Source: Flavobacteriales bacterium (GTDB lineage Bacteria; Bacteroidota; Bacteroidia; Flavobacteriales; Schleiferiaceae). From it: a stretch of DNA of 64,000 nt. The stretch lies in NCBI GenBank assembly GCA_017795025.1, contig CP051243.1, positions 2,752,897-2,816,896 on the forward strand. Reading direction: 5' to 3'. Positions 1 through 64,000 of the stretch are shown piece by piece (positions within the stretch are counted from its first letter, which is position 1; each line of letters starts with the position of its first letter). Made by a program: the position numbers and the translations under genes. A model generated the notes under the pieces. It saw only the letters and a list, made by a program, of their open reading frames with translations, ran no database searches and was not told the DNA's origin.

Positions 1-1
1 T

Positions 2-193
2 GACTGGGAAAATAAAACCGGTCACTTTCGATTGGAAGCCTTTATTTGTAAAGATAAGCTGCAGGGGATTCAACTTGTAGATCACGATGCTTGGGACTGG
101 TTTGATATAGAAGAGTTGCTGGAGCTTGAAATGATGATTGCCGACTTAGCGCTTCTTCCTTATTTGGATCGCTATTTAGAAGCTCAGTCCTAA
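2..193 (+). CDS. NUDIX hydrolase, C-terminal part (gene cut by window edge)
   Basis: Reading frame open from base 2 to a TAA at 191-193, giving 63 residues with no start inside the window. The text contains a DHDAWDWFDIEEL segment followed by a leucine-rich helix with a late Ala-Asp pair (MIADLALLPYL). This is how the C-terminal strand and helix of MutT-like NUDIX nucleotide pyrophosphatases read. The NUDIX box itself would lie upstream of the window, so activity cannot be judged. The last four bases overlap the stop of the convergent lipB gene. Family assignment is an inference from the tail only. Confidence 0.6.
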   Translation, partial: DWENKTGHFRLEAFICKDKLQGIQLVDHDAWDWFDIEELLELEMMIADLALLPYLDRYLEAQS

Positions 194-906
194 ACCAGAG
201 CCACCTCAAATATTTCGGCGAAGTACTTTTTGGCTTTAGACTCAACTTCAGTCATATCCACTTTATAGCCTAGCTCCTGTTCTAAGGAGGTCACCTCTTT
301 ATCGTGAATGCCACAGGGCACAATATTTTTAAAATAGTTGAGGTCGGTATTCACATTAAAGGCCCATCCATGCATGGTTACCCAGCGACTGGCTCGCACC
401 CCGAGGGCTAAGATTTTTCGTGCCTTTGGCGTTCCCACGTCGAACCATACCCCGGTTTCTCCTTCGGAACGCTCTCCTTGCAAACCATAATCTGCCAAAA
501 CCTTGATAAACACTTCTTCCAGGTAGCGCAGGTATTTATGGATATCGGGGAAAAAGTGATCTAAGTCAAGAATGGGATAGCCCACTAATTGGCCGGGGCC
601 ATGATAGGTAATATCACCTCCGCGATTAATTGGGTAAAAGCTGGCCTCAATCTCTTTTAGCTGTGCTTCACTAACCAAAAGGTGTTCGCGTTTACCACTT
701 TTACCGAGGGTGTAAACATGGGGATGCTCGCAAAATAGGAGGTGGTCTATCGTGGGCTCCTGTTCCTTTTCGGGCTTCTTACGATTGTTAAACTTCCGGT
801 CAACGGTTTCCTGGAATAGTTGCTCTTGATAGTCCCAAGCCTCTTGGTAGTCGATAACTCCAAGTTGCTCAAAGCGAACTGATTTTAAAGGGGAAGTTTC
901 GATAAT
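190..906 (-). CDS. lipB: Octanoyl-[ACP]:protein octanoyltransferase LipB, non-canonical start
   Basis: LipB moves octanoyl from acyl carrier protein to lipoyl domains of 2-oxoacid dehydrogenases and GcvH, in the cytoplasm. The signature RGGDITYHGPGQLVGYP is present, as are the KILALGV segment with the catalytic-type Lys and the NIVPCGI segment with the catalytic-type Cys. The conserved N-terminal part (VRFEQLGVIDYQEAWDYQE, then LLFCEHPHVYTLGKSG) is fully open in frame, but no ATG, GTG or TTG occurs between the upstream in-frame stop at 931-933 and an internal TTG at 678, which would remove essential sequence. The extent given assumes an ATT at 904-906 (ATC at 901-903 is the alternative), yielding about 238 residues, the normal size. 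It overlaps the end of the upstream isomerase gene by about 22 bases, suggesting translational coupling. Confidence 0.85.
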   Translation of the reverse strand: MIETSPLKSVRFEQLGVIDYQEAWDYQEQLFQETVDRKFNNRKKPEKEQEPTIDHLLFCEHPHVYTLGKSGKREHLLVSEAQLKEIEASFYPINRGGDITYHGPGQLVGYPILDLDHFFPDIHKYLRYLEEVFIKVLADYGLQGERSEGETGVWFDVGTPKARKILALGVRASRWVTMHGWAFNVNTDLNYFKNIVPCGIHDKEVTSLEQELGYKVDMTEVESKAKKYFAEIFEVALV

Positions 907-1874
907 TCGGATTTCAAGAGGTCGATAGATTTAATGTCCATAATATCCACCTCATTTAGTTCGGATAAATAGTAGGAAACCCAATCACCAAAATGCACGA
1001 GGTAAAGGGCTCTTTCAATATCACTATCACCTTTTGCCCATAGTTCAAAAACGTGGGGGGTCTTTTCGGCGATAATACCTTTAATGATATCCATGCGTTT
1101 TTGGTTGCGAGGATTATCACTTTCTCGTCTAAGGAACAGACAGCTAAACATTTTGTTTCCACCTTCCCAACCAACGAGCTCGTTGTGGTTCATTTCGGGA
1201 ACCTCTGCTTCCCAGCAAAGCATCTTGGCATTCTCATTAAGCTGCTGTCGCATACGTGCGGCAACGCCTAGATTTCCGGAGCAAGCGAGAATCTGCACGG
1301 TGCTATCTTGGAGCTTTTGCGCCAATTCTTCGGCCGCCGCTTTAATGTTTTCCTGTTCTGCCTTGAGGAGTTTAATACCCGCTTGAATATATGCTTGCGC
1401 CTCCGTGTCGATTACACCATAAGCCCTCAGGTAATAAAGCAGAAAACTAAAAGGATAGGCAAACATCGAGCGGGGAGGGTTCCCTCCAATCATACTTAGG
1501 CAGTTCCAGCCGTTTTTTTCGGCCTTTGACTTTAAGGTTCCCCCAGAGCTAATACAGGCGATGATTGCGCCCTGCTCTTCTGCTTTTTGAACCGCCTGCA
1601 AGGTTTCTTCCGTGTTACCCGAATAGGAGCAGGCAATCACCAAAGTGTGACGACTCACAAAGGCTGGAATGTCGTAATTCTTATTTACGGTGATAGGAAC
1701 TCTAGCCTCTCCACTTACGAGGTCGGCAATAGCGGAACCACCAATTCCAGAGCCTCCAAGTCCGGTAATGACTACGTTTTGGATGGCCCGATCGCTAGCG
1801 GTAAACTCGAAATTTTCAATTATCTGAAGGGCATCGGAAAGATGCTGACGGAAGTTGGCAATAAGTTCTTTCAA
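885..1874 (-). CDS. Bifunctional phosphoglucose/phosphomannose isomerase (SIS family)
   Basis: 329 residues. Predicted to interconvert fructose-6-phosphate with glucose-6-phosphate and mannose-6-phosphate. A SIS fold is visible: the GLGGSGIGGSAIADL phosphosugar-binding loop at about residues 38-52 and the second loop CSYSGNTEET at about 82-91. The C-terminal half carries EVPEMNHNELVGWE, matching the C-terminal domain of the archaeal/bacterial bifunctional PGI/PMI family, which is unrelated in overall sequence to the classical 550-residue Pgi. The start ATG fits the family length. It lies in a minus-strand run with lspA upstream (12-base gap) and overlaps the lipB N-terminus downstream. Which of the two activities dominates cannot be told from sequence. 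Confidence 0.85.
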   Translation of the reverse strand: MKELIANFRQHLSDALQIIENFEFTASDRAIQNVVITGLGGSGIGGSAIADLVSGEARVPITVNKNYDIPAFVSRHTLVIACSYSGNTEETLQAVQKAEEQGAIIACISSGGTLKSKAEKNGWNCLSMIGGNPPRSMFAYPFSFLLYYLRAYGVIDTEAQAYIQAGIKLLKAEQENIKAAAEELAQKLQDSTVQILACSGNLGVAARMRQQLNENAKMLCWEAEVPEMNHNELVGWEGGNKMFSCLFLRRESDNPRNQKRMDIIKGIIAEKTPHVFELWAKGDSDIERALYLVHFGDWVSYYLSELNEVDIMDIKSIDLLKSELSKLPL

Positions 1875-1886
1875 AGTTTGGGGTTT

Positions 1887-2507
1887 TTAGGCTTTTCTCA
1901 CATTCTCCGTTTCCTCCTTTTTCTCATCTTGGAAAACGGATTTCTGATACAAAATTAACAAACCAACTCCGGTTGAGATGGCAGCATCGGCCAAATTAAA
2001 AACAGGTCGGAAAAAAATAAAATAATCGCCTCCTAACCATTCGGGTAGGTAGCCCTTGTAGAGGGGGAAGTAGAACATGTCTACCACCTTACCAAATAAG
2101 AAAGGGGCATAACCACCGTCTTCCGAAAAGGCAGAAGCCACGTGATTGTAATCAGACGCTTCGAAAATGAGACCGTAAAAGGCCGAATCGATGATATTAC
2201 CCAAGGCCCCTGCTAGGATTAAAGCGACGGCAACAATTCCGCCTTGAGGAATTTGACGGGCTATCAAGTTTCGTAGCCAGTAGAAAATGGCAATTACTGT
2301 GGCAATGCGAAAAATGCTCAACAGTAATTTTCCCCAGCTACCGCCAAACTCGAAACCCCAGGCCATGCCGGGGTTTTCGGTAAAATGGAGAATAAACCAG
2401 TCGGCAATCACCAAATCCTCCCCTAAAGTAAAGGAGGTTTTCACCCAAATCTTTAAGGCTTGATCAGCAATTAAAACAGCTAAGATTATTAGCAGCGCTT
2501 TGCGCAT
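1887..2507 (-). CDS. lspA: Lipoprotein signal peptidase (signal peptidase II)
   Basis: 206-residue inner-membrane aspartic peptidase that cleaves lipoprotein signal peptides after diacylglyceryl modification. Four hydrophobic stretches are visible, starting with an N-terminal segment containing the conserved IADQ (Asp15). The two catalytic aspartates are in GALGNIIDSAFYG (Asp107) and FNLADAAIS (Asp174). The region between them (about 112-160) is longer than in E. coli LspA, as is usual for Bacteroidota. The C-terminus is a charged, probably cytoplasmic tail. It starts one base after the stop of the dksA-like gene and is probably co-transcribed with it. The window encodes several lipobox proteins that would be substrates. 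Confidence 0.95.
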   Translation of the reverse strand: MRKALLIILAVLIADQALKIWVKTSFTLGEDLVIADWFILHFTENPGMAWGFEFGGSWGKLLLSIFRIATVIAIFYWLRNLIARQIPQGGIVAVALILAGALGNIIDSAFYGLIFEASDYNHVASAFSEDGGYAPFLFGKVVDMFYFPLYKGYLPEWLGGDYFIFFRPVFNLADAAISTGVGLLILYQKSVFQDEKKEETENVRKA

Positions 2508-2508
2508 A

Positions 2509-2886
2509 TTATTGGCGGTTTTTAGCCTCGATGCTCAAGGTAGCGTGAGGAACAAGACGCAAGCGTTCTTTGCTAATTAACTTACCCGTTACACGACACA
2601 CGCCATAGGTCTTATTTTCGATACGATTAAGGGCATTGTGGAGGTCGCGAATAAATTTCTCCTGACGGGCCGCAAGCTGACTATTGGCTTCCTTACTCAT
2701 GGTGTCCGAGCCCTCTTCAAAAGCCTTAAAGGTAGGCGAGGTATCATCGGTACCATTATTACGATCGTTGGCAAAGTTCTCCTTAAGCACATTAAGGTCG
2801 GCCTCCGCTTTTTCAATTTTGCTAAGGATTAAATCCCGAAACTCTGCGAGTTCTTCATCGGAGTATCTTAACTTTTCTTCGCTCAT
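2509..2886 (-). CDS. TraR/DksA-family protein lacking the zinc cysteines
   Basis: 125 residues. An N-terminal helical hairpin (about 1-90, rich in Glu, Lys and Leu) is followed by the DksA-type C-terminal segment YGVCRVTGKLISKERL and VPHATLSI. Classical DksA binds the RNA polymerase secondary channel and holds a C4 zinc. Here only Cys97 remains; the other ligand positions are Gly, His and Thr-like, as in the common Bacteroidota version of this family. The protein may still act on RNA polymerase, but zinc binding in the classical way is unlikely. It sits between ileS and lspA on the minus strand, and an 81-base gap separates it from ileS. Confidence 0.8.
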   Translation of the reverse strand: MSEEKLRYSDEELAEFRDLILSKIEKAEADLNVLKENFANDRNNGTDDTSPTFKAFEEGSDTMSKEANSQLAARQEKFIRDLHNALNRIENKTYGVCRVTGKLISKERLRLVPHATLSIEAKNRQ

Positions 2887-2943
2887 AAGGCGTTGATTTT
2901 TAAAGTATTAAAAGGGCCCCTAGGGCTGTTTTTATGAATTGGC

Positions 2944-2951
2944 CAAATATA
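2944..2951 (-). promoter_or_regulatory. Candidate -7 element for the dksA-like/lspA run
   Basis: On the minus strand the sequence TATATTTG matches the Bacteroidota -7 consensus TAnnTTTG exactly, about 58 bases before the ATG at 2886. No TTG sits at the expected 19-20 base distance upstream, so only half of the promoter is supported. Confidence 0.3.
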
Positions 2952-2968
2952 GAAAAAACCCCAAATGA

Positions 2969-5900
2969 CTAGAGCAGCGCTAATCGGCTGTTAAGTCCTT
3001 CAAAATCAAGAGCTTCTCCTTCGAAGTCTGCTTCTTGCCAGTGAATGGCATCTGCAAGAACTTCAGCTTTAACATAATTTTCATTGGCTTGAAGCGCCGC
3101 TTTAAGCGTACTATCCTCTTTAAGGCGTAGCTCGATGCGATCGGTAACCTCCAAGCCGCTATCTTTTCGTAAGTTCTGAATGCGGTTTACTAGTTCCCGA
3201 GCAATACCCTCATTACGTAGGTCCTCGTCAATGTGAATGTCCAGGGCCACCGTCCACTTATTCTCGCTCATCACCAACCAACCAGGAATATCCTCGGTGT
3301 GGATTTCTACATCCTCAGCTTCAATACGCTGTAGCTTGCCATCTAATTCAATTTCATAGTATCCTTGGTTTTCCAAGGCGGCAATTTCACTTTGATCGAA
3401 ATCACGAATTAGCGCAGCGATTTGCTTCATCTGCTTGCCAAAGCGAGGACCTAGTTTTTTAAAGTCGGGCTTTATGCTCTTTACCAAAACACCTTCTACC
3501 TCACGTAAAACCTCGAGTTCTTTAACGTTAACTTCGGCAATTAGTATGTCTTTAATACTGTTTAATAGCGATTCACTTTCATCGCTAAGGGCCGGCACCA
3601 TAATCTTCTGTAGCGGCTGACGCAGCTTGATACCCTCCTTTTTACGCAGGGAATGTACCATAGAGCTCAATTGACGTGTTGTGGCCATGCGCTCATTTAA
3701 GCGAGCATCAATCGCCTTTTCCTGGGCTTTGGGCCAATAGCTGAGATGTACTGATTGCCCGGCGCCATTTTCTAAATCCTGATAAAGACGATCGGCAAAG
3801 AAGGGAGCAATAGGCGAAATTAATTGCGCCAAATTGCGCAAACAGCGATAAAGTGTATCGTAGGCCATCTGCTTATCCTCACTCATCTCGCCTTTCCAAA
3901 AACGACGACGATTTAAGCGAACGTACCAATTGCTCAGCTCCTCATCAACAAAATATTCAATGGCACGAGCAGCTTTGGTGGGCTCGTAGTCCTGATAGCT
4001 ATTTTCCACCTTTAAAATAAGTTCTTGCAAACGGGATAAAATCCAACGGTCGAGTTCAGGACGACGCTCCCAGGCCGACTCCTTATTGGCATCGTAAGTA
4101 TAGCCATCGATATTGGCATAAAGTGCGAAGAAGGAATAGGTGTTGTAAAGGGTGCCAAAGAAACGACGCTGCACTTCGGCCACGCCCTCTAAATCAAACT
4201 TTAAATTATCCCAGGGAGAGGCATTGCTAATCATATACCAGCGAACGGGATCACTACCAAACTTTTCAATGGTACTAAAGGGGTCTACAGCATTGCCCAG
4301 GCGCTTCGACATCTTAGCGCCATTTTTATCTAAAACGAGACCGTTCGAAACCACATTCTTATACGCAACTCTATCGAAAACCAAACCGGCTATAGCGTGT
4401 AAGGTGTAAAACCAGCCTCGAGTTTGATCTACGCCCTCAGCGATAAAATCGGCGGGATAAAGTTGGTCGAACTGCTCCTTGTTTTCAAAAGGATAATGCC
4501 ATTGGGCATAGGGCATAGACCCCGAGTCGAACCAAACATCAATCAAGTCGGATTCTCGATGCATCGGCTTTCCAGAGTCGGAAACCAATACAATTTTGTC
4601 TACAATATGTCGGTGTAAATCAACCTGGGCATAATTGGCCTCTGACATATCTCCTGGCTCAAACTGGGCAAAGGGATGTTCTTGCATAAAGCCTTTTTGC
4701 ACCGCTTCATCACAAGCCTCTTTTAGTTCGGCAATACTGCCAAAAACTTTCTGCTCTGTACCATCTTCGGTAGACCAAATCGGGAGGGGAATTCCCCAGT
4801 ATCTTGAACGACTAAGGTTCCAATCATTGGCATTTTCCAGCCAATTGCCAAAGCGACCTTCACCAGTACTTTTTGGCTTCCAGTTAATGGTTTTATTTAA
4901 AGCAACTAACTGCTCGCGCTTCTCAGTCACTTTAATAAACCAAGAGTCTAAAGGATAGTACAAAACGGGTTTATCCGTTCGCCAACAATGGGGGTAGGAG
5001 TGATTGTATTTCTCAACCTTAAAGGCCTGATTGCGCTCCTTGAGTAGAATGGAAATTTCCACATCTAGGGAACGCTCGGGAGCTTCCCCATCTAAATAGT
5101 ATTCGTTTTTAACGTACCAGCCACCAAAGGGACCAATACCCTCACGCATTCTACCTTGGAGGTCAACTAGGGGAACAGGATTATCATTATCGTCCAAGAT
5201 CAACATGGGCGGCACGGGCGGATTGGCTTCTTTGGCCACCTTGGCATCATCGGCACCAAAAGTAGGGGCGGTATGCACAATGCCCGTTCCATCTTCGGTA
5301 GTTACAAAGTCACCAAGGATAATTCGAAAAGCATTTTCTGCCCCTTCATAAGGCTGCGCCCAATCGAGTAACTGCTCATAGCGAAGGTTTTCGAGCTCGG
5401 CTCCTTTTCCTTCCCAAACTAGGCGCCATGGGATTAGTTTATCCCCAAGTTTATAAGCCTCCATATCGGCTTCAGCTCCTTCGGCCTTAAAGTATTTACT
5501 TACTAAGCTTTTGGCTAAAACCACCTTTTGGCCTAAGCCGGTGTAGGGGTTAAAGCTATCGATCATTTGATAATCGATTTTAGGACCTACCGTAAGTGCG
5601 GTATTCGAGGGAAGGGTCCAAGGGGTGGTGGTCCAGGCGATGTAATAAACCCGGTCATCGCTTTTCACCGCCTCCCCAAATAGCGCCTTAAACTTTTCAT
5701 CCTTTAGGGCAATAAACTGAGCGATGGCTGAGGTGTCTTTCACATCGCGATAAGACCCAGGCATGTTGAGTTCGTGAGAGCTAAGTCCGGTTCCAGCCTT
5801 TGGACTGTAGGGCTGAATGGTATAGCCTTTATAAATAAGTTTTTTATCCCAAAGCTGTTTTAAAAGCCACCATACCGATTCCATGTATTTAGGTTGATAG

Positions 5901-6355
5901 GTAACATAGGGATCGTCCATATCTACCCAGTAACCCATTTTTTCGGTCAGGTCGTTCCAGATATCGGTATAGCGCATTACCGCCTTTTTACAGGCTTCAT
6001 TGTACTCCTCAACACTAATGCTCTTTCCGATATCTTCTTTGGTGATTCCAAGTTCTTTTTCCACGCCAAGCTCAACTGGTAAGCCGTGGGTGTCCCAGCC
6101 TGCTTTGCGTTTTACTTGTTTCCCTTGTAGGGTTTGAAAACGGCAAAAAATATCCTTAATCGCACGGGCCATAACGTGATGGATCCCCGGCATGCCGTTG
6201 GCAGAGGGAGGGCCTTCATAAAACACAAAGCTGGGCGCACCATCTCTACTGCTTATGCTCTTGGCAAAGCTGTCGTCCTTTTTCCAGAAATCGAGGATTT
6301 CACGGTTGATGGCGGCAAGGTCTAATCGCTTGTACTCAGGATAATTGCGGGACAT
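2969..6355 (-). CDS. ileS: Isoleucyl-tRNA synthetase
   Basis: 1128 residues, a class I aminoacyl-tRNA synthetase charging tRNA-Ile. The HIGH-type motif reads PPSANGMPGIHH (residues 49-60), the family block WDTHGLPVE follows, and the KMSKS motif reads KMSKR (681-685). An insertion editing domain of normal size (about 200-420) includes TEDGTGIVHTAPTFGADD, the CP1 editing signature. The C-terminal anticodon-binding domain is long, without an obvious zinc-finger Cys cluster, as in the IleS2-like long type. The ATG at 6355 is the natural start. The gene reads divergently from the channel gene at 6611. Confidence 0.97.
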   Translation of the reverse strand: MSRNYPEYKRLDLAAINREILDFWKKDDSFAKSISSRDGAPSFVFYEGPPSANGMPGIHHVMARAIKDIFCRFQTLQGKQVKRKAGWDTHGLPVELGVEKELGITKEDIGKSISVEEYNEACKKAVMRYTDIWNDLTEKMGYWVDMDDPYVTYQPKYMESVWWLLKQLWDKKLIYKGYTIQPYSPKAGTGLSSHELNMPGSYRDVKDTSAIAQFIALKDEKFKALFGEAVKSDDRVYYIAWTTTPWTLPSNTALTVGPKIDYQMIDSFNPYTGLGQKVVLAKSLVSKYFKAEGAEADMEAYKLGDKLIPWRLVWEGKGAELENLRYEQLLDWAQPYEGAENAFRIILGDFVTTEDGTGIVHTAPTFGADDAKVAKEANPPVPPMLILDDNDNPVPLVDLQGRMREGIGPFGGWYVKNEYYLDGEAPERSLDVEISILLKERNQAFKVEKYNHSYPHCWRTDKPVLYYPLDSWFIKVTEKREQLVALNKTINWKPKSTGEGRFGNWLENANDWNLSRSRYWGIPLPIWSTEDGTEQKVFGSIAELKEACDEAVQKGFMQEHPFAQFEPGDMSEANYAQVDLHRHIVDKIVLVSDSGKPMHRESDLIDVWFDSGSMPYAQWHYPFENKEQFDQLYPADFIAEGVDQTRGWFYTLHAIAGLVFDRVAYKNVVSNGLVLDKNGAKMSKRLGNAVDPFSTIEKFGSDPVRWYMISNASPWDNLKFDLEGVAEVQRRFFGTLYNTYSFFALYANIDGYTYDANKESAWERRPELDRWILSRLQELILKVENSYQDYEPTKAARAIEYFVDEELSNWYVRLNRRRFWKGEMSEDKQMAYDTLYRCLRNLAQLISPIAPFFADRLYQDLENGAGQSVHLSYWPKAQEKAIDARLNERMATTRQLSSMVHSLRKKEGIKLRQPLQKIMVPALSDESESLLNSIKDILIAEVNVKELEVLREVEGVLVKSIKPDFKKLGPRFGKQMKQIAALIRDFDQSEIAALENQGYYEIELDGKLQRIEAEDVEIHTEDIPGWLVMSENKWTVALDIHIDEDLRNEGIARELVNRIQNLRKDSGLEVTDRIELRLKEDSTLKAALQANENYVKAEVLADAIHWQEADFEGEALDFEGLNSRLALL

Positions 6356-6564
6356 TTTAGCGTCAATTTTTAAAAGACTGCGAAGGTAATGATTTCGAGT
6401 GGTTACACGGTCTCCCCTACAAGTTGTTAGACCACATGCTCCTTTGATGATTAGGGAAGGGATTTTTTGTGTTCCAGCAGTCGGCCTTCACCTAATCGCT
6501 TGGCTGCGGCGAAAGGTAAATCGGGCCTTGGATTTTGGCGAAGGATGCTCGTTTTTGCGATTCT

Positions 6565-6593
6565 TGAAATCAGGTATTTCCTATTACTTTAGA
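6565..6593 (+). promoter_or_regulatory. Candidate promoter of the GluR0-like channel gene
   Basis: TTG at 6565-6567, an 18-base spacer, then TACTTTAG at 6586-6593. This differs at one base from the Bacteroidota -7 consensus TAnnTTTG, and the spacer is one base shorter than usual. It ends 17 bases before the ATG at 6611, a plausible short leader. Confidence 0.4.
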
Positions 6594-6610
6594 GGCCAAA
6601 TTCCCATTTT

Positions 6611-7666
6611 ATGAGATTTCGATTACTGCTATTTGCCAGTCTTTTAAGCGGATTAATCTGCGCGCAGGATTCTACCCTCACCATTGGCTTAAAAAAAACC
6701 CCGCCCTTTATTATGCAAGATGCATCGGGCAGACCATCGGGTTTAAGTCATAGCTTTTGGGAGCTCATCGACGATCAGGTGCCAGCCAAAATTAAATACC
6801 ACTGGTACGAAGATGTTGAAAGTATGCTGGAAGCGGTAGCTCGCGAAGAGGTGGATTTTTCGATTAATCCCATAACGGTAACCGAGCAGCGCATGGATAG
6901 CCTCGATTTCTCGCAACCGTATTTTATCTCCGGAACCGCCATGGTACGGAGGGCCGAGAACTCTTGGATGATTTTCTTGGAGAACTTTTTTAGCAAACAG
7001 TTTTTCTCGGCTATTGCTATTTTACTGGGGGTGATTCTTTTGTTTGGAATCCTAGTTTGGCTTTTTGAACGTCAGAAAAAGGAAGGCACGCAGTTTAGGC
7101 GTAATTGGCGAGGAATTTTAGATGGATTTTGGTGGTCGGCAGTTACTATGACCACCGTGGGTTATGGGGATAAATCGCCAGAAACCGGAGGTGGTCGCAC
7201 CATCGCCTTTATTTGGATGTTTACCGCCATCTTATTGATTTCGGGTTTAACCGCAGGGGTGGCCTCAGCGCTTACCGTAAAAAGTATGGAGAGCAAGATT
7301 GAAAATGTGGAAGACTTACGTCGATTTAAAACGGGTACTATTGATGCCACTGGCACGGCGGAATACTTGCGCAATTATGGTTTACCCGATGTCTACTTCG
7401 AAAGTGTGGAAGAGGGCTTTGCGGCCTTAAAGGCTGGGGAGATTGACATTTTTGTTTTCGACAGACCCGTTTTGCGATTCTATTTGGAAAAAGGCGATAA
7501 TCAGGATTTGGTTTTAGATGATCGTAACTTAAAAACAGATTACTACAGCTTCACCTATCCCAAGCATAGTTCGTTACGTGCGGCTCTCGACCCCAAGATT
7601 GTTAAGGCCCTAAAGTCCGACTCTTGGAACTTTATTTTAAGACGGGCTAGTAAAACCGGCGATTAG
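6611..7666 (+). CDS. Prokaryotic ionotropic glutamate-receptor-like K+ channel (GluR0 type)
   Basis: 351 residues combining a periplasmic ligand-binding domain with a potassium pore. Order: signal peptide (1-18); binding lobe S1 (22-115), with the NPITVTEQR...FSQPY block where Arg94 matches the ligand-carboxylate arginine of the SBP3/iGluR fold; first membrane helix (131-153); pore loop with TMTTVGYGD (179-187), the K+ selectivity filter; second pore helix (197-219); binding lobe S2 (225-345) with an acidic Asp in IDIFVFDRP. This is the architecture of GluR0 from Synechocystis: an SBP split by a KcsA-like pore and lacking the extra C-terminal helix of eukaryotic receptors. Function as a ligand-gated K+ channel is inferred; the ligand is unknown. 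It stands alone with its own candidate promoter. Confidence 0.88.
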   Translation: MRFRLLLFASLLSGLICAQDSTLTIGLKKTPPFIMQDASGRPSGLSHSFWELIDDQVPAKIKYHWYEDVESMLEAVAREEVDFSINPITVTEQRMDSLDFSQPYFISGTAMVRRAENSWMIFLENFFSKQFFSAIAILLGVILLFGILVWLFERQKKEGTQFRRNWRGILDGFWWSAVTMTTVGYGDKSPETGGGRTIAFIWMFTAILLISGLTAGVASALTVKSMESKIENVEDLRRFKTGTIDATGTAEYLRNYGLPDVYFESVEEGFAALKAGEIDIFVFDRPVLRFYLEKGDNQDLVLDDRNLKTDYYSFTYPKHSSLRAALDPKIVKALKSDSWNFILRRASKTGD

Positions 7667-7717
7667 CCAACAAACAAAACCCTTTCTTAAAACCTTATAC
7701 AGAAAACGACATTAAGT

Positions 7718-8614
7718 ATGAAAGCAAAACATCTATTCCCATTCTTCGCATTAGCAATTGCCGTAGGTTGCAATCAAAACGCCGGTTCCAAAGAATCTTC
7801 CGATGCCAAAAAGGAGGAGCCAACTAAAGAAGAAGCCAGCGCATCAGCCGCCAAGGCAAGCTTAGAAATGGAATGGGATAGTGAAGTCTATTACCCTACT
7901 AATGAGTCGGTGCTTTATGAGCCCAACCAGAATATATTGTACGTAAGTTGTATTGCGGGTAAACCCACCGAAATTGACGGCAAAGGGCATATTGCGCGAA
8001 TGGCGGTCGACGGTAGCATTATTGATTCGGTTTGGGCCCGAGGCCTAAACGCGCCTAAGGGAATGTGCATTTTCGATGGTCGATTATATGTAAGTGATGT
8101 AAATAGAATCGTGTCGATAAACCTTGATAACCCAGAGGACAAGGTGGCTTATGAAGTGCCAGGCTCGGTATTTTTAAACGACCTAACTGCCGGTCTTCGA
8201 GGCGTGTTTTTCTCGGATATGCAAACCGGGATGCTCCATTACCTGGAATCAGGTATAGTGCATACCATCAACGAAAACCTTCCTAATTTGAATGGACTGG
8301 CCTATTTCGAAAACCAGCTTTATGCGCTTAACGCAGATGGTTTATTACGACTGTCGCCAGGAGGAGAAGTTCTTGAAACGGTAAATAGCACTGTAACCGG
8401 TGGGGATGGACTTATCCCCTTGGGAGATAATCGCTTTATAGCCAGTCGCTGGCAAGGCGAAATTTGGTTTATCGAGGGTCCAGAGGCGCATAAAATGTTC
8501 GACGCTACCGCTGATGAAATTCAAACTGCGGATATTGGTTATAACCCCAATACGCAAACCGTGTATGCGCCGCGTTTCTTTGCCAATAAAGTAACGGCCT
8601 TTAAACTGAAATAA
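7718..8614 (+). CDS. SMP-30/gluconolactonase-like beta-propeller lipoprotein
   Basis: 298 residues. A lipoprotein signal ends at AVGC (Cys18), followed by a charged Lys/Glu/Ser/Ala linker (about 20-50). The rest resembles a six-bladed propeller of the SMP-30/gluconolactonase/NHL kind: NVLYEPNQN-like entry, RGLNAPKGMCIFDGRLYVSDVNRI, and ENLPNLNGLAY, with the Asp-Asn-containing turns that bind a divalent metal in the family. Related Bacteroidota lipoproteins are annotated as SMP-30-like without a proven substrate. It is the only plus-strand neighbour of the channel gene, 51 bases downstream, and could be co-transcribed with it. Its stop abuts the stop of the convergent ATPase gene with no base between. 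Confidence 0.7.
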   Translation: MKAKHLFPFFALAIAVGCNQNAGSKESSDAKKEEPTKEEASASAAKASLEMEWDSEVYYPTNESVLYEPNQNILYVSCIAGKPTEIDGKGHIARMAVDGSIIDSVWARGLNAPKGMCIFDGRLYVSDVNRIVSINLDNPEDKVAYEVPGSVFLNDLTAGLRGVFFSDMQTGMLHYLESGIVHTINENLPNLNGLAYFENQLYALNADGLLRLSPGGEVLETVNSTVTGGDGLIPLGDNRFIASRWQGEIWFIEGPEAHKMFDATADEIQTADIGYNPNTQTVYAPRFFANKVTAFKLK

Positions 8615-9559
8615 TTAAAGTCCTTTTTGAAAATAGAGGTATTGAATCCAGCGGTGAAGGATAGGGTCGCTTAACTGATAACCCTCCTCATTGCGGTAAA
8701 TGTACTTGCTATCTAACAGGTTGCGAAGTGCCCGTTCCACCGAGCTGGCCGCCCCTAGTTTATGTCGAACGAGGAAATCAAAGGCATGGGGCTGACTCAC
8801 AATTTCCTCGGAGGCCAGTGCGCGCAATAGGCGCCATTGCAAATCGGTAAACCTAGCTCGGAGCATTCTAAACTGCACCGCATAGGTTTTGTAAAAGTCG
8901 TCGGGCTTAAATTCGGAGTGCCGCTTAATATTGGCCTCCAAGGCTTTGAGAAAGGCTAGGTTGCCTTTGCAATATTGTAAAAGAGAAGCCTGTTGCTCGG
9001 TAGGGGCATCCCATACTTCTTCCAGGGCTGGGATCTCTAAGGCCAGATGTTGTTTTTTGGGTAAAAACGATTCTTCTGAAAGTACGAGTAGCTGAATATT
9101 AGCGGCGCGAGCCATATTACTAAAGCTATCCACTAACTGCCGACCATCGATTTCGGGCACTTCTGAAAACTCAGGGTTAATGAGGCTTATTACCAAATCG
9201 AGACCCACATTAAATAGTAGTCCGGTTAGGCTTTCGAGGTAGGCCAGTAAATCTGTTTTTTCACGGATTCGATGCTGAGGGTGTTCCTGATTTAGGCGCT
9301 TTACTTGGTATTCGAGGCCCGCATTTTGACGACAGGTTTCTTCGAGGCCCTCGCGCAATCGAAAGACAAGCTCTTCAAATTGAAACAGCCCCTCGAAGCC
9401 TAAACTTAGAATTAACCTTCGGCCTTCCAGTTTTTGCTTGAGCTGTGCCAGGAGATAGGTTTTTCCAGAACCAGCGGGCCCAGTCATTTGCAGATTTTCC
9501 CGGGCCATTATTCGATCGTAGGCTATTTGCAATTCGCTTGCGCGGATGCGGTCCTTCAT
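8615..9559 (-). CDS. AAA-type P-loop ATPase with C-terminal winged helix, substrate unknown
   Basis: 314 residues. A clear Walker A, GPAGSGKTY (27-35), follows a short N-terminal helix, as in the archaeal-ATPase/ORC-like STAND-related group. The Walker B region is unclear: the best candidate is LDLVISLINPEF (about 119-130), without the usual Asp-Glu pair. QLLVLSEES looks like the sensor-1 strand. The C-terminal third (about 225-314) reads as a winged helix, with LTDLQWRLLRALA-type helices ending in DPILHRWIQYL, typical of this family. A small XRE regulator lies 68 bases upstream on the same strand, so the two may form one unit. Function not known; a role in DNA or stress response is only a guess. 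Confidence 0.65.
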   Translation of the reverse strand: MKDRIRASELQIAYDRIMARENLQMTGPAGSGKTYLLAQLKQKLEGRRLILSLGFEGLFQFEELVFRLREGLEETCRQNAGLEYQVKRLNQEHPQHRIREKTDLLAYLESLTGLLFNVGLDLVISLINPEFSEVPEIDGRQLVDSFSNMARAANIQLLVLSEESFLPKKQHLALEIPALEEVWDAPTEQQASLLQYCKGNLAFLKALEANIKRHSEFKPDDFYKTYAVQFRMLRARFTDLQWRLLRALASEEIVSQPHAFDFLVRHKLGAASSVERALRNLLDSKYIYRNEEGYQLSDPILHRWIQYLYFQKGL

Positions 9560-9627
9560 TGTAGGGGGCTTTTTAGCGAATGTACTAAGCCTGTAGGTTT
9601 AAAAGTAAGACCAAGCTCGAAAAATAT

Positions 9628-9960
9628 TTAGGTTTGATCAGCTCGCAGCAAACGCTCCAATAACATTTTAAGTTCTAGAATTTCCTCCCGACTGGATTCG
9701 TTCACATTTTTAGTGGTCTCTCGCCACTGCATACGAAGGAACTCCTTTCGGTCTAAAATTAAGAGCTCATGAACAGTAACCTCTAATATATCGGCGATTT
9801 GGTAAAGTCGGCGGACGCTCAATTTCGTTTCGCCGAGTTCAATTTTAGAATAGGCTCTAGTGCTTAGGTCCAACTCAATGGCCATATACTGTTGAGTTAA
9901 GCCTCGCCATTCGCGGAGCCACCGAATTTTTTGACAAAGTTGGGTTTCATTAAGTTCCAT
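9628..9960 (-). CDS. XRE-family helix-turn-helix regulator
   Basis: About 110 residues, counted from the ATG at 9960 (an in-frame TTG at 9981 would add seven). The helix-turn-helix is plain: IRWLREWRGLTQQYMAIELD, then STRAYSKIELGETKLSVRRLYQIADIL, matching the Cro/CI fold. A coiled, charged tail (about 75-110) follows and may mediate dimerisation. It lies upstream of the P-loop ATPase on the same strand and downstream of an AT-rich spacer holding three inverted repeats, which are candidate operators. Short regulators of this type in Bacteroidota often precede small stress or mobile-element genes, but no mobile gene is visible here. Confidence 0.85.
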   Translation of the reverse strand: MELNETQLCQKIRWLREWRGLTQQYMAIELDLSTRAYSKIELGETKLSVRRLYQIADILEVTVHELLILDRKEFLRMQWRETTKNVNESSREEILELKMLLERLLRADQT

Positions 9961-10073
9961 CACCCGGTTTCGAATTAACAATTTTTAAGTGGGGGTGTGG
10001 GGTTGAAAATGCCCTACTAAGGAAAATAATAATATCCTTTTTTAAAACATTTTACCGCGATTTTTTAAGCGCA

Positions 10074-10092
10074 ATATTCTTATATAGAATAT
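10074..10092. repeat. Perfect inverted repeat, possible XRE operator
   Basis: Arms ATATTCT and AGAATAT separated by TATAT. Seven-base perfect dyad located about 115 bases upstream of the XRE start codon; size and symmetry suit a dimeric HTH regulator. Confidence 0.4.
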
Positions 10093-10180
10093 GAGTTTTC
10101 TTAAGCATTGATTATAAGGCCTATTCACTAAAGGCTTTCTAATCAATTTTTTAAATTTTAAAATTCGGAGAAGAAGCAAA

Positions 10181-10205
10181 AATTCATTTTAGGAATAAAT
10201 GAATT
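10181..10205. repeat. Perfect inverted repeat in XRE-upstream spacer
   Basis: Arms AATTCATTT and AAATGAATT, nine bases each, with a seven-base spacer. No long T-run follows directly, so it is more likely a protein site than a terminator. Confidence 0.4.
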
Positions 10206-10218
10206 TAAATGTAGAAGT

Positions 10219-10243
10219 AATTGTTCCTATTGTGGAACTAATT
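10219..10243. repeat. Imperfect inverted repeat GTTCC-N6-GGAAC
   Basis: GTTCC (10223-10227) and GGAAC (10234-10238) with flanking AATT on both sides, one base out of register. Third dyad in the same spacer. Confidence 0.35.
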
Positions 10244-10294
10244 GTCTTGGTTAAAAAGGGCTTTTTTTCTTGATGGAGATGGGAGACTTCAAAA

Positions 10295-10954
10295 TCAGCT
10301 CTCCATTTTTTGATGCCATTCGTTAAAAAACTGTTGAAGGAAGAACTCCATAAAAGCATGTCTTTGCGCCGCCATTTTTTTGGCCGTGGCGGTGTTCATA
10401 CCCTCTTTAAGCTTGAGCAGCTTTTCGTAAAAGTGATTTATGGTGCTGGTTTTATCTTGATAATAGCTCTCGGGACTCATGCTATCACGCACCGCTAAGT
10501 CCGGATCGTAAATGGCTTGATTTTTATATCCCCCATAGTGAAAGGTTCGCGCTATACCTATGGCTCCTATGGCGTCTAGCCGATCAGCATCTCTTAATAT
10601 TTGGAGCTCTAAGCTCGGTTCTTGAACATCAGCCTGCCCTCCCTTAAAAGAGCAGTTTTCGACCAAATAGGCCACTTGGAATATTATTTCTTCTGCTGCT
10701 CCTAGCGATTCTAGTATTTGCCGACTGGTTTGGGCTCCAGCCTGCAGCTTGCCCCCGTTAAACTTAGCGTCATCAATATCATGGAGAAGGGCGGCGAGTT
10801 CTATCACAAAGGCGTCGCCGCCTTCAATAGTTTGAAGGTGAAGTGCGGTATTTCGAACACGATTAATATGCTGCCAGTCGTGTCCTTTTTCCGCTTCCTT
10901 AAGGCGAGACCTTACCTCTTGTTCTAGTGCTTTTAGAAGGTCGGAATTAGTCAT
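10295..10954 (-). CDS. HD-domain metal-dependent phosphohydrolase
   Basis: 219 residues of the YedJ-like HD superfamily. The metal ligands are all visible: GHDWQH (His25, His29), LLHDIDD (His58-Asp59) and RDADRLDAIGAIG (Asp124). These enzymes hydrolyse phosphate esters of nucleotides or similar small molecules; the substrate here is unknown. The C-terminal part (about 160-219) is helical with a fixed KL.K.G.NT.TAK segment common in this group. Its start overlaps the stop of the RidA gene by eight bases, so the two are probably translated together. Confidence 0.85.
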   Translation of the reverse strand: MTNSDLLKALEQEVRSRLKEAEKGHDWQHINRVRNTALHLQTIEGGDAFVIELAALLHDIDDAKFNGGKLQAGAQTSRQILESLGAAEEIIFQVAYLVENCSFKGGQADVQEPSLELQILRDADRLDAIGAIGIARTFHYGGYKNQAIYDPDLAVRDSMSPESYYQDKTSTINHFYEKLLKLKEGMNTATAKKMAAQRHAFMEFFLQQFFNEWHQKMES

Positions 10955-11366
10955 TCAATTCCGCAACACATTTTAGTTCAATGGCAATGGGAGTGGGTAA
11001 GGCATCTATGGCAATGGTGGTTCTACAGGGTTTGGGATCTACTCCTTCGAAGGCCTCCGCATAAATGCGATTAAAGGTTTGAAAATCCCTTTTCATATCT
11101 ACTAAAAAAACCTGAACATCGACCAATTTATCCCAGCTACTGCCATGTTCCTCTAAAATAGCTTTCACATTAGCAAACACACTGTGCACCTGAGCAGCGA
11201 AGTCGAATGCTTTAAAATTTCCATTGTGATCTAATTGAAGACCCGGTACCCCCGAATCATGTTGATCACTGCCGGCGATGCGAGGACCCACACCACTTAA
11301 GAATAGTAGACCTCCGGCTTTGCGGGCTAGGGGATAGGAACCAACGGGTTTAGGTGCTTTACTCAT
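10947..11366 (-). CDS. RidA-family protein, 2-aminomuconate deaminase-like
   Basis: 139 residues, a YjgF/YER057c/UK114 fold trimer. The family residues are present: the PCRTTIAI block with Arg115 and the AIELKCVA end with Glu130. The N-terminal text PVGSYPLARKAGGLLFLSGVGPR and VQVFLVDMKRDF resemble the subgroup annotated as 2-aminomuconate deaminase in bacterial kynurenine-degradation clusters, rather than housekeeping RidA. The reaction would turn 2-aminomuconate into 2-oxocrotonate-type products with ammonia release. Support within this window is a distant 2-aminomuconic-semialdehyde-dehydrogenase-like gene at 57780. The subgroup call is from memory of the sequence pattern and is less certain than the fold. 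Confidence 0.75.
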   Translation of the reverse strand: MSKAPKPVGSYPLARKAGGLLFLSGVGPRIAGSDQHDSGVPGLQLDHNGNFKAFDFAAQVHSVFANVKAILEEHGSSWDKLVDVQVFLVDMKRDFQTFNRIYAEAFEGVDPKPCRTTIAIDALPTPIAIELKCVAELND

Positions 11367-11404
11367 GCTTTTTGCTTTTGAGCAAAGGTAAGAAAGCAGC
11401 TTGC

Positions 11405-11530
11405 TTAAAGGGACTTCTTTCTTTGGTATTCCAGCTCCTCTCGAGTGGGCGATAAAAGTTCAGGGCCCATGTAAAGTGGCGTTAGTGTGGTGTTCAAGAC
11501 CAAGCAGTTCACGTCCAACAAAACAGCCAT
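11405..11530 (-). CDS. Possible 41-residue ORF, unknown
   Basis: ATG at 11528-11530 to TAA at 11405-11407. The product is hydrophobic at the N-terminus and ends in a charged stretch (SPTREELEYQRKKSL). It could be a small protein, the tail of a decayed gene together with the fragment at 11544-11729, or noise. No family recognised; the only support is an open frame with reasonable composition in an otherwise empty gap. Confidence 0.2.
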   Translation of the reverse strand: MAVLLDVNCLVLNTTLTPLYMGPELLSPTREELEYQRKKSL

Positions 11531-11543
11531 GAACCGGTTGATT

Positions 11544-11729
11544 TTAAACCAATTCTGCCAAATGGCTGCTACCTGAAAGGCCCTTTATTTGGAAGGGCTT
11601 GTTGTTAACCCAAAATCGCGATTGCCCTTCATGCTTTGCAATGTAAACATGGGCCGAGCTATTGAGTCGTTCGTTTTGGCAAGCCAAGAGAAGCGTGATG
11701 GGGACGATATAGCGAAGGAACCGAAGCAT
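11544..11729 (-). pseudogene. Remnant of a lipoprotein glycoside-hydrolase-like gene (N-terminus only)
   Basis: 61 residues from an ATG at 11729. A lipoprotein signal ends in LLLAC, then after about 30 residues comes FWVNNKPFQIKGLSGSSHLAEL. This is close to the entry of Bacteroidota glycosidases of the GH2/GH5-like TIM-barrel type, where a VNGKPF.IKG segment precedes a S.HLEEL helix and the barrel. The frame ends at TAA (11544-11546) just where the barrel should begin, and the remaining 177 bases before the RidA start contain no continuation in any frame that I recognise. I read it as a truncated gene. It could instead be a real small lipoprotein. Confidence 0.4.
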
Positions 11730-11800
11730 TTCAGCTGGGGGGAACAAAATTGTTTGAGGGTTGCATACAAACTTAATTTAGGAAGCCTTGTTAGCTAAAG

Positions 11801-12808
11801 GTGTCATTATTAATTATTAACAAGCTAGGTATTTACTGTTCACAAGGTGATTTTTACATTGATCCCTGGCGTCCGGTAAAGCGCGCTATAATTACCCATG
11901 CACATGCGGACCACGCCCGCGCGGGGAGTAAACACTATTTATGTCACCCCTTAACCGCTCCGGTATTAAAACAGCGCTTGGGTAAAGGTATTAACATTCA
12001 AACCCAAAAATACGGCACTCGACACCAAATTAACGGTGTTGAAATAAGTCTTCACCCGGCCGGTCACCTCCCTGGTTCGGCGCAAATTCGGGTGGCCTAC
12101 AAGGGCGAGGTTTGGGTGGTGAGTGGAGATTATAAATTGCAGGAGGATGCATTAAGCGATGCTTTCGAACCGGTAGCTTGCCATCATTTTATTAGTGAAT
12201 CTACTTTCGGCCTACCAATATACCGTTGGCCAGAATCGCAAGTGGTTTTTAAAGAGATTGATGATTGGTGGCAAGCGAATCAAAGCAAGGGGCAAGCTTC
12301 TATTATTGGAGCGTATTCCTTGGGGAAAGCCCAACGTGTATTGGCAGGGATTAATGCAGACATTGGCCCAATATATACCCATGGGGCGGTAAATAATGTA
12401 AATCAGCTTTATCAGCAAATGGGTTTGGATTTACCGAAGGCTCAATTAATTGATGAGCAGGTAAAGAAGAAGGATCTGGTAGGGGCCTTAATTGTTGCTC
12501 CTCCCGCGGCTTTAGGCAGCGCATGGTCCCGTAAATTGGGTCCGCAAAGCACGGCCTTTTGTTCGGGCTGGATGAGTGTGCGTGGAGCAAGGCGCCGACG
12601 AGCAGCAGATCGCGGTTTTGTGCTTTCCGATCATGCCGATTGGCCCGGTTTAAATGAGGCGGTCCTAAACTCTGGTGCGGAACAGGTTTACGTTACCCAT
12701 GGTTATAAAGACATCTACGCCAAGTGGCTGCGAGAAGCCTACGGAATAAACGCCCAGTCGGTAGACACCCTTTATGAAGGAGAATCGCTGGATGCCGGAG
12801 ATAGCTGA
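11801..12808 (+). CDS. Metallo-beta-lactamase-fold exonuclease, DNA-ligase-associated type
   Basis: 335 residues from a GTG start. The N-terminus GIYCSQGDFYIDPWRPV matches the ligase-associated DNA exonuclease subgroup of the MBL superfamily (CPSF/SNM1-like). Metal ligands are HAHADHA (residues 33-39), HPAGHLPGS (about 84-92) with GDYK downstream, and a late SDHADW that corresponds to the beta-CASP-like C-terminal ligand. The family usually sits in one operon with an ATP-dependent DNA ligase and an Lhr-like helicase; neither is adjacent here, and the neighbour is an antiporter whose 3' end overlaps this gene by 37 bases on the opposite strand. Likely role: nucleic acid 3'-end processing in DNA repair, inferred from the family. 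Confidence 0.85.
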   Translation: MSLLIINKLGIYCSQGDFYIDPWRPVKRAIITHAHADHARAGSKHYLCHPLTAPVLKQRLGKGINIQTQKYGTRHQINGVEISLHPAGHLPGSAQIRVAYKGEVWVVSGDYKLQEDALSDAFEPVACHHFISESTFGLPIYRWPESQVVFKEIDDWWQANQSKGQASIIGAYSLGKAQRVLAGINADIGPIYTHGAVNNVNQLYQQMGLDLPKAQLIDEQVKKKDLVGALIVAPPAALGSAWSRKLGPQSTAFCSGWMSVRGARRRRAADRGFVLSDHADWPGLNEAVLNSGAEQVYVTHGYKDIYAKWLREAYGINAQSVDTLYEGESLDAGDS

Positions 12809-14619
12809 GCATTATGCAAGGGAATAAAGGCTAGCTGATCCCCCTTTTGAAAATCGGGGAGATCGCGCGCAATGACCATTATTTGCTCCTTTCGCAAAAC
12901 GAACATGGGAATAATTTTCGATTGGTATTCTTTACAGATGGCTTCGTATTCCTCCGAATTTTGGCAGTTCTTTACAATTACCGAAGAAGCTTGTCGAACC
13001 GATTGCGCGAGGTTTAGATAATCAACCCGTCCACCAAAAAGTACCGAAGGGGGATGGTCTATTTCGTGATGCTCTTGTTCCTTTTTACTGCAGAGGCGAT
13101 AGGTCTTATTGGGACCAAATTCTTCATCGAAATATTTAAGAGCCAAGCCATTAATCTCGGCACTCGAAGTCATGGCCATTAAGATTCCAATATTGTTTAA
13201 ATCTAAATCTTCGTAAACATTATCACTCAGGATGCTGCCTTCAAAAACCTCGAAACCTTGACGTCGTGCTTCTTTCTGATTTGTTTTTGAGGTATCGGCT
13301 AAAATCACATCCACATTTTGAGATTGGAGGAATCGGGCCAAGAAACGAGAGTTTTCATTAGCTCCAGCAATGAGGAAGCCTCGAGGTTCTTCTCGTTCCA
13401 CTTTTAAAAGTTTGGCAAATGGCTTCGCGGTAGCGCCCTGAATAACCACCGTGCCAACAATCATTAAAAAGGTAAGCGGTAAAATCAACTCTGCTTGCGC
13501 AATGTTAACATCGGCACGCTCGCCGGAGGTAAGCTGCAGGGCAAAAAGGGAGGCTACAGCGGCGGCCACAATTCCCTTCGGGCCCACCCAGGACATAAAA
13601 ACAACTTCGCGCCAATTGAAGCTTGAGGCTCGGGTGCTAAGCCACACCGCTAATGGTCGTAAGATCAGAACAACTATTCCGAACAAGGCGAGGGAGTTAA
13701 TTCCTAGCTTTTCAATTTGCTCGATATTGATGCGGCTGGAGAGTAAAATGAAGAGTACGGAGATGAGGATGATACTCACATCTTCCTTAAAGGATAAAAT
13801 TTTCTTGAGCTCTTGCACCTTAACATTGGCCAGAATAATCCCCATAAAGGTGGTGGACATTAAGCCGGCTTCATGCGCTAGGAACTCGGCAAAGGTGAAA
13901 GCAAAAATCACCATACCCAAGGCCATTACATTTCGCAGGTAGGAGGGAATGCGGTTTTTCTCCAAGAGCCACCGCAGGAAAAAAGCGGCTAAGCCACCCA
14001 CAAACATTCCGGCCGCAACGGTGAGGAAAAACTCTTTGAAAACACCAGTGGTGCTTGGATTGCTAAAGTCGGAGGTTTGGATAAACTCGTAAATTAAAAC
14101 CGCGATTAAGGCACCTAAAGGATCGATCAGAATCCCTTCCCATTTAAGTACATTATTAATGCGAATATTAGGTCGAACATTACGCAGGATGGGCGTAACT
14201 ACCGTTGGACCAGAAACAATAATCAAGGCTCCAAATAAAAAGGAGAGGGTATAATCCATACCCATGAGGTAATGCGCTGCTAGGCCACCACCTCCCAAGG
14301 TGATGATAGGTCCAAAAATGAGGAGGTTTCGAACGACCCCCGCTTGATGTCGAATTTCTCGAATTTTAAGAGTCAGACCTCCCTCAAATAAAATTACCCC
14401 TACCGATATGGATACGAATGCAAAGAGCAGGTCACCCGAAAAAATATGATCACCATCGAGCAGTTTATCACCATCGGGGGTAAAAAAAGTGGATCCCGGA
14501 CCTAGGGCCAGGCCAATTATGATTAATGGTAAAATTGCTGGGATTTTAATCCTCCAGGCCATCCATTGCGCAAAAACGCTCAGGATCAGAATACTGGCTA
14601 ACTCTGCCATTCCCTCCAT
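12772..14619 (-). CDS. CPA-family Na+(K+)/H+ antiporter with TrkA-N regulatory domain
   Basis: 615 residues. The first 410 or so form about a dozen membrane helices with the Na+/H+ exchanger pattern: GVILFEGGLTL, ALIIVSGPTVVTPIL, and KWEGILIDPLGALIA carrying the Glu/Asp pair used for ion exchange. A Rossmann-like TrkA-N domain follows (about 415-530, beginning RGFLIAGANENSRFLARFL), then a short soluble tail with a TrkA-C-like look. Nucleotide binding to TrkA-N usually gates such transporters. It expels sodium or potassium for protons across the inner membrane; ion preference cannot be read. Its 3' end overlaps the exonuclease gene convergently by 37 bases. Confidence 0.88.
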   Translation of the reverse strand: MEGMAELASILILSVFAQWMAWRIKIPAILPLIIIGLALGPGSTFFTPDGDKLLDGDHIFSGDLLFAFVSISVGVILFEGGLTLKIREIRHQAGVVRNLLIFGPIITLGGGGLAAHYLMGMDYTLSFLFGALIIVSGPTVVTPILRNVRPNIRINNVLKWEGILIDPLGALIAVLIYEFIQTSDFSNPSTTGVFKEFFLTVAAGMFVGGLAAFFLRWLLEKNRIPSYLRNVMALGMVIFAFTFAEFLAHEAGLMSTTFMGIILANVKVQELKKILSFKEDVSIILISVLFILLSSRINIEQIEKLGINSLALFGIVVLILRPLAVWLSTRASSFNWREVVFMSWVGPKGIVAAAVASLFALQLTSGERADVNIAQAELILPLTFLMIVGTVVIQGATAKPFAKLLKVEREEPRGFLIAGANENSRFLARFLQSQNVDVILADTSKTNQKEARRQGFEVFEGSILSDNVYEDLDLNNIGILMAMTSSAEINGLALKYFDEEFGPNKTYRLCSKKEQEHHEIDHPPSVLFGGRVDYLNLAQSVRQASSVIVKNCQNSEEYEAICKEYQSKIIPMFVLRKEQIMVIARDLPDFQKGDQLAFIPLHNAQLSPASSDSPS

Positions 14620-14657
14620 ACCGTGTGTTTTTTTGGTCCTTTAATATAGGGAAAGTC

Positions 14658-15086
14658 CTAGGAAAGTTGAGCCGCAATGAGCTCATTACTTTTTAGCTCG
14701 ATTTTTCCGCGTAGTTCGCGGATGGCCGCTAAGCGATCCAAACCGCCAAAGCCCTCAATCGCGGCAATAGGCAAGAGCCGGATATCGGTATTGGGAAACT
14801 GGGATTGCACCGTGGGTAGTAGGTCTTCATCAAAAACCAGAATATGATCAAAATTGTGGCCGCTGTATTCTTTAAGGTCGTCTGAAGTTTGCCCGGCAAT
14901 AACCACTTTATCCTCGGCCATCGCTCGAATCGCCTGGGGGTCCACACCACTGGGCTCAATTCCACAACTGTACACTTTGGCGCGATGCCCTAGCTTGGCT
15001 TTTAAATAGCCCTCTAGCATTTGGCTGCGAACAGCATTGTCCTTTCCAATGATTAAAATCTGCGACACTTCTCCTGCTTTGAACAA
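14658..15086 (-). CDS. Low-molecular-weight phosphatase/arsenate-reductase-fold protein lacking the catalytic cysteine
   Basis: 142 residues that align along their length with LMW protein tyrosine phosphatase/ArsC-type arsenate reductase: a first strand and P-loop, VYSCGIEPSGVDPQAIRAMAE, then the DHILVFDEDLL strand with the Asp. The P-loop, however, reads IIGKDNAVRSQMLEG where active enzymes have V-C-x5-R-S: the nucleophile Cys is Gly14, while Arg20 and Ser21 remain. It therefore should not dephosphorylate or reduce arsenate by the known mechanism and may bind a phosphorylated ligand instead. No ars genes lie nearby; upstream is pduO (divergent), downstream the antiporter (38-base gap, same strand, so possibly one transcript). 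Confidence 0.7.
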   Translation of the reverse strand: MFKAGEVSQILIIGKDNAVRSQMLEGYLKAKLGHRAKVYSCGIEPSGVDPQAIRAMAEDKVVIAGQTSDDLKEYSGHNFDHILVFDEDLLPTVQSQFPNTDIRLLPIAAIEGFGGLDRLAAIRELRGKIELKSNELIAAQLS

Positions 15087-15147
15087 TTTCGCTTCTTAGC
15101 GGATATGCTAATATTGCTTCGTGAATTTACAAAATTGAGTCTAGCAG

Positions 15148-15696
15148 ATGAAGATATATACTAAAACTGGTGATAAAGGGGAAACTTCGCTGGTATCCGG
15201 GGAGCGTGTTCCAAAAAATCACCTAAGGATTGAGGCTTATGGAACCGTTGATGAGCTCAATGCTTGCATGGCTGTAATGAAGGATAGTGCAAGTTTTAAA
15301 GATTTTAATGCCGATTTAGAGCAAATTCAAAGTTTATTGTTTACCATAGGCTCGCATCTGGCCGCGACCGAGAAGAATAAAATGAGCTTGCCCTGTTTGC
15401 AAACCGAAGATATAAGCAAGATGGAGGAGGCGATGGATAGCATGGATGCCGACTTAGAACCTTTGCGGAATTTTTTGATTCCCGGAGGCGACTTGAGCAG
15501 CAGCTATGCCCATATGGCGAGAACCATCTGCCGCCGAGCGGAACGACGGGTAATTGATGTTATTAATGCGGGCGAAAATATTCATCCGGTGATTTTACCC
15601 TTCTTAAATCGCTTGAGTGACTTCTTATTCACCCTCGCGCGGTATTACACCTTTAAGCACGGTGCAAAGGAGACCCCGTGGAAACCGAGGAGCTAG
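15148..15696 (+). CDS. Cob(I)alamin adenosyltransferase, PduO type
   Basis: 182 residues. Converts cob(I)alamin and ATP to adenosylcobalamin. The PduO/MMAB signatures are visible: KIYTKTGDKGETSL at the N-terminus (ATP-binding), RIEAYGTVDELNA, the IPGGDLSSSYAH block, and ARTICRRAERRV with the conserved Arg residues, ending in FLNRLSDFLFTLARY. Family length is normal. It reads away from the phosphatase-like gene, with a 61-base gap holding their divergent promoters. No B12-dependent enzyme is in the window. Confidence 0.93.
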   Translation: MKIYTKTGDKGETSLVSGERVPKNHLRIEAYGTVDELNACMAVMKDSASFKDFNADLEQIQSLLFTIGSHLAATEKNKMSLPCLQTEDISKMEEAMDSMDADLEPLRNFLIPGGDLSSSYAHMARTICRRAERRVIDVINAGENIHPVILPFLNRLSDFLFTLARYYTFKHGAKETPWKPRS

Positions 15697-15724
15697 TCCA
15701 TTTGGCGAGTTCCTTAAAATCTTC

Positions 15725-15754
15725 TTGCACAGGTGCATTAAAAATTTATTTTTG
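15725..15754 (+). promoter_or_regulatory. Consensus Bacteroidota promoter of the DUF2795 gene
   Basis: TTG (15725-15727), exactly 19 bases, then TATTTTTG (15747-15754), a perfect TAnnTTTG. Transcription would begin a few bases later, leaving a leader of roughly 30 bases before the ATG at 15790. The best promoter match I found in the window. Confidence 0.7.
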
Positions 15755-15789
15755 CAAAAATTTTGACTCTAACACTTTAGCTAAAGCGT

Positions 15790-16014
15790 ATGTACTGGAC
15801 CTTAGAACTTGCAAGCTATTTGAGCGATGCTCCCTGGCCTGCTACTAAAGACGAACTGATTGATTACTCGATCAGAACCGGTGCGCCCTTGGAAGTGGTC
15901 GAAAACCTTCAGGCTATGGAGGAAGAAGAGGAGGAGGTATACGAATCTATCGAAGACATTTGGCCTGATTACCCCTCGGAAGAGGACTTCCTGTGGAATG
16001 AAGATGAATATTGA
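15790..16014 (+). CDS. DUF2795-family small protein
   Basis: 74 residues. The N-terminal 40 residues (LELASYLSDAPWPATKDELIDYSIRTG) match the DUF2795 fold, a small helical domain widespread in Bacteroidota and actinobacteria. The C-terminal half is very acidic (runs of Glu and Asp, with Trp and Tyr), ending DEDEY-like. Function is unknown. The gene has its own consensus promoter and is followed by a rho-independent terminator, so it is a strong monocistronic unit. Confidence 0.88.
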   Translation: MYWTLELASYLSDAPWPATKDELIDYSIRTGAPLEVVENLQAMEEEEEEVYESIEDIWPDYPSEEDFLWNEDEY

Positions 16015-16044
16015 CGTATTTATTATAAAAGCGTACTAATAAAG

Positions 16045-16070
16045 CCCTTCCAATTTGGAGGGGTTTTTTG
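16045..16070 (+). terminator. Rho-independent terminator after the DUF2795 gene
   Basis: CCCTTCC, loop AATTT, GGAGGGG (one G-T pair), then TTTTTT. Thirty bases after the stop codon. Confidence 0.8.
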
Positions 16071-16100
16071 TTTACTTAGGGGTATCAAAAATGTAATTAG

Positions 16101-16841
16101 GTGAGGCGTCAAATAGGAATACTACTCTTTAGCCATTTACTATTCGGATGCGAGGAAACTCAATTGAAGGGAAAGGAGACTTATTACCTGGAGATAGGTA
16201 ACTACGCTTGTGATAGTGTGGTTTTTATGGGCGACGCAAAGAGTAATTACTATTTGCTTGGTTGTGCAGAGAAGGCCCAATTAGAAGGTCGGTATATGGA
16301 ATACTTTGGCTCTGGTGATACTGTTCTTGGCTTCTGTTCGTATGAGTATGGCTTTAGGAAGAGTTTGGGTTTTTCTACGGACAAAGACTTTTATCTCGAA
16401 TTGATGAGCTTTTCAAACGGGGCACTGAATTACCCTGAGATTAAGCAGTATGAGGGCGATTCGCTGCTTACGAGTAGTAAATTCTTTGATATTTCCACTA
16501 CGGAAGATGCCGTTCATCTGGAACCTGTCGGGTATTCTCAAGATTCCATTTTGGTGCATTGGAAGGATTCCCTTCTATTAGGTACTTCAGGAAGGCATTT
16601 TTCATTGTCGAAAGATGTTTTGGAAAACCTCGTGCAACAATCTCCTTTAGAAATTCGCCTTATTTCCTTTAAGGAGAATAATAGAGACTTTGTTGCACGT
16701 TTACACCAATTGAACTACCAAAGGATAAAATACGCGGAAGAATTATGGAGGGTGCCAGATAGTATTGGAAGTGTAATTGTGAAGTTAAAAAAGTTGGGTC
16801 CCGTAGCTAAAGGCTTGATTAACAGTAAGGCTAACCGCTAA
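16101..16841 (+). CDS. Putative lipoprotein, unknown function
   Basis: 246 residues from a GTG at 16101. The N-terminus is basic (RRQ) then hydrophobic, ending at a lipobox LLFGC (Cys17), so it is probably exported and lipid-anchored. The body is rich in Tyr, Ser, Asp and Glu, with several Cys in the first third and beta-like text; I recognise no domain. A second orphan lipoprotein follows 22 bases downstream, and the pair are likely one transcript. A terminator lies just upstream, so it needs its own promoter, which I could not place. Compared with flanking housekeeping genes these two read as accessory. Confidence 0.6.
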   Translation: MRRQIGILLFSHLLFGCEETQLKGKETYYLEIGNYACDSVVFMGDAKSNYYLLGCAEKAQLEGRYMEYFGSGDTVLGFCSYEYGFRKSLGFSTDKDFYLELMSFSNGALNYPEIKQYEGDSLLTSSKFFDISTTEDAVHLEPVGYSQDSILVHWKDSLLLGTSGRHFSLSKDVLENLVQQSPLEIRLISFKENNRDFVARLHQLNYQRIKYAEELWRVPDSIGSVIVKLKKLGPVAKGLINSKANR

Positions 16842-16863
16842 TGCCTAATCAATTCAAAGTAAA

Positions 16864-17412
16864 ATGCAATCCGCTAGATTAATCGTATTAAGCGCAGTCC
16901 TTATCTCGGTAGCCGCATGTGATAGTATAAGGGGCTATACACGTAATGATTGGGGTTACATCACACCAAATAATCCCAATTACAAGCTTAAAGGTCAGTT
17001 CCAAGATTCCCTCTGCCACTGCGATTTTCCCTTGGTATATGTTTACGAACAAGATTCAGCTTGGTGGCAACGAAATGGACTCGAGGTGCCTTCCTATCTT
17101 AATGTTTTGATGTTTTTTCGGGGAGGGCAGTCATTTTTCGGAACAATCAGTGACTCAACTATGAGTAGCTGCTCTAATCTGAAACTATACTTAAATAAAG
17201 TAAATGAACAGTACTTTATTTGTGCTGAAGAAAACAAATTAACGGTAGAGTATTATGCCTATAATGCCTCAATCAGAGGCTACTATATTCAAGACGATTA
17301 TTACCTCAGTGAGCGTTTCCTTTATAACTCACCCAGTCGGTATTATCGCAGTGACTCTTTAATAGAAAGGGTCAAAGAATTAATGGACAAGTGCCCTCAG
17401 TTATTAGAGTGA
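16864..17412 (+). CDS. Putative lipoprotein, unknown function
   Basis: 182 residues. Lipobox VAAC at residues 16-19 after a short hydrophobic signal (SARLIVLSAVLISVAAC). The mature part begins DSIRGYTRNDWGYITPNN and is unusually rich in Tyr, Asn, Ser and Asp, with a pair of closely spaced Cys (LCHCDF). No family recognised. It follows the lipoprotein at 16101 on the same strand and converges on the histidine kinase gene with a 66-base gap in which I see no clear terminator. Confidence 0.6.
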   Translation: MQSARLIVLSAVLISVAACDSIRGYTRNDWGYITPNNPNYKLKGQFQDSLCHCDFPLVYVYEQDSAWWQRNGLEVPSYLNVLMFFRGGQSFFGTISDSTMSSCSNLKLYLNKVNEQYFICAEENKLTVEYYAYNASIRGYYIQDDYYLSERFLYNSPSRYYRSDSLIERVKELMDKCPQLLE

Positions 17413-17478
17413 GAGAGACACCTTAGCATTATTGTATGACCAGGACCTCAAGCAGTCCAATCCTTAGTATAAAGCTTC

Positions 17479-19632
17479 TTATTTCTGATCTTCGTGTATC
17501 TCCATACAGCGCGTAATCTCCCGTAGTAACTCTTCGCTTTTAAAGGGCTTGGTGATATAACCATTAAAGCCATTGCGACTTACATAGGTTTTGGTTTCAG
17601 GCATAGCATCGGCCGTAAGGGCTAAGATGGGGGTGTTAGTATTCCGGTTCGCTTGATCTTTGCGGATGGCCTGCACGGCTTCAAAGCCGTTGAGGTTCGG
17701 CATTTGCAAGTCCATTAAAATGATATCGTAATCCTTTTCCTGGCTTTTACTCACCGCAATATCGCCGTCATCGGCCAGCTCGATGGTGGCATTCCAGTTT
17801 TTACACACCTGCTTAATGAGCATTTGATTCACCTTATTATCCTCGGCCACCAAAATGTCAATTCCATTTAAGCCCATGCTGAGGTCAGCGGCTAAGTCGG
17901 CATCCTCCACGGGCTTTTCATCGCTAGCGCTGATTTTAATGCTAAAGAAGAAACTACTGCCCTTACCCATTTCACTTTCTACCCAAATGGTTCCTCCCTG
18001 AAGTTCCACTAAACGTTTTGAAATGGCTAAGCCTAAGCCTGTTCCCCCGAAATTACGGGTCGTATCGGTATAGGCCTGGGTAAAGCTTTCAAAAATGCTA
18101 TTGAGCTTTTCCTGCGAAATTCCAATGCCGGTGTCGTGCACCTCAAACAGGAGCTCGTAGTGATCTTGTTTCTGATTTTTGAGTTTCACTTTTAAGCCCA
18201 CCGCTCCTTCTTTGGTGAACTTAAGGGCATTACTCAATAAATTGAGTAGGATTTGATTTAGGCGATAGGGGTCACCCATTAATTGCTCGGGAACCTTAGG
18301 GTCAATCTCCAATTGAAGGTCTACATGTTTATGTTGAGCCTTAATTTTCCAGGTCGCCATGAGCTTTTCGCAAAGACTGGGTAAATTGAAGGGAATACGC
18401 TCCAATTCCACTTTATTGGCCTCAATTTTAGAATAGTCTAAAATGTCGTTTATAATCACCAATAAATTGTCGGCCGAGTATTCAATGAGCTCCAAGTTTC
18501 GACGGGCAGCAGCCGACATCTTTTCCTCCTGTAACAGAATTTCGGTGAGTCCCACAATCGCATTCATTGGCGTACGAATTTCATGACTCATATTGGAAAG
18601 GAAATCGGACTTAGCGGCTAAGGCCTGTTCGGCCAGTAACTTGGAGGCCACCAGTTCCTTCTCAAAGTTTTTCCTTTCGGTGATATCCATTAAGGTTCCG
18701 GTAATCACCTCGCCCTTACTTAAGCGGCCACGCTGTTTTTCGGCGCGTAGCATCATCCAGGCTTTCCCTTTGTTTACGGGCAGTTCTAGGTTTATTTCAT
18801 GTCGATCTTTTCGCAAGGACTCAATCGCCTTGGCGAGTTCTGTTCTTTGGGGCTCGTCGACCGCCTGAATAAGGTCGTCGAGCTTGGGGTCGTTTTTACC
18901 CGGGTGATTTAAGAGTTTAAACATTTGAGGCGACCAATAGCTATTTCCTTGTGCTTGCAAGGGGTGCTCGAAGGAACCAAGCTTAGTAAGGGCTTGCGCC
19001 TGATTTAAGTTATTACTGGCCTGCCTTAGTTTTTCTTCGGCTACATAACGGGCATTGATATCGGTAAGCGTTCCGGAAGCGCCTAAAAGCCTTCCCTCGG
19101 CGTCGATGTCCAAGGTTACTATGGCCTCCGTCCACCTAACTTCTCCTGATTTAGTGATATAGCGTAGATTGTAACGACTAGTCGTTTCGGTGCCATTTAC
19201 CAGTTCCGAAAGGTGGTACATGCTGGTTTCCTTATCGTCGGGGTAAACCATGCTAGTAAAGGTTTGCCCTAAACTCTCTTCTACACTATAGCCAGTAATT
19301 CGCTCCCAAGCGGCATTTAAAAAAGTCCAACAGCCATTGATATCGGTTTGAAAAATAACCTCTTGAACATTATTCACGATGCGCGAGAGTCGGATGCTTA
19401 GGGCATCGGCTTCGGCCACCTTGGTTTCTACCGTTTTTTTAAGCTCCCGGTTGGCAATGAATAATTCTTGAGAGCTTAATTCAAGGATGTTTTCGGCCTG
19501 CTTAACATCCCGATCAAAGTCGTGATAGGCCTGATTAACGGCTTCCAGAAACTCTTCTGGAACCGACTCGGCATTAGGCAGATACTTACGAAGCTGTCTT
19601 CTGAGTAATCGATGTAGGTTTTTGTCAGTCAC
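17479..19632 (-). CDS. Hybrid sensor histidine kinase (PAS-PAS-HisKA-HATPase-REC)
   Basis: 717 residues, no membrane segment seen, so probably cytoplasmic. Order: N-terminal helical/coiled region (about 25-80); PAS 1 (about 80-205, NNVQEVIFQTDINGCWTFLN, ITGYSVEES); a second PAS/PAC (about 207-325, LMDITERK end); HisKA with FLSNMSHEIRTPMNAIVG, phosphoaccepting His350; HATPase with NLLSNALKF, DTGIGIS and FGGTGLGLAI; and a C-terminal receiver with MDLQMPNLNG, phospho-acceptor Asp641. Phosphate would pass from His350 to Asp641 and then to an unseen Hpt protein. Its ATG overlaps the end of the FIST gene by eight bases, so the FIST protein is very probably its sensory partner. Confidence 0.95.
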   Translation of the reverse strand: MTDKNLHRLLRRQLRKYLPNAESVPEEFLEAVNQAYHDFDRDVKQAENILELSSQELFIANRELKKTVETKVAEADALSIRLSRIVNNVQEVIFQTDINGCWTFLNAAWERITGYSVEESLGQTFTSMVYPDDKETSMYHLSELVNGTETTSRYNLRYITKSGEVRWTEAIVTLDIDAEGRLLGASGTLTDINARYVAEEKLRQASNNLNQAQALTKLGSFEHPLQAQGNSYWSPQMFKLLNHPGKNDPKLDDLIQAVDEPQRTELAKAIESLRKDRHEINLELPVNKGKAWMMLRAEKQRGRLSKGEVITGTLMDITERKNFEKELVASKLLAEQALAAKSDFLSNMSHEIRTPMNAIVGLTEILLQEEKMSAAARRNLELIEYSADNLLVIINDILDYSKIEANKVELERIPFNLPSLCEKLMATWKIKAQHKHVDLQLEIDPKVPEQLMGDPYRLNQILLNLLSNALKFTKEGAVGLKVKLKNQKQDHYELLFEVHDTGIGISQEKLNSIFESFTQAYTDTTRNFGGTGLGLAISKRLVELQGGTIWVESEMGKGSSFFFSIKISASDEKPVEDADLAADLSMGLNGIDILVAEDNKVNQMLIKQVCKNWNATIELADDGDIAVSKSQEKDYDIILMDLQMPNLNGFEAVQAIRKDQANRNTNTPILALTADAMPETKTYVSRNGFNGYITKPFKSEELLREITRCMEIHEDQK

Positions 19633-20746
19633 GTTCTGAGAAGCTTGTGATGGTCATGGTTTGATTATGCAATTCGCATTCAACTCCACTTCTAAAGGGT
19701 GCTATTTCTCCGTAAGAATAGAAGCCGGTAATTTGACAATCTTCCCCAAGATGATCGCGCACGCCCTCTACTTCTTCTTCCACAATTTGACGAAGCACCA
19801 GTTTACGCCCTACACAACTAATGCAGATGGCAAATTCATTTACTTCCTGCATAGATAGTTTGGCCGCTTCTTCAGCGCCATCAATAAGCCGATCTACATT
19901 GGCTTTCATCAGTCGGATGTAAGAGCCCTCCGGAATATCACCGGCGAAGGTTAAACTTTGGTCCTCTTCTGAAATGCCCAAGATTGTTCGTACTAAAGGT
20001 TTTCGATCTTCGGAATATCGCATGCTAAGCGGAAACAACAAGCCCGAGGCCGGTAGGTTCGCGGCTTCTTCTCCTAAAAAGCTTTTATACAAGCCTAAGG
20101 CGGGCTGCCCATCTAATTCGTATAGAACATTGTTATCGCTCTTAGTAACCAAGCGCTCAATTCCAAAGGAGTCCCAGCCGCCCATGGAGCCATAGCTAAC
20201 ATTTACCGCCCCGTAAAAGCCTAATCCAATAATTAAGTGATCCTGTAAATTCCCTTCGTTATCAATCAATATAGTTTGCTCAAAATGAGGGCCGTCCCCT
20301 GCTAAACCTCCAGTTATTGCTACACCATCGGCAATGGCTTCCCGCATACCTTTAACGAGTTGACTACCGTTAACGTTAAGTCCATCACTTAACACAAAAA
20401 GGTGCTTAAACCCTTCTTTATCAAAAGACTTGGCTAAGGAAGCCCCTACCGATTCACTTTCGCTGCCTTTGGCGATGTGGGCTTCCTTATAAACCACCGT
20501 GCTATTTTTAAATGCCAAGAAATTAGCGGAAATCGATTCGTCCTTTACCTGGGTACCGCTAATTTCTCCAGAGGTAGAGCAGCCTGCCAAAATGGCCTGC
20601 GGAAATTTGCGGCGTATTTCTTGAACCCAATCGCTTTGTTTTAAAATGGTTTTTCCTCCAAAAAGGAGGATAAGCTGTGGTTCGAAGTCAATAGTATCGA
20701 GATCAGAATTTAGATTCTGATTGAGGGAAAGTTGATGACTAAGCAT
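19625..20746 (-). CDS. FIST-domain sensory protein
   Basis: 373 residues. FIST_N (about 25-215) and FIST_C (about 220-360) are recognisable from LILLFGGKTIL, ILAGCSTSGEISG, LFVLSDGLNVNGSQLVKGM, ITGGLAGDG and the C-terminal FAICISCVGRKLVLRQ and GFYSYGEIAP. FIST proteins are thought to bind small ligands such as amino acids and to feed into signalling proteins. No signal peptide or membrane helix, so cytoplasmic. The downstream hybrid kinase gene overlaps by eight bases. The upstream intergenic spacer (20747-20889) is shared with secA, which is divergent. Confidence 0.9.
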   Translation of the reverse strand: MLSHQLSLNQNLNSDLDTIDFEPQLILLFGGKTILKQSDWVQEIRRKFPQAILAGCSTSGEISGTQVKDESISANFLAFKNSTVVYKEAHIAKGSESESVGASLAKSFDKEGFKHLFVLSDGLNVNGSQLVKGMREAIADGVAITGGLAGDGPHFEQTILIDNEGNLQDHLIIGLGFYGAVNVSYGSMGGWDSFGIERLVTKSDNNVLYELDGQPALGLYKSFLGEEAANLPASGLLFPLSMRYSEDRKPLVRTILGISEEDQSLTFAGDIPEGSYIRLMKANVDRLIDGAEEAAKLSMQEVNEFAICISCVGRKLVLRQIVEEEVEGVRDHLGEDCQITGFYSYGEIAPFRSGVECELHNQTMTITSFSERD

Positions 20747-20848
20747 ATGTTATGGGAATTGGTGCAGTTAAATTACGAATATTCCCGCTGTAATGGAGAA
20801 AATTACGGCTCTTGCTTAAAAATTACAGCCATACGCTATCCCTTTTAA

Positions 20849-20856
20849 TAACTTTG
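20849..20856 (+). promoter_or_regulatory. Candidate -7 element of secA
   Basis: TAACTTTG matches TAnnTTTG and lies 33 bases before the ATG at 20890. No TTG is found at the standard distance upstream. Confidence 0.4.
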
Positions 20857-20889
20857 CGAACCGTCGATTAAGACCAAAAAAGATATTCC

Positions 20890-23800
20890 ATGCTGGGAAA
20901 CATTCTCACGAAATTATTCGGAAATAAAAGCGACCGCGATATGAAGGCCCTGCAGCCTGTGGTTGATAAGGTAAATGCAGAATACGAAAAACTTAGTGGC
21001 CTAAGTGATAATGAACTGAGGGCTAAAACGTTAGACTTTCAGTCTCGAATCAAGGAAGCGGTAAAATCGGAAGAGGAGGCCATTGCCGAGCTTCGTGGCA
21101 AGCTCAATCAAGAAGAGGAGATCGAGGTTAAAGAGCGCTATTATGATGAGATAGACCAGCTCGAGACTAAAGTCAAAGACAATATCGAAGCCGTTCTAGA
21201 AGACATCAAAGCAGAGGCCTTTGCCGTAGTAAAAGAAACCGCGCGTCGCTGGAAAGAGAATGGACAGTTGGTGGTTACGGCTACCGATATGGATCGGGAA
21301 CTTTCTAAAACCATGGACGGGCTAAGCATTGAAGGCGATAAAGCCATCTGGGCCAACCAGTGGACTGCTGCTGGAGCAGATATTCATTGGGATATGCTGC
21401 ACTACGATGTACAGCTCATTGGGGGCTCCGTATTGCACCAAGGTTCCATCGCTGAGATGGCTACCGGTGAAGGAAAAACCCTAGTATCCACCCTACCAGT
21501 TTACCTCAATGCCCTTCCGCAAAAAGGGGTACACGTAGTAACCGTTAACGATTACCTCGCCCGACGGGACTCCGAATGGATGGGACCTTTGTATCAGTTC
21601 CACGGTTTATCAGTGGACTGTATTGACCGTCACCGCCCGAACTCCGAAGAGCGTCGCTTAGCCTATCAGGCAGATATTACCTACGGAACGAATAATGAAT
21701 TCGGATTTGACTACCTGCGCGACAATATGGCGGGAAGCCCCGAGGATTTGGTGCAAAGAGTACACAATTATGCCATTGTGGATGAGGTGGATTCGGTATT
21801 AATTGATGAAGCACGAACCCCATTAATTATTTCGGGCCCTACCCCTCAAGGAGATCGCCAAGAGTTTAACCAGTTAAAACCCCATGTGGTTAAATTGGTG
21901 AGCGCACAAAAAGCTTTAGCCACCAAGGAACTTAAAGAAGCCCGAGAGCTGATTGCTTCGGGTGATAAAGATTCACGCGATGAAGGCGCCAAGAAGCTAT
22001 TGCGGGTGTATCGCGGTATGCCAAAGAATAAGGCCTTAATCAAGTTCTTAAGTGAAGAAGGGATGAAAACCCTAGTGCAAAAAACAGAGAACTTCTATAT
22101 GCAGGAGCAGAGTAAAAACATGCATATAGTAGATGATGAGCTTTACTTTACCATTGACGAAAAGAATAATCAGATTGACCTTACCGACCGTGGAATTGAA
22201 TTGATTTCTGGGGATACCGATAAGGACTTCTTTATCCTGGAGGACATTTCAACCCAGCTTTCGGCCTTAGAAAGTGAAGAGCTTGATGCTGATGAGCGCG
22301 CTAAGAAGAAAGACGAAATCATGCGCGAGTTTTCGGTTAAGTCCGAACGCATTCACACTATGAACCAATTACTCAAGGCCTACACTCTTTTTGAGAAGGA
22401 CAATGAGTATGTGGTGATGGATAACAAGGTGAAAATTGTGGATGAGCAAACGGGTCGTATTATGGATGGCCGACGCTATTCCGACGGTTTACATCAGGCG
22501 ATTGAAGCCAAGGAAAATGTAAAAATCGAGGCTGCCACCCAAACCTATGCTACCGTAACCTTACAGAACTACTTCCGGATGTACAATAAGCTGAGCGGTA
22601 TGACCGGTACTGCGGAAACGGAAGCCGAAGAACTTTGGGATATCTACAAATTAGAGGTAACGGTTATTCCAACCAATAAACCAATTGTGCGCGATGATCG
22701 CGAGGATTTAGTTTATCGCACCAAGCGGGAGAAGTTCAATGCCATTATTGAGGAGGTGAGCAAGCTCGTTGAGGCGGGAAGACCTGTTTTGGTGGGTACC
22801 ACTAATGTGGAGATATCGGAGGTCTTGAGCCGTGCCCTCAAAATTCGAAAGATTCCACATAATGTACTGAACGCCAAATTGCACCAAAAGGAATCGGAGA
22901 TTGTGGCCGAAGCCGGTCAACCCGGAAAAGTGACTATCGCTACCAACATGGCAGGTCGTGGTACCGATATTAAGCTTAGCGCAGAGGCAAAAGCCGCGGG
23001 AGGTTTAGCGATTATTGGCTCGGAGCGACACGATTCTCGTCGGGTAGACCGACAGCTACGCGGTCGTGCCGGTCGTCAAGGAGATCCGGGTAGTTCTCAA
23101 TTCTTTGTTTCCCTAGAGGATGATTTAATGCGTCTCTTTAATTCGGAACGTGTGGCCAAAATTATGGACCGCATGGGCTTAGAAGAGGGTGAGGTTATTC
23201 AGCATAGCATGGTAACCAAGAGTATCGAACGGGCTCAGAAAAAGGTAGAGGAAAACAACTTTGGTATTCGTAAGCGCTTGCTGGAGTATGATGATGTAAT
23301 GAACTCTCAAAGAGAGGTAATTTACCGTCGTCGCCGCCATGCATTATACGGAGAGCGCATGCAGGTAGACATTGCCAATATGTTCTACGAAACGGTAGAG
23401 AACCTGGTAAATGAGACCCAATCCTTTAAGGACCTTGAAGGCTTTAAATTGGAAATGTTGCGTGTGTTTAGCATCGACATCGACCTTGAAAAGGAGGCCT
23501 TTGAAAAAACCGCCACGGAAACCTTGATTAATCAGGTGCATGAGCAGGTGATGGAGGCCTATAGTGTGAAAAATAAGCGCATTGCACAAATGGCCCTACC
23601 GGTGATTGACAATGTGTATCGCAACCAAGGTAACCAGTATACCAATATTGTGATTCCATTTACCGATGGAGCCAAGCAAATGCAAATTGTGACCAACCTC
23701 GAGAAGGCGGTAGAAACCGAAGGTCGTCAATTGATTCGCGATTTTGAGAAGTCCATTACCCTGGCCCTGATTGATGAGAAGTGGAAGGAGCATTTACGCG

Positions 23801-24225
23801 ATATGGACGACTTACGTCAGAGTGTAGGCACCGCCCAATACGAGCAAAAAGATCCGCTTTTGATTTATAAACTGGAGGCCTTTGAACTCTTTAAAGCGAT
23901 GGTTGATGGCATGAACCGCGAGATTGCTTCCTTCCTGTTTAAAGGCCAGTTGCCCAATCAAGACAGCAATCAAGTGCAACAAGCAAGAGCGCCGCAACGC
24001 AGTGCTTACGATCAAATGCAAACCTCACACCCTTCCGCAGATGGCAGCCCATCAGGCGAAAGCCGACCAGCACCTAAGAAGCAGCCGGTGGTGGCCGAAA
24101 AGAAATACGGCCGTAATGAGCAGGTGACCATCCAGAACCTAAATACTGGCGAAAAGAAGGAAATGAAATACAAAAAAGCAGAGCCTTTGGTCGCTGCAGG
24201 TCAGTGGATTGTAATTGATTCTTGA
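20890..24225 (+). CDS. secA: Protein translocase ATPase SecA
   Basis: 1111 residues. The motor that pushes unfolded preproteins through SecYEG. Walker A reads MATGEGKT (190-197), with [49 protein letters not shown] (DEAD-like box), [12 protein letters not shown] and [16 protein letters not shown] all in order. It is longer than E. coli SecA (about 900) because of inserts in NBD1 and the scaffold, as usual for Bacteroidota. The C-terminus lacks the Cys-rich SEC-C zinc motif; instead it ends in a basic segment ([19 protein letters not shown]). Followed by a strong terminator. Confidence 0.98.
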
Positions 24226-24253
24226 ATGTAAGTATCAGATAATGAAACCATTT

Positions 24254-24286
24254 AGAGGGCTTTCCAACGAAAGCCCTCTTTTTTTT
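24254..24286 (+). terminator. Rho-independent terminator of secA
   Basis: Perfect 11-base stem AGAGGGCTTTC/GAAAGCCCTCT, loop CAAC, then a run of T. Starts 28 bases after the secA stop. Confidence 0.92.
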
Positions 24287-24372
24287 CGTTACATTTAGGC
24301 AACGCTTCTATTATCGCTTCGTCTAATAACAAAGAACCCGAATATCCATTGAGCTCTAAACCCGACCATATC

Positions 24373-24966
24373 ATGCGGCTAGAGGACCTCGAGGCTTACG
24401 TACCCCCGAAGGAAATCCTCCTAAACAACTCCGAGCAGGAGTTGGTGCTAGCTTGTGCGGCGGGTGAAAAGTTGGCTCAAAAGCGGGTTTATGAGTTGTT
24501 CTCAGGAAAGATGTTGAATATCTGTCGTCGCTATGCTAAGGATCAAGAGCATGCTCGAGATTTAATGCACGATGGTTTTATCAAGGTTTTCCTGAATATC
24601 GGCAAGTTTAAGGGACAGGCCTCTTTGCAAACCTGGATTACGCGAATTATGATTAACAATAGCATTAGTGCTATTCGCAAAGAAGTGCGTCGCGGCATTA
24701 AGGTAAACTTGGAGGATGTGCAAATTCCTGAACCAGACCCTCAGTTTTTTGAGGCCAATGATGCTGAGGAAATCAGCGCCAGGGAAGTTTTTGAGAAAAT
24801 CAGCGAACTGCCATTAGGTTACCGAACCGTTTTCAGCATGTATGTTCTCGATGGCTACAGTCATCGTGAAATTGCCGAGGAACTCGATATTAGTGAAGGA
24901 ACCAGTAAAAGTCAACTAGCCAAAGCCAAGAGACTCTTGGTGAAGAAATTGCGAGGTGAAGCATAA
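24373..24966 (+). CDS. ECF-type RNA polymerase sigma factor
   Basis: About 197 residues from the ATG at 24373; an in-frame TTG at 24349 would add eight. Region 2 is clear (YELFSGKMLNICRRYAKDQEHARDLMHDGF, TWITRIMINNSIS), as is region 4 with the helix-turn-helix LPLGYRTVFSMYVLDGYSHREIAEELDISEGTSKSQLAKAK-type text. No region 1.1 or 3. It directs RNA polymerase to a private promoter set, unknown here. The stop is immediately followed by the GTG of the membrane-anchored partner at 24967, which is therefore a candidate regulator of this sigma factor. Confidence 0.93.
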   Translation: MRLEDLEAYVPPKEILLNNSEQELVLACAAGEKLAQKRVYELFSGKMLNICRRYAKDQEHARDLMHDGFIKVFLNIGKFKGQASLQTWITRIMINNSISAIRKEVRRGIKVNLEDVQIPEPDPQFFEANDAEEISAREVFEKISELPLGYRTVFSMYVLDGYSHREIAEELDISEGTSKSQLAKAKRLLVKKLRGEA

Positions 24967-26397
24967 GTGAAAAAGCAATTACAACATATCGAAGATTTTG
25001 TCCGCAGCAAACTGGGTTTGCTCGAGGGTGATGCTCAAACGGATTGGCTGGATTTTGAGCGCAAACTGCGCCGTGCGACGCGGATTCGACAAATGAAGCG
25101 CGTGGCTGGAATGGTAGGCGTAGTCCTTTTATTAGGCTTTAGTCAAACTATTTTAAGTGGCGATTGGCCCCCTTTTAGAGAAGGGAAAGGTAGTTTGGAT
25201 AAAACGGCCGAAGGATCTACACCAGCAGCTTTGGAAAAGGACTTAAATACGGCAACCTCCACCGAGGGCCTTAAAGTCTTACATGCCCCAAGTACCAATA
25301 ATCAGTTAGTAGAGACCTCAACGAATAAACCTTCAGAGGAAAACCTTGGCGAAAATGGTCACACTACTGCACGAGCAAATAATACGCAGCCTACAAAACC
25401 CCAATCGGAGTCTCGATTGTTGGCTTTGGCGGAGCCCGAAGTTTCCAGTATGGCGCCCAAAGCAGCGGAGCCTATCGAAAAAAGTTTTCAGGAACGCATC
25501 AAACCCTTAACGGGACAAGCGAAACTAAAGCCCTTAAAAGAGGGCTCGGTGTATGTTGGGACCAATCGTTCTGGCGCCTCTAATTTGCCTTTCGATTACC
25601 ATCAGCCTAAGCTGAGTTTAAATCAGGACTTAATGGCTGCCCGAGCCAAGGACTATATGCGGGCACCACGGGTTACCGGCCCCTACATTAGCCCCTTACA
25701 GGAAAAACGCTCTTGGACTTACAGCCTCAATATCTATCCCAATTTTGCCTTTAGGGAGTTTAAAATTGATCGTCAGAAACGCAGCTTATTGCATAGCGAT
25801 TTTATTGATGCGATGCAGGCTTCGGAAGCATCTGGGGTAAACCTAAACATCGGTTTTGAAGTAAGTAAGCGCATTGGTCCCATTACCTATTTAAACACTG
25901 GAGTAGAGTACATTAACAATAGCTATAATGCGGAGTTTGATTTCCTAAACTTCCGCCATGCAAACTTCAATTCGGAAGGAGAGATTGTGGATTACACCTT
26001 ACTTAAGGATCCGCAGCGCATTACCTTCACCGATCTTAACAGTTTTCATTTCCTAAACTTCCCGCTAAGCATCAGCTACCAACCTTGGGCCACAGATCAC
26101 TTAAGAATTAACCTCGAGTTTGGCTTTAGCATGCTCTACTTCTTAGAGGCGAATGGATCTACTATTGATTACCGCACCTTGGAACCGATCGATTTATCCG
26201 AAAGAAGCTATCGGAAATACATGGCTTCCAGTAGCCTAAAAGTAGGGGTGCAGTATTACTTAAGTCCGAATATGAATATTGGTTTGGAGCCCACCTTGAT
26301 GTACTTCACCAATAGCATTTACACCGAAGAGTATCCCTTCGAGGTTATTCCCTATTCTATGGGCTTAAACCTCAATCTGCAAATGAAGCTGCAGTAA
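24967..26397 (+). CDS. Sigma-factor-linked protein: single membrane anchor plus predicted outer-membrane-barrel-like domain
   Basis: 476 residues from a GTG directly after the sigma factor stop. Residues 1-45 are charged and helical (LLEGDAQTDWLDFERKLRR), resembling the small N-terminal part of Bacteroidota anti-sigma-like proteins. One membrane helix follows (about 45-63, VAGMVGVVLLLGFSQTI). Residues 65-230 are a low-complexity Thr/Asn/Pro/Lys linker. The C-terminal half (about 235-476) alternates polar and hydrophobic residues with Tyr/Phe ends, like an eight-stranded OmpA/OmpW-type barrel (for example IGFEVSKRIGPITYLNTGVEY). The same sigma-plus-barrel arrangement is common in Bacteroidota. 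How one chain serves both membranes is unclear, and whether it binds the sigma factor is inference from position. Confidence 0.75.
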   Translation: MKKQLQHIEDFVRSKLGLLEGDAQTDWLDFERKLRRATRIRQMKRVAGMVGVVLLLGFSQTILSGDWPPFREGKGSLDKTAEGSTPAALEKDLNTATSTEGLKVLHAPSTNNQLVETSTNKPSEENLGENGHTTARANNTQPTKPQSESRLLALAEPEVSSMAPKAAEPIEKSFQERIKPLTGQAKLKPLKEGSVYVGTNRSGASNLPFDYHQPKLSLNQDLMAARAKDYMRAPRVTGPYISPLQEKRSWTYSLNIYPNFAFREFKIDRQKRSLLHSDFIDAMQASEASGVNLNIGFEVSKRIGPITYLNTGVEYINNSYNAEFDFLNFRHANFNSEGEIVDYTLLKDPQRITFTDLNSFHFLNFPLSISYQPWATDHLRINLEFGFSMLYFLEANGSTIDYRTLEPIDLSERSYRKYMASSSLKVGVQYYLSPNMNIGLEPTLMYFTNSIYTEEYPFEVIPYSMGLNLNLQMKLQ

Positions 26398-26398
26398 G

Positions 26399-27562
26399 CT
26401 ATACTTGAGCTAGCTTGCTCAGGGCGGCTTTTAGAGTGTCATCATTCTTAGCAAAACAAAGGCGAAGCACCTTATGATCTACTGGGTCGCGGTAAAAAGG
26501 ACTTAATGGGATGCTGGCCACGCCATGATCGATGGTCAGTTTTTCGGCAAAAGCCAATTCCGAATCTTGCGAAAGATCCGAATAGTCTACCAGCATAAAG
26601 TAAGTGCCTTCACTAACTAAGGGCTTAAATCGCGTTTCCTCTTTCAAAGCTTTATAAAGCCAATCATGCTTGGTTTTAAAAACAGTGCCCAGCTCAACCA
26701 AATTGGCTTGAGGTAAATAATCGGCCAAAGCCTTTTGCAAGGGATGATTGATACTAAACACAAAGTACTGATGCACCTTTTTAAATTCGCGCATCATGTT
26801 TTCGGGGGCCAGGCAATAGCCAATCTTCCAACCCGTAAGGTGTACCGTTTTCCCTAAGGACCCCACTACAAAGGAGCGCTTTCGCAGTTCGGGGTATTGA
26901 CGAACACTGCGCTTTTGATTCGGGTCAAACACTAGGTGTTCATACACCTCATCCGCCAAAATTAGAATACTGGAGTCGGCCACTATTTCCTGTAACTGAC
27001 GGAAATCATCATCCTTCCATAAACGCCCAGAGGGATTATGAGGACTGTTAATAATGATCATTTTCGTGCGATGACTAATAAGCCGTTTCACCTGCTCCCA
27101 ATCAACACTGTAATCGGGATGTTGCAATTTGATGGTAATCGGACGGCCGCCATAGAGCTCAATCATGGGGAAGTAGCAGTCGTAAGCCGGACTAAAAACC
27201 AAAACCTCATCTCCTTCGCGAATGGCAGTGGCCAATACAGTGCCAATAGCTTGAGTAGCTCCCGCGGTAATGCAAATTTCATTTTCGGCATTATAGGGAC
27301 TTTGGAATTCGCTTTCGCTGATGTTACACAGGGCCTTTCGAAAACCCAAGTCTCCGGGCATAGGCGCATATTGATGGGGACCAACTTCCATATAATGCTT
27401 GGCGCGATCGAGTAATTCGGGGTCGGCCGGAAAATCCGGGAAACCCTGCGAAAGATTTACCGCTTCATGCTTTGTGGCCAGGGCACTCATTTTACTAAAA
27501 ATCGTTTCCTGAACATGGCTAAGATTGCCATTGAGGCTGATGGGCTTATTGGATTCGGGCAT
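26399..27562 (-). CDS. PLP-dependent class I aminotransferase (methionine/kynurenine type)
   Basis: About 387 residues from the ATG at 27562 (a TTG at 27571 is the longer choice). Fold type I: LSQGFPDFPADPELLDRA near the N-terminus, NSPHNPSGRLW, LADEVYEHLVF, and GSLGKTVHLTGWKIGYC with the PLP lysine at about residue 238. This wording matches the YbdL-like methionine aminotransferase/kynurenine aminotransferase subgroup. Substrate choice between methionine and kynurenine cannot be decided from motifs; the presence of aminomuconate-pathway-like genes in the window makes kynurenine worth testing. It converges on the barrel protein gene with a single base between stops. Confidence 0.88.
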   Translation of the reverse strand: MPESNKPISLNGNLSHVQETIFSKMSALATKHEAVNLSQGFPDFPADPELLDRAKHYMEVGPHQYAPMPGDLGFRKALCNISESEFQSPYNAENEICITAGATQAIGTVLATAIREGDEVLVFSPAYDCYFPMIELYGGRPITIKLQHPDYSVDWEQVKRLISHRTKMIIINSPHNPSGRLWKDDDFRQLQEIVADSSILILADEVYEHLVFDPNQKRSVRQYPELRKRSFVVGSLGKTVHLTGWKIGYCLAPENMMREFKKVHQYFVFSINHPLQKALADYLPQANLVELGTVFKTKHDWLYKALKEETRFKPLVSEGTYFMLVDYSDLSQDSELAFAEKLTIDHGVASIPLSPFYRDPVDHKVLRLCFAKNDDTLKAALSKLAQV

Positions 27563-27618
27563 CTTGGTCAAATTTGGCAGATTCGTAAACCTATAGGCTG
27601 CTTTCCGGTTGATAGGAT

Positions 27619-28149
27619 ATGAAGCGAATAGAACCGCATAAAATCGTAGAGCTAAAGTACGTACTTCGTGATGGAGGTGAAAGCGGAAATACCCTAGAAG
27701 TGATGGATGAGCACTGGCCTTTGAAGTTTTACTTCGGCTCGGGTCAAATGCTGCCAGCTTTCGAAGCGGCCCTTCTCGGTCTGGCCGAGGGTTCCAGCTT
27801 TTCTTTCACCCTTGAGGCTGCGGATGCTTATGGTCAAATAGATTCCAATTTAATTAGGGAAATCCCCTTTTCTGAAATGCCGGAGTCGGAACAATTTCCT
27901 GATCGGGTGTACGAAAGTGGCGACCGTTTGGTATTTAATATGGGGAGAACCAATGAGCAATTAGCTACCGTAACAGAAGTGCTCGAAGCCTCGGTCTTAG
28001 TCGATTTTAACCATGCCCTAGCAGGAAAGGACCTGCATTTTAGCGGTCAGGTGCTTTACGTTCGCGAACCCCGGCAAGAAGAATTAGAAGCAAAGCGCTA
28101 TATCGAGCCTAATGGAATTCGTTCCGATAGCCGATTGCGGGATGAATAA
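27619..28149 (+). CDS. FKBP-type peptidyl-prolyl isomerase, SlyD-like
   Basis: 176 residues. Catalyses proline isomerisation and assists folding. The FKBP frame is visible (VELKYVLRDG, FYFGSGQMLPAFEAALLGLAEG, DAYGQ), and the insert-in-flap domain lies at about 85-140 (FNMGRTNEQLATVTEVLE, VDFNHALAGKDLHF), the last block being the SlyD hallmark. The His/Cys-rich nickel-binding tail of E. coli SlyD is absent. The last codons overlap the next gene (28142) by eight bases, suggesting translational coupling. Confidence 0.9.
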   Translation: MKRIEPHKIVELKYVLRDGGESGNTLEVMDEHWPLKFYFGSGQMLPAFEAALLGLAEGSSFSFTLEAADAYGQIDSNLIREIPFSEMPESEQFPDRVYESGDRLVFNMGRTNEQLATVTEVLEASVLVDFNHALAGKDLHFSGQVLYVREPRQEELEAKRYIEPNGIRSDSRLRDE

Positions 28150-28783
28150 AGCGGACTGGCCAAGCTATACCTTCGAAATGTTGAAACCCTTTTTTAAGGG
28201 TTATGACTACCAATTAATTGAGATTGACCATCAGTTCCGACGGGTCGGAAAGGCCGCCTGGCAGAATGTGATTCTCAATTTCAACTATTATCCCGATTGC
28301 TTTCTTGTGGAAGTGAGTTTTGGGGCTCGACTGGATATGGTTGAGGAACTTATTGCGCCTTATACTTATGGCGTAAGAGGCTACCAATTGGAAAGCAATA
28401 CCTGTATTACCAATATGGCCAAGTACCGGAAGGAACCCCATTTCCGATTTAAGATTACCGAAGAGCAAGACCTGTATCGCATGGCGGCCTGGATTAGAGA
28501 CTTTTTTCGTCGTGAAGGATTTGCCTTTTTAGATAGTTTGTTGGATTACCGCGAGTTAGATCGCTTGTTTAATGCCGAACCTAGCAAGGATTGCCTATTG
28601 AGCTTTAATAAGCAATTGCGCTGCTTTAGGGGTTTGGCCATTGCGGGCTTGCGGCAAAATCCGCATTGGGAAGAAATTCACCACAGTTACTTGGCGCTCC
28701 TAAAACGCTACGGCTCTCCCGAATTAATAATCGATCGCTATCGCGAGTTTAGCCGTCATTTAGCAGCAACGGCCCTCAACTAA
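28142..28783 (+). CDS. Hypothetical cytoplasmic protein
   Basis: 213 residues. I chose the ATG at 28142, which overlaps the slyD stop as ATGAATAA; an upstream in-frame ATG at 28112 would overlap by 38 bases. The text is mixed alpha/beta with many Phe, Tyr and Arg (IDHQFRRVGKAAWQNVILNF, RMAAWIRDFFRREGFAFLDSL) and no signal peptide or membrane helix. A short segment may fold as an ankyrin-like or DUF4304-like immunity-type domain, but I cannot name the family. Linked to slyD by overlap and followed after 22 bases by the broken ABC-F gene. Confidence 0.65.
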   Translation: MNKADWPSYTFEMLKPFFKGYDYQLIEIDHQFRRVGKAAWQNVILNFNYYPDCFLVEVSFGARLDMVEELIAPYTYGVRGYQLESNTCITNMAKYRKEPHFRFKITEEQDLYRMAAWIRDFFRREGFAFLDSLLDYRELDRLFNAEPSKDCLLSFNKQLRCFRGLAIAGLRQNPHWEEIHHSYLALLKRYGSPELIIDRYREFSRHLAATALN

Positions 28784-28805
28784 TGCTTATTTTCGCGGGC
28801 AGTTG

Positions 28806-30680
28806 ATGAATTACTTATCCGTAGAAAATATCGCCAAAGCTTACGGCAGCCGTAAGCTGTTTGAAGGGGTGTCCTTTGGGCTGGCCGAGGGCGAATAAGC
28901 CGCATTGGTGGCCCGTAATGGCCACGGCAAAACAACCCTTTTGCACATTCTGTCGGGCAAGGAATCGCCCGATGAAGGACGGGTTACTTTTAGAAAAGGC
29001 ATTCGGATAGAGTTTCTTGCTCAGGATCCCGATCTACAAGCAGAGCGCAGTATTCTCGAAAGTGTATTAGCCGCCGAAAACCCACTCACACAAGCCGTTT
29101 TAAGGTATGAGTTGGCTTTGGAAAACCCAGATGACACCGAGGCTTACCAAAAGGCCTTTGACGCCATGGAGCAACAGAAGGCCTGGGATTTAGAAGGACA
29201 AGTAAAAACAGTCTTGGGTAAACTGGGTTTGCACGATGTAAAACAAAAAATCAGCAAGCTCTCGGGTGGCCAAAAGAAAAGGGTAGCCCTAGCGCGAATC
29301 CTAATTGCTTCGCCCGACCTCTTAATTTTAGATGAGCCTACGAACCACCTAGACTTGGACATGATAGAGTGGTTGGAGTCCTTCTTGAGCCAAAAAGGAA
29401 TTACCCTCTTAATGGTTACCCATGATCGGTATTTCTTGGAGTCGATTTGTGATACGATTTTAGAGCTGGAAGATGGAAAGCTTTACCGTCACCCCGGAAA
29501 TTACAGCGACTTTTTAATACGCAAAGCCGAGAGGCAAGAAGTGGAAGCCACCAATGTGGATAAGGCCAAGAACCTTATGCGGAAGGAACTGGACTGGATT
29601 CGCCGACAGCCAAAGGCCAGAGGCACCAAGAGTAAAGCCCGGATCGATGCCTTTCAGGATCTTAAAAAAGAAGCCTCTAAGGATTTAAGTGAAGACCAAC
29701 TGGAGCTGAACATCAAGATGACCCGCCTCGGTAGCAAGATTTTAGAGGTTCATAAATTAAAGAAGTCTTACGGCGATAAGCTTTTAATTGAGGGCTTTAA
29801 TTACGTTTTTAAGAAAGGCGAGAAGATCGGTATTGCTGGGCCTAACGGTAGCGGTAAATCGACCTTGTTAAAAATGCTTACCGGTAAAGAGGAACCGAGT
29901 GGTGGTAAAATAATCATTGGCGACACGGTACAATTTGGCTTTTACACTCAAGGTGGACTGGAGTTTAAAGAGGAGCAGCGGGTTATTGATGTGGTAAAGG
30001 CCATTGCCGAATACATTCCCCGGGAAGGAAAGGGCGGCGACCTTAGTGCTTCTCAACTCTTGGAACGCTTTCTTTTTGATGGCGATAAACAGTACACCTA
30101 CGTTTCGAAATTAAGTGGCGGGGAGCGCCGGCGCTTATATCTATGCACCGTATTAATGGCCAATCCAAACTTTTTAATTTTGGATGAGCCTACCAACGAC
30201 CTGGATATTCTAACCCTGAATGTTTTGGAGGAGTTCTTAATGGAGTTTCCGGGTTGTGTATTAGTGGTTACCCATGATCGGTATTTTATGGATAAAATTT
30301 GTGATCATCTTTTTGCTTTTGAAGGTGAGGGGCGGATTAAAGATTTTCCAGGTAATTACACAGAATATCGCGCCTATCAGGAGGAAGAAGAGGCGAAACG
30401 CAAGCTGCGTAGTGAAAGCATGGTTAAGGTAAAGGCCTCAAAGTCAGAGGCTCCAAAAGAAAAAACCAAGCTCACCTATGCCGAACGCTTGGAGTTTGAG
30501 GCCTTAGAGGGGGAGCTCGAAGAATTGGAGGAAAAACGCAATCGCTTGGCTAAAGATTTAGAGTTAGCCGCTACCGATGCCGAAAAGGTTTTGGAGATAT
30601 CAGCGGAGCTCGAAAAAATTCAAGCACAGTTAGAGGACAAGGAAATGCGCTGGTTGGAGCTAAGCGAATTTGCGGAATAA
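28806..30680 (+). pseudogene. ABC-F ATPase (Uup/EttA type) interrupted by an in-frame TAA
   Basis: The gene starts with ATG at 28806 and reads MNYLSVENIAKAYGSRKLFE, the normal ABC-F opening. Codon 31 (28896-28898) is TAA, exactly where relatives have Lys in the block GEK-AALVARNG. After it the frame continues undisturbed for 594 codons: first Walker A (ARNGHGKTT), signature LSGGQKKRVALARI, ILDEPTNHLDLDM, the charged linker, second cassette GPNGSGKST, LSGGERRRLYLC, ILDEPTNDLD, and a C-terminal coiled coil. A lone AAA-to-TAA change would explain it. Options are a recent null mutation, a sequencing error, read-through, or restart at TTG 28905/GTG 28908, which would keep Walker A but lose the first strands. 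Such proteins act on ribosomes or DNA. Confidence 0.8.
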
Positions 30681-30708
30681 AAAAAGCGGTGCCTTTCGAA
30701 CACCGCTT
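30677..30708 (-). terminator. Terminator of msrA (possibly bidirectional)
   Basis: Stem AAGCGGTG/CACCGCTT with a nine-base loop. On the minus strand the stem is followed by a run of seven T, so it best serves msrA; the convergent ABC-F gene ends at its edge. Confidence 0.75.
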
Positions 30709-30724
30709 AGGGAATTGCTAATAA

Positions 30725-31288
30725 TTATTTAAATCGCTTCGTGTAGGCATGGCAATAGGGCGTGCCTCCTTTCTTTTGATAATAATCGTGATGGTATTCT
30801 TCCTGTTCGCGGTAAAAGGTTGCTCCTCCGGTAATTTCCGTAGCCACCTTATAACCCAAGTCTTCCAGTTCCAATTTTAGCTTCTCGGCAATTTCTTTTT
30901 GCTCATCATTTAAGTAAAAAATAGCACTGCGGTATTGGGTGCCAATGTCTGGCCCCTGACGATCCACTTGCGTAGGATCGTGAGTTTCGAAAAACAAGCG
31001 ACAAAGCGTTTCGTAATCGGTTACTTCTGGGTCGTAAATAACCTCTACGGTTTCGGCATGACCGGTTCGACCAGTGCAAACTTCGCGATAGCTTGGATTG
31101 GGAACTGTGCCGCCAGCATAGCCCACATTGGTTTCAATCACCCCCTCGGCTTGTTGCATATAAAATTCGGTGCCCCAGTAGCAGCCGGAGGCAAAAAGGG
31201 CGCGGGCGTATTGTTTAGATTCACTCATTTCTTGGGCATTAAGAGATAGGGCCATAAAGGAAATTAAAAGAATTGATAGTTGACGCAT
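30725..31288 (-). CDS. msrA: Exported peptide-methionine (S)-S-oxide reductase
   Basis: About 187 residues from the ATG at 31288 (a GTG at 31297 would add three). The N-terminus is a signal peptide (LSILLISFMALSLNAQ), placing the enzyme in the periplasm. The catalytic site is SGCYWGTEFY with the Cys near residue 36; later blocks GRTGHAETVEV, DPTQVDRQGPDIGTQYRS and YHHDYYQKK are the family hallmarks. A late Cys in PYCHAY may act in resolution. It repairs oxidised methionine in envelope proteins. Monocistronic, with its terminator at 30677-30708. Confidence 0.95.
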   Translation of the reverse strand: MRQLSILLISFMALSLNAQEMSESKQYARALFASGCYWGTEFYMQQAEGVIETNVGYAGGTVPNPSYREVCTGRTGHAETVEVIYDPEVTDYETLCRLFFETHDPTQVDRQGPDIGTQYRSAIFYLNDEQKEIAEKLKLELEDLGYKVATEITGGATFYREQEEYHHDYYQKKGGTPYCHAYTKRFK

Positions 31289-31380
31289 AATCTTCACTTT
31301 CCCTATAGACGAGATGCTTCCTTTTTTGTTCTGGTGTTTAGCGCTTTTTTAACATTCCAAAGCATCAGCCTCGTTTTGTT

Positions 31381-31405
31381 TATTTCGAATATTTCGTTTA
31401 TTTCG
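31381..31405. repeat. Three 9-bp-spaced TATTTCG direct repeats upstream of the toxin-antitoxin genes
   Basis: TATTTCG occurs at 31381, 31390 and 31399, an exact nine-base period, ending 27 bases before the antitoxin ATG. The third copy lies about 20 bases after a TTG (31376-31378), so it overlaps where a -7 element should be. Likely operator for the antitoxin, covering its promoter. Confidence 0.6.
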
Positions 31406-31431
31406 TAGAAAGGAATGTGAAATAGCAGACA

Positions 31432-31887
31432 ATGAAGTTTATGAATGAACTAAAGCGCCCCAATAAGGAGGAGCAGGCGCTAGCCCTTAAATCCTATGAA
31501 ACCCTAAAGAAGAGTCTTGAAGAACTAAACAATAGGGATGCAGAGATTGAAATTGAGGAGACAAAAGAGCGCATTCGTTTGCCCCTTAATACCCTCAAGT
31601 TGCTCGCCCAAATTTTAAAGGCCACTGCGGAGGGGAAGCCGGTTTCCATTATGCCGATAGCTACTGAGCTTACAACTCAGGCTGCAGCCGAATTCCTTAA
31701 CTGCTCGAGGCCGCATTTAGTTAAGCTACTCGAGTCTGGCGAAATACCATTTACAAAAGTGGGTAAACACCGTAGGGTCCTATTCGAAGAGCTGGTGGTC
31801 TATAAGAATCGCGTAAAGGCAGAGCAAGAGCAGCGATTAATTGAAATGATGCGTAAAGACGAAGATTTGGGATTATATGATACATAG
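31432..31887 (+). CDS. Antitoxin with excisionase-type helix-turn-helix
   Basis: 151 residues. The N-terminal half is a charged coiled helix region; the C-terminal part (about 82-135) has the MerR/excisionase-like winged HTH: LTTQAAAEFLNCSRPHLVKLL, then IPFTKVGKHRRVLFEEL. This domain pairs with PIN toxins in many Bacteroidota loci. It would neutralise the downstream PIN protein and repress its own promoter, where three direct repeats sit. The stop overlaps the toxin start by 11 bases, typical of a coupled two-gene operon. The role is inferred from domain plus context. Confidence 0.8.
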   Translation: MKFMNELKRPNKEEQALALKSYETLKKSLEELNNRDAEIEIEETKERIRLPLNTLKLLAQILKATAEGKPVSIMPIATELTTQAAAEFLNCSRPHLVKLLESGEIPFTKVGKHRRVLFEELVVYKNRVKAEQEQRLIEMMRKDEDLGLYDT

Positions 31888-32440
31888 TATACGGTTTACC
31901 GCTGTATTAGACACGAATGTGATCTACCCCATCGAGCTTCGTGATCTATTACTCTGGTTTGCCTTCGACGAACTGTATACCCCCAAATGGAGCCAACATA
32001 TTTTTGAGGAATGGCGTAAGCTAATGCAAGAAAAGGGCTTGCCCTCTGCTGAAATCGAAAGGAGAGTAAACAATGTAGAAATGGCCTTTCCTGATGCTTC
32101 GGTAAAAAATTATCAATCCTTAATTCCAGGATTAGTATTGCCCGACCCTAAAGATTGTCATGTATTGGCGGCCGCCATTAAGACCAATGCCAATCTAATT
32201 GTAACCCAAAATTTAAAGGACTTTCCGGCCGATTACCTATCAGAGTTTGGACTTACCGCAAAGGGAGCCGATGATTTCTTAACCGACACTATTGATCTTA
32301 ACCATAAGGCGGCAGTAAAATCGTTTAAAAGGCTGGTGGCCAATAAACGAAATCCATCATTAAGCGAGCACGAGGTTCTCCAACGATATCGCAAAATGGG
32401 ATTGGTTGATACAGCGAATTATCTGCACGCTCTTATTTAA
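31877..32440 (+). CDS. PIN-domain ribonuclease toxin
   Basis: 187 residues. PIN fold: AVLDTNVIYP with the first acidic ligand Asp12, FEEW with a second acidic residue, PDPKDCHVLAAA with the third Asp, and VTQNLKDFPADYL closing the active site. The sequence resembles the PIN_3 family, paired with excisionase-like antitoxins. Expected to cleave RNA with Mg2+ or Mn2+ and stop growth when the antitoxin is lost. The C-terminal 50 residues (after about 135) are helical and less typical. The gene ends with a four-base convergent overlap with asd. Confidence 0.85.
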   Translation: MIHSIRFTAVLDTNVIYPIELRDLLLWFAFDELYTPKWSQHIFEEWRKLMQEKGLPSAEIERRVNNVEMAFPDASVKNYQSLIPGLVLPDPKDCHVLAAAIKTNANLIVTQNLKDFPADYLSEFGLTAKGADDFLTDTIDLNHKAAVKSFKRLVANKRNPSLSEHEVLQRYRKMGLVDTANYLHALI

Positions 32441-33426
32441 GCTACAATCCCTTTTTCTATCAGTAGCTCTGCAATTTGAACGGCATTGGTAGCGGCGCCT
32501 TTACGCAAGTTATCAGCCACTATCCATAGGTTTAAACTGTTCACCTGACTTAAATCCCGACGGATACGGCCAACAAATACCTCGTCTTTATTTTCGGCAT
32601 AACGAGGCATCGGGTACTGATTTACGTCAATATTATCTTGTACCACAATACCTGGGCTTTGGGATAATAGGCGCTTTAAATCGCTAATCTGAAACTCCTG
32701 TTCAAATTCCAAATTCACACTTTCACTATGTCCGCCTTTTACCGGAATACGCACCGCGGTAGCAGTAACCTGAATGGCCGGGTCTAATATTTTATGGGTT
32801 TCATTCACCAATTTCATTTCTTCTTTGGTGTATCCATTTTCAAGAAATACATCGCAATGCGGTAAGGCGTTTTCGTGTATGGGGTAGGGATAGGCCATTT
32901 CTCCTTTCCGACCCGCTTTTTCATTCTCCAACTGCTGAACTGCCTTAACGCCCGTTCCCGTAATACTTTGATAGGTACTTACTACTACGCGCTTTAGACT
33001 ATATTTCTGATGCAAGGGGGCTAAGACCAATACCATCTGAATGGTAGAGCAGTTAGGATTTGCAATGATATGGTGACTCGCGTTCAATTGCTCCCCATTT
33101 ATTTCGGGAACCACCAAGGGAATGCCCTCTTCCATCCGCCAAGCAGAGGAATTGTCGATCACATAAGTTCCTGCGGCGGCAAAGCGTGGCGCCCATTCTA
33201 ATGAAGTTGCACCGCCAGCCGAGAATAAGGCGATATCTGGCGCTTTGGAAACTGCTTCCTCTAAACCAATCACTTTTAATTTACGATCAGCGAAAGCGAG
33301 TTCTTTACCCACCGAGCGCTCCGAAGCCACCGCTAATATATCATGCTCCGCAAAACCCCTCTCGTGCAAAACCTGCAACATAACCGCTCCAACCATGCCG
33401 GTTGCGCCTACTACCGCTATTGTCAT
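32437..33426 (-). CDS. asd: Aspartate-semialdehyde dehydrogenase
   Basis: 329 residues from the ATG at 33426; an in-frame ATG at 33444 would add an unusual six-residue leader. Reduces aspartyl phosphate to aspartate semialdehyde for lysine/diaminopimelate, threonine and methionine synthesis. N-terminal NADP-binding loop VVGATGMVGAVML, catalytic block NPNCSTIQMVL with Cys126, and the later VPVKGGHSESVNLEF with the conserved His. Length is normal. It has a divergent start with the lamin-tail gene at 33473. Confidence 0.97.
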   Translation of the reverse strand: MTIAVVGATGMVGAVMLQVLHERGFAEHDILAVASERSVGKELAFADRKLKVIGLEEAVSKAPDIALFSAGGATSLEWAPRFAAAGTYVIDNSSAWRMEEGIPLVVPEINGEQLNASHHIIANPNCSTIQMVLVLAPLHQKYSLKRVVVSTYQSITGTGVKAVQQLENEKAGRKGEMAYPYPIHENALPHCDVFLENGYTKEEMKLVNETHKILDPAIQVTATAVRIPVKGGHSESVNLEFEQEFQISDLKRLLSQSPGIVVQDNIDVNQYPMPRYAENKDEVFVGRIRRDLSQVNSLNLWIVADNLRKGAATNAVQIAELLIEKGIVA

Positions 33427-33472
33427 TGACCTAGATTTAAGCACGCAAAATTAAACTTTAAACCGGCCCAAC

Positions 33473-36034
33473 ATGCTTCGTTTGCCCAGCATCTTTCTGA
33501 GCTTAATTTTACCTCTGGCGCTACAGGCACAATGGCAATTGAATGAGGATTTTCTGGATAGCAATTGGGCATCCTCAGCCTGGTATGGTGATACCGCAAC
33601 TTTTCAAAGACTGCTTCCTGGGATTAGAATTCGGGATAGCCTCGCGGGCAGTCGTAGTATTAGTCACCCCTGTCCTATAACGCAGTCGGCCACCTGGCAA
33701 CTGCACGGCCGTTTCGACTTTAATCCCAGCTCTTCCAATTATTTAGATTTCGACTTAATGCAAGAACACCTCTCGCAAGATAGTAGCAACTTTGGCTATC
33801 GCTTGCGGATCGGAGGCAATAGCAAGGATCAACTGCAGTTTTACCGCTTGGATACCAATACCCAAACCCTGCTTTGGTCGTCCCCCGAAGACTGGCTTAA
33901 CCGAGATCCGCTCCACTTTCATCTTAAGCTCTTTAGAGATTCCCTCTGGAACTGGTCCTTTTGGGCCGATACCGGTCAATTTAACCACTGGCAATACCTG
34001 GGGAGCACCCCAGATTCCAATCACCGTTTTAATCAGGCTATTCGCCTGCAGTTTAATTACACCAAAACCCGTAGCGACAAGTTTTATATCGACTCCCTTT
34101 TTCTTAGTGGTCGCCTTACGGCAGATGGCATTGCTCCCTACCTGGAAAATTATCAGCTTCAAAAGGACAGTCTCCTTCACTTGAGGTTTAATGAGAAACT
34201 ACAAAGGCCATTTCCGAGCTTCTCTCATCCGTATTTAAATGTATCCAGTTTCTCTTGGTCCCCCCAACGACCTCGCTCACTTTTAGTCAGGTTTAATAAA
34301 GTCCTGCTTCCCAATACCCCTTACCAGTTAGCCTTTCAGGGAATTCAAGATCTGTTTGGGAATACCTTTCAGGATACGGTAAACTTGCTCCTCCGAGTCT
34401 TAGAGCCCGGTGATTTAAGGATTTCCGAGATCATGGCCGATCCCAGCCCCAAGGTAGACCCCTCCCCCTTAAGTTTTCCTGAAACCGAATACCTAGAGCT
34501 TTACAATGCCAGTCAGCTCCTCATTCCACTTGAGGGTTTGCAAATTCAAATTGGGAGCCGGCAGTACGAACTTCCACATTTCGACCTGCCCCCCGATAGT
34601 TTAGTGGTATTATGTACCGCTAGCATGATTCCCTTTTGGCCCAAGGCGATTATCGTTTTACCGATGTCGTGGTCTTCCGCGGCACTCAGCAACGATGGGA
34701 CACAGATTTACCTTCGGGATAAGGATCAAAAAGTAATTGAGTCCTTGAACTACCAAAAAGACTGGTATCAAGACCCTTTAAAAGAAGAAGGAGGTTGGTC
34801 TTTGGAGCGACAAGATCTGCTCGTAGATTGTCAGAATCGATTTAACTGGTCGGCCAGTACCAACCCTTCTGGTGGAAGTCCAGGTCAAGTAAACAGCAAT
34901 CAGCGCGCCTACCACGACAGCTTACCTTTAGTATTGGATTCTTGGGGCTTAGCCAAGTCAAATACCTTAAAATTGGAATTTAATCGCCGTTTCTTTTTTA
35001 GCGATTCGGCCTGGGTGTTTAATCCCAAGGTTTCCATAGATAGCATGGTGGTGTCCCCAGAAGGTCTTCAAATTAGCTTCTACTTTCAGGAAGCTTTGGA
35101 GGAGGGAGACCGTTACAATTTATCCCTGAGGGATAGTTTGCGCGATTGTCGAGCAAAGGGCTACTGGCTTGATTCCTTATGGATTGGCATTCCTCGTAAA
35201 CCGCAAATGGAGGAGGTTTATATTTCAGAGTTGCTCTTTAATCCCCGTTCGGGAGGGGTCGATTTTGTGGAAGTCTATAATTCGGGTAATGCGTTTTTAG
35301 ACTTGGCGGATTTACGCTTGGCCTTATGGGACCCAGAGACCCAGGAAATTGGAGCGGTTTACCCCTTAGCGCAAAGCTCGCGTATCATAGGTCCTAAAGA
35401 GGTGATTGTTTTAAGTGAGGACCCCGAAATTATTCGAGAACAGTACTCGAATATACCGGGCCGTCACCAAGAAGTGTTCGATCTGCCAGCCCTTCCTGAC
35501 CAAGCGGGAGCGATTTGCTTATTGCGATCTGATCTACTTTTCTTGGATGGGGTGGCTTATGATGATGAGGCACACAGCCCCTTTCTCGCTAATACGGAAG
35601 GCTGTAGCATCTACCGATTGGATTATTCCAGTAATGCTATCCATCCCTGGCAATGGCAAAGTACTCCGGGTCAATATAATTATGCTAGTCCCGGTTGGAT
35701 ACCGGAACTTGGGAATCAAAAGGTTTCGGGACAGTGGTCCGCTACAACAGAATACCTTAGTCCTAATGCGGATGGATATAAAGATCACATCGAATTTCAT
35801 TACCAGCTGAGCGATGCAGCCTGGCTACAGGTTTCCATTATTGACGGGCAAGGAAGTCCGCAGAAGGTTTTGGAGCCGGGAGCCTACCACACTGCTCAAG
35901 GTGTTTTTATTTGGAAAGGCGATAATGAACAGGGCGAAATATGTGCAGCAGGTGTCTATATCGCCTATTTAGAATACCGTTTGGCCAACGGTGAAATGGC
36001 TCGCCTGCGTTGCAGTTTTGTATTAAGTCGTTAA
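33473..36034 (+). CDS. Exported lamin-tail-domain protein with C-terminal FlgD-like Ig domain
   Basis: 853 residues. Signal peptide (1-20, LPSIFLSLILPLALQAQ). An N-terminal jelly-roll-like region (about 25-215) precedes an Ig-like segment. Two lamin-tail domains are visible: about 305-430 (LRISEIMADPSP, TEYLELYNASQ, LPPDSLVVLC) and about 580-700 (VYISELLFNPRSGGVDFVEVYNSG). The end (about 755-853) has YLSPNADGYKD and GVFIWKGDNEQG...AGVYIAYLEY, the FlgD-like Ig repeat used by Bacteroidota surface proteins. No classic type IX sorting signal seen after it. Likely a cell-surface or secreted protein, possibly adhesive; the substrate is unknown. Confidence 0.8.
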   Translation: MLRLPSIFLSLILPLALQAQWQLNEDFLDSNWASSAWYGDTATFQRLLPGIRIRDSLAGSRSISHPCPITQSATWQLHGRFDFNPSSSNYLDFDLMQEHLSQDSSNFGYRLRIGGNSKDQLQFYRLDTNTQTLLWSSPEDWLNRDPLHFHLKLFRDSLWNWSFWADTGQFNHWQYLGSTPDSNHRFNQAIRLQFNYTKTRSDKFYIDSLFLSGRLTADGIAPYLENYQLQKDSLLHLRFNEKLQRPFPSFSHPYLNVSSFSWSPQRPRSLLVRFNKVLLPNTPYQLAFQGIQDLFGNTFQDTVNLLLRVLEPGDLRISEIMADPSPKVDPSPLSFPETEYLELYNASQLLIPLEGLQIQIGSRQYELPHFDLPPDSLVVLCTASMIPFWPKAIIVLPMSWSSAALSNDGTQIYLRDKDQKVIESLNYQKDWYQDPLKEEGGWSLERQDLLVDCQNRFNWSASTNPSGGSPGQVNSNQRAYHDSLPLVLDSWGLAKSNTLKLEFNRRFFFSDSAWVFNPKVSIDSMVVSPEGLQISFYFQEALEEGDRYNLSLRDSLRDCRAKGYWLDSLWIGIPRKPQMEEVYISELLFNPRSGGVDFVEVYNSGNAFLDLADLRLALWDPETQEIGAVYPLAQSSRIIGPKEVIVLSEDPEIIREQYSNIPGRHQEVFDLPALPDQAGAICLLRSDLLFLDGVAYDDEAHSPFLANTEGCSIYRLDYSSNAIHPWQWQSTPGQYNYASPGWIPELGNQKVSGQWSATTEYLSPNADGYKDHIEFHYQLSDAAWLQVSIIDGQGSPQKVLEPGAYHTAQGVFIWKGDNEQGEICAAGVYIAYLEYRLANGEMARLRCSFVLSR

Positions 36035-36043
36035 TTTTCCAAG

Positions 36044-36763
36044 ATGATCAGTATGCAGCAAATTCAGCAAATCCTTTTTCTCGACATCGAAACGGTAAGC
36101 AGCGAGTCGGAGTTTGAAAACTTGAGTCCCGAATGGCAAGGCTTATGGGCCGAGAAAACACGCTTTCAAAGGCAAGAAGAAAGTCCGGAGGATTTTTACC
36201 CCAAGCGCGCAGCCATATTGGCCGAGTTTGGCAAAGTAGTTTGTATTTCCTGTGGCTTTTTCACCTTGCAAAATGGGCACTGGGAGTTTCGAATCAAGAG
36301 CTTTGCGGACCACGATGAGGTTCAGATATTAAGTGATTTCGCCGCCCTATTGGAACGGCTCCCTAACTACAGGCTTTGTGCCCATAATGGTAAGGAGTTC
36401 GACTTTCCGTATCTCAGTAGACGCATGATTTGCCACGAAATAAAACTGCCTGGTCAGCTAAACAATGCGGGTAAAAAACCTTGGGAAGTACCCCATATTG
36501 ATACGATGGAGCTCTGGAAGTTTGGCGATTTTAAAAACTTCACCAGCTTGAAGCTTTTGGCAGCCCTATTCGGAATCCCAACGCCAAAGGACGATATCGA
36601 TGGTTCTATGGTAGGTAGCGTGTATTGGGAAGAGGAAGACTTAGAACGGATTCGGGTGTATTGCGAAAAAGATGTCATCACCTTGGCCAAGGTCTTTCTT
36701 AAAATTACCCAAGCGGAGGTCGACTTGGATTTTGAGCTTGTGAATAATCAAGAGGCCGAATAA
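36044..36763 (+). CDS. 3'-5' exonuclease, PolB-like DnaQ superfamily
   Basis: 239 residues (ATG at 36044; ATG at 36053 is a near alternative). DEDD fold: LFLDIETV (first Asp and Glu), the middle block CAHNGKEFDFPYLSRRM with an Asp, and the end YCEKDVITLAKVFLK with the last Asp. This matches the stand-alone PolB-like exonuclease domain common in Bacteroidota, not fused to a polymerase. Probable role in DNA or RNA trimming. It starts nine bases after the lamin-tail gene, so the two may share a transcript. Confidence 0.88.
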   Translation: MISMQQIQQILFLDIETVSSESEFENLSPEWQGLWAEKTRFQRQEESPEDFYPKRAAILAEFGKVVCISCGFFTLQNGHWEFRIKSFADHDEVQILSDFAALLERLPNYRLCAHNGKEFDFPYLSRRMICHEIKLPGQLNNAGKKPWEVPHIDTMELWKFGDFKNFTSLKLLAALFGIPTPKDDIDGSMVGSVYWEEEDLERIRVYCEKDVITLAKVFLKITQAEVDLDFELVNNQEAE

Positions 36764-37180
36764 ATGCTTTCTTTTCCTTTTATACCTTGGGATTAAAATG
36801 GCCGAACAACATCAATATTCCCACGGACTATTTCATAGTTTAGCCTCATACAGTTTGGGCTCTTCAAGCCGGGTACAGGGTTTTGCGCAAGCGTTTAAAG
36901 CTATTTCTATTTCTCGATTATACCCTTAAGCGGATTTATTTTACAATGTATCTAGCTTAACTCACCAGATTCTGTAAACCTACAGAGCACCTACTGAAGC
37001 TTTAAAATAATATCCTGATGCGTCTTCCTCGGCCCGCAAGGGAAGCCGATTTGATACGATTATGGTTTTCGACCTAAATCAGGTTTTGGCCTTTGAAGTT
37101 CGTAATTATTTATGAATCAAGGTCTAAACATTAGCGGATATTCCCCGCTTAAAGGCCTAAATGATTCTTACTTTAGAGCC
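36764..37180. other. Intergenic region with no recognised gene
   Basis: About 417 bases between the exonuclease stop and the ABC ATPase start chosen here. A 43-codon frame (ATG 36799 to TAA 36930, product beginning MAEQHQYSHGLFHS) is open but unlike any family I know. No strong terminator or promoter stands out. GC-rich and AT-rich stretches alternate without repeats. Confidence 0.4.
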
Positions 37181-38842
37181 ATGTCAAGTGAGGCCCTGCT
37201 TTCCGTTAAAAATTTGGAAATCCACAAGGAAGATCTTTCCTTGGTGCAATCCCTGAGTTTTTCTTTAGAGAAAGGGAAGACCTTGGCCATTGTGGGTGAA
37301 TCCGGTTCCGGGAAAACCCTAAGCAGCTTGGCCTTGATGGGCCTCTTACCCGAGCGTTTAAAAATTAGCGGACAAATGCTTTTTAAAGGGCAGGATTTAG
37401 GGAAGCTGCAGGAAGCAGATTGGTCTGCTTACCGCGGAAAAGAGATTGCCATGGTTTTTCAGGAACCTATGTCGGCCCTAAACCCCTCAATGAAATGCGG
37501 TAAGCAAGTGGCCGAGATGCTAAGTAATCATGGGCAGCAAAATCATCTTCGCCAACGGGTTTTAGAATTATTTCGACGGGTTGAGCTGCCTCGGATTGAG
37601 GACATTTACGATAGTTATCCGCATCAATTAAGTGGAGGCCAAAAGCAAAGGGTGGTAATCGCGATGGCCATTGCTAATAATCCCGCTCTCCTTATTGCTG
37701 ATGAGCCTACCACCGCACTTGACGTTAGCGTACAATCCGGAATTTTACAATTGCTCAAGAGCCTGCAGGCAGAGTTCGGGATGGCGATGATTTTCATTTC
37801 GCATGATCTTGGCCTCGTGCGCAGGGTTGCTGATGAGGTTTTGGTCCTCTATCAAGGCCAGGTAAAAGAACAGGGCTCGGCAGAGGCTATTTTTAAGGAA
37901 CCAAAGGACCCTTACACCAAAGGACTTATCGCTTGCAGACCCGGACCCGATACACATTACCGGCGACTCCCATTGGTTCAGGATTTTCTTTTAGGTCATG
38001 TTCAGGATCTAGAGTTTATCGACCCTTCTAAAAAGGAGCAATTGGCCTTAAGTCGCACCAAGCTGGAGCCATTACTCGAAGTTCGGGCGCTCCATAAAAC
38101 GTATAAAAGCAAAAAGGGCATTTGGGCCAAAACCCAATTAGTGCGAGCGGTGAATGCGGTAAACTTATCGGTTTACCCTGGCGAGAGTTTAGGCTTAGTG
38201 GGTGAGTCCGGTTCTGGGAAAAGTACGATTGGCCGAATATTGGTGGGCTTAGAGCAGGCCGAAAAAGGACAAATCTTTTATGAGGGAAAAGATATTAGTG
38301 GCTTTGATAAAAAACAGTGGCGTAAGCTAAACCGAGAGATCCAAATTATATTCCAGGATCCTTATGGAAGTTTAAACCCCCGAATTAGTGTTGGCGAAAG
38401 CATTGCCGAGGTGCTAAGGGTAAACCAGCATCTTAAAAAGGAGCAAGCACGAGAAACCGCCATTTCCTTACTCGAGAAGGTTGGTTTACTGCGCGATTAT
38501 GCCAAGCGATACCCGCACGAGTTTAGTGGCGGACAAAGACAGCGGATTGGCATTGCGCGAGCTTTGGCCTTGCAGCCGAAATTTATGGTTTGTGATGAAT
38601 CGGTGAGTGCCCTTGATGTGAGTGTACAAGCTCAGATTTTGAATCTCCTTAATGACCTTAAAGACGAATTTGGCTTTACCTACCTTTTTATTTCTCATGA
38701 TTTGCAGGTGGTGCGCTACTTCTGCGATCGTGTGGTAGTATTAAAAAACGGGGAGCTTTTGGAAGAAGGTTTAGCCGAGTCTTTGTTTCAGTCTCCCAAA
38801 GAAGCGTACACGGCAAAGCTTATTGCCGATCAAGGCGAATAG
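37181..38842 (+). CDS. Fused two-NBD ABC transporter ATPase, dipeptide/oligopeptide type
   Basis: 553 residues from the ATG at 37181; an in-frame ATG at 37112 would add 23 unlike-family residues. Two DppD/DppF-like cassettes in one chain: Walker A GESGSGKTL and signature LSGGQKQRVVIA with ADEPTTALDVSVQ in the first, then GESGSGKSTIG, LNPRISVGESI, FSGGQRQRIGIARAL and DESVSALDVSVQ in the second. It would energise import of peptides or a related solute. No permease or binding protein is next to it, so the membrane partners lie elsewhere. It converges on the GT-C gene with a 23-base overlap. Confidence 0.92.
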   Translation: MSSEALLSVKNLEIHKEDLSLVQSLSFSLEKGKTLAIVGESGSGKTLSSLALMGLLPERLKISGQMLFKGQDLGKLQEADWSAYRGKEIAMVFQEPMSALNPSMKCGKQVAEMLSNHGQQNHLRQRVLELFRRVELPRIEDIYDSYPHQLSGGQKQRVVIAMAIANNPALLIADEPTTALDVSVQSGILQLLKSLQAEFGMAMIFISHDLGLVRRVADEVLVLYQGQVKEQGSAEAIFKEPKDPYTKGLIACRPGPDTHYRRLPLVQDFLLGHVQDLEFIDPSKKEQLALSRTKLEPLLEVRALHKTYKSKKGIWAKTQLVRAVNAVNLSVYPGESLGLVGESGSGKSTIGRILVGLEQAEKGQIFYEGKDISGFDKKQWRKLNREIQIIFQDPYGSLNPRISVGESIAEVLRVNQHLKKEQARETAISLLEKVGLLRDYAKRYPHEFSGGQRQRIGIARALALQPKFMVCDESVSALDVSVQAQILNLLNDLKDEFGFTYLFISHDLQVVRYFCDRVVVLKNGELLEEGLAESLFQSPKEAYTAKLIADQGE

Positions 38843-40214
38843 GCTTTAAACCTAATTCCAATCCACTAGAATCGTATTCCAGTTCATAAACCGGGTAGGG
38901 CAGAGTTTCCAATTTGTGGCGCGTTTCTGCATCTATAGCTTCTTCCAAAATTAAATGCCGACAATAAAACTGGGCCTCCACATGACTCATATTTCGCGCC
39001 CCGAGAATGATTGCTCGTCCATCTAATTGCTCATCTAGCTCTCGATAAAATTGGGCTCGATGGATATTAACCGGGTAGCGCTCATCGAAATTCACAAAGG
39101 GAATCCAGGCCATTTGGGCCAAGGCCAATAGGACAAACAAAGGACTTAACCAGCGCGCGATTTTGCCCTGGGGTCGGTAGGGGCTAATCCCAATTACAAG
39201 CAAGCCCAGACCAATAAAGCTAAAGGCAGGAAGTTTAGTAGCGGCTATGCTGTAAAAAAGCAGTACGAAAGCCAAACTAAGCCAAGCGGCGCGAGCATGG
39301 GGCTTGGGGCCATTCGACTTTTTTAAGCCCAAGAGCCAGAGACCGATAGAAAAAGCAATCAGCAAAAAGAAATGACGAAACCATTGCTCTACATGAAAAT
39401 ACCAGGGGCCCGAATGATTTTCAATTACTTCGGTAAAATGACGACTATTAAACAGCATGGCCTCAAGCCATCGGTCGGGGTACAGTTGATAGGTATAGAT
39501 ATACCAGGGAATTATGAGCAATAGACTTAAAAGCGCGGCGGTAATTATCGGTTTCAGCTTAATCTCCTTTTGAAAGGACAGGACCAATCCCCAAAAAAGA
39601 AAGGCCAATAGGCCAGGCAGCCATTTAGTGAGAACGGCCATGGCCACGAACAAGGAAATAAGCAGAAGGCCGATGGTACTCGGTTTATGCTGGTAGCGTA
39701 TTAGGGCCCATAAGCTTAAGCTGATGAAGGCGATGAAAGCCAAATCATTATGATCCATGCCTTGCCAGCCCATCATCAGTTTTAGCAGAAAAGGGTTAAT
39801 CACTACCCCAAAGGCTAGCAGGGAGGCCTCAATGGTGGGCCAGTCTTTTAACTTCAGGATTTGCCACAAGCTAAAGTAAATAGCAAGCAAAGCCATCACA
39901 CTGGGAAAGCGCATGGCAATAATCGAACTGCCAAAAAGTTGCATGGAAAGCGCTTGTAGGTAAGAGAATAAGGGAGGTTTGTGCAACCAAATCGGATCCT
40001 TATACCAATCTTTATCAGGACCTAAAATGGCTTCCAAATCCTTTGGATACAAACGGGTAATACTCGGGTCTTCTAGTAGGTTTTTAGCCACTAAGGCGTG
40101 AAAGCGCTCATCCCACCAAAACAAAAAATCGGCCAAGCCAATGAGGTGCAGCCCCAAGGCCAATAAAAGCAAAGGGAGAACAAGGGGAATAATCAGCTCC
40201 AGCCGAGCCCTCAT
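38820..40214 (-). CDS. GT-C type membrane glycosyltransferase (ArnT/PMT-like)
   Basis: 464 residues with about ten or eleven membrane helices. The first loop after helix 1 carries FLFWWDERFHALVAKNLLEDP, the Asp35-Glu36 pair that marks GT-C/GT83-type transferases using lipid-phosphate sugars. The following helices (KPPLFSYLQALSMQLFG, AMRFPSVMALLAIYFSL) agree. Acceptor is unknown: glycoprotein or lipid in the envelope. Starts with a four-base overlap (ATGA) with the next gene at 40211, so the two are translated together. Its 3' end overlaps the ABC ATPase. Confidence 0.82.
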   Translation of the reverse strand: MRARLELIIPLVLPLLLLALGLHLIGLADFLFWWDERFHALVAKNLLEDPSITRLYPKDLEAILGPDKDWYKDPIWLHKPPLFSYLQALSMQLFGSSIIAMRFPSVMALLAIYFSLWQILKLKDWPTIEASLLAFGVVINPFLLKLMMGWQGMDHNDLAFIAFISLSLWALIRYQHKPSTIGLLLISLFVAMAVLTKWLPGLLAFLFWGLVLSFQKEIKLKPIITAALLSLLLIIPWYIYTYQLYPDRWLEAMLFNSRHFTEVIENHSGPWYFHVEQWFRHFFLLIAFSIGLWLLGLKKSNGPKPHARAAWLSLAFVLLFYSIAATKLPAFSFIGLGLLVIGISPYRPQGKIARWLSPLFVLLALAQMAWIPFVNFDERYPVNIHRAQFYRELDEQLDGRAIILGARNMSHVEAQFYCRHLILEEAIDAETRHKLETLPYPVYELEYDSSGLELGLKPIRLDRQ

Positions 40215-41545
40215 TCCTCTTCTCCTATTAAGGCCGCATCATAATCTGGCGGATCCAAATACTTATCGTGATCCTTCACATAATGATCGATAAAGAATTG
40301 CTTCCAAAAAAGCTCTTTGGTCATGCTGTCCCAGTGAATAATGGTGCTCTTATATTGTTTATTCATAAAAACCGACCACACCGTTAAAAAGCTAATTACC
40401 AAAAGCCCGGGGATTTTTAGGAAGTTCTTTTGCTTATGCAGCCATTCCAAACTAAAGGCAAGGGCTAAAGCCATAAAAGGTAAAAACTCGATTAGGGGTC
40501 GAGCGCCAAAACTTCCGCCGTACCACCAGCACCACCAACTAAAGGTTACCCATAAGGCGATTACTAAGGTGGATAAAGTAGCAATAGCTTCCCAGCGAAA
40601 TTTTTTAAAGAGTAAAATAAAGCCCGGTAAGGAAATGAAAAGTAAGGGACTGTAAACAAACCACCCCTTTCGGTAACTGAAAAGGCCTTTCCAAATTTCG
40701 GGATCTAAGAAAAAGAAGCCCTCCTCGGTGTAAGAGTAAACCACCCAATGACCGGTCATATGCTTCCAGTAAAAGAGTTGCGGAGAAACGGCTAACAGAA
40801 TTAAAGCAATGGCCATACCGCCATGCACCAGCCATTGTTGTACACTTAAATTACGGTCTATAATTAAGAGAATAAGCGGAAATAAAAGCGCAATAATATT
40901 GGTGGGGCGAATTAGGATAATCAGACCCGCAGCTAAACCAATAATCACCACCTCGCGGAGGAGGGGCTGCTGTCGGTATACCTGAAAGCGCCATAGCACC
41001 AAACTCACCAGAGCAAAGCTAAATACATGGCTCATAGGCTCTACAAAGCTATAATGCGGCATATTGGTGCCGGCAAAAATGAGTACCGCACTTAATGCGG
41101 CTAAACCCGGCTTAACGAAATAGCTTAGGAAACGCTTTAAAAAGTACAAGCCTAAGAGGGCATAGGCTAAAGCAGCGGCAAGCAGGGCCATTCGGTAGGG
41201 CGGACTAAAGCCATCGGCAGGATGCGCTTCACTGAGGCTGGCCCAGAGGTGAGCCACAAAAAAGAAGGGGCTAAATAAAATGGCGGGTCCTGCGGTCATT
41301 TTCACGAAGCGATTGCCCTCGGCATCGGTTTTCATGTAAAAATGACGTTTGCCCCATTCCGCAACGGGTTCCTCAAAATGAAGATCCTCGTAAATGAAAA
41401 TGGCCGGCAGGTAGTGATAGTAAAGGGTAATGTCCCAATCAATCACCGGCTTTTTAAGCCAAAATTGGGAGCTTAAAAAAACACCGATACATACCAGTAC
41501 AAGGAGCTGGTAAATAGATTCCAGCCTAAGCCAGCGTTTAAGCAT
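40211..41545 (-). CDS. Multi-helix membrane protein, GT-C-like
   Basis: 444 residues with about nine or ten membrane helices. After helix 1 it reads KKPVIDWDITLYYHYLPAIF (Asp36, Asp38), the same position as the acidic pair of GT-C enzymes, and the next loop has the RHFYMKTDAEGNRFVKMT text seen in Bacteroidota glycosyltransferase-like membrane proteins. Function is inferred; a sugar donor is not evident. The ATG shares one base with the stop of scoB (TAATG), and its stop overlaps the start of the next GT gene by four bases, so the whole run 38820-42201 looks like one transcription unit. Confidence 0.75.
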   Translation of the reverse strand: MLKRWLRLESIYQLLVLVCIGVFLSSQFWLKKPVIDWDITLYYHYLPAIFIYEDLHFEEPVAEWGKRHFYMKTDAEGNRFVKMTAGPAILFSPFFFVAHLWASLSEAHPADGFSPPYRMALLAAALAYALLGLYFLKRFLSYFVKPGLAALSAVLIFAGTNMPHYSFVEPMSHVFSFALVSLVLWRFQVYRQQPLLREVVIIGLAAGLIILIRPTNIIALLFPLILLIIDRNLSVQQWLVHGGMAIALILLAVSPQLFYWKHMTGHWVVYSYTEEGFFFLDPEIWKGLFSYRKGWFVYSPLLFISLPGFILLFKKFRWEAIATLSTLVIALWVTFSWWCWWYGGSFGARPLIEFLPFMALALAFSLEWLHKQKNFLKIPGLLVISFLTVWSVFMNKQYKSTIIHWDSMTKELFWKQFFIDHYVKDHDKYLDPPDYDAALIGEEE

Positions 41546-42201
41546 TAATCAAGTTTCATGGTGGGGATGTCGCCCTCAACAACCAAACGGCCTTCGGTGG
41601 CATTTCGAACTTCGTCGACACTAATTCCGGGGGCTAGTTCGCGCAAGTGGAAGGCATTATCTTTAATATCCAGCACCGCCAAATTTGTCACCACTTTTTT
41701 AACGCAACTTACCCCAGTTAAAGGCAGGGTACATTTGGTGAGAAGCTTGGACTCTCCCTTTTTATTGGTGTGCATCATTGCAACGATAATATTATCAGCC
41801 GAAGCAACTAAGTCCATCGCTCCACCCATGCCTTTCACCATTTTACCGGGAATTTTCCAATTGGCGATATCACCACCTTGAGACACTTCCATAGCGCCCA
41901 AAACGGTCATTTGAACATGCTGTCCGCGAATCATACCAAAGCTAGTGGACGAATCGAAGAAGGTGGCTCCGGGTAAAGCGGTAATTGTTTGCTTTCCGGC
42001 ATTAATAAGGTCCGCATCCACTTCGCTCTCGGTAGGGAAAGGCCCCATGCCTAAAATGCCATTCTCACTTTGAAACTCCACTGATATTCCCTGGGGAATG
42101 TAATTTGCTACTAAAGTGGGAATCCCAATGCCGAGATTCACATAGTAGCCATCTTCCATTTCTTGAGCAATTCGCTGGGCGATTCCGTTTTTGTCGAGCA
42201 T
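41545..42201 (-). CDS. scoB: 3-oxoacid CoA-transferase subunit B
   Basis: 218 residues. Beta subunit of succinyl-CoA:3-ketoacid CoA-transferase, which activates acetoacetate with succinyl-CoA. Hallmarks: [17 protein letters not shown] and [14 protein letters not shown], with the catalytic Glu46; [33 protein letters not shown]-type text follows. Its alpha partner lies 1.76 kb upstream at 43960, separated by a membrane-protein gene (42203-43954) with a one-base gap on this side. The neighbour on the other side shares a TAATG junction. Confidence 0.93.
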
Positions 42202-42202
42202 G

Positions 42203-43954
42203 CTAATTATTTAAGCTTGTGTTAATAGCTAGTACCTGGGCCTTCTTTAAGCTAAAACTTTCAGAATGAGGATTCCAAAGGAAGAGTTTTAAACTTTCAC
42301 AATCTTCTTGCAGGTCTTTCAAAGCTACAAAAAGCCGCCATTCCTGCCATTCGGTGCTCCTTCCAAAGTAATGCTTGGCTTCATAGGCTTGGAAGTGGAT
42401 ACTTTCTTGGGCCTTATTGAACTGCTGAAGGGCGATACTTAAATCTTGACCAGGCCTTGGCAACCGCACCTTTAGCTTGATTTCGAGGTGTTCGGGTACT
42501 TCTTTTTTTGGCAAGGTAATTAGGGGAAGCGACTGGACTACTTCTTGTAATTCGCTTACATCTAGCAGTACTTCTTTTACTTGTTTTGCCCGCGGCTTAT
42601 ACCAAAGTTTTAAGGCCACTTTTTCGTAGTGCACGACTTCCTCATAAGAACTGTCAAGAGGCGGGCTTACCCATAAGTGGGCTTCCCCTAGCGCTTTATC
42701 TGATTTTTGAAATGCGGCTAAATCGGCCCCCTGTTTAACCTGATAAAAAAACCATTGCGGCGCCAGCAGGTAAGACCCGGAAATGCTTTGCAGATCACGA
42801 GCTTGCACATATTCATAGTAAGCTTCCGGGATTTGTTCTTGCGCCCAACCTTCGAAGGAAGCCTTCCCTAACTGCGCTTTTTGAAACCAGGAGATGGGAA
42901 ACACCAGGGTCCAGAGTAGAAAGAAACGTAAACCTTTTAGGCCTTTAGCTTCAGCCGTGTCTAAAAGAGCCAGTTTGCTAATCAGCCCAAAGGCCATCCA
43001 GTATATTAAGGCTCTATCAAAGGGAAACTTTAAGCCGGTAAGCCAATGGCCTAGGGGGTAAAAAATGCTGATGGCTAAAAAGCCTAATGCCATTAAAAAA
43101 CGGGCATCCTGCCAAGGAAGGCTCTGACACTTTCGTAGATAAAGCCCAAGGGCGATAAGGTAAAGCGCTCCGGCGGCCAATAGGATATCGAGAGGAAATG
43201 CCGAGCCTAATAAGGCCTGATTAAGCGAGCTTAGGCTATCTTCAATGAAGCCCTTTTCGCCACCGTAGTAAAGCTGCCCATGCGCTTTTAGGGCGAGACT
43301 CATCCAGATGGCGTAACTTAAACTCAGCGCCAGTGCGAGGTAGTAGGTCAGTTTAATAGGCCAAGAACGGTCTTTGCTTTGATAAACTTTTAAGGCACCA
43401 AATAGGGCCATTAATCCCGCTAGGGGCAAGCAGCTAATATTCGCCAACAAAGCCAAGCTCAAACAGCTCCAAAACCACCAAAAGCTTCGTGCACTAAAAG
43501 CGGTATTTAATTTTTGTAAATACACCAAGCTGCCCAGTAAAAAGCAAAGCATCAAACCATAACCGCGGGCATAGGCAAAGAACTCGAGGAGGTAATGACT
43601 GCTAAAAAACAAGAGTAAGGCCCACCATTTTAAGAAGGGGTTTTGCAACTGGCCTATCAGGCGAAAGCCAAACCAGGCCGCTAAAGGAAAGACCAATAAA
43701 TTGGGGAGCCGCAGGACCCATTCTTCCATTCCAAAAGCTTGAAAGCTGAGGTAGGCCAAAAGTGAATTTAGAAAGTGATTATTGGCCGACCAGAATGCCG
43801 TTCCCGGTAAAAAGTTCCCGCTTTGGATATAATTGAAAAAAGTGGTGGCCTCATCAAAAACCAAGGGATTATGCAGAGCCCTCAGTATAAGGTATAAGCA
43901 ATATAGCCCTGTAAGAACCAGGAAACTAAACGAAAAGGCCTTGGGGTTTTTCAT
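42203..43954 (-). CDS. GT-C-like membrane protein inserted between the CoA-transferase subunits
   Basis: 583 residues. About eleven helices in the first 370 residues, then a soluble C-terminal domain (about 375-583). The loop after helix 1 reads [21 protein letters not shown] with Asp34-Glu35, the GT-C donor-site pair, and the [30 protein letters not shown] segment follows as in DUF-type Bacteroidota mannosyltransferase-like proteins. The soluble tail is Lys/Glu/Leu-rich and may be a beta-sandwich. Gaps to scoA (5 bases) and scoB (1 base) are tiny, so it is in the operon, not a random insertion with its own promoter. Acceptor unknown. Confidence 0.75.
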
Positions 43955-43959
43955 GGCGC

Positions 43960-44661
43960 TTAGGCCGAGGGACGAACCGTGCGTTGCTCGATGCGTTTTT
44001 CGTAATTCGTTCCCTGGAAAATACGCTGTACAAAGATGCCCGGCGTATGAATTTGATTAGGATCTAATTCACCAGCTGGCACCAGTTCCTCTACTTCGGC
44101 TACGGTAATTTTTCCGGCCATGGCCATAAGGGGGTTAAAGTTTCTGGCAGTGCCCTTAAAGATGAGGTTTCCTGCCTCATCGCCTTTCCAGGCCTTAACA
44201 AAAGCAAAGTCGGCTTCAAAGGCATGTTCTAAAATATGGGGCTTACCCTTAAACCAGCGTACTTCCTTCCCTTCAGCTACTTCGGTTCCGTAACCGGCGG
44301 GAGTATAAAAGGCGGGTATTCCAGCTCCGGCGGCACGACAACGTTCGGCAAGCGTTCCTTGCGGAATGAGGTCAACCTCTAATTCCCCACTGAGCATTTG
44401 TTTTTCGAAGGTATCGTTCTCGCCCACGTAGGAGCTGATCATTTTTTTAATCTGTCGGGTTTGAAGGAGCAGGCCCAAACCGAAGTCGTCTACCCCAGCA
44501 TTATTACTAATGCAGGTAAGCCCTTTAGCGCCATTTTCCCGTATGGCTAAGATGCTGTTTTCGGGGATTCCACATAGTCCAAACCCACCTAGCATTAAAG
44601 TCATATCATCTTGCAGTCCTTGGGCGGCTTCTTGGGCGTTTGCTACTACTTTACGAATCAT
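43960..44661 (-). CDS. scoA: 3-oxoacid CoA-transferase subunit A
   Basis: 233 residues. Alpha subunit of the 3-oxoacid CoA-transferase; together with scoB it moves CoA between succinate and acetoacetate. Recognised by [59 protein letters not shown]-type text and the closing [21 protein letters not shown]. Full length. It starts 18 bases after the PBP1A stop; a GT-C-like gene follows before scoB. Confidence 0.93.
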
Positions 44662-44679
44662 AAGGAACGGCGTTTTGGT

Positions 44680-46992
44680 TTAGGGATTATCAAATTGATC
44701 GGGGTCCATACCGGTTTCTACCGAATCTACACCGAGGGCAGATTTATAGCGGACACAGTCTAATTCTATACTTAGCGGGTCAATAGGCCTTTCGAAATCA
44801 GCCTTGCTTATTTGCAGATTGTTATCGGCATAACACTTTTGCATAAACAGGGCCCAAACAGGCAAAGATACCGTGGCTCCTTGACCATAAAAGGTGTTGC
44901 GGAAGTGTGCAGAGCGATCTTCACAACCACCCCAAACACCGGTGACCAAATTAGGCACCATGCCCATAAACCAGCCATCAGCATTGTTTTGGGTGGTTCC
45001 GGTTTTTCCGGCAATAGGGTTATCGAACTTCCAGGGGAAACCCGTTACGACATCGTAGTTATAAGATCCCCATTTGCTACGCAAGCGCGCTCCGGTTCCA
45101 CTTTGGGTAACTCCTTTCAACAAATCAACCACCACATAGGCATCCTGCTCGCTCATCACCTCATTGGTTCTGGGGCTAAACTCTTGTAAAACCACTCCAT
45201 TGCGATCCTCGATGCGGGTAATGAAAATAGGTTCGGTATACACGCCCTTATTGGCAAAGGTGGTATAGGCGCCCACAATATCGTATACCGATAAATCTAA
45301 GGTACCTAGGGCAATAGAAGGCTGGGGGTCAATCTCATCATTAATCCCCATTTCATTTAACATCCGTATAACTGGAACAGGCCCTACTTGCTTCATTAAA
45401 TAAGTAGTTACCGTGTTTACGGAGTTCGCCAAGGCATACTTTAAAGTATAAGATCCCCCGTATTCGCCATCCGAGTTTTTAGGGCACCAGTCTTTTAGGA
45501 GATTGTATTTTCCTTTTTCGATACAGGTAAGCACATTGGGCACCTCAAAGCAAGGCGAATAGCCTTTTTGGCGGATAGCGGTTGCATAAACGAAAGGCTT
45601 AAACAAAGAACCTACCTGCCGTTTCCCCTGGCGAACATGGTCGTACTGGAAATGACGGTAATCGATACCTCCGACCCAAGCTTTAATAAATCCGGTTTGC
45701 GGTTCTACCGACATTAAGCCACTTTGGTAGAAGTGCTTATAGTAGCGGATGGAGTCCCAAGGAGTCATCATGGTGTCGATATCGCCTCCCCAGGCAAAGA
45801 CCGACATTTGGGTAGGTGTATGGAACACTTTTAAAATGCTGTCCATAGAAAGGTCGTTACGCCGCATGGTTCGAAAACGCTGGGTGCGACGCATGGCCGC
45901 CCCGATGATGTCTTCAATTCCGGCTTCACTCAAACTGTGGAAGGGAGCTTGTTTTCGACCCTTCTCCAATTTAAAGAAAACCCTTTGCAGATTGCTTAAA
46001 TGCTCGTTTACCGCTTCTTCGGCGTACTGCTGCATCCGAGAGTCAATCGTGGTGTAAATTTTAAGTCCATCGGTGTAGAGGTTGTATTCCTCCCCATCGG
46101 CTTGAGGATTGTTCTTTATCCAATCCTTCATATACTGCCGTAAATATTCGCGGAAGTAGGGCGCAATGCCATCGCGGTGCCCCTGACGTTTGTAATCGAG
46201 TACAATAGGTCGGTTCTTTAAAGTATCGAAGGCTTCTTGCGCCAGCATATTATTCCGCATCATTTGCCCATAAACCGTATTACGACGATCAAGCATAAGC
46301 TCCATGTCGATTTTCGGATTGTACCGTGCTGGGTTTTTAAGCATGCCAACAAAAACTGCGGCTTCTTCTAAGCTAAGACTATCGGGGGTGCTGTTAAAAT
46401 AAATGGCGGAAGCGGATTTGATACCATCGGCATTGTAGAGGAAGTCTACAATATTGAGGTACATCGCCATGATCTCCTGTTTGGTGTATTGTCTTTCGAG
46501 CTGCACCGAGATTACCCATTCCTTAAACTTTTGTTGAATACGTTCCGGCAAGCTTCGGGCGGGTTCATGAAAAAGCTGTTTGGCTAGCTGCTGGGTTATG
46601 GTACTACCGCCACCATCGCGACCTAGTTTTGCAATGGCCCGTATTAAGGCCTCTATGTCAATGCCACTGTGATTGTAATAACGCTCGTCTTCGGTAGCAA
46701 CTAGGGCATTTACCAAATAGGGGCTCAACTCTTCATATTCGGCATGGGTACGATTATCGCGATAAAACTTGCCGAGGGTCTCGCCGTCGGCGCTGATAAT
46801 CATGGTCGCTACATTACTCTTGGGGTTTTCAATTTCTTCGAAGGTGGGCAGGGGGCCAAATACGCCAAAGGTGGTTAGAGTAACGATTAAAGCAATTCCT
46901 AGAATACCGCTTAAAAAGAGAATCCACATCCAGCGGACGTAGCGGCGGTAATCCGTATCTGATTTGGTTTTATTATTTGGTTTCCGGGCCAT
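44680..46992 (-). CDS. Class A penicillin-binding protein (PBP1A-like)
   Basis: 770 residues, bifunctional peptidoglycan glycosyltransferase/transpeptidase. One N-terminal membrane helix (about 22-45), then the GT51 domain with ATEDERYYNHSGID (catalytic Glu101) and GGSTITQQLAKQLF. Transpeptidase: RQVGSLFKPFVYATA with nucleophile Ser462, SVNTVTTYLM, and KTGTTQNNADGWFMG. The linker between carries the usual OB-like strands. It makes glycan strands and cross-links them. Its start overlaps gldH by 20 bases; the ricT-gldH-PBP order is usual for Flavobacteriia. Confidence 0.95.
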   Translation of the reverse strand: MARKPNNKTKSDTDYRRYVRWMWILFLSGILGIALIVTLTTFGVFGPLPTFEEIENPKSNVATMIISADGETLGKFYRDNRTHAEYEELSPYLVNALVATEDERYYNHSGIDIEALIRAIAKLGRDGGGSTITQQLAKQLFHEPARSLPERIQQKFKEWVISVQLERQYTKQEIMAMYLNIVDFLYNADGIKSASAIYFNSTPDSLSLEEAAVFVGMLKNPARYNPKIDMELMLDRRNTVYGQMMRNNMLAQEAFDTLKNRPIVLDYKRQGHRDGIAPYFREYLRQYMKDWIKNNPQADGEEYNLYTDGLKIYTTIDSRMQQYAEEAVNEHLSNLQRVFFKLEKGRKQAPFHSLSEAGIEDIIGAAMRRTQRFRTMRRNDLSMDSILKVFHTPTQMSVFAWGGDIDTMMTPWDSIRYYKHFYQSGLMSVEPQTGFIKAWVGGIDYRHFQYDHVRQGKRQVGSLFKPFVYATAIRQKGYSPCFEVPNVLTCIEKGKYNLLKDWCPKNSDGEYGGSYTLKYALANSVNTVTTYLMKQVGPVPVIRMLNEMGINDEIDPQPSIALGTLDLSVYDIVGAYTTFANKGVYTEPIFITRIEDRNGVVLQEFSPRTNEVMSEQDAYVVVDLLKGVTQSGTGARLRSKWGSYNYDVVTGFPWKFDNPIAGKTGTTQNNADGWFMGMVPNLVTGVWGGCEDRSAHFRNTFYGQGATVSLPVWALFMQKCYADNNLQISKADFERPIDPLSIELDCVRYKSALGVDSVETGMDPDQFDNP

Positions 46993-47470
46993 TTTCCTGT
47001 TTATAGATGGTTAAACCAAGGTCTTCTATTCCGATAATAGGGTCCTCGCGCATGGCTTGTACAAACTCGAAGGTGTAGGTACCCGCTTTACTAAAGCGCA
47101 AAGGCTCCCGGCGGTAAACGCGTTGAAAGGTTTTTAATTCTCCAATACCATCGCCTAACCATCTCCCGTAAGGATCGGCCAGGGTTAAGTTAGCGGTATC
47201 GCGGTATTCTAAATTCCCATCCGAATAGATACTCCGAAAAAGGTACAGATTTGCTTTTGGATAATCGTTATTTGCGCGCAGATTAAAGTAAATCAGGTAG
47301 TAGCTAAGGGTGTCCTCAATAGTAACCTCAAAGCGCGCCGCACTATCGGCATACCAGCCGGCTTCGTTTACCGGAAGGTAGCTTTCGTAGTAAGGGGTTT
47401 CTTCGCAAGCCACTAGGCTAAGGCCCAAAAGCAAAGCAAAGAGGTAAACTTTAGCTTTTCGGAGCATCAT
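46973..47470 (-). CDS. gldH: Gliding motility lipoprotein GldH
   Basis: About 165 residues. Two adjacent ATGs (47468-47470 and 47465-47467) head the lipoprotein signal, which ends at LSLVAC about 21 residues in; the long upstream in-frame extension lies inside ricT and is not expected to be made. After the Cys come EETPYYESYLPV and, later, YYLIYFNLRANNDYPKANLYLF and LGDGIGELKTFQRVYR, the GldH pattern. GldH is one of the Gld lipoproteins required for gliding and type IX-related surface function in flavobacteria. It overlaps ricT by about 20 bases and PBP1A by 20 bases, so all three are coupled. Confidence 0.88.
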   Translation of the reverse strand: MMLRKAKVYLFALLLGLSLVACEETPYYESYLPVNEAGWYADSAARFEVTIEDTLSYYLIYFNLRANNDYPKANLYLFRSIYSDGNLEYRDTANLTLADPYGRWLGDGIGELKTFQRVYRREPLRFSKAGTYTFEFVQAMREDPIIGIEDLGLTIYKQENGPETK

Positions 47471-48743
47471 TAGATCCGGGTTTGGCATTATTGGAACGAC
47501 GACGATTATTGCGGTTGCGATTATTGCGATTCCGCGATTTATTCTCCCCTTCTGTCGGGGCTTTACCTTCCGCTTTTGGCTTCTGATTTTGACCTCTTCC
47601 GCCGTTATTTCGTTTTCCTTTTTTATTGCGGTTTCGGCTGTTGCGACGGTTACCACCCTTATTATCAAAGCGGGTAAGCTCATCCTGCCCTACAACGTTT
47701 TCGTAAGTCACCGTATCGGCCGAAGGTTTCTGAGCATTGTAATCACCTAGGCTTTCGGGCTTTTCGCCTTTTTCGTTCATCGCCATTACGCGCTTCACGT
47801 CTTCCAAGCTTACGGGAATCCACTCATTGTTCTTATCAGGTAAGGAGTACCAAAGGATTTCCTTAAAGATATCCATCTTTTGGAAGTAGGCCTTTCCCGC
47901 CTGCGTTTCCAAGTTTTTATTGGTATCCGGGAATTTTTTAAGGGCATCGAGATAGGTGTCTAACTCGTAATTAAGGCAACACTTTAACTTCCCACATTGG
48001 CCCGCCAATTTCGTAGGGTTTAAGGAAAGCTGCTGGTAGCGTGCCGCGGCTGTATTTACCGAACGAAAGTCGGTGAGCCAGGTGCTGCAGCAGAGCTCTC
48101 TCCCGCAGGATCCAATCCCGCCAATCTTTCCGGCTTCCTGGCGAGTGCCAATTTGCCGCATCTCTACCCGAATTTTAAACTCGGAGGCCAGTACTTTGAT
48201 CAACTCTCGAAAATCGACCCGCTCATCGGCGATATAGTAAAAGGTTGCCTTGGCATTGTCGCCCTGGAACTCTACATCGCTCACCTTCATGTTAAGTTTT
48301 AAGTCCTTAACAATTACGCGACTGCGCACCATGGTATCATGCTCCCGTGCTTGGGCTTCCTTCCAAAGGTCAATATCACGCTGGTTGGCCTTGCGGTATA
48401 ATTTTCGAATATCAGGTGATTCCGCTTTTAAGCGGCGCTTATTCATTTGCAGGCGCACCAATTCGCCGGTAAGCGAGACGGCGCCAATATCATGACCCGG
48501 ATTTCCTTCAACTGCCACCACATCGCCCATGTATAGGCGAATTTGGTTTACATTCTTAAAATATTCTTTGCGTCCATTCTTAAAACGAACTTCCACAAAT
48601 TCAAAGGGGGCCAAATGCCCCGGTTGTTCCATATCGCTCAGCCAGTCGAAAACAGTGTGCTTTTCGCAACCATTAACACCGCAGGAGCCATTACTGCGAC
48701 AGCCTTTGGGAATTCCGGTACTACTACAACTTCCACATCCCAT
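47451..48743 (-). CDS. ricT: PSP1-domain protein RicT (YaaT-like)
   Basis: 430 residues. N-terminus is Cys-rich (MGCGSCSSTG, KGCRSNGSCGVNGC), then the PSP1 domain (about 150-270) with IGTRQEAGKIGGIGSCGRELCC and QCGKLKCCLNYELD, whose cysteines bind an Fe-S cluster in B. subtilis RicT. RicT acts with RicA and RicF in RNA maturation and biofilm/competence control. The C-terminal 90 residues are a low-complexity Arg/Asn/Lys tail (NRRNSRNRNKKGK and similar), absent in Bacillus, which suggests RNA binding. It is followed by gldH with a short overlap. Confidence 0.9.
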   Translation of the reverse strand: MGCGSCSSTGIPKGCRSNGSCGVNGCEKHTVFDWLSDMEQPGHLAPFEFVEVRFKNGRKEYFKNVNQIRLYMGDVVAVEGNPGHDIGAVSLTGELVRLQMNKRRLKAESPDIRKLYRKANQRDIDLWKEAQAREHDTMVRSRVIVKDLKLNMKVSDVEFQGDNAKATFYYIADERVDFRELIKVLASEFKIRVEMRQIGTRQEAGKIGGIGSCGRELCCSTWLTDFRSVNTAAARYQQLSLNPTKLAGQCGKLKCCLNYELDTYLDALKKFPDTNKNLETQAGKAYFQKMDIFKEILWYSLPDKNNEWIPVSLEDVKRVMAMNEKGEKPESLGDYNAQKPSADTVTYENVVGQDELTRFDNKGGNRRNSRNRNKKGKRNNGGRGQNQKPKAEGKAPTEGENKSRNRNNRNRNNRRRSNNAKPGSNDAPKS

Positions 48744-48883
48744 CTATAAAGGTCTAATAAAATTTAAAGCTCCGAAAAAATCGGGCTCGCGCAAAGATAC
48801 CATTTCACATCTTTGGCAATTTAGCAAGGCCACTATCATTTTTAGCTACTTTTATCGTTTCATTGCCTAAACGCAAATTCTGC

Positions 48884-51199
48884 ATGAAAATCCGACTCGG
48901 GCTTCTCCTTTTTTTTAATTCCTTATTCCTATCCGCTCAAGTGTCGAATAACCTCGGGGTATGGGTAGATCATTTCCCCTACACCAATACGGTCGACATT
49001 ATCGAAAACAACGGTATTGCCTACGTGGCCACGGAGCAGGGATTGTACCGCTACGAGCTTAGGGACCGAAGTATTCATCGGGTGTCTAAGGTAAACGGAC
49101 TGAGTGATGTGGGCCTAAGCTGCTTAGCCTACAGCGAAAAGTACGATCAGTATTTGATAGGATACGAAAATGGAAACCTCGATATTATTGATGGCCCAGA
49201 GGTAATCAGCTTCCCCGATTTACGCCTCTCGGGAAACTTTAGCGGCTTAAAGCGAATCAATGACATTCACGTACTCGATTCCGTGGCCTTTATCGCCACC
49301 GACTTCGGCATCTTAGCCTACGATATTGGTGCGGGCTTAATTCGGGAAGCCCCCTATATCATCGGACCCGGTGGAACCAATTTAGCGGTATACCATTTGG
49401 CGGATGACGGACAAAATTTATACGCAGCTACACCCGATGGACTTTACCAGGCGCCTTTAAATTCGGCCAAGTTCTTTTTTGGTTCTTGGTCCTTAGATCC
49501 GGGTATGTCTCGAGCCATAGATCATGTGGCTTGGTTCGACAATAAACTCTTTGTTAATCGCAATATTGAACCTAATGGTGACTCTATTTGGTTTAAAAAT
49601 ATCGGAGGTCCTTGGAATTGGTTTCCAGCCAATGAGATTGCCGATAACCGCGAGCTTAAAGAGTCGAGAGGTACCTTGGTGGTAGTAAATGCTTTTAGTG
49701 CCCGAGCTTATGATAGCAGCTTCCAATTTGTAAAAAACTGGAATAGCACCACCGTGGGCGATACGGCCTTTAATCCGGTTTCGGCCACGATGGGTAGCAA
49801 CGAGCAAAACTTTTGGATTGCCGATGCAGGGGCCGGCATTTATCAGGTCTTTCAAATCTTTCCTTTACCCGTAGTTCCTAACAGTCCACGCACCAAGAAC
49901 TCCTTTCGCTTGCAGCAAGAGAATGGCCGCATTTGGGTAGCTCCCGGTGGCTATGATGCGGTTGGAACCCCCGTTTTTAATAATGATGGCATTTTTCGAT
50001 TAGAAGGTTTAGACTGGACCAATTTCCCCAATGCCGGTTTTGGCGGCTATAAGGACATCGTAAAAATTATTCCGAACCCTAATGTGGAGAACCGCTTCTT
50101 TGCCTCCTCCTTTGGAACGGGCTTATTGGAGCTTGAATTCGACGGCAGCAGCTTGCAACTTGTTCGAATTATTAATGAAGCAACTACCAATGGGGCCTTA
50201 CCTTCTATTGGTGGTAATGGTTTGCATCGTGTTGCCGATATGATGGCGGATGCCGATGGTAATGTATGGTTTGGCAATGCCCTTACCGACCGTCCCCTAG
50301 GTGTGGTTCGTCCGGATGGAACCGTGGAGAGCTACGGCCTAGGTGCTTCCGGTGCTGGGGCCAATGTTTTAAAGCTGATGGTTACTTCCGGAGGGCAAGT
50401 GTGGCAACAAGTGCGTAACAATGGAATTTTAGTGACCCGCATTTCGGATGGCGTGCCCCAAGAAACCATTCGTCTGGCCGCCACCGAAGGCAGTGGTGAT
50501 CTCCCTTCCGAATCGGTCCTTTCTTTTGTGGAGGATCAGGATGGTGAAATATGGATTGGCACCAACGAAGGTTTGGCGGTGCTCTTTAGTCCCGAAAACA
50601 TCTTTGAACCCAATCGCAGTTACGATGCTTCTATTTTGGTGATTGATGAAGATGGCGATGGCAATGGAGAACGGGTATTAGGCTCGGAGGCCATTAACGA
50701 TATTGAAGTTGATGGGGCCAATAAAAAGTGGTTTGGCACCGCCAATAGCGGTGTATTTTATACCAATAGTAATGGTCGGGTGCAGTTGCAACGTTTTAGC
50801 CGATCCAATAGCCCTTTGGCGAGCAATGTGATTTTAGACATTGAGATTGATGACATTACCGGCATGGTTTACTTTGGGACGGATCAGGGTATTGTTTCCT
50901 ACCAAGGTCAGGCAACTGCAGGGGAGGAGCAGATGAACGATGTTTTTGCCTATCCCAATCCCGTTGAACCTGGTTATGATGGGCCCATCTTAATCCGCGG
51001 TTTGGTAACCAATGCCCAGGTTAAGGTGACCGACCTTGAAGGAAATATCGTTTTTGAAACTATTGCCGAAGGTGGACAAGCCATTTGGGATGGCCGAAAC
51101 TTCGACGGTTTAAAAGTAGCCTCAGGGATTTACCTGGCCTTTATTAGCGATGATTTGGGGGTAAATACCCAAGTGGCCAAGATTATGATTCTCAATTAA
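48884..51199 (+). CDS. PorZ-like type IX secretion beta-propeller protein
   Basis: 771 residues from the ATG at 48884 (a TTG at 48863 is upstream). Signal peptide about 1-19 (LGLLLFFNSLFLSAQ). The N-terminal part has repeated two-component-regulator-like propeller blades (GIAYVATEQGLYRYE, AFIATDFGILAYD, LYAATPDGLYQA, WIADAGAGIYQV), as in the PorZ N-terminal domain. The end holds FAYPNPVEPGYDGPILIRGL and GQAIWDGRNFDGLKVASGIYLAF, matching the PorZ C-terminal domain. PorZ is part of the type IX attachment complex linking cargo to A-LPS. recO begins inside its stop codon (TAATG). Confidence 0.82.
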   Translation: MKIRLGLLLFFNSLFLSAQVSNNLGVWVDHFPYTNTVDIIENNGIAYVATEQGLYRYELRDRSIHRVSKVNGLSDVGLSCLAYSEKYDQYLIGYENGNLDIIDGPEVISFPDLRLSGNFSGLKRINDIHVLDSVAFIATDFGILAYDIGAGLIREAPYIIGPGGTNLAVYHLADDGQNLYAATPDGLYQAPLNSAKFFFGSWSLDPGMSRAIDHVAWFDNKLFVNRNIEPNGDSIWFKNIGGPWNWFPANEIADNRELKESRGTLVVVNAFSARAYDSSFQFVKNWNSTTVGDTAFNPVSATMGSNEQNFWIADAGAGIYQVFQIFPLPVVPNSPRTKNSFRLQQENGRIWVAPGGYDAVGTPVFNNDGIFRLEGLDWTNFPNAGFGGYKDIVKIIPNPNVENRFFASSFGTGLLELEFDGSSLQLVRIINEATTNGALPSIGGNGLHRVADMMADADGNVWFGNALTDRPLGVVRPDGTVESYGLGASGAGANVLKLMVTSGGQVWQQVRNNGILVTRISDGVPQETIRLAATEGSGDLPSESVLSFVEDQDGEIWIGTNEGLAVLFSPENIFEPNRSYDASILVIDEDGDGNGERVLGSEAINDIEVDGANKKWFGTANSGVFYTNSNGRVQLQRFSRSNSPLASNVILDIEIDDITGMVYFGTDQGIVSYQGQATAGEEQMNDVFAYPNPVEPGYDGPILIRGLVTNAQVKVTDLEGNIVFETIAEGGQAIWDGRNFDGLKVASGIYLAFISDDLGVNTQVAKIMILN

Positions 51200-51924
51200 T
51201 GTCGGAGCTCAAGGAAGGTATCGTTTTACGCACCACTCCTTATGGTGAAAGCCGCATCATTCTTAATTTATTAAGTCCCGACCAAGGAACTTTCGGACTG
51301 ATAGCCAGTATTTCAAAAACCGGCAAATCTGGACTTAAAAAGGCCCACTTCCAGAGTTTACAGATCTTGGAGGTTAAGTATGCCGAGCGTAATAAAGGGG
51401 ACTTAAAGCGCCTGCAGGATGCGCGGATTCTCCATAGCTATCAGCATCTTTATTTTGATCCCATCCGATCTTGCCTAAGCTTATTTTTGGCAGAGTTCCT
51501 CAGTAAGGTGCTTCGCGAAGAGGAAGCTCAACCAGAACTCTATTACTTTATTAAAGATGCCTTATTGCAATTGGATGCCACCGAAGTTTCGCCCGCCAAT
51601 TTTCACCTGGCCTTTTTAATGGAGCTCAGTGACTACCTAGGCTGTCGGCCTGATTTGTCGGGCAAGGAAACCCTATTTTTTGATTTAATGAATGGGGCTT
51701 GCGCCCAGATGGCTCCAGATCATCCCTACTTTATTGAAGCAGAGGAACTGGCGCTTTGGCGCGAGATTCAAGCAAAGGGCATGCAGAATTGGACCGAAAT
51801 CAACTTACGAGGTTCTAAGGCTCGAAGGGCGGTGTTAAACAGCCTGATAGATTATTACCGGCTACAATTACACGATTTTGGCAGCCTGAAATCGCTGCAA
51901 GTCTTACGAGAAGTGCTTGCTTAG
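51199..51924 (+). CDS. recO: DNA repair protein RecO
   Basis: 241 residues. Mediator of RecA loading in the RecFOR pathway. N-terminal OB-fold: EGIVLRTTPYGESRIILNLLS, then LIASISKTGKSGLKKAHFQSLQILEVKYAER-type text with the basic DNA-binding face, followed by a helical domain with FLAEFLSKVLREEE and DYLGCRPDL. The zinc-finger cysteines of some RecO proteins are not seen. Starts within the stop of the PorZ-like gene and converges on the DUF4837 gene with a four-base overlap. Confidence 0.92.
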   Translation: MSELKEGIVLRTTPYGESRIILNLLSPDQGTFGLIASISKTGKSGLKKAHFQSLQILEVKYAERNKGDLKRLQDARILHSYQHLYFDPIRSCLSLFLAEFLSKVLREEEAQPELYYFIKDALLQLDATEVSPANFHLAFLMELSDYLGCRPDLSGKETLFFDLMNGACAQMAPDHPYFIEAEELALWREIQAKGMQNWTEINLRGSKARRAVLNSLIDYYRLQLHDFGSLKSLQVLREVLA

Positions 51925-52925
51925 AGGATCTGGAGATCGCGGATAATGCTTTCCAATTCAAACAAGCTGCGACGCTTCTTCTTTTGAGGGGCCAACATAA
52001 AGGCCTCAATGTAAATTAGACGCTGGTTTTCCTCATCGTAAATGGTATAGCTCACAAAGGGGCCGCCCATAATATCACCTATGGTCCGCCATAAGCCACG
52101 CGCTTCCATAGCAAAGCGGCCTTGAATTTCCATCGGATTAAACTGAGGCTTTATCAGATCTTCGGTAGTCATATAGCTCCCTTCTCTCGATCCAGGAACA
52201 TACAGCTGAGTGAGGCTATCGCGCAAGGGCACAATATTGTTACCAATTATGGCATCTTCCTCAGGCAAGTCGCCCACATAAACAATGATACCATTATCGG
52301 AGCGGGTGGTGGTTTTCCAGTAAACCACGACATCATCCTTGGCCACAGAGATTTCGAAGTCCTTGGGAATATTGAGGGACAGATTATGTTTCTTAAAAAA
52401 CTCGGGGTATTCCGAATGCAACTGTGCCGCGATCTTTTGGCTTTGACGTTCTCTCTCTAAGCCGTTGATTTTATCGTCTATCGCTTGGCGAGTCTTTAAA
52501 ACGAGCTTGCGTAAATTCTCGGTATTGTCGGCACGGAGGTGCACCACCAGCTGACCACGGGCCCATTTGTCTTGTTCGTATTTAAAAAGGCTGCTATCCG
52601 CTTCGGTGTCTAATAAAACCACGTAACGACTGCGTTTTAAAAGGTCGCTAAAGCTGGAAGCTTCCACCTGACGAACCGTGTACAAGGGTTCGGGTTGAGG
52701 CAGGCCATATACCATGCCGGTAAAATGCTCCTGAAAAGCCAATCCTGCGGCATCGTCCCAAAGCTTATCATCGCAAACCACCATGATGTCTAAAATACCT
52801 CCATTAGCGGTAGGTAAAGTATCATCAATCAGCATGCTTTTAATGGCGGAATCCTCGCCCTCTTGCTCATTACAAGACCAAAGAGTTAAGAGGCTAAGCA
52901 GAAGGAATAGGCTGGCTTTTTTCAT
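51921..52925 (-). CDS. DUF4837-family lipoprotein
   Basis: 334 residues. Lipobox LWSC (Cys18) after a clean hydrophobic signal. The body matches the Bacteroidota DUF4837 family: TANGGILDIMVVCDDKLWDD, PEPLYTVRQVEASSF and the C-terminal RGLWRTIGDIMGGPFVSYTIYDEENQRLIYIEAF-type text near the end. Function unknown; the family is envelope-located. It is followed (upstream on the plus coordinate) by the MltD-like gene three bases away on the same strand and converges on recO. Confidence 0.85.
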   Translation of the reverse strand: MKKASLFLLLSLLTLWSCNEQEGEDSAIKSMLIDDTLPTANGGILDIMVVCDDKLWDDAAGLAFQEHFTGMVYGLPQPEPLYTVRQVEASSFSDLLKRSRYVVLLDTEADSSLFKYEQDKWARGQLVVHLRADNTENLRKLVLKTRQAIDDKINGLERERQSQKIAAQLHSEYPEFFKKHNLSLNIPKDFEISVAKDDVVVYWKTTTRSDNGIIVYVGDLPEEDAIIGNNIVPLRDSLTQLYVPGSREGSYMTTEDLIKPQFNPMEIQGRFAMEARGLWRTIGDIMGGPFVSYTIYDEENQRLIYIEAFMLAPQKKKRRSLFELESIIRDLQIL

Positions 52926-52928
52926 CTT

Positions 52929-54446
52929 TTAACTTTGAGGGTAAATCTTTAAGGTCATCCCCGGTTTAAGGTGGCGGGCATTACTAATATTATTCCACGA
53001 CATAATATTTTGCGCACTAATACCCGGGTATTTCCGTGCGATGGAGTAAAAGGTTTCTCCGCTGCTTACGCGATAGGTTTGATACTCCCCACTAGCGGAA
53101 GTCTCCACTTTAGTTGGTTCAGGTTTAGAACTAGCTACATTGGTGCTAGAGGGCAATTTACGCGGGTAAATAGTGAGGCGTTGTCCTACGCGAATGGTAT
53201 TGCCACGCAGGCCATTCCAACGACGAATGCTGCTTACGCCCACCCCATATTTTTCGGCAATGGTACCCAATACCTCGCCGCGACGTACTTTATGACGAAT
53301 GCGATCATTCATCTGCACTAAAGCTGGGGCTTCTACTTTATTTTGTGCAAAATGCTCCTTGGCAATGCTGTAAATGGAATCCTCATTGGCGATGAACAAG
53401 CCAATTTTATCGGCTGGTAAAATGAGACGATAAGGCGTTTTTGCCAATTTAGGAATCACCTTATAACGGTAGGCGGGGTTAAGGAATTCGATTTCTTCCT
53501 GACTTAAAGCAATCAGTTTAGAGAGTTGCTCGAAGCTTACCTGCTCGCGAATTACAACTGTATCGGTGCTAAAGAAGGAAGGCTTTAAATCGGTAGGGAA
53601 GAGTAAATGCTCTTCATGGAAATTCATGATGTAGTTTACCGCAATAAAAGCCGGCACATAACCTGCGGTTTCACGGGGAAGAAATGGCCTAATGGCCCAA
53701 TAATTGGTTTGTCCGCCAGAACGACGAATGGCCTTGTTCACATTACCAGGCCCCGAATTGTAGGCCGCTAAGGCCAAGTTCCAGTCACCAAAAATAGTGT
53801 ACAATGTTGTGAGGTATTTGCAGGCCGCTTCGGTCGACTTAATTGGGTCGTGACGCTCGTCAACATAGCTATTTACCGTAAGTCCGTTTAACTTCCCAGT
53901 AGCATACATAAACTGCCAAAGTCCTGCTGCGCCTACGCGAGAGCGGGCGGTAGGGTTTAGTGCCGACTCCACCACCGCTAGGTACTTTAGCTCTAGGGGC
54001 ATGTCGTACTTATCTAAAGTTTGCTCAAAAAGCGGAAAGTAATATTGCGCCAAGCCCAACATACGGCTTACTTGCTCGCGACGTCTTTTGCTGTATAAAT
54101 CAATGAAAGACCGCACCACGGGATTGTAATCTAAATCCATTGGGCTTAAAGCATCCAGCTCCTCCAATCGCGCTTCATAAACCGAGTCATGCCAATCGGG
54201 AATGGTAGTTTCCACCAAGAGGCTGGAGTCAATCTGAGCGATTTCGGCGGCCGTAGCTTGGAAAAAGTTTAGATAGAGCAAGGAATCTAAACGGGCGGCC
54301 ACGGGATGGTCCTTTAAATCAATCGCTTCTAAGTCTAAGAACTTGGGCTTAATGATGGTATCCTTATCACCTTCTCCTAAACTAGGAAAGGCCTGCATTT
54401 GAAGGCCGGAAAATAGAAGGGCAAGAATGAGGGTCTTAGCTTTCAT
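52929..54446 (-). CDS. Membrane-bound lytic transglycosylase (MltD-like) with two LysM domains
   Basis: 505 residues. Signal peptide 1-19. SLT domain (about 130-270): LKYLAVVESALNPTARSR with catalytic Glu160, then GAAGLWQFMYATGK, YVDERHDPIKSTEAACKYL and NLALAAYNSGPGNVNKAI. Two LysM repeats close the protein (about 385-430, VRRGEVLGTIAEKYGV; about 455-503, VSSGETFYSIARKYPGI), which bind peptidoglycan. It cleaves glycan strands to 1,6-anhydromuramic ends. Three bases separate it from the DUF4837 gene, so they are one operon. Confidence 0.93.
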   Translation of the reverse strand: MKAKTLILALLFSGLQMQAFPSLGEGDKDTIIKPKFLDLEAIDLKDHPVAARLDSLLYLNFFQATAAEIAQIDSSLLVETTIPDWHDSVYEARLEELDALSPMDLDYNPVVRSFIDLYSKRRREQVSRMLGLAQYYFPLFEQTLDKYDMPLELKYLAVVESALNPTARSRVGAAGLWQFMYATGKLNGLTVNSYVDERHDPIKSTEAACKYLTTLYTIFGDWNLALAAYNSGPGNVNKAIRRSGGQTNYWAIRPFLPRETAGYVPAFIAVNYIMNFHEEHLLFPTDLKPSFFSTDTVVIREQVSFEQLSKLIALSQEEIEFLNPAYRYKVIPKLAKTPYRLILPADKIGLFIANEDSIYSIAKEHFAQNKVEAPALVQMNDRIRHKVRRGEVLGTIAEKYGVGVSSIRRWNGLRGNTIRVGQRLTIYPRKLPSSTNVASSKPEPTKVETSASGEYQTYRVSSGETFYSIARKYPGISAQNIMSWNNISNARHLKPGMTLKIYPQS

Positions 54447-54525
54447 GAATAATAATAATGAATAGCGGAAAAGGTAGTAGTAATAGAAACCAATCCTGCT
54501 GTGGGTTTAACGGCTTTTTTAACCG

Positions 54526-55944
54526 CTAATTGTGAACTAATGTTTGCACGAAGCTCAGCAGTTCGGCTTCGGCATATTTAGCGGCAGTAAACTGCATCCC
54601 TAGCGGCAGGCCATTATCGTGTTCCGCCATAGGCACACTAATCGATGGTAATCCGGCGATATTGGCGTGAACCGTAAAAATATCTTCGAGATAAGCAGCC
54701 GTAGGATCGCTTTCTTCTTGGGCAATCGGAAAGGCAGTATGCGGGGTAGTTGGTGAAAAGATGAAATCGTAGTCTTTAAATAAAGCTTCGGTTTTTTCCA
54801 CCACCAAGCGACGCACTTTTTGTGCTTTTCCATAGTAAGCATCGTAATATCCGCTGCTTAACACAAAGGTTCCCAGTAGAATACGACGCTTAACTTCCGG
54901 TCCAAAACCTTCGGTGCGCGAAAGTTTATAGGTGCTTTCCAAATCATGCGCATTTTCACTGCGGTAACCATAATGGATACCGTCGTAACGGGCCAAATTT
55001 GAACTCGCTTCGGCGGTCGTTAAAATGTAGTATACCGGAACCATGTGGTCTAAAAGCGGGAAATCAACCGCTTCAACCGTATGTCCAGCGGCTTTTAATT
55101 GCTCAATCACCGCTTCACTTTGCTTACGCACCGCGGGGTCGATATGCTCCGACTCCATTACATCCCGGAAGTAGGCAATTTTTTTAGGACCGCTTTCGCT
55201 GATGTCCTTGATGGGTGTTACTTCCCGTTGGCTTACGGTATTATCGTATTGATCGGCTCCGGCCATCACCTCGTAAAGTAAACCGATGTCATCCACCGAT
55301 TTCGCGAAGGGTCCTATTTGATCAAAGCTGGAAGCAAAGGCAATTAAGCCATGACGCGAAATTCTACCGTAGCTGGGCTTAAAACCGTAAATGCCGGTAA
55401 AGCTAGCGGGTTGACGAATAGAGCCACCGGTATCACTACCCAAAGAGGCCAAACACATCCCTGCAGCAACGGCAGTGGCGGAACCGCCCGAAGAGCCCCC
55501 TGGCACCCGACTAGGGTCGAGCGGATTTTTCACTGCGCCATAGGCACTAAAGCGGTTGGAAGAGCCCATTGCGAATTCATCGCAGTTTAAGCGACCAATT
55601 ATAATGGCATCTTCCTCGAGGAGACGCTCCACTACGGTAGCGGAGTAAAGCGACTGAAAACCCTCTAAAATCTTAGAGGAGGCCGATACCTTATGATCCT
55701 TGTAAACGATATTGTCCTTAATGCCAATTACCATTCCCGCTAAGCGACCGGCAGTGCCGTGTTTCAGTTTGGCATCTATCACTGTAGCACGCGCCCGAGC
55801 ATCATGAGCGAACACTTCCAAAAAGGCGTTCAAGTCTTGATGTTTCTCAATTCGCTGGAGGTAATCCTCTACTAATTGCACACAGTTAATGGAACCTGCC
55901 GTTAAATCGGCTTGAATATCACTGAGCTTTTGGTAATCCTTCAA
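54526..55944 (-). CDS. gatA: Glutamyl-tRNA(Gln)/aspartyl-tRNA(Asn) amidotransferase subunit A
   Basis: 472 residues of the amidase-signature family. The Ser-cisSer-Lys triad is visible: Lys76 in VIGIKDNIVY, Ser151 in VPGGSSGGSATA, and Ser175 in GSDTGGSIRQPA. Further family blocks: RLNCDEFAMGSSN and GLPLGMQFTA. GatA releases ammonia from glutamine for transamidation of misacylated tRNA. GatB and GatC are not in the window. TatA lies 10 bases upstream on the same strand. Confidence 0.95.
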   Translation of the reverse strand: MKDYQKLSDIQADLTAGSINCVQLVEDYLQRIEKHQDLNAFLEVFAHDARARATVIDAKLKHGTAGRLAGMVIGIKDNIVYKDHKVSASSKILEGFQSLYSATVVERLLEEDAIIIGRLNCDEFAMGSSNRFSAYGAVKNPLDPSRVPGGSSGGSATAVAAGMCLASLGSDTGGSIRQPASFTGIYGFKPSYGRISRHGLIAFASSFDQIGPFAKSVDDIGLLYEVMAGADQYDNTVSQREVTPIKDISESGPKKIAYFRDVMESEHIDPAVRKQSEAVIEQLKAAGHTVEAVDFPLLDHMVPVYYILTTAEASSNLARYDGIHYGYRSENAHDLESTYKLSRTEGFGPEVKRRILLGTFVLSSGYYDAYYGKAQKVRRLVVEKTEALFKDYDFIFSPTTPHTAFPIAQEESDPTAAYLEDIFTVHANIAGLPSISVPMAEHDNGLPLGMQFTAAKYAEAELLSFVQTLVHN

Positions 55945-55954
55945 GGTTGGGGCT

Positions 55955-56146
55955 TTAAGATTTCTTTTCGGAATTTTCGTCTTTCTCGTCTTCCTTTACG
56001 GCGTCTTTAAACTCCTTAATACCGCCGCCTAAGCCGCGCATCAATTCTGGAATTTTACGTCCACCGAAGAGCAAGAGTACCAAGGCTACAATCAGGATGA
56101 TTTGCCATGGACCCACGAAACCCAAAAATATGCTTGCCATTGTCAT
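55955..56146 (-). CDS. tatA: Twin-arginine translocation protein TatA/TatE family
   Basis: 63 residues: a short N-terminal segment, one membrane helix (about 10-27, [18 protein letters not shown]), then the hinge and amphipathic helix ([20 protein letters not shown]) and an acidic-basic tail. This is the TatA pattern that forms the export pore for folded, twin-arginine proteins. TatC is not in the window. ATG at 56146 or 56140; both are in frame. Short distance to gatA suggests co-transcription. Confidence 0.93.
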
Positions 56147-56303
56147 GGTTTCCTATTTTTTATGAGGCGCAAAGTTATGAATTTAAAGGGCGCAAACGCG
56201 ATGGAATCCGCAATTGAGAGCGGAGGCTTTTGTAAGGCGTATTTGGGCTGAGGCCTGCTCATCATCTTCCATTGTCGTATCTTGCCGCATCAGAATCTAA
56301 AAC

Positions 56304-56999
56304 ATGGAAGAAATCATAAAGCTTCGCCAAATAACCCGTGATTTCCCCCTTGGCAATCAGGTGGTTAAGGTTTTAAAGGGTATCGATTTAAATGTACAGC
56401 GCAACGAATACGTAGCCCTTATGGGTCCTTCAGGTTCGGGCAAATCGACCTTGATGAATTTGTTAGGTTGTTTAGATACACCCACTGCTGGGGAGTACTG
56501 GCTTAATGGAAAGGACGTCAGTAAAATGACCGATAACGACCTGGCCGAAGTGCGAAATACGGAGATTGGCTTTGTATTTCAAACCTTTAACCTATTACCG
56601 CGGAGCACCGCCTTAGAAAATGTGGCCCTTCCGCTGGTGTATGCTGGTAAAAATGGTCAGGATCGCACCGCTCGCGCAGAGGAAGTGTTAAAGTCAGTAG
56701 GCCTCTCCGATCGTATGGACCACCGCCCTAATCAGCTATCCGGTGGGCAGCGTCAGCGGGTAGCCGTGGCCCGAGCCCTGGTAAATCACCCTTCCATAAT
56801 TTTGGCCGATGAGCCAACCGGTAACCTCGACTCCAAAACTTCGGTGGAAATCATGAAGCTTTTTAGCGATATCCACGCTCGAGGAAATACCGTGATTCTG
56901 GTAACACATGAAGAAGATATCGCCCAACACGCGCATCGCATTATCCGCTTGCGCGATGGTTTAATCGAATCCGACGAAAGAAAAGAACATGGATCTTAA
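56304..56999 (+). CDS. ABC transporter ATP-binding protein (LolD/MacB type)
   Basis: 231 residues. Walker [10 protein letters not shown] (41-49), signature [16 protein letters not shown], Walker [17 protein letters not shown] and the switch His in [11 protein letters not shown]. The opening [24 protein letters not shown] fits the MacB/LolD group serving FtsX-like permeases. No permease is next to it: the following gene is an SDR, overlapping by 11 bases, so the cassette is separated from its membrane partner or the pairing is with a gene elsewhere. Confidence 0.9.
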
Positions 57000-57777
57000 T
57001 CTTAGTGGTAAAAAAGCCCTCATCTGCGGAAGCAGTGATGGTATTGGTAAAGCGGCAGCCGAAGAAATTGCCCGCATGGGAGCCCAAGTAACCTTATTGG
57101 CTCGCAATCGTGAAAAACTCGAAAAAGTAAAAGCCAGTTTAAGTACGGCGCATGATCAGGAGCATCAAGTGTTAGTGGCCGATTTTGATGACCTTGTGAG
57201 TTTGGAGTTCGAGCTCAATGCTCATCTCCAAAAGGGAAACGACTATAATATTCTAGTTAATAACAGTGGAGGTCCACCCGCCGGTCCCGCACACAAGGCC
57301 GAACTAGAGGAGTACGTGGTGGCCTTTCGTCGCCACCTAATGGCCAACCAGATTTTAGCCAAGGCCCTTATAGGAGGCATGCGCAAAAGCGGTTACGGTC
57401 GAATCATTAATGTAATTAGCACTTCAGTAAAAGCCCCCCTGCCTAATTTAGGGGTAAGTAATACCATTCGGGGAGCGGTGGCCAATTGGTCTAAAACCTT
57501 AAGCAGAGAGCTAGGTCCTGATGGAATTACCGTAAATAATGTGTTACCCGGTGCCACCGAAACGCTCCGTTTAACTTCGATCATTAGCAATAAGGCCCAA
57601 AAAACCGGAGCTAGTGAAGCGGAAGTTGCTAAGGAGATGACCGCCGAAATTCCTTTAGCCCGTTTTGCTCAGCCCGAGGAAGTAGCTAATGCGATTGCCT
57701 TTTTAGCTTCGCCAGCCGCTGCTTACATCAGTGGTATTAATGTGCCCGTTGATGGTGGTCGAACGCCAAACCTTTAA
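56989..57777 (+). CDS. SDR-family oxidoreductase with atypical active site
   Basis: 262 residues. Rossmann start [14 protein letters not shown], then [10 protein letters not shown] where classical SDRs have NNAG. The catalytic Ser is in NVISTS, but the Tyr-x3-Lys block is replaced by [13 protein letters not shown]: the Tyr and Lys positions read Ser and Arg, as in a divergent FabG-like group with the SN-x2-R motif. Later text [18 protein letters not shown] and [13 protein letters not shown] is normal. NAD(P) binding is likely; ordinary reductase chemistry is doubtful. It overlaps the ABC cassette by 11 bases and is followed after two bases by the ALDH, which may act on a related metabolite. 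Confidence 0.85.
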
Positions 57778-57779
57778 GT

Positions 57780-59222
57780 ATGGAAAAACTGCAAAATTAT
57801 ATTGGTGGCAAGCTTCAGGCACCCCTAAGCGGGAGCTACCTCGATAATTATGAGCCCGCCAAAGGCGAAGTATATTCTTTAATTCCCCGCTCGGGGGCAG
57901 ATGATGTAGCCCAAGCGGTAGCCGCAGCCGAAAAGGCTTTTCCCAGCTGGTCGGCCCTAAGTAATGCCGAGCGCAGCAAGCACCTAATGAACTTGAGCAA
58001 TCGCATTGCCGAGCGTTTGGATGAGCTGGCTTTAGCGGAAAGTCGGGATAATGGTAAGCCCTTTAAATTGGCGCAATCGGTCGACATTCCACGGGCCCGC
58101 GATAATTTTGCATTTTTTGCCACCGCCATCCTACACGAGGAAGACGAGTTTCACAATATGGGCGGAAAGGGCTTTAACTATACCCTCCGTCAGCCCTTGG
58201 GTGCCGTAGCCTGCATCTCTCCTTGGAATTTACCCTTATACCTATTTAGTTGGAAAATTGCGCCGGCTTTGGCTAGTGGCAATTGCGTAATCGCCAAGCC
58301 CTCCGAGGTTACTCCCTATACCGCCTATTTGCTTTCGCAGATATGCATAGAAGTCGGTTTCCCAGCGGGAGTACTTAACATCGTGCATGGCCTGGGTGCC
58401 GAAGCCGGTCAAGCCTTGGTTGAGCACGATACCATAAAGGCCATATCCTTTACCGGAGGTACCGCTACCGGAGCGCGAATTGCCAGTATAGCCGCCCCTA
58501 AGTTTAAGAAGATGTCCTTAGAATTAGGCGGTAAAAACCCGAACATCATTTTTGATGATTGTGATTTTGAGCGGGCCGTAAAAATCAGTGTACGCGCTGC
58601 TTTTGCTAATCAAGGACAGATTTGCTTGTGCGGCAGCCGCATCTTTGTTCAACGCGGCATCTACGATAAATTTAAAGCGGCCTTTATTGAGCGGGTTAAA
58701 GGTTTAAAAGTAGGACCCCCGCAAGAGGAAAGTTCGCGCATGGGCGCCGTGGTTTCTGAAGCACACATGAACAAAATCTTGTCCTATATTCAATTAGCAC
58801 AAGAAGAAGGAGGGCAGGTTTTACACGGTGGAAAGCGCGTAGCCATGCCGGCTCCCTACGATAAGGGTTATTTTTTGGAACCAACCGTTATCGAAGGCTT
58901 AAGCTTTGACTGTCGCACCAACCAAGAAGAGATATTCGGACCGGTGGTTACGCTTACTCCTTTCGACAGCGAGGAAGAGGTACTTATGATGGCAAATAGC
59001 ACTGAATACGGATTGGCTTGCACCATCTTTACCCAAGATCTAAACCGGGCCCATCGGGTAGCTCACGAGATTCACAGCGGTATTGTATGGATTAACGATT
59101 GGCTGATACGCGATCTACGAACGCCTTTTGGCGGAATGAAAAACAGCGGAGTTGGCCGCGAGGGAGGCTTCGAAGCGTTGAAGTTTTTTACCGAAGCAAA
59201 AAACGTTTGTTTTAATTTTTAG
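57780..59222 (+). CDS. Aldehyde dehydrogenase, 2-aminomuconic semialdehyde dehydrogenase-like
   Basis: 480 residues. Class family ALDH: CISPWNLPLYLFSWKIAPAL, LELGGKNPNII with the general-base Glu, and NQGQICLCGSRIFV with nucleophile Cys282. Start and end follow the ALDH8-type pattern (DNYEPAKGEVYSLIPRSG; WINDWLIRDLRTPFGGMKNSG), the subgroup that oxidises 2-aminomuconic semialdehyde in tryptophan/kynurenine breakdown. A RidA of aminomuconate-deaminase type occurs at 10947. The SDR gene two bases upstream may belong to the same step. Substrate is inferred from sequence resemblance. Confidence 0.85.
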   Translation: MEKLQNYIGGKLQAPLSGSYLDNYEPAKGEVYSLIPRSGADDVAQAVAAAEKAFPSWSALSNAERSKHLMNLSNRIAERLDELALAESRDNGKPFKLAQSVDIPRARDNFAFFATAILHEEDEFHNMGGKGFNYTLRQPLGAVACISPWNLPLYLFSWKIAPALASGNCVIAKPSEVTPYTAYLLSQICIEVGFPAGVLNIVHGLGAEAGQALVEHDTIKAISFTGGTATGARIASIAAPKFKKMSLELGGKNPNIIFDDCDFERAVKISVRAAFANQGQICLCGSRIFVQRGIYDKFKAAFIERVKGLKVGPPQEESSRMGAVVSEAHMNKILSYIQLAQEEGGQVLHGGKRVAMPAPYDKGYFLEPTVIEGLSFDCRTNQEEIFGPVVTLTPFDSEEEVLMMANSTEYGLACTIFTQDLNRAHRVAHEIHSGIVWINDWLIRDLRTPFGGMKNSGVGREGGFEALKFFTEAKNVCFNF

Positions 59223-59261
59223 CAGCCACCAATTTCAGGACTTTAAGCGGTCGTTTGAATC

Positions 59262-59720
59262 ATGTCGGTTAAAACAATAATCAGGTCTAATTCGGAGAAC
59301 CAAGATTTTCAATCTCTGGTAAAGCTGCTCGACGCCGAGCTGGTGATTCGAGATGGCGACATGAATAGCTTCTATCATCAGTTTAATGGTATCGATTCTT
59401 TAAAGCAGGTGGTATTGCTTTATTGCGACGAAGAGGCCGTCGCCTGTGGGGCCTTTAAAGCGATGGATAAGTCGGGAAAAGCGGAGCTTAAAAGAATGTA
59501 TGTGAAGGAGTCCTTCCGGGGGCAAGGCTTGGCTTCTCAGCTTTTAGGCGAACTGGAAAACTGGGCTGGGGAATTAGCTTTTAAAAGCTTGGTTTTGGAA
59601 ACCGGCATTAATCAACCGGAGGCGATTGCCCTCTATCAGAAGAACAACTATCAGCGCATTCCTAATTATCCACCTTATGAAGGGGTGGAGAGCAGTTACT
59701 GCTTCGAAAAGCGACTTTAG
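59262..59720 (+). CDS. GNAT-family N-acetyltransferase
   Basis: 152 residues. Acetyl-CoA binding core: ELKRMYVKESFRGQGLASQLLGELENWA (motif A, R/Q-x-x-G-x-G/A), preceded by CGAFKAMD and followed by LVLETGINQPEAIALYQKNNY, the usual motif B. Acceptor amine unknown. It lies 39 bases after the ALDH on the same strand and could be the last gene of that unit. No signal peptide; cytoplasmic. Confidence 0.88.
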   Translation: MSVKTIIRSNSENQDFQSLVKLLDAELVIRDGDMNSFYHQFNGIDSLKQVVLLYCDEEAVACGAFKAMDKSGKAELKRMYVKESFRGQGLASQLLGELENWAGELAFKSLVLETGINQPEAIALYQKNNYQRIPNYPPYEGVESSYCFEKRL

Positions 59721-59787
59721 GCTTCGGACGTTTTTCACAGCCCCATTTCTTTACTTACCTTTTAGGCCTAATCAAAACAAATAAAAG

Positions 59788-60288
59788 ATGAGACTGATTT
59801 TCTGTTCGCTATTGCTATTGGCCTTTACCTTACCCGCCGCTGCGCAAGAGTTTACGGTGCCTAAGAATCCAAAAATGGATAAGGCCGAAGATTACAAAGT
59901 CTACGAGAAGGATGTGATTGCCTGTGTTAATTGGTTAAGTAGTCACGGTCCGGAAGAAGAGGCCCTAAAACGCAAAAAAGCTTCTGCCTTTTTAATGACT
60001 TGGCTCACGGGCACTCCGGCCCTAACCATGGAGCTGCATGCAGGGGTGATGGAGTATGCCGAAAAGAATCCCGAATTACTCATTCTCTTTATGGGTGGCT
60101 GGGCCAAATATTATTTGGAAACCGGAGATGATGATGCCATCGCTGGGAATGTGGCTGGCTTGGAAGTAGTGATCAACTATTATTTACAATACAAGGACGA
60201 TTTAAATAAGGATCGTAGCTTAAAAAAACTGGCAAAGAAAATGGAAGAGGGGGAACTGCAAGACTTCGTAAAGGAGGCCTTGGAATAA
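59788..60288 (+). CDS. Exported protein of unknown function
   Basis: 166 residues. Signal peptide (1-19, LIFCSLLLLAFTLPAAAQ). The mature chain is helical and charged, with MDKAEDYKVYEKDVIACVNW, a middle block FLMTWLTGTPALTMELHAG and ELLILFMGGWAKYYLE, typical of a small Bacteroidota secreted family I cannot name. It has a single Cys. A terminator follows 23 bases after the stop, so it is a monocistronic unit. Confidence 0.75.
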   Translation: MRLIFCSLLLLAFTLPAAAQEFTVPKNPKMDKAEDYKVYEKDVIACVNWLSSHGPEEEALKRKKASAFLMTWLTGTPALTMELHAGVMEYAEKNPELLILFMGGWAKYYLETGDDDAIAGNVAGLEVVINYYLQYKDDLNKDRSLKKLAKKMEEGELQDFVKEALE

Positions 60289-60311
60289 TTAGTCCTCCTC
60301 CAAAAAAATTA

Positions 60312-60335
60312 AGGCCCCAATCGGGGCTTTTTTTA
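60312..60335 (+). terminator. Rho-independent terminator after the exported protein gene
   Basis: GCCCC, loop AATC, GGGGC, extended by a G-T and A-T pairs, then TTTTTTT. Confidence 0.8.
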
Positions 60336-60445
60336 TTTAGAATCGAGCTTCCATTTCGGCTGGCTTCTTTGGTCCTAAATCGGCAAACTTAAAAGCCCTT
60401 TCCGCGGAACTATTGGGCAGTGGAAATTATGACAGTTTTCGGTGG

Positions 60446-60475
60446 TTTATAATCGCTTGATTTACAGATTATAAA
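60446..60475. repeat. Inverted repeat upstream of the JmjC-like gene
   Basis: TTTATAATC (60446-60454) and GATTATAAA (60467-60475), perfect nine-base arms with a 12-base spacer. No T-run follows, so a regulator site is more likely than a terminator. Confidence 0.4.
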
Positions 60476-60588
60476 TCGGATTGGGAATTCGAGGTCTCGA
60501 TTTTTAGGCTTCGGTACTCTATTTGTAATTGAACATTCGCCTTTTGCGGTTTAAGTTATTGCTTAGGCCTTTGGCGGTGGAATATTCG

Positions 60589-60596
60589 TAGTTTTG
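60589..60596 (+). promoter_or_regulatory. Candidate -7 element of the JmjC-like gene
   Basis: TAGTTTTG matches TAnnTTTG, 18 bases before the ATG at 60615. The nearest upstream TTTG is 15 bases away, shorter than the usual 19, so support is weak. Confidence 0.25.
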
Positions 60597-60614
60597 AATT
60601 CTAAATCCTGAAAG

Positions 60615-61496
60615 ATGCAGCTGCAAGCCGTAGATGTTGTAGAAGATATTAGCCCAGAGGAATTTTACCATCGTTATGTAAAAACACGCATTCCGGTTAA
60701 GCTCTTAAACTATACTAAAGACTGGGCAGCACGTGAGAAGTGGACCTATTCCCACTTGCGTGAAGTGGCTGGCCATCATAAAGTAAAACTACACGGCGCC
60801 TGGCAGGATAATGATCCTACCAAAATTGAGATGCCTCCGGTTAAGGAAAGTACTTTTGGCGAGTATCTCGATATGCTTGAGAATGATGTTCCTTCCGATT
60901 TACGCATTTTCTTGTTTAACCTTTTTAAGCTCGAACCTTCCTTACTGGAGGATTTTAAGTATACGCCCATAATGGAAGGTTATTTGGAGGACTTCCCGTA
61001 TATGTTCTTTGGCTGCGCGGGAAGTGATGTTCGATTGCATTACGATATTGACCTTTCCAATGTTTTCATTTCGCAGTTTGGCGGTAAAAAGCGGATAACG
61101 CTTTTTGATCAAGACCAAACGAAATACCTTTATAAGCTTCCCTTTACCACCCATAGCGCGGCAGACTTAGGTAAGATTGACTACGATAAATACCCCGCCC
61201 TAAAACTGGCCTCGGGTTGGCAAACCGACTTACTGCCCGGAGAAACCTTATTTATGCCCAGTGGAATTTGGCATTATATCCAATACATTGACGGTTCTTT
61301 TTCGCTCAGTCTGCGCACTTTAAACCCCAGTCGGATGGGTAAGTTGCACGGCGCCTACAATGTTTTCGTTATCCGAAAGCTCGACGAGTACTTCAATAAG
61401 TTTTACAAGAACACCTGGAGTGATTATAAACTCCGCAAAGCCATTGAGCGCTCGAATGAGATTTTGGATAATCGCTCGGCGGAGGTCAAACCCTAA
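60615..61496 (+). CDS. JmjC-like cupin (cupin_8) oxygenase
   Basis: 293 residues. The iron triad is visible: LHYDIDLSN with His142 and Asp144, and GIWHYIQ with His220, in the order and spacing of 2-oxoglutarate/Fe(II) JmjC-type hydroxylases. A 2-oxoglutarate-anchoring Lys would be in FGGKKRITLF. The N-terminal ISPEEFYHRYVKTRIPVKLLN is the cupin_8 entry. Probably hydroxylates a protein or small molecule; target unknown. Preceded by a palindrome-bearing spacer and followed by its own terminator. Confidence 0.85.
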   Translation: MQLQAVDVVEDISPEEFYHRYVKTRIPVKLLNYTKDWAAREKWTYSHLREVAGHHKVKLHGAWQDNDPTKIEMPPVKESTFGEYLDMLENDVPSDLRIFLFNLFKLEPSLLEDFKYTPIMEGYLEDFPYMFFGCAGSDVRLHYDIDLSNVFISQFGGKKRITLFDQDQTKYLYKLPFTTHSAADLGKIDYDKYPALKLASGWQTDLLPGETLFMPSGIWHYIQYIDGSFSLSLRTLNPSRMGKLHGAYNVFVIRKLDEYFNKFYKNTWSDYKLRKAIERSNEILDNRSAEVKP

Positions 61497-61510
61497 AAAG
61501 CTTTTCCCCA

Positions 61511-61540
61511 AAAGGTCTGTAGCAATACAGGCCTTTTTTT
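61511..61540 (+). terminator. Rho-independent terminator of the JmjC-like gene
   Basis: Ten-base stem AAAGGTCTGT/ACAGGCCTTT with one G-T pair, six-base loop, then a T-run. Starts 15 bases after the stop. Confidence 0.85.
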
Positions 61541-61562
61541 AATTTTAGAGAAATTCCAATGG

Positions 61563-62273
61563 GTGCATCGTATTCCTTCCATACATCATTATTGCAATCG
61601 TTGGTGCGAGCGCTGCACCTTACGGCAGATGTGTGGGTTTTTTCACGCCCAAAATGCCGATGGTAAAATTGAGCCTGGCGAATGGTCGCATCGGGCCCCG
61701 GAGAGCAAGGTCAGAAATGAGTTTCAGGATTTAGACTTTGCCGCTTTAGATCGACTGCCCGAGCAAATTGAAGCCAAAAAAAACCGCGGTGATTTTAATC
61801 CGGAGCATTCCGAAACTTTAAAGACTTACGACATCTGGAAGTCCTATTACGGTCAGGTATTAAAGGCTTTAGATACTTGGTGGAAGGAGGACGCCCAAGA
61901 AGCGGAAGATTTCTTGCGCAGCACTTCCTTTTTAAGGCAGTACAACGCTCGGGAGGTTTTACTGCACTACCGAAATTTTGTGGGTCCCAAGTTGCAAAGA
62001 GCCTTGGGCGGTCGCTTTGATGCCGGTGGTGTTATTCCCCCGCAAAGCGACTGGAACGGCAGCGCAAAGGTGGTTTGGCTGGCCTTGGAGCATATTAAAG
62101 AGGTATTGGCCGACCTTAAAAATAATGGCCCCGAGCTAAATCGCTTGGCTAAGGCTTGGGAGCTTTGCAACGAAGATTTACAGGAACAGCTCTTAACTGA
62201 CTTCCCAAATCTTATGGCTTTTGAACGTCCCGGTTTTGAGAGCTTGGGAGGGAAGCGCATTGGGATGCAATAA
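61563..62273 (+). CDS. Conserved-looking protein with N-terminal four-Cys cluster
   Basis: 236 residues from a GTG at 61563. The first 25 residues read IPSIHHYCNRWCERC then a Thr-Leu-Arg linker and MCGFF, with Cys11, Cys15, Cys18 and Cys24 (C-x3-C-x2-C-x5-C), a pattern suited to zinc or an Fe-S cluster. I recall similar openings (HHYCDRWCERC-type) in uncharacterised Bacteroidota proteins. The rest is helical and hydrophilic with many Trp and Glu (YDIWKSYYGQVLKALDTWW). No signal peptide. It directly follows the JmjC-like gene's terminator and has its own start, so any link to it is positional only. Function unknown. Confidence 0.7.
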   Translation: MHRIPSIHHYCNRWCERCTLRQMCGFFHAQNADGKIEPGEWSHRAPESKVRNEFQDLDFAALDRLPEQIEAKKNRGDFNPEHSETLKTYDIWKSYYGQVLKALDTWWKEDAQEAEDFLRSTSFLRQYNAREVLLHYRNFVGPKLQRALGGRFDAGGVIPPQSDWNGSAKVVWLALEHIKEVLADLKNNGPELNRLAKAWELCNEDLQEQLLTDFPNLMAFERPGFESLGGKRIGMQ

Positions 62274-62331
62274 ATTGATTTTCGGCCATTAAACTTTTCC
62301 GACATTAGAGGTCTAAGTTCCAAAAGAGACT

Positions 62332-63588
62332 ATGCTTCGTTATTTCCTTCTTGTACTTTTCCTTCCTTTAGCCACTATAAAGGCACAGTATTACTATCCC
62401 AGCAATGGGCAATGGGATACCCTCAGCCCCAGCGCCTTAAACTGGTGTCCACAGGAAGTTGCCCGGCTCGATAGCTTTTTATTGGCCAGCAACTCCAAGT
62501 CATTCATCATCCTAAAAAATGGCAAAATTGCCCACGAAGCTTATTATGGCAGTTTTACCCAAGATTCGGTTTGGTATTGGGCTTCCGCCGCCAAAACCCT
62601 CACCGCCTTCTTAATTGGCAAAGCCCAGGAGGATGGACTCTTAACTATTAATGATTCTACTTCCCAGTACTTAGGTAGTGGCTGGACCAATGCTCCCGCA
62701 AATAAGGAAGCCTTAATCACGATTAAGCATCAGCTGCAAATGACCACCGGCCTCGATTACCAGGTGGCCGACTTAGATTGTACCGCCGATACTTGCCTAC
62801 TGTACCGCGCGGATGCCGGCAGTCAGTGGTATTACCACAATGCCCCTTATTTATTGCTTCGCGATGTATTGCAAACGGCTACCAATAGAGGCTTAAACAA
62901 TTATACCCAACAAGTTTTGGCGGGTAGTATTGGCTTTAGGGGGATATGGTTGGATAATCTCTACATCTCCAATGCCCGCCAAATGGCCCGCTTTGGTTTA
63001 TTGCTACTTTCTGAGGGACAATGGAATGGTAATGTGGTTTTAGGCGATACCGCTTACCTCCGACAAATGACCAGCCCTAGTCAGAACTTAAATCCCGCCT
63101 ATGGCTACCTCACCTGGCTTAACGGCCAGAGTAGCTTTATTCAGCCCGGTTTACCCTGGTCCTTTTCTGGGATGATTATTCCCAGTGCTCCGGCCGATTT
63201 ATATATGGCCGCTGGAAAGAATGATCAACGTATTTACGTGGTACCTTCTTTAGATATGGTGGTGGTTAGGCAGGGCAATGCGGCAGATTCGGTAAGCTTA
63301 GCCCTCTCGGGATTTGATGATCAACTGTGGACCTATATCATGAACTTGAATTGCCAAGGTATTGCCTTGCAAGAGGAGGAGCTGAAATCAGATTATATCT
63401 ATCCTAATCCTTCTCAGGGGATTTTCCATCTGCCGCAAGGCAAGGTAGTGCGTGCCGTACTAAACGCTCGTGGGCAGACGCTAAGACGAGCGGCCAACTC
63501 AAGCCTAAACCTCAGTGGGCTTCCTCCGGGCATGTATATGGTGGTGTTTGAGGATGGTAGCTCACAAAGGATTCTACTAAGTCCTTGA
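62332..63588 (+). CDS. Secreted serine hydrolase (beta-lactamase/transpeptidase-like) with type IX sorting domain
   Basis: 418 residues. Signal peptide about 1-19. Class C beta-lactamase-related fold: WASAAKTLTAFLIGKA gives the Ser85-x-x-Lys88 motif, and YYHNAPYLLLRD supplies the Tyr-x-Asn. The usual third motif (HTG-like) is near the GRLPWSF-region and is unclear. The last 70 residues (about 348-418, YIYPNPSQGIFHLPQG, SLNLSGLPPGMYMVVFEDG) form a type A C-terminal sorting domain, so the enzyme should leave the cell by the type IX system. Substrate (ester, peptide or lactam) unknown. Confidence 0.88.
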   Translation: MLRYFLLVLFLPLATIKAQYYYPSNGQWDTLSPSALNWCPQEVARLDSFLLASNSKSFIILKNGKIAHEAYYGSFTQDSVWYWASAAKTLTAFLIGKAQEDGLLTINDSTSQYLGSGWTNAPANKEALITIKHQLQMTTGLDYQVADLDCTADTCLLYRADAGSQWYYHNAPYLLLRDVLQTATNRGLNNYTQQVLAGSIGFRGIWLDNLYISNARQMARFGLLLLSEGQWNGNVVLGDTAYLRQMTSPSQNLNPAYGYLTWLNGQSSFIQPGLPWSFSGMIIPSAPADLYMAAGKNDQRIYVVPSLDMVVVRQGNAADSVSLALSGFDDQLWTYIMNLNCQGIALQEEELKSDYIYPNPSQGIFHLPQGKVVRAVLNARGQTLRRAANSSLNLSGLPPGMYMVVFEDGSSQRILLSP

Positions 63589-63721
63589 GTCTTGTCAGAA
63601 CTTCGCAAGTGTTATCTACCCAAGTGATGATTTCTTATAGAACATATTCTTCCGCCATCCTTATGATTATGAAAGAAGATGAGAATTAACTACCTCTGAC
63701 TACTTTTTGACAAACTGCCAA

Positions 63722-64000
63722 TTAAGATTTAAAATTAACTCTTGAGCTCATCGGATTTAATCCTCTCTGCTGAAGGACCTTTACATTTTGATATACGAGG
63801 ACTAAAGCTAGAGCGGTACTGAGAATTTCGGTAATTAGTGTAGCGTAAAAAATCCAGTGAAAACCATAGTGAGGACCACCAAAATAGACTAGGGGCAAGA
63901 AAAAGAGAAACTGCCTGGCCATTCCTATGATCATGCTGTGCTTATCTTTTTTTAGCGCTGTAACAAAGCTTAAGCCATTAAACAAATAAGGATATAAGAG
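63722..64000 (-). CDS. MATE-family efflux transporter, C-terminal end (cut by window edge)
   Basis: The minus-strand frame is open from the window end (LLYPYLFNGLSFVTA) to the stop at 63722-63724. It contains two membrane segments, KHSMIIGMARQFLFFLPLVYFGG and GFHWIFYATLITEILSTALALVLVY-like text, which is how the last two helices of MATE multidrug/Na+ exporters read. The start lies outside the window. Family is inferred from the tail only. Confidence 0.65.
   Translation of the reverse strand, partial: LLYPYLFNGLSFVTALKKDKHSMIIGMARQFLFFLPLVYFGGPHYGFHWIFYATLITEILSTALALVLVYQNVKVLQQRGLNPMSSRVNFKS

Follow-up and report, generated by a model that had tools for sequence, protein, structure and literature searches.

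Ger et al. (2010; PMC2950845) define 22 prokaryotic glutamate receptors; the 12 that carry a K+ filter make up Group 1, in which an Arg and an Asp are conserved. In Group 1, two lobes stand on either side of two helices and a K+-filter P-loop; the Arg lies in S1 and the Asp in S2, and in GluR0 these two residues bind the alpha-carboxyl and the alpha-amino group of the ligand. The set is described there as concentrated in certain subgroups of bacteria, most of all the cyanobacteria. Zhang et al. (2026; PMC13099474) place GluR0 in the plasma membrane and report that it sustains K+ uptake in E. coli LB2003 and influences cell volume after KCl upshock. According to the same study, the orientation of GluR0 is opposite to that of KcsA, with both ends outside, some of the fusion data not being significant, and Q127 is named as a dimer residue (PMC13099474).

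Unlike the set of Ger et al., the channel described here comes from a marine family of the Flavobacteriales. Its gene lies within a stretch of 64,000 nucleotides, referred to below as the window. An earlier note, made from the letters of this DNA, had described a small, complete gene of this type at positions 6611 to 7666, and an intact ORF of 351 codons was found there, with the following features.

6611-7666, + strand, GluR0-type channel gene with an ATG start, 351 aa (ORF, Pfam, AlphaFold2 model)
6611-6664, + strand, N-terminal signal sequence, residues ~1-18 (by eye; helix at residues 2-16 in the model; 'AQD'-like end in several relatives)
6665-6952, + strand, lobe 1 (S1), residues ~19-114, with Phe33, Pro87, Thr89, and Arg94 (model; alignments with GluR0 1iit and AMPA receptors)
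6995-7069, + strand, M1 transmembrane helix, residues 129-153 (model helix; hydropathy peak at 125-155)
7112-7150, + strand, pore helix, residues 168-180 (model)
7154-7171, + strand, K+ selectivity filter TVGYGD, residues 182-187 (identical in 79/79 aligned proteins)
7187-7291, + strand, M2 pore-lining helix, residues 193-227, with SGLTAGVASALTV (model)
7292-7663, + strand, lobe 2 (S2), residues 228-351, with Asp284 and the loop TGT at 247-249 (model; FDRP motif common with GluR0)

Three Pfam families matched the channel protein above their curated cutoffs. SBP_bac_3 (64.3 bits, residues 23 to 340) spans the other two, Lig_chan (56.1 bits, residues 138 to 240) and Ion_trans_2 (53.8 bits, residues 139 to 222). 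This order and the predicted structure agree with the earlier description of an SBP fold split by a two-helix pore with TVGYGD. Every match to NCBIfam names fell below its cutoff. In its own genome, a single contig of 3,439,134 bases, the channel was the sole Lig_chan match at an E value of 0.001. A stop-free orthologue was present in all six of the other genus genomes searched, and purifying selection on the channel was observed in one pair of relatives, G001 and G005 (dN/dS, 0.03), the sole printed pair with unsaturated silent sites; between the window channel and its relatives, silent sites were saturated, so that dN/dS cannot be given. A chance reading frame, a remnant, or a broken gene was also considered and is rejected on the strength of the stop-free genus orthologues together with the dN/dS of the one measurable pair.

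An AlphaFold2 model of the channel, built from 79 sequences, had a mean pLDDT of 91.1 and a pTM of 0.79, and in it two alpha/beta lobes enclose helices at residues 129 to 153, 168 to 180, and 193 to 227. Structure prediction had been proposed as a check for a clamshell around the pore, and in the model the two lobes do flank M1, P, and M2. When the top 1000 Foldseek chains were re-aligned with VIA-align 2, the best match was the GluR0-type core of Nostoc punctiforme (2pyy; Z, 26.9; rmsd, 2.0; 212 residues aligned), and the second was GluR0 (1ii5; Z, 26.7; rmsd, 2.1; 217 residues aligned). After these GluR0-type cores came glutamine-binding proteins, nearly tied at a Z of 25.9, and thus fold alone barely separates a receptor core from a binding protein; AvGluR1 (4io2) matched at a Z of 24.2. 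With the two lobes alone as the sequence query, 2pyy again ranked first (E value, 2.6e-21), with the GluR0 entries 1iit and 1ii5 at 9e-16. Although it is the top match by sequence and by fold, 2pyy is cyanobacterial, has 25% identity to the window channel, and as an entry comprises the ligand-binding core only.

Foldseek's own ranking placed AMPA receptor subunits first, aligning lobes and pore together (TM, ~0.5 to 0.7; rmsd, 6 to 8), presumably because these subunits contain the pore. AvGluR1 and the animal AMPA and NMDA receptors share the lobe fold with the window channel, and their pore order and gate motif can be aligned with it, whereas the window channel has a K+ filter and lacks both M4 and the amino-terminal domain. 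Its M2, the counterpart of M3 in animal receptors, contains a segment that aligns with the AMPA receptor gate motif SSYTANLAAFLTV.

The channel protein has the features by which Group 1 is defined, namely lobes on either side of two transmembrane helices and a P-loop (by Pfam order and model), a K+ filter (TVGYGD at residues 182 to 187 and the Ion_trans_2 match of 53.8 bits), an S1 Arg, and an S2 Asp, and it is a member of the known family that was catalogued in 2010. With GluR0 of Synechocystis PCC 6803 (slr1257; 1ii5, 1iit), it shares the order S1-M1-P-M2-S2 and the K+ filter, and in both proteins the Arg stands within a PxxVTxxR motif and the Asp within FDRP. However, identity across the lobes is 22%, and the distal-pocket loop differs, being RDTTAVDW in GluR0 and DATGTAEYL in the window channel.

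The earlier note had singled out Arg94 and an acidic residue of lobe 2 as candidate ligand residues and had called for a residue-by-residue comparison with GluR0. In this comparison, run against 1iit, both residues had GluR0 counterparts. Arg94 (codon at 6890 to 6892) aligns with the Arg of GluR0 and of AMPA receptors, and the acidic residue was identified as Asp284 (codon at 7460 to 7462), which aligns with the FDRP Asp of GluR0 and, in AMPA receptors, with a Glu. Residues were counted over 79 aligned proteins, comprising that of the window and those of 78 of the best 80 loci in a wider genome scan (L056 and L119, which are truncated, were omitted). Phe33, Arg94, Asp284, Thr214, and each letter of TVGYGD were identical in 79/79, Ala215 was kept in 78, and Pro87 and Thr89 were each kept in 69. 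By analogy with AMPA receptors, we take Phe33 to be the aromatic cap, Pro87 and Thr89 to be further lobe-1 contacts, and Thr249 to be part of the distal site. Gln102, which seems to correspond to the GluR0 dimer residue Q127, was kept in 72/79. Gly248 stands opposite the AMPA Ser, with Gly at this position in just 9 of the 79 rows, and Thr249 stands opposite the Thr of the AMPA distal site; both positions vary over the 79 rows. Judging from these alignments, the part of the pocket for the alpha-amino-acid end is fixed and the side-chain part is variable. Thus, glutamate as the ligand is not assured.

The clamshell, the pore, the residues for the ligand, and the K+ filter are all in place, as the GluR0-type reading in the earlier note had it. 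The gene product is very probably one subunit of a ligand-gated K+ channel of the GluR0 type, located in the inner membrane. A protein that no longer gates, being either a K+ leak that does not depend on a ligand or a receptor in decay, would be in keeping with the variable side-chain pocket residues among relatives, but this seems improbable given the identity of the core ligand residues in all 79 proteins, the stop-free genus orthologues, and the dN/dS of 0.03 in the one measurable pair. It is highly improbable that the binding protein or permease of an ABC transporter has been mistaken for a channel. SBP_bac_3 is the top Pfam match, and many prokaryotic receptors of this sort have been annotated as ABC proteins, as stated by Ger et al. 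(PMC2950845). However, the pore helix and K+ filter that lie between the lobes contradict such an assignment, the Pfam matches of the channel contain no ABC permease domain, and the receptors found by Foldseek match lobes and pore jointly, though at an rmsd of 6 to 8 and a TM of ~0.5 to 0.7.

In the 59 genomes searched, a GluR0-type orthologue was found in seven of the seven genus genomes (its own included) and in nine more of the family, at 32 to 85% identity to the window channel; the copy in G013 is in two contig pieces. The remaining channel matches among the 45 genomes listed were short and mostly to the K+ pore alone. A sample of 395 genomes of the order had the channel in 28 (E value, 1e-40), namely, the same 16 of the family and 12 more. 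The wider genome scan yielded at least 568 stretches that encode some relative of the query, not necessarily all GluR0-type, and 66 of the best 80 of these loci had Bacteroidota titles, including Christiangramia, Salegentibacter, Mesonia, Zunongwangia, Salinimicrobium, Riemerella, Phaeodactylibacter, and Fulvivirga. The other 14 were from Alcanivoracaceae (three), Idiomarina, Thiocapsa, Thalassobius, Balneolia, Verrucomicrobiota (two), single bins from other phyla, and one further bacterium. Seven of the best 80 loci (L052 to L056, L065, and L091) appear identical to genomes counted in the 59. The earlier note had considered such channels rarely studied outside cyanobacteria and gamma-proteobacteria, and a search of the open-access literature found no study of Bacteroidota members or of a propeller partner; however, with 66 of the best 80 loci titled Bacteroidota, the setting is less unusual than that statement implied.

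A maximum-likelihood tree was built from 86 rows. In it, the window protein fell within an 11-row clade of its family (support, 100/99), whereas three more rows of the family, L091, L016, and L017 (which has a long branch), lay outside this clade. Recent gain from cyanobacteria is weakly rejected by the position of the window protein inside a 75-row Bacteroidota clade, in a tree without cyanobacterial rows. This larger clade also includes single rows titled Thalassobius, Desulfobulbaceae, and Chlorobi, plus one more bacterium.

The following genes surround the channel gene.

2969-6355, - strand, isoleucyl-tRNA synthetase gene (ileS), named by eye
7718-8614, + strand, SMP-30-like six-bladed propeller lipoprotein, 298 aa, a possible partner (model, fold matches)
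8615-9559, - strand, AAA-like ATPase gene, 314 aa (weak Pfam matches only)
9628-9981, - strand, helix-turn-helix (HTH_3) protein, upstream of the AAA-like gene (Pfam)

ileS is divergent from the channel gene, with the same layout in many family loci, and the AAA-like gene is convergent with the propeller gene and stands at the same block in several family members.

The propeller ORF starts 51 bases 3' of the channel ORF on the same strand. The earlier note had called its product an SMP-30-like lipoprotein, a description supported by the propeller fold of the model (pLDDT, 87.2; residues 5 to 43 below 50) and by a lipobox, AVGC, recognized by eye. The top fold match was Cj1041c of Campylobacter jejuni (22gu, with Ca2+; Z, 31.3; rmsd, 2.1; 241 residues aligned), and matches to the SMP-30-family putative lactonase 2p4o (Z, 26.9) and to NHL propellers (Z, 27) were similar. 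Cj1041c, solved with and without Ca2+ (22gu to 22gx), has the same propeller fold at 22% identity; the window protein differs in that it looks like a lipoprotein and adjoins a channel gene. Glu63, Asn154, Asn192, and Asp230, which we take to be the SMP-30 metal site, were invariant in 18/18 homologues. The window propeller had no Pfam match at an E value of 0.01 and no name was found for it in NCBIfam, while Pfam SGL (PF08450) matched 6 of the 18 homologues.

A survey of the conservation of this neighbor had been proposed in the earlier note. Propeller matches were found in 15 of the 59 genomes (its own included), 12 of them at 41% identity or higher, and in 11 of the 12 genomes having such a close orthologue, the propeller gene lies directly 3' of the channel gene on the same strand. 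The spacing in 10 genomes ranged from a 14-base overlap to 110 bases, the ORFs overlapping in two genus genomes (L006 by 4 bases and L008 by 14 bases). In G013, the channel end and the propeller are on one contig and the same strand, ∼540 bases apart, and no co-directional ORF of 60 codons was found in the gap. Five of the 16 family genomes with a channel are without a close propeller (G014, G019, G022, G030, and G033), and the AAA gene comes immediately after the channel in G019 and G033. The reverse, a propeller without a channel, was found in G024 only, where the propeller still adjoins the AAA gene. Weaker propeller matches in G038, G051, and G052 were in genomes without a GluR0-type channel.

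In the order sample of 395 genomes, the propeller was detected in 32 (profile A2; E value, 1e-20) and both genes in 13, adjacent in 12 (11 of the family and G381) and on different contigs in G306. Outside the family, 2 of the 12 channel genomes had the propeller, adjacent in 1. The propeller gene occurred in just 20 genomes outside the family, and thus chance adjacency, reckoned from these counts, seems unlikely. Among the best 80 loci, the propeller was found in the fetched flank of 12, of which 5 were from the family (already among the 59) and 7 were from the 10 Salegentibacter loci; no propeller was within the fetched flank of the other three (L084, L088, and L092). The Salegentibacter propeller is distant (60 to 70 bits), lies 90 to 285 bases 3' of the channel, and has another gene context. 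Profile A2 contained Salegentibacter channel-adjacent sequences and was therefore biased toward that lineage; a single-sequence propeller search, within the fetched flanks only, recovered the Salegentibacter matches without the profile. The adjacency label needed at least three changes on the channel tree, with starred branches forcing two, and the seven Salegentibacter loci, being one clade, count as one event. Most of the Bacteroidota channels seen were without a propeller.

Other neighbors of the channels were also surveyed. Of 82 neighbors listed, 63, all co-directional with the channel, were kept; the other 19 were near-copies or questionable ORFs and were removed manually. A single partner gene common to all channels was considered and rejected, since none of the Pfam families matched more than 2 of the 63. 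Two neighbors each (L052 to L131) matched M16 peptidase, PCMT, DUF547, MscS-type channel, and two-component regulator propeller families. A family of lipoprotein-like proteins of 145 to 155 aa (lipobox by eye) is encoded upstream of the channel in the same orientation, sometimes with an overlap of 4 bases, at 19 loci (L058, L061, L063, L064, L067, L068, L070 to L073, L075 to L077, L079 to L082, L085, and L098) of the Christiangramia/Gramella, Salegentibacter, and Zunongwangia lineages. The lipoprotein of L070 was matched by 20 other loci, with a different place or strand in L066 and L101, and the 150-aa upstream lipoprotein had no match in Pfam.

The survey suggests a partnership between channel and propeller in that the propeller stands beside 11 of the 16 family channels; however, each gene also occurs alone, and the conservation extends to a wider block. 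ileS or the AAA gene is conserved across much of that block, and because they flank it, much of the adjacency can be traced to shared ancestry. In this family, the ileS-channel-propeller-AAA block was probably inherited as a unit, with the functions of its genes unrelated. The recurrence of ileS and the AAA gene at the same block, the absence of either channel or propeller alone in some genomes, and the lack of any Pfam family matching more than 2 of the 63 co-directional neighbors are all consistent with such simple synteny, but genes that are co-directional and closely spaced or overlapping, and the separate adjacency in Salegentibacter, are less readily accommodated by it.

A functional pair is a less likely alternative, in which the exported propeller would bind Ca2+ or another metal and would either make or remove the ligand as a lactonase-like hydrolase or dock on the clamshell as an auxiliary subunit. 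The position of 11 of the 12 close propeller orthologues directly 3' of the channel on the same strand, the ORF overlaps in L006 and L008, the distant propeller at the same place in 7 of 10 Salegentibacter loci, the three or more changes of the adjacency label, and the invariance of the four presumed SMP-30 metal-site residues in 18/18 homologues argue for it. However, the Salegentibacter loci amount to one event, common descent within the ileS/AAA flanks accounts for much of the adjacency, and the propeller changes faster than the channel (45 to 62% compared to 67 to 83% identity to six genus members). Furthermore, 5 of 16 channel genomes of the family are without a close propeller and one genome shows the reverse, and outside the family the propeller is found in 2 of 12 channel genomes and adjacent in 1.

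For the channel itself, a mechanism can be proposed by analogy with the family, on which the tetramer, the inverted topology, the ligand class, the gating, and the physiological role are modeled. Four subunits would form one pore, each with a periplasmic clamshell in which lobe 1 precedes the pore and lobe 2 follows it. An alpha-amino acid would be held between the lobes beneath Phe33, its carboxylate by Arg94 and its amino group by Asp284. Closure of the clamshell would pull M2 and open the K+-selective pore; in this way, a rise in K+ flux and a change in turgor or membrane potential would follow from an external amino acid. Judging from the spacing, the propeller gene is probably co-transcribed with the channel; a promoter and terminator scan, with counts close to those of shuffles, found no terminator-like site in the gap at 7667 to 7717. 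The propeller lipoprotein may act in the same periplasmic process as the channel.

The channel has a known architecture, that of a simple relative of animal glutamate receptors, now placed in marine Bacteroidota, and the recurrent exported propeller is the sole new lead. Auxiliary subunits modulate animal glutamate receptors. It is unlikely, though conceivable, that Bacteroidota GluR0-type channels work with lineage-specific exported partners encoded alongside. Such partners would produce, degrade, or present the ligand or influence gating. The candidates, to be viewed with the same doubt, would be the metal-binding propeller here and in some Salegentibacter and the small upstream lipoprotein in Christiangramia/Gramella, Salegentibacter, and Zunongwangia. 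If the propeller or the small lipoproteins are partners, auxiliary proteins would exist for glutamate receptors of bacteria as well, and the native ligand would be traceable through the chemistry of the partner.
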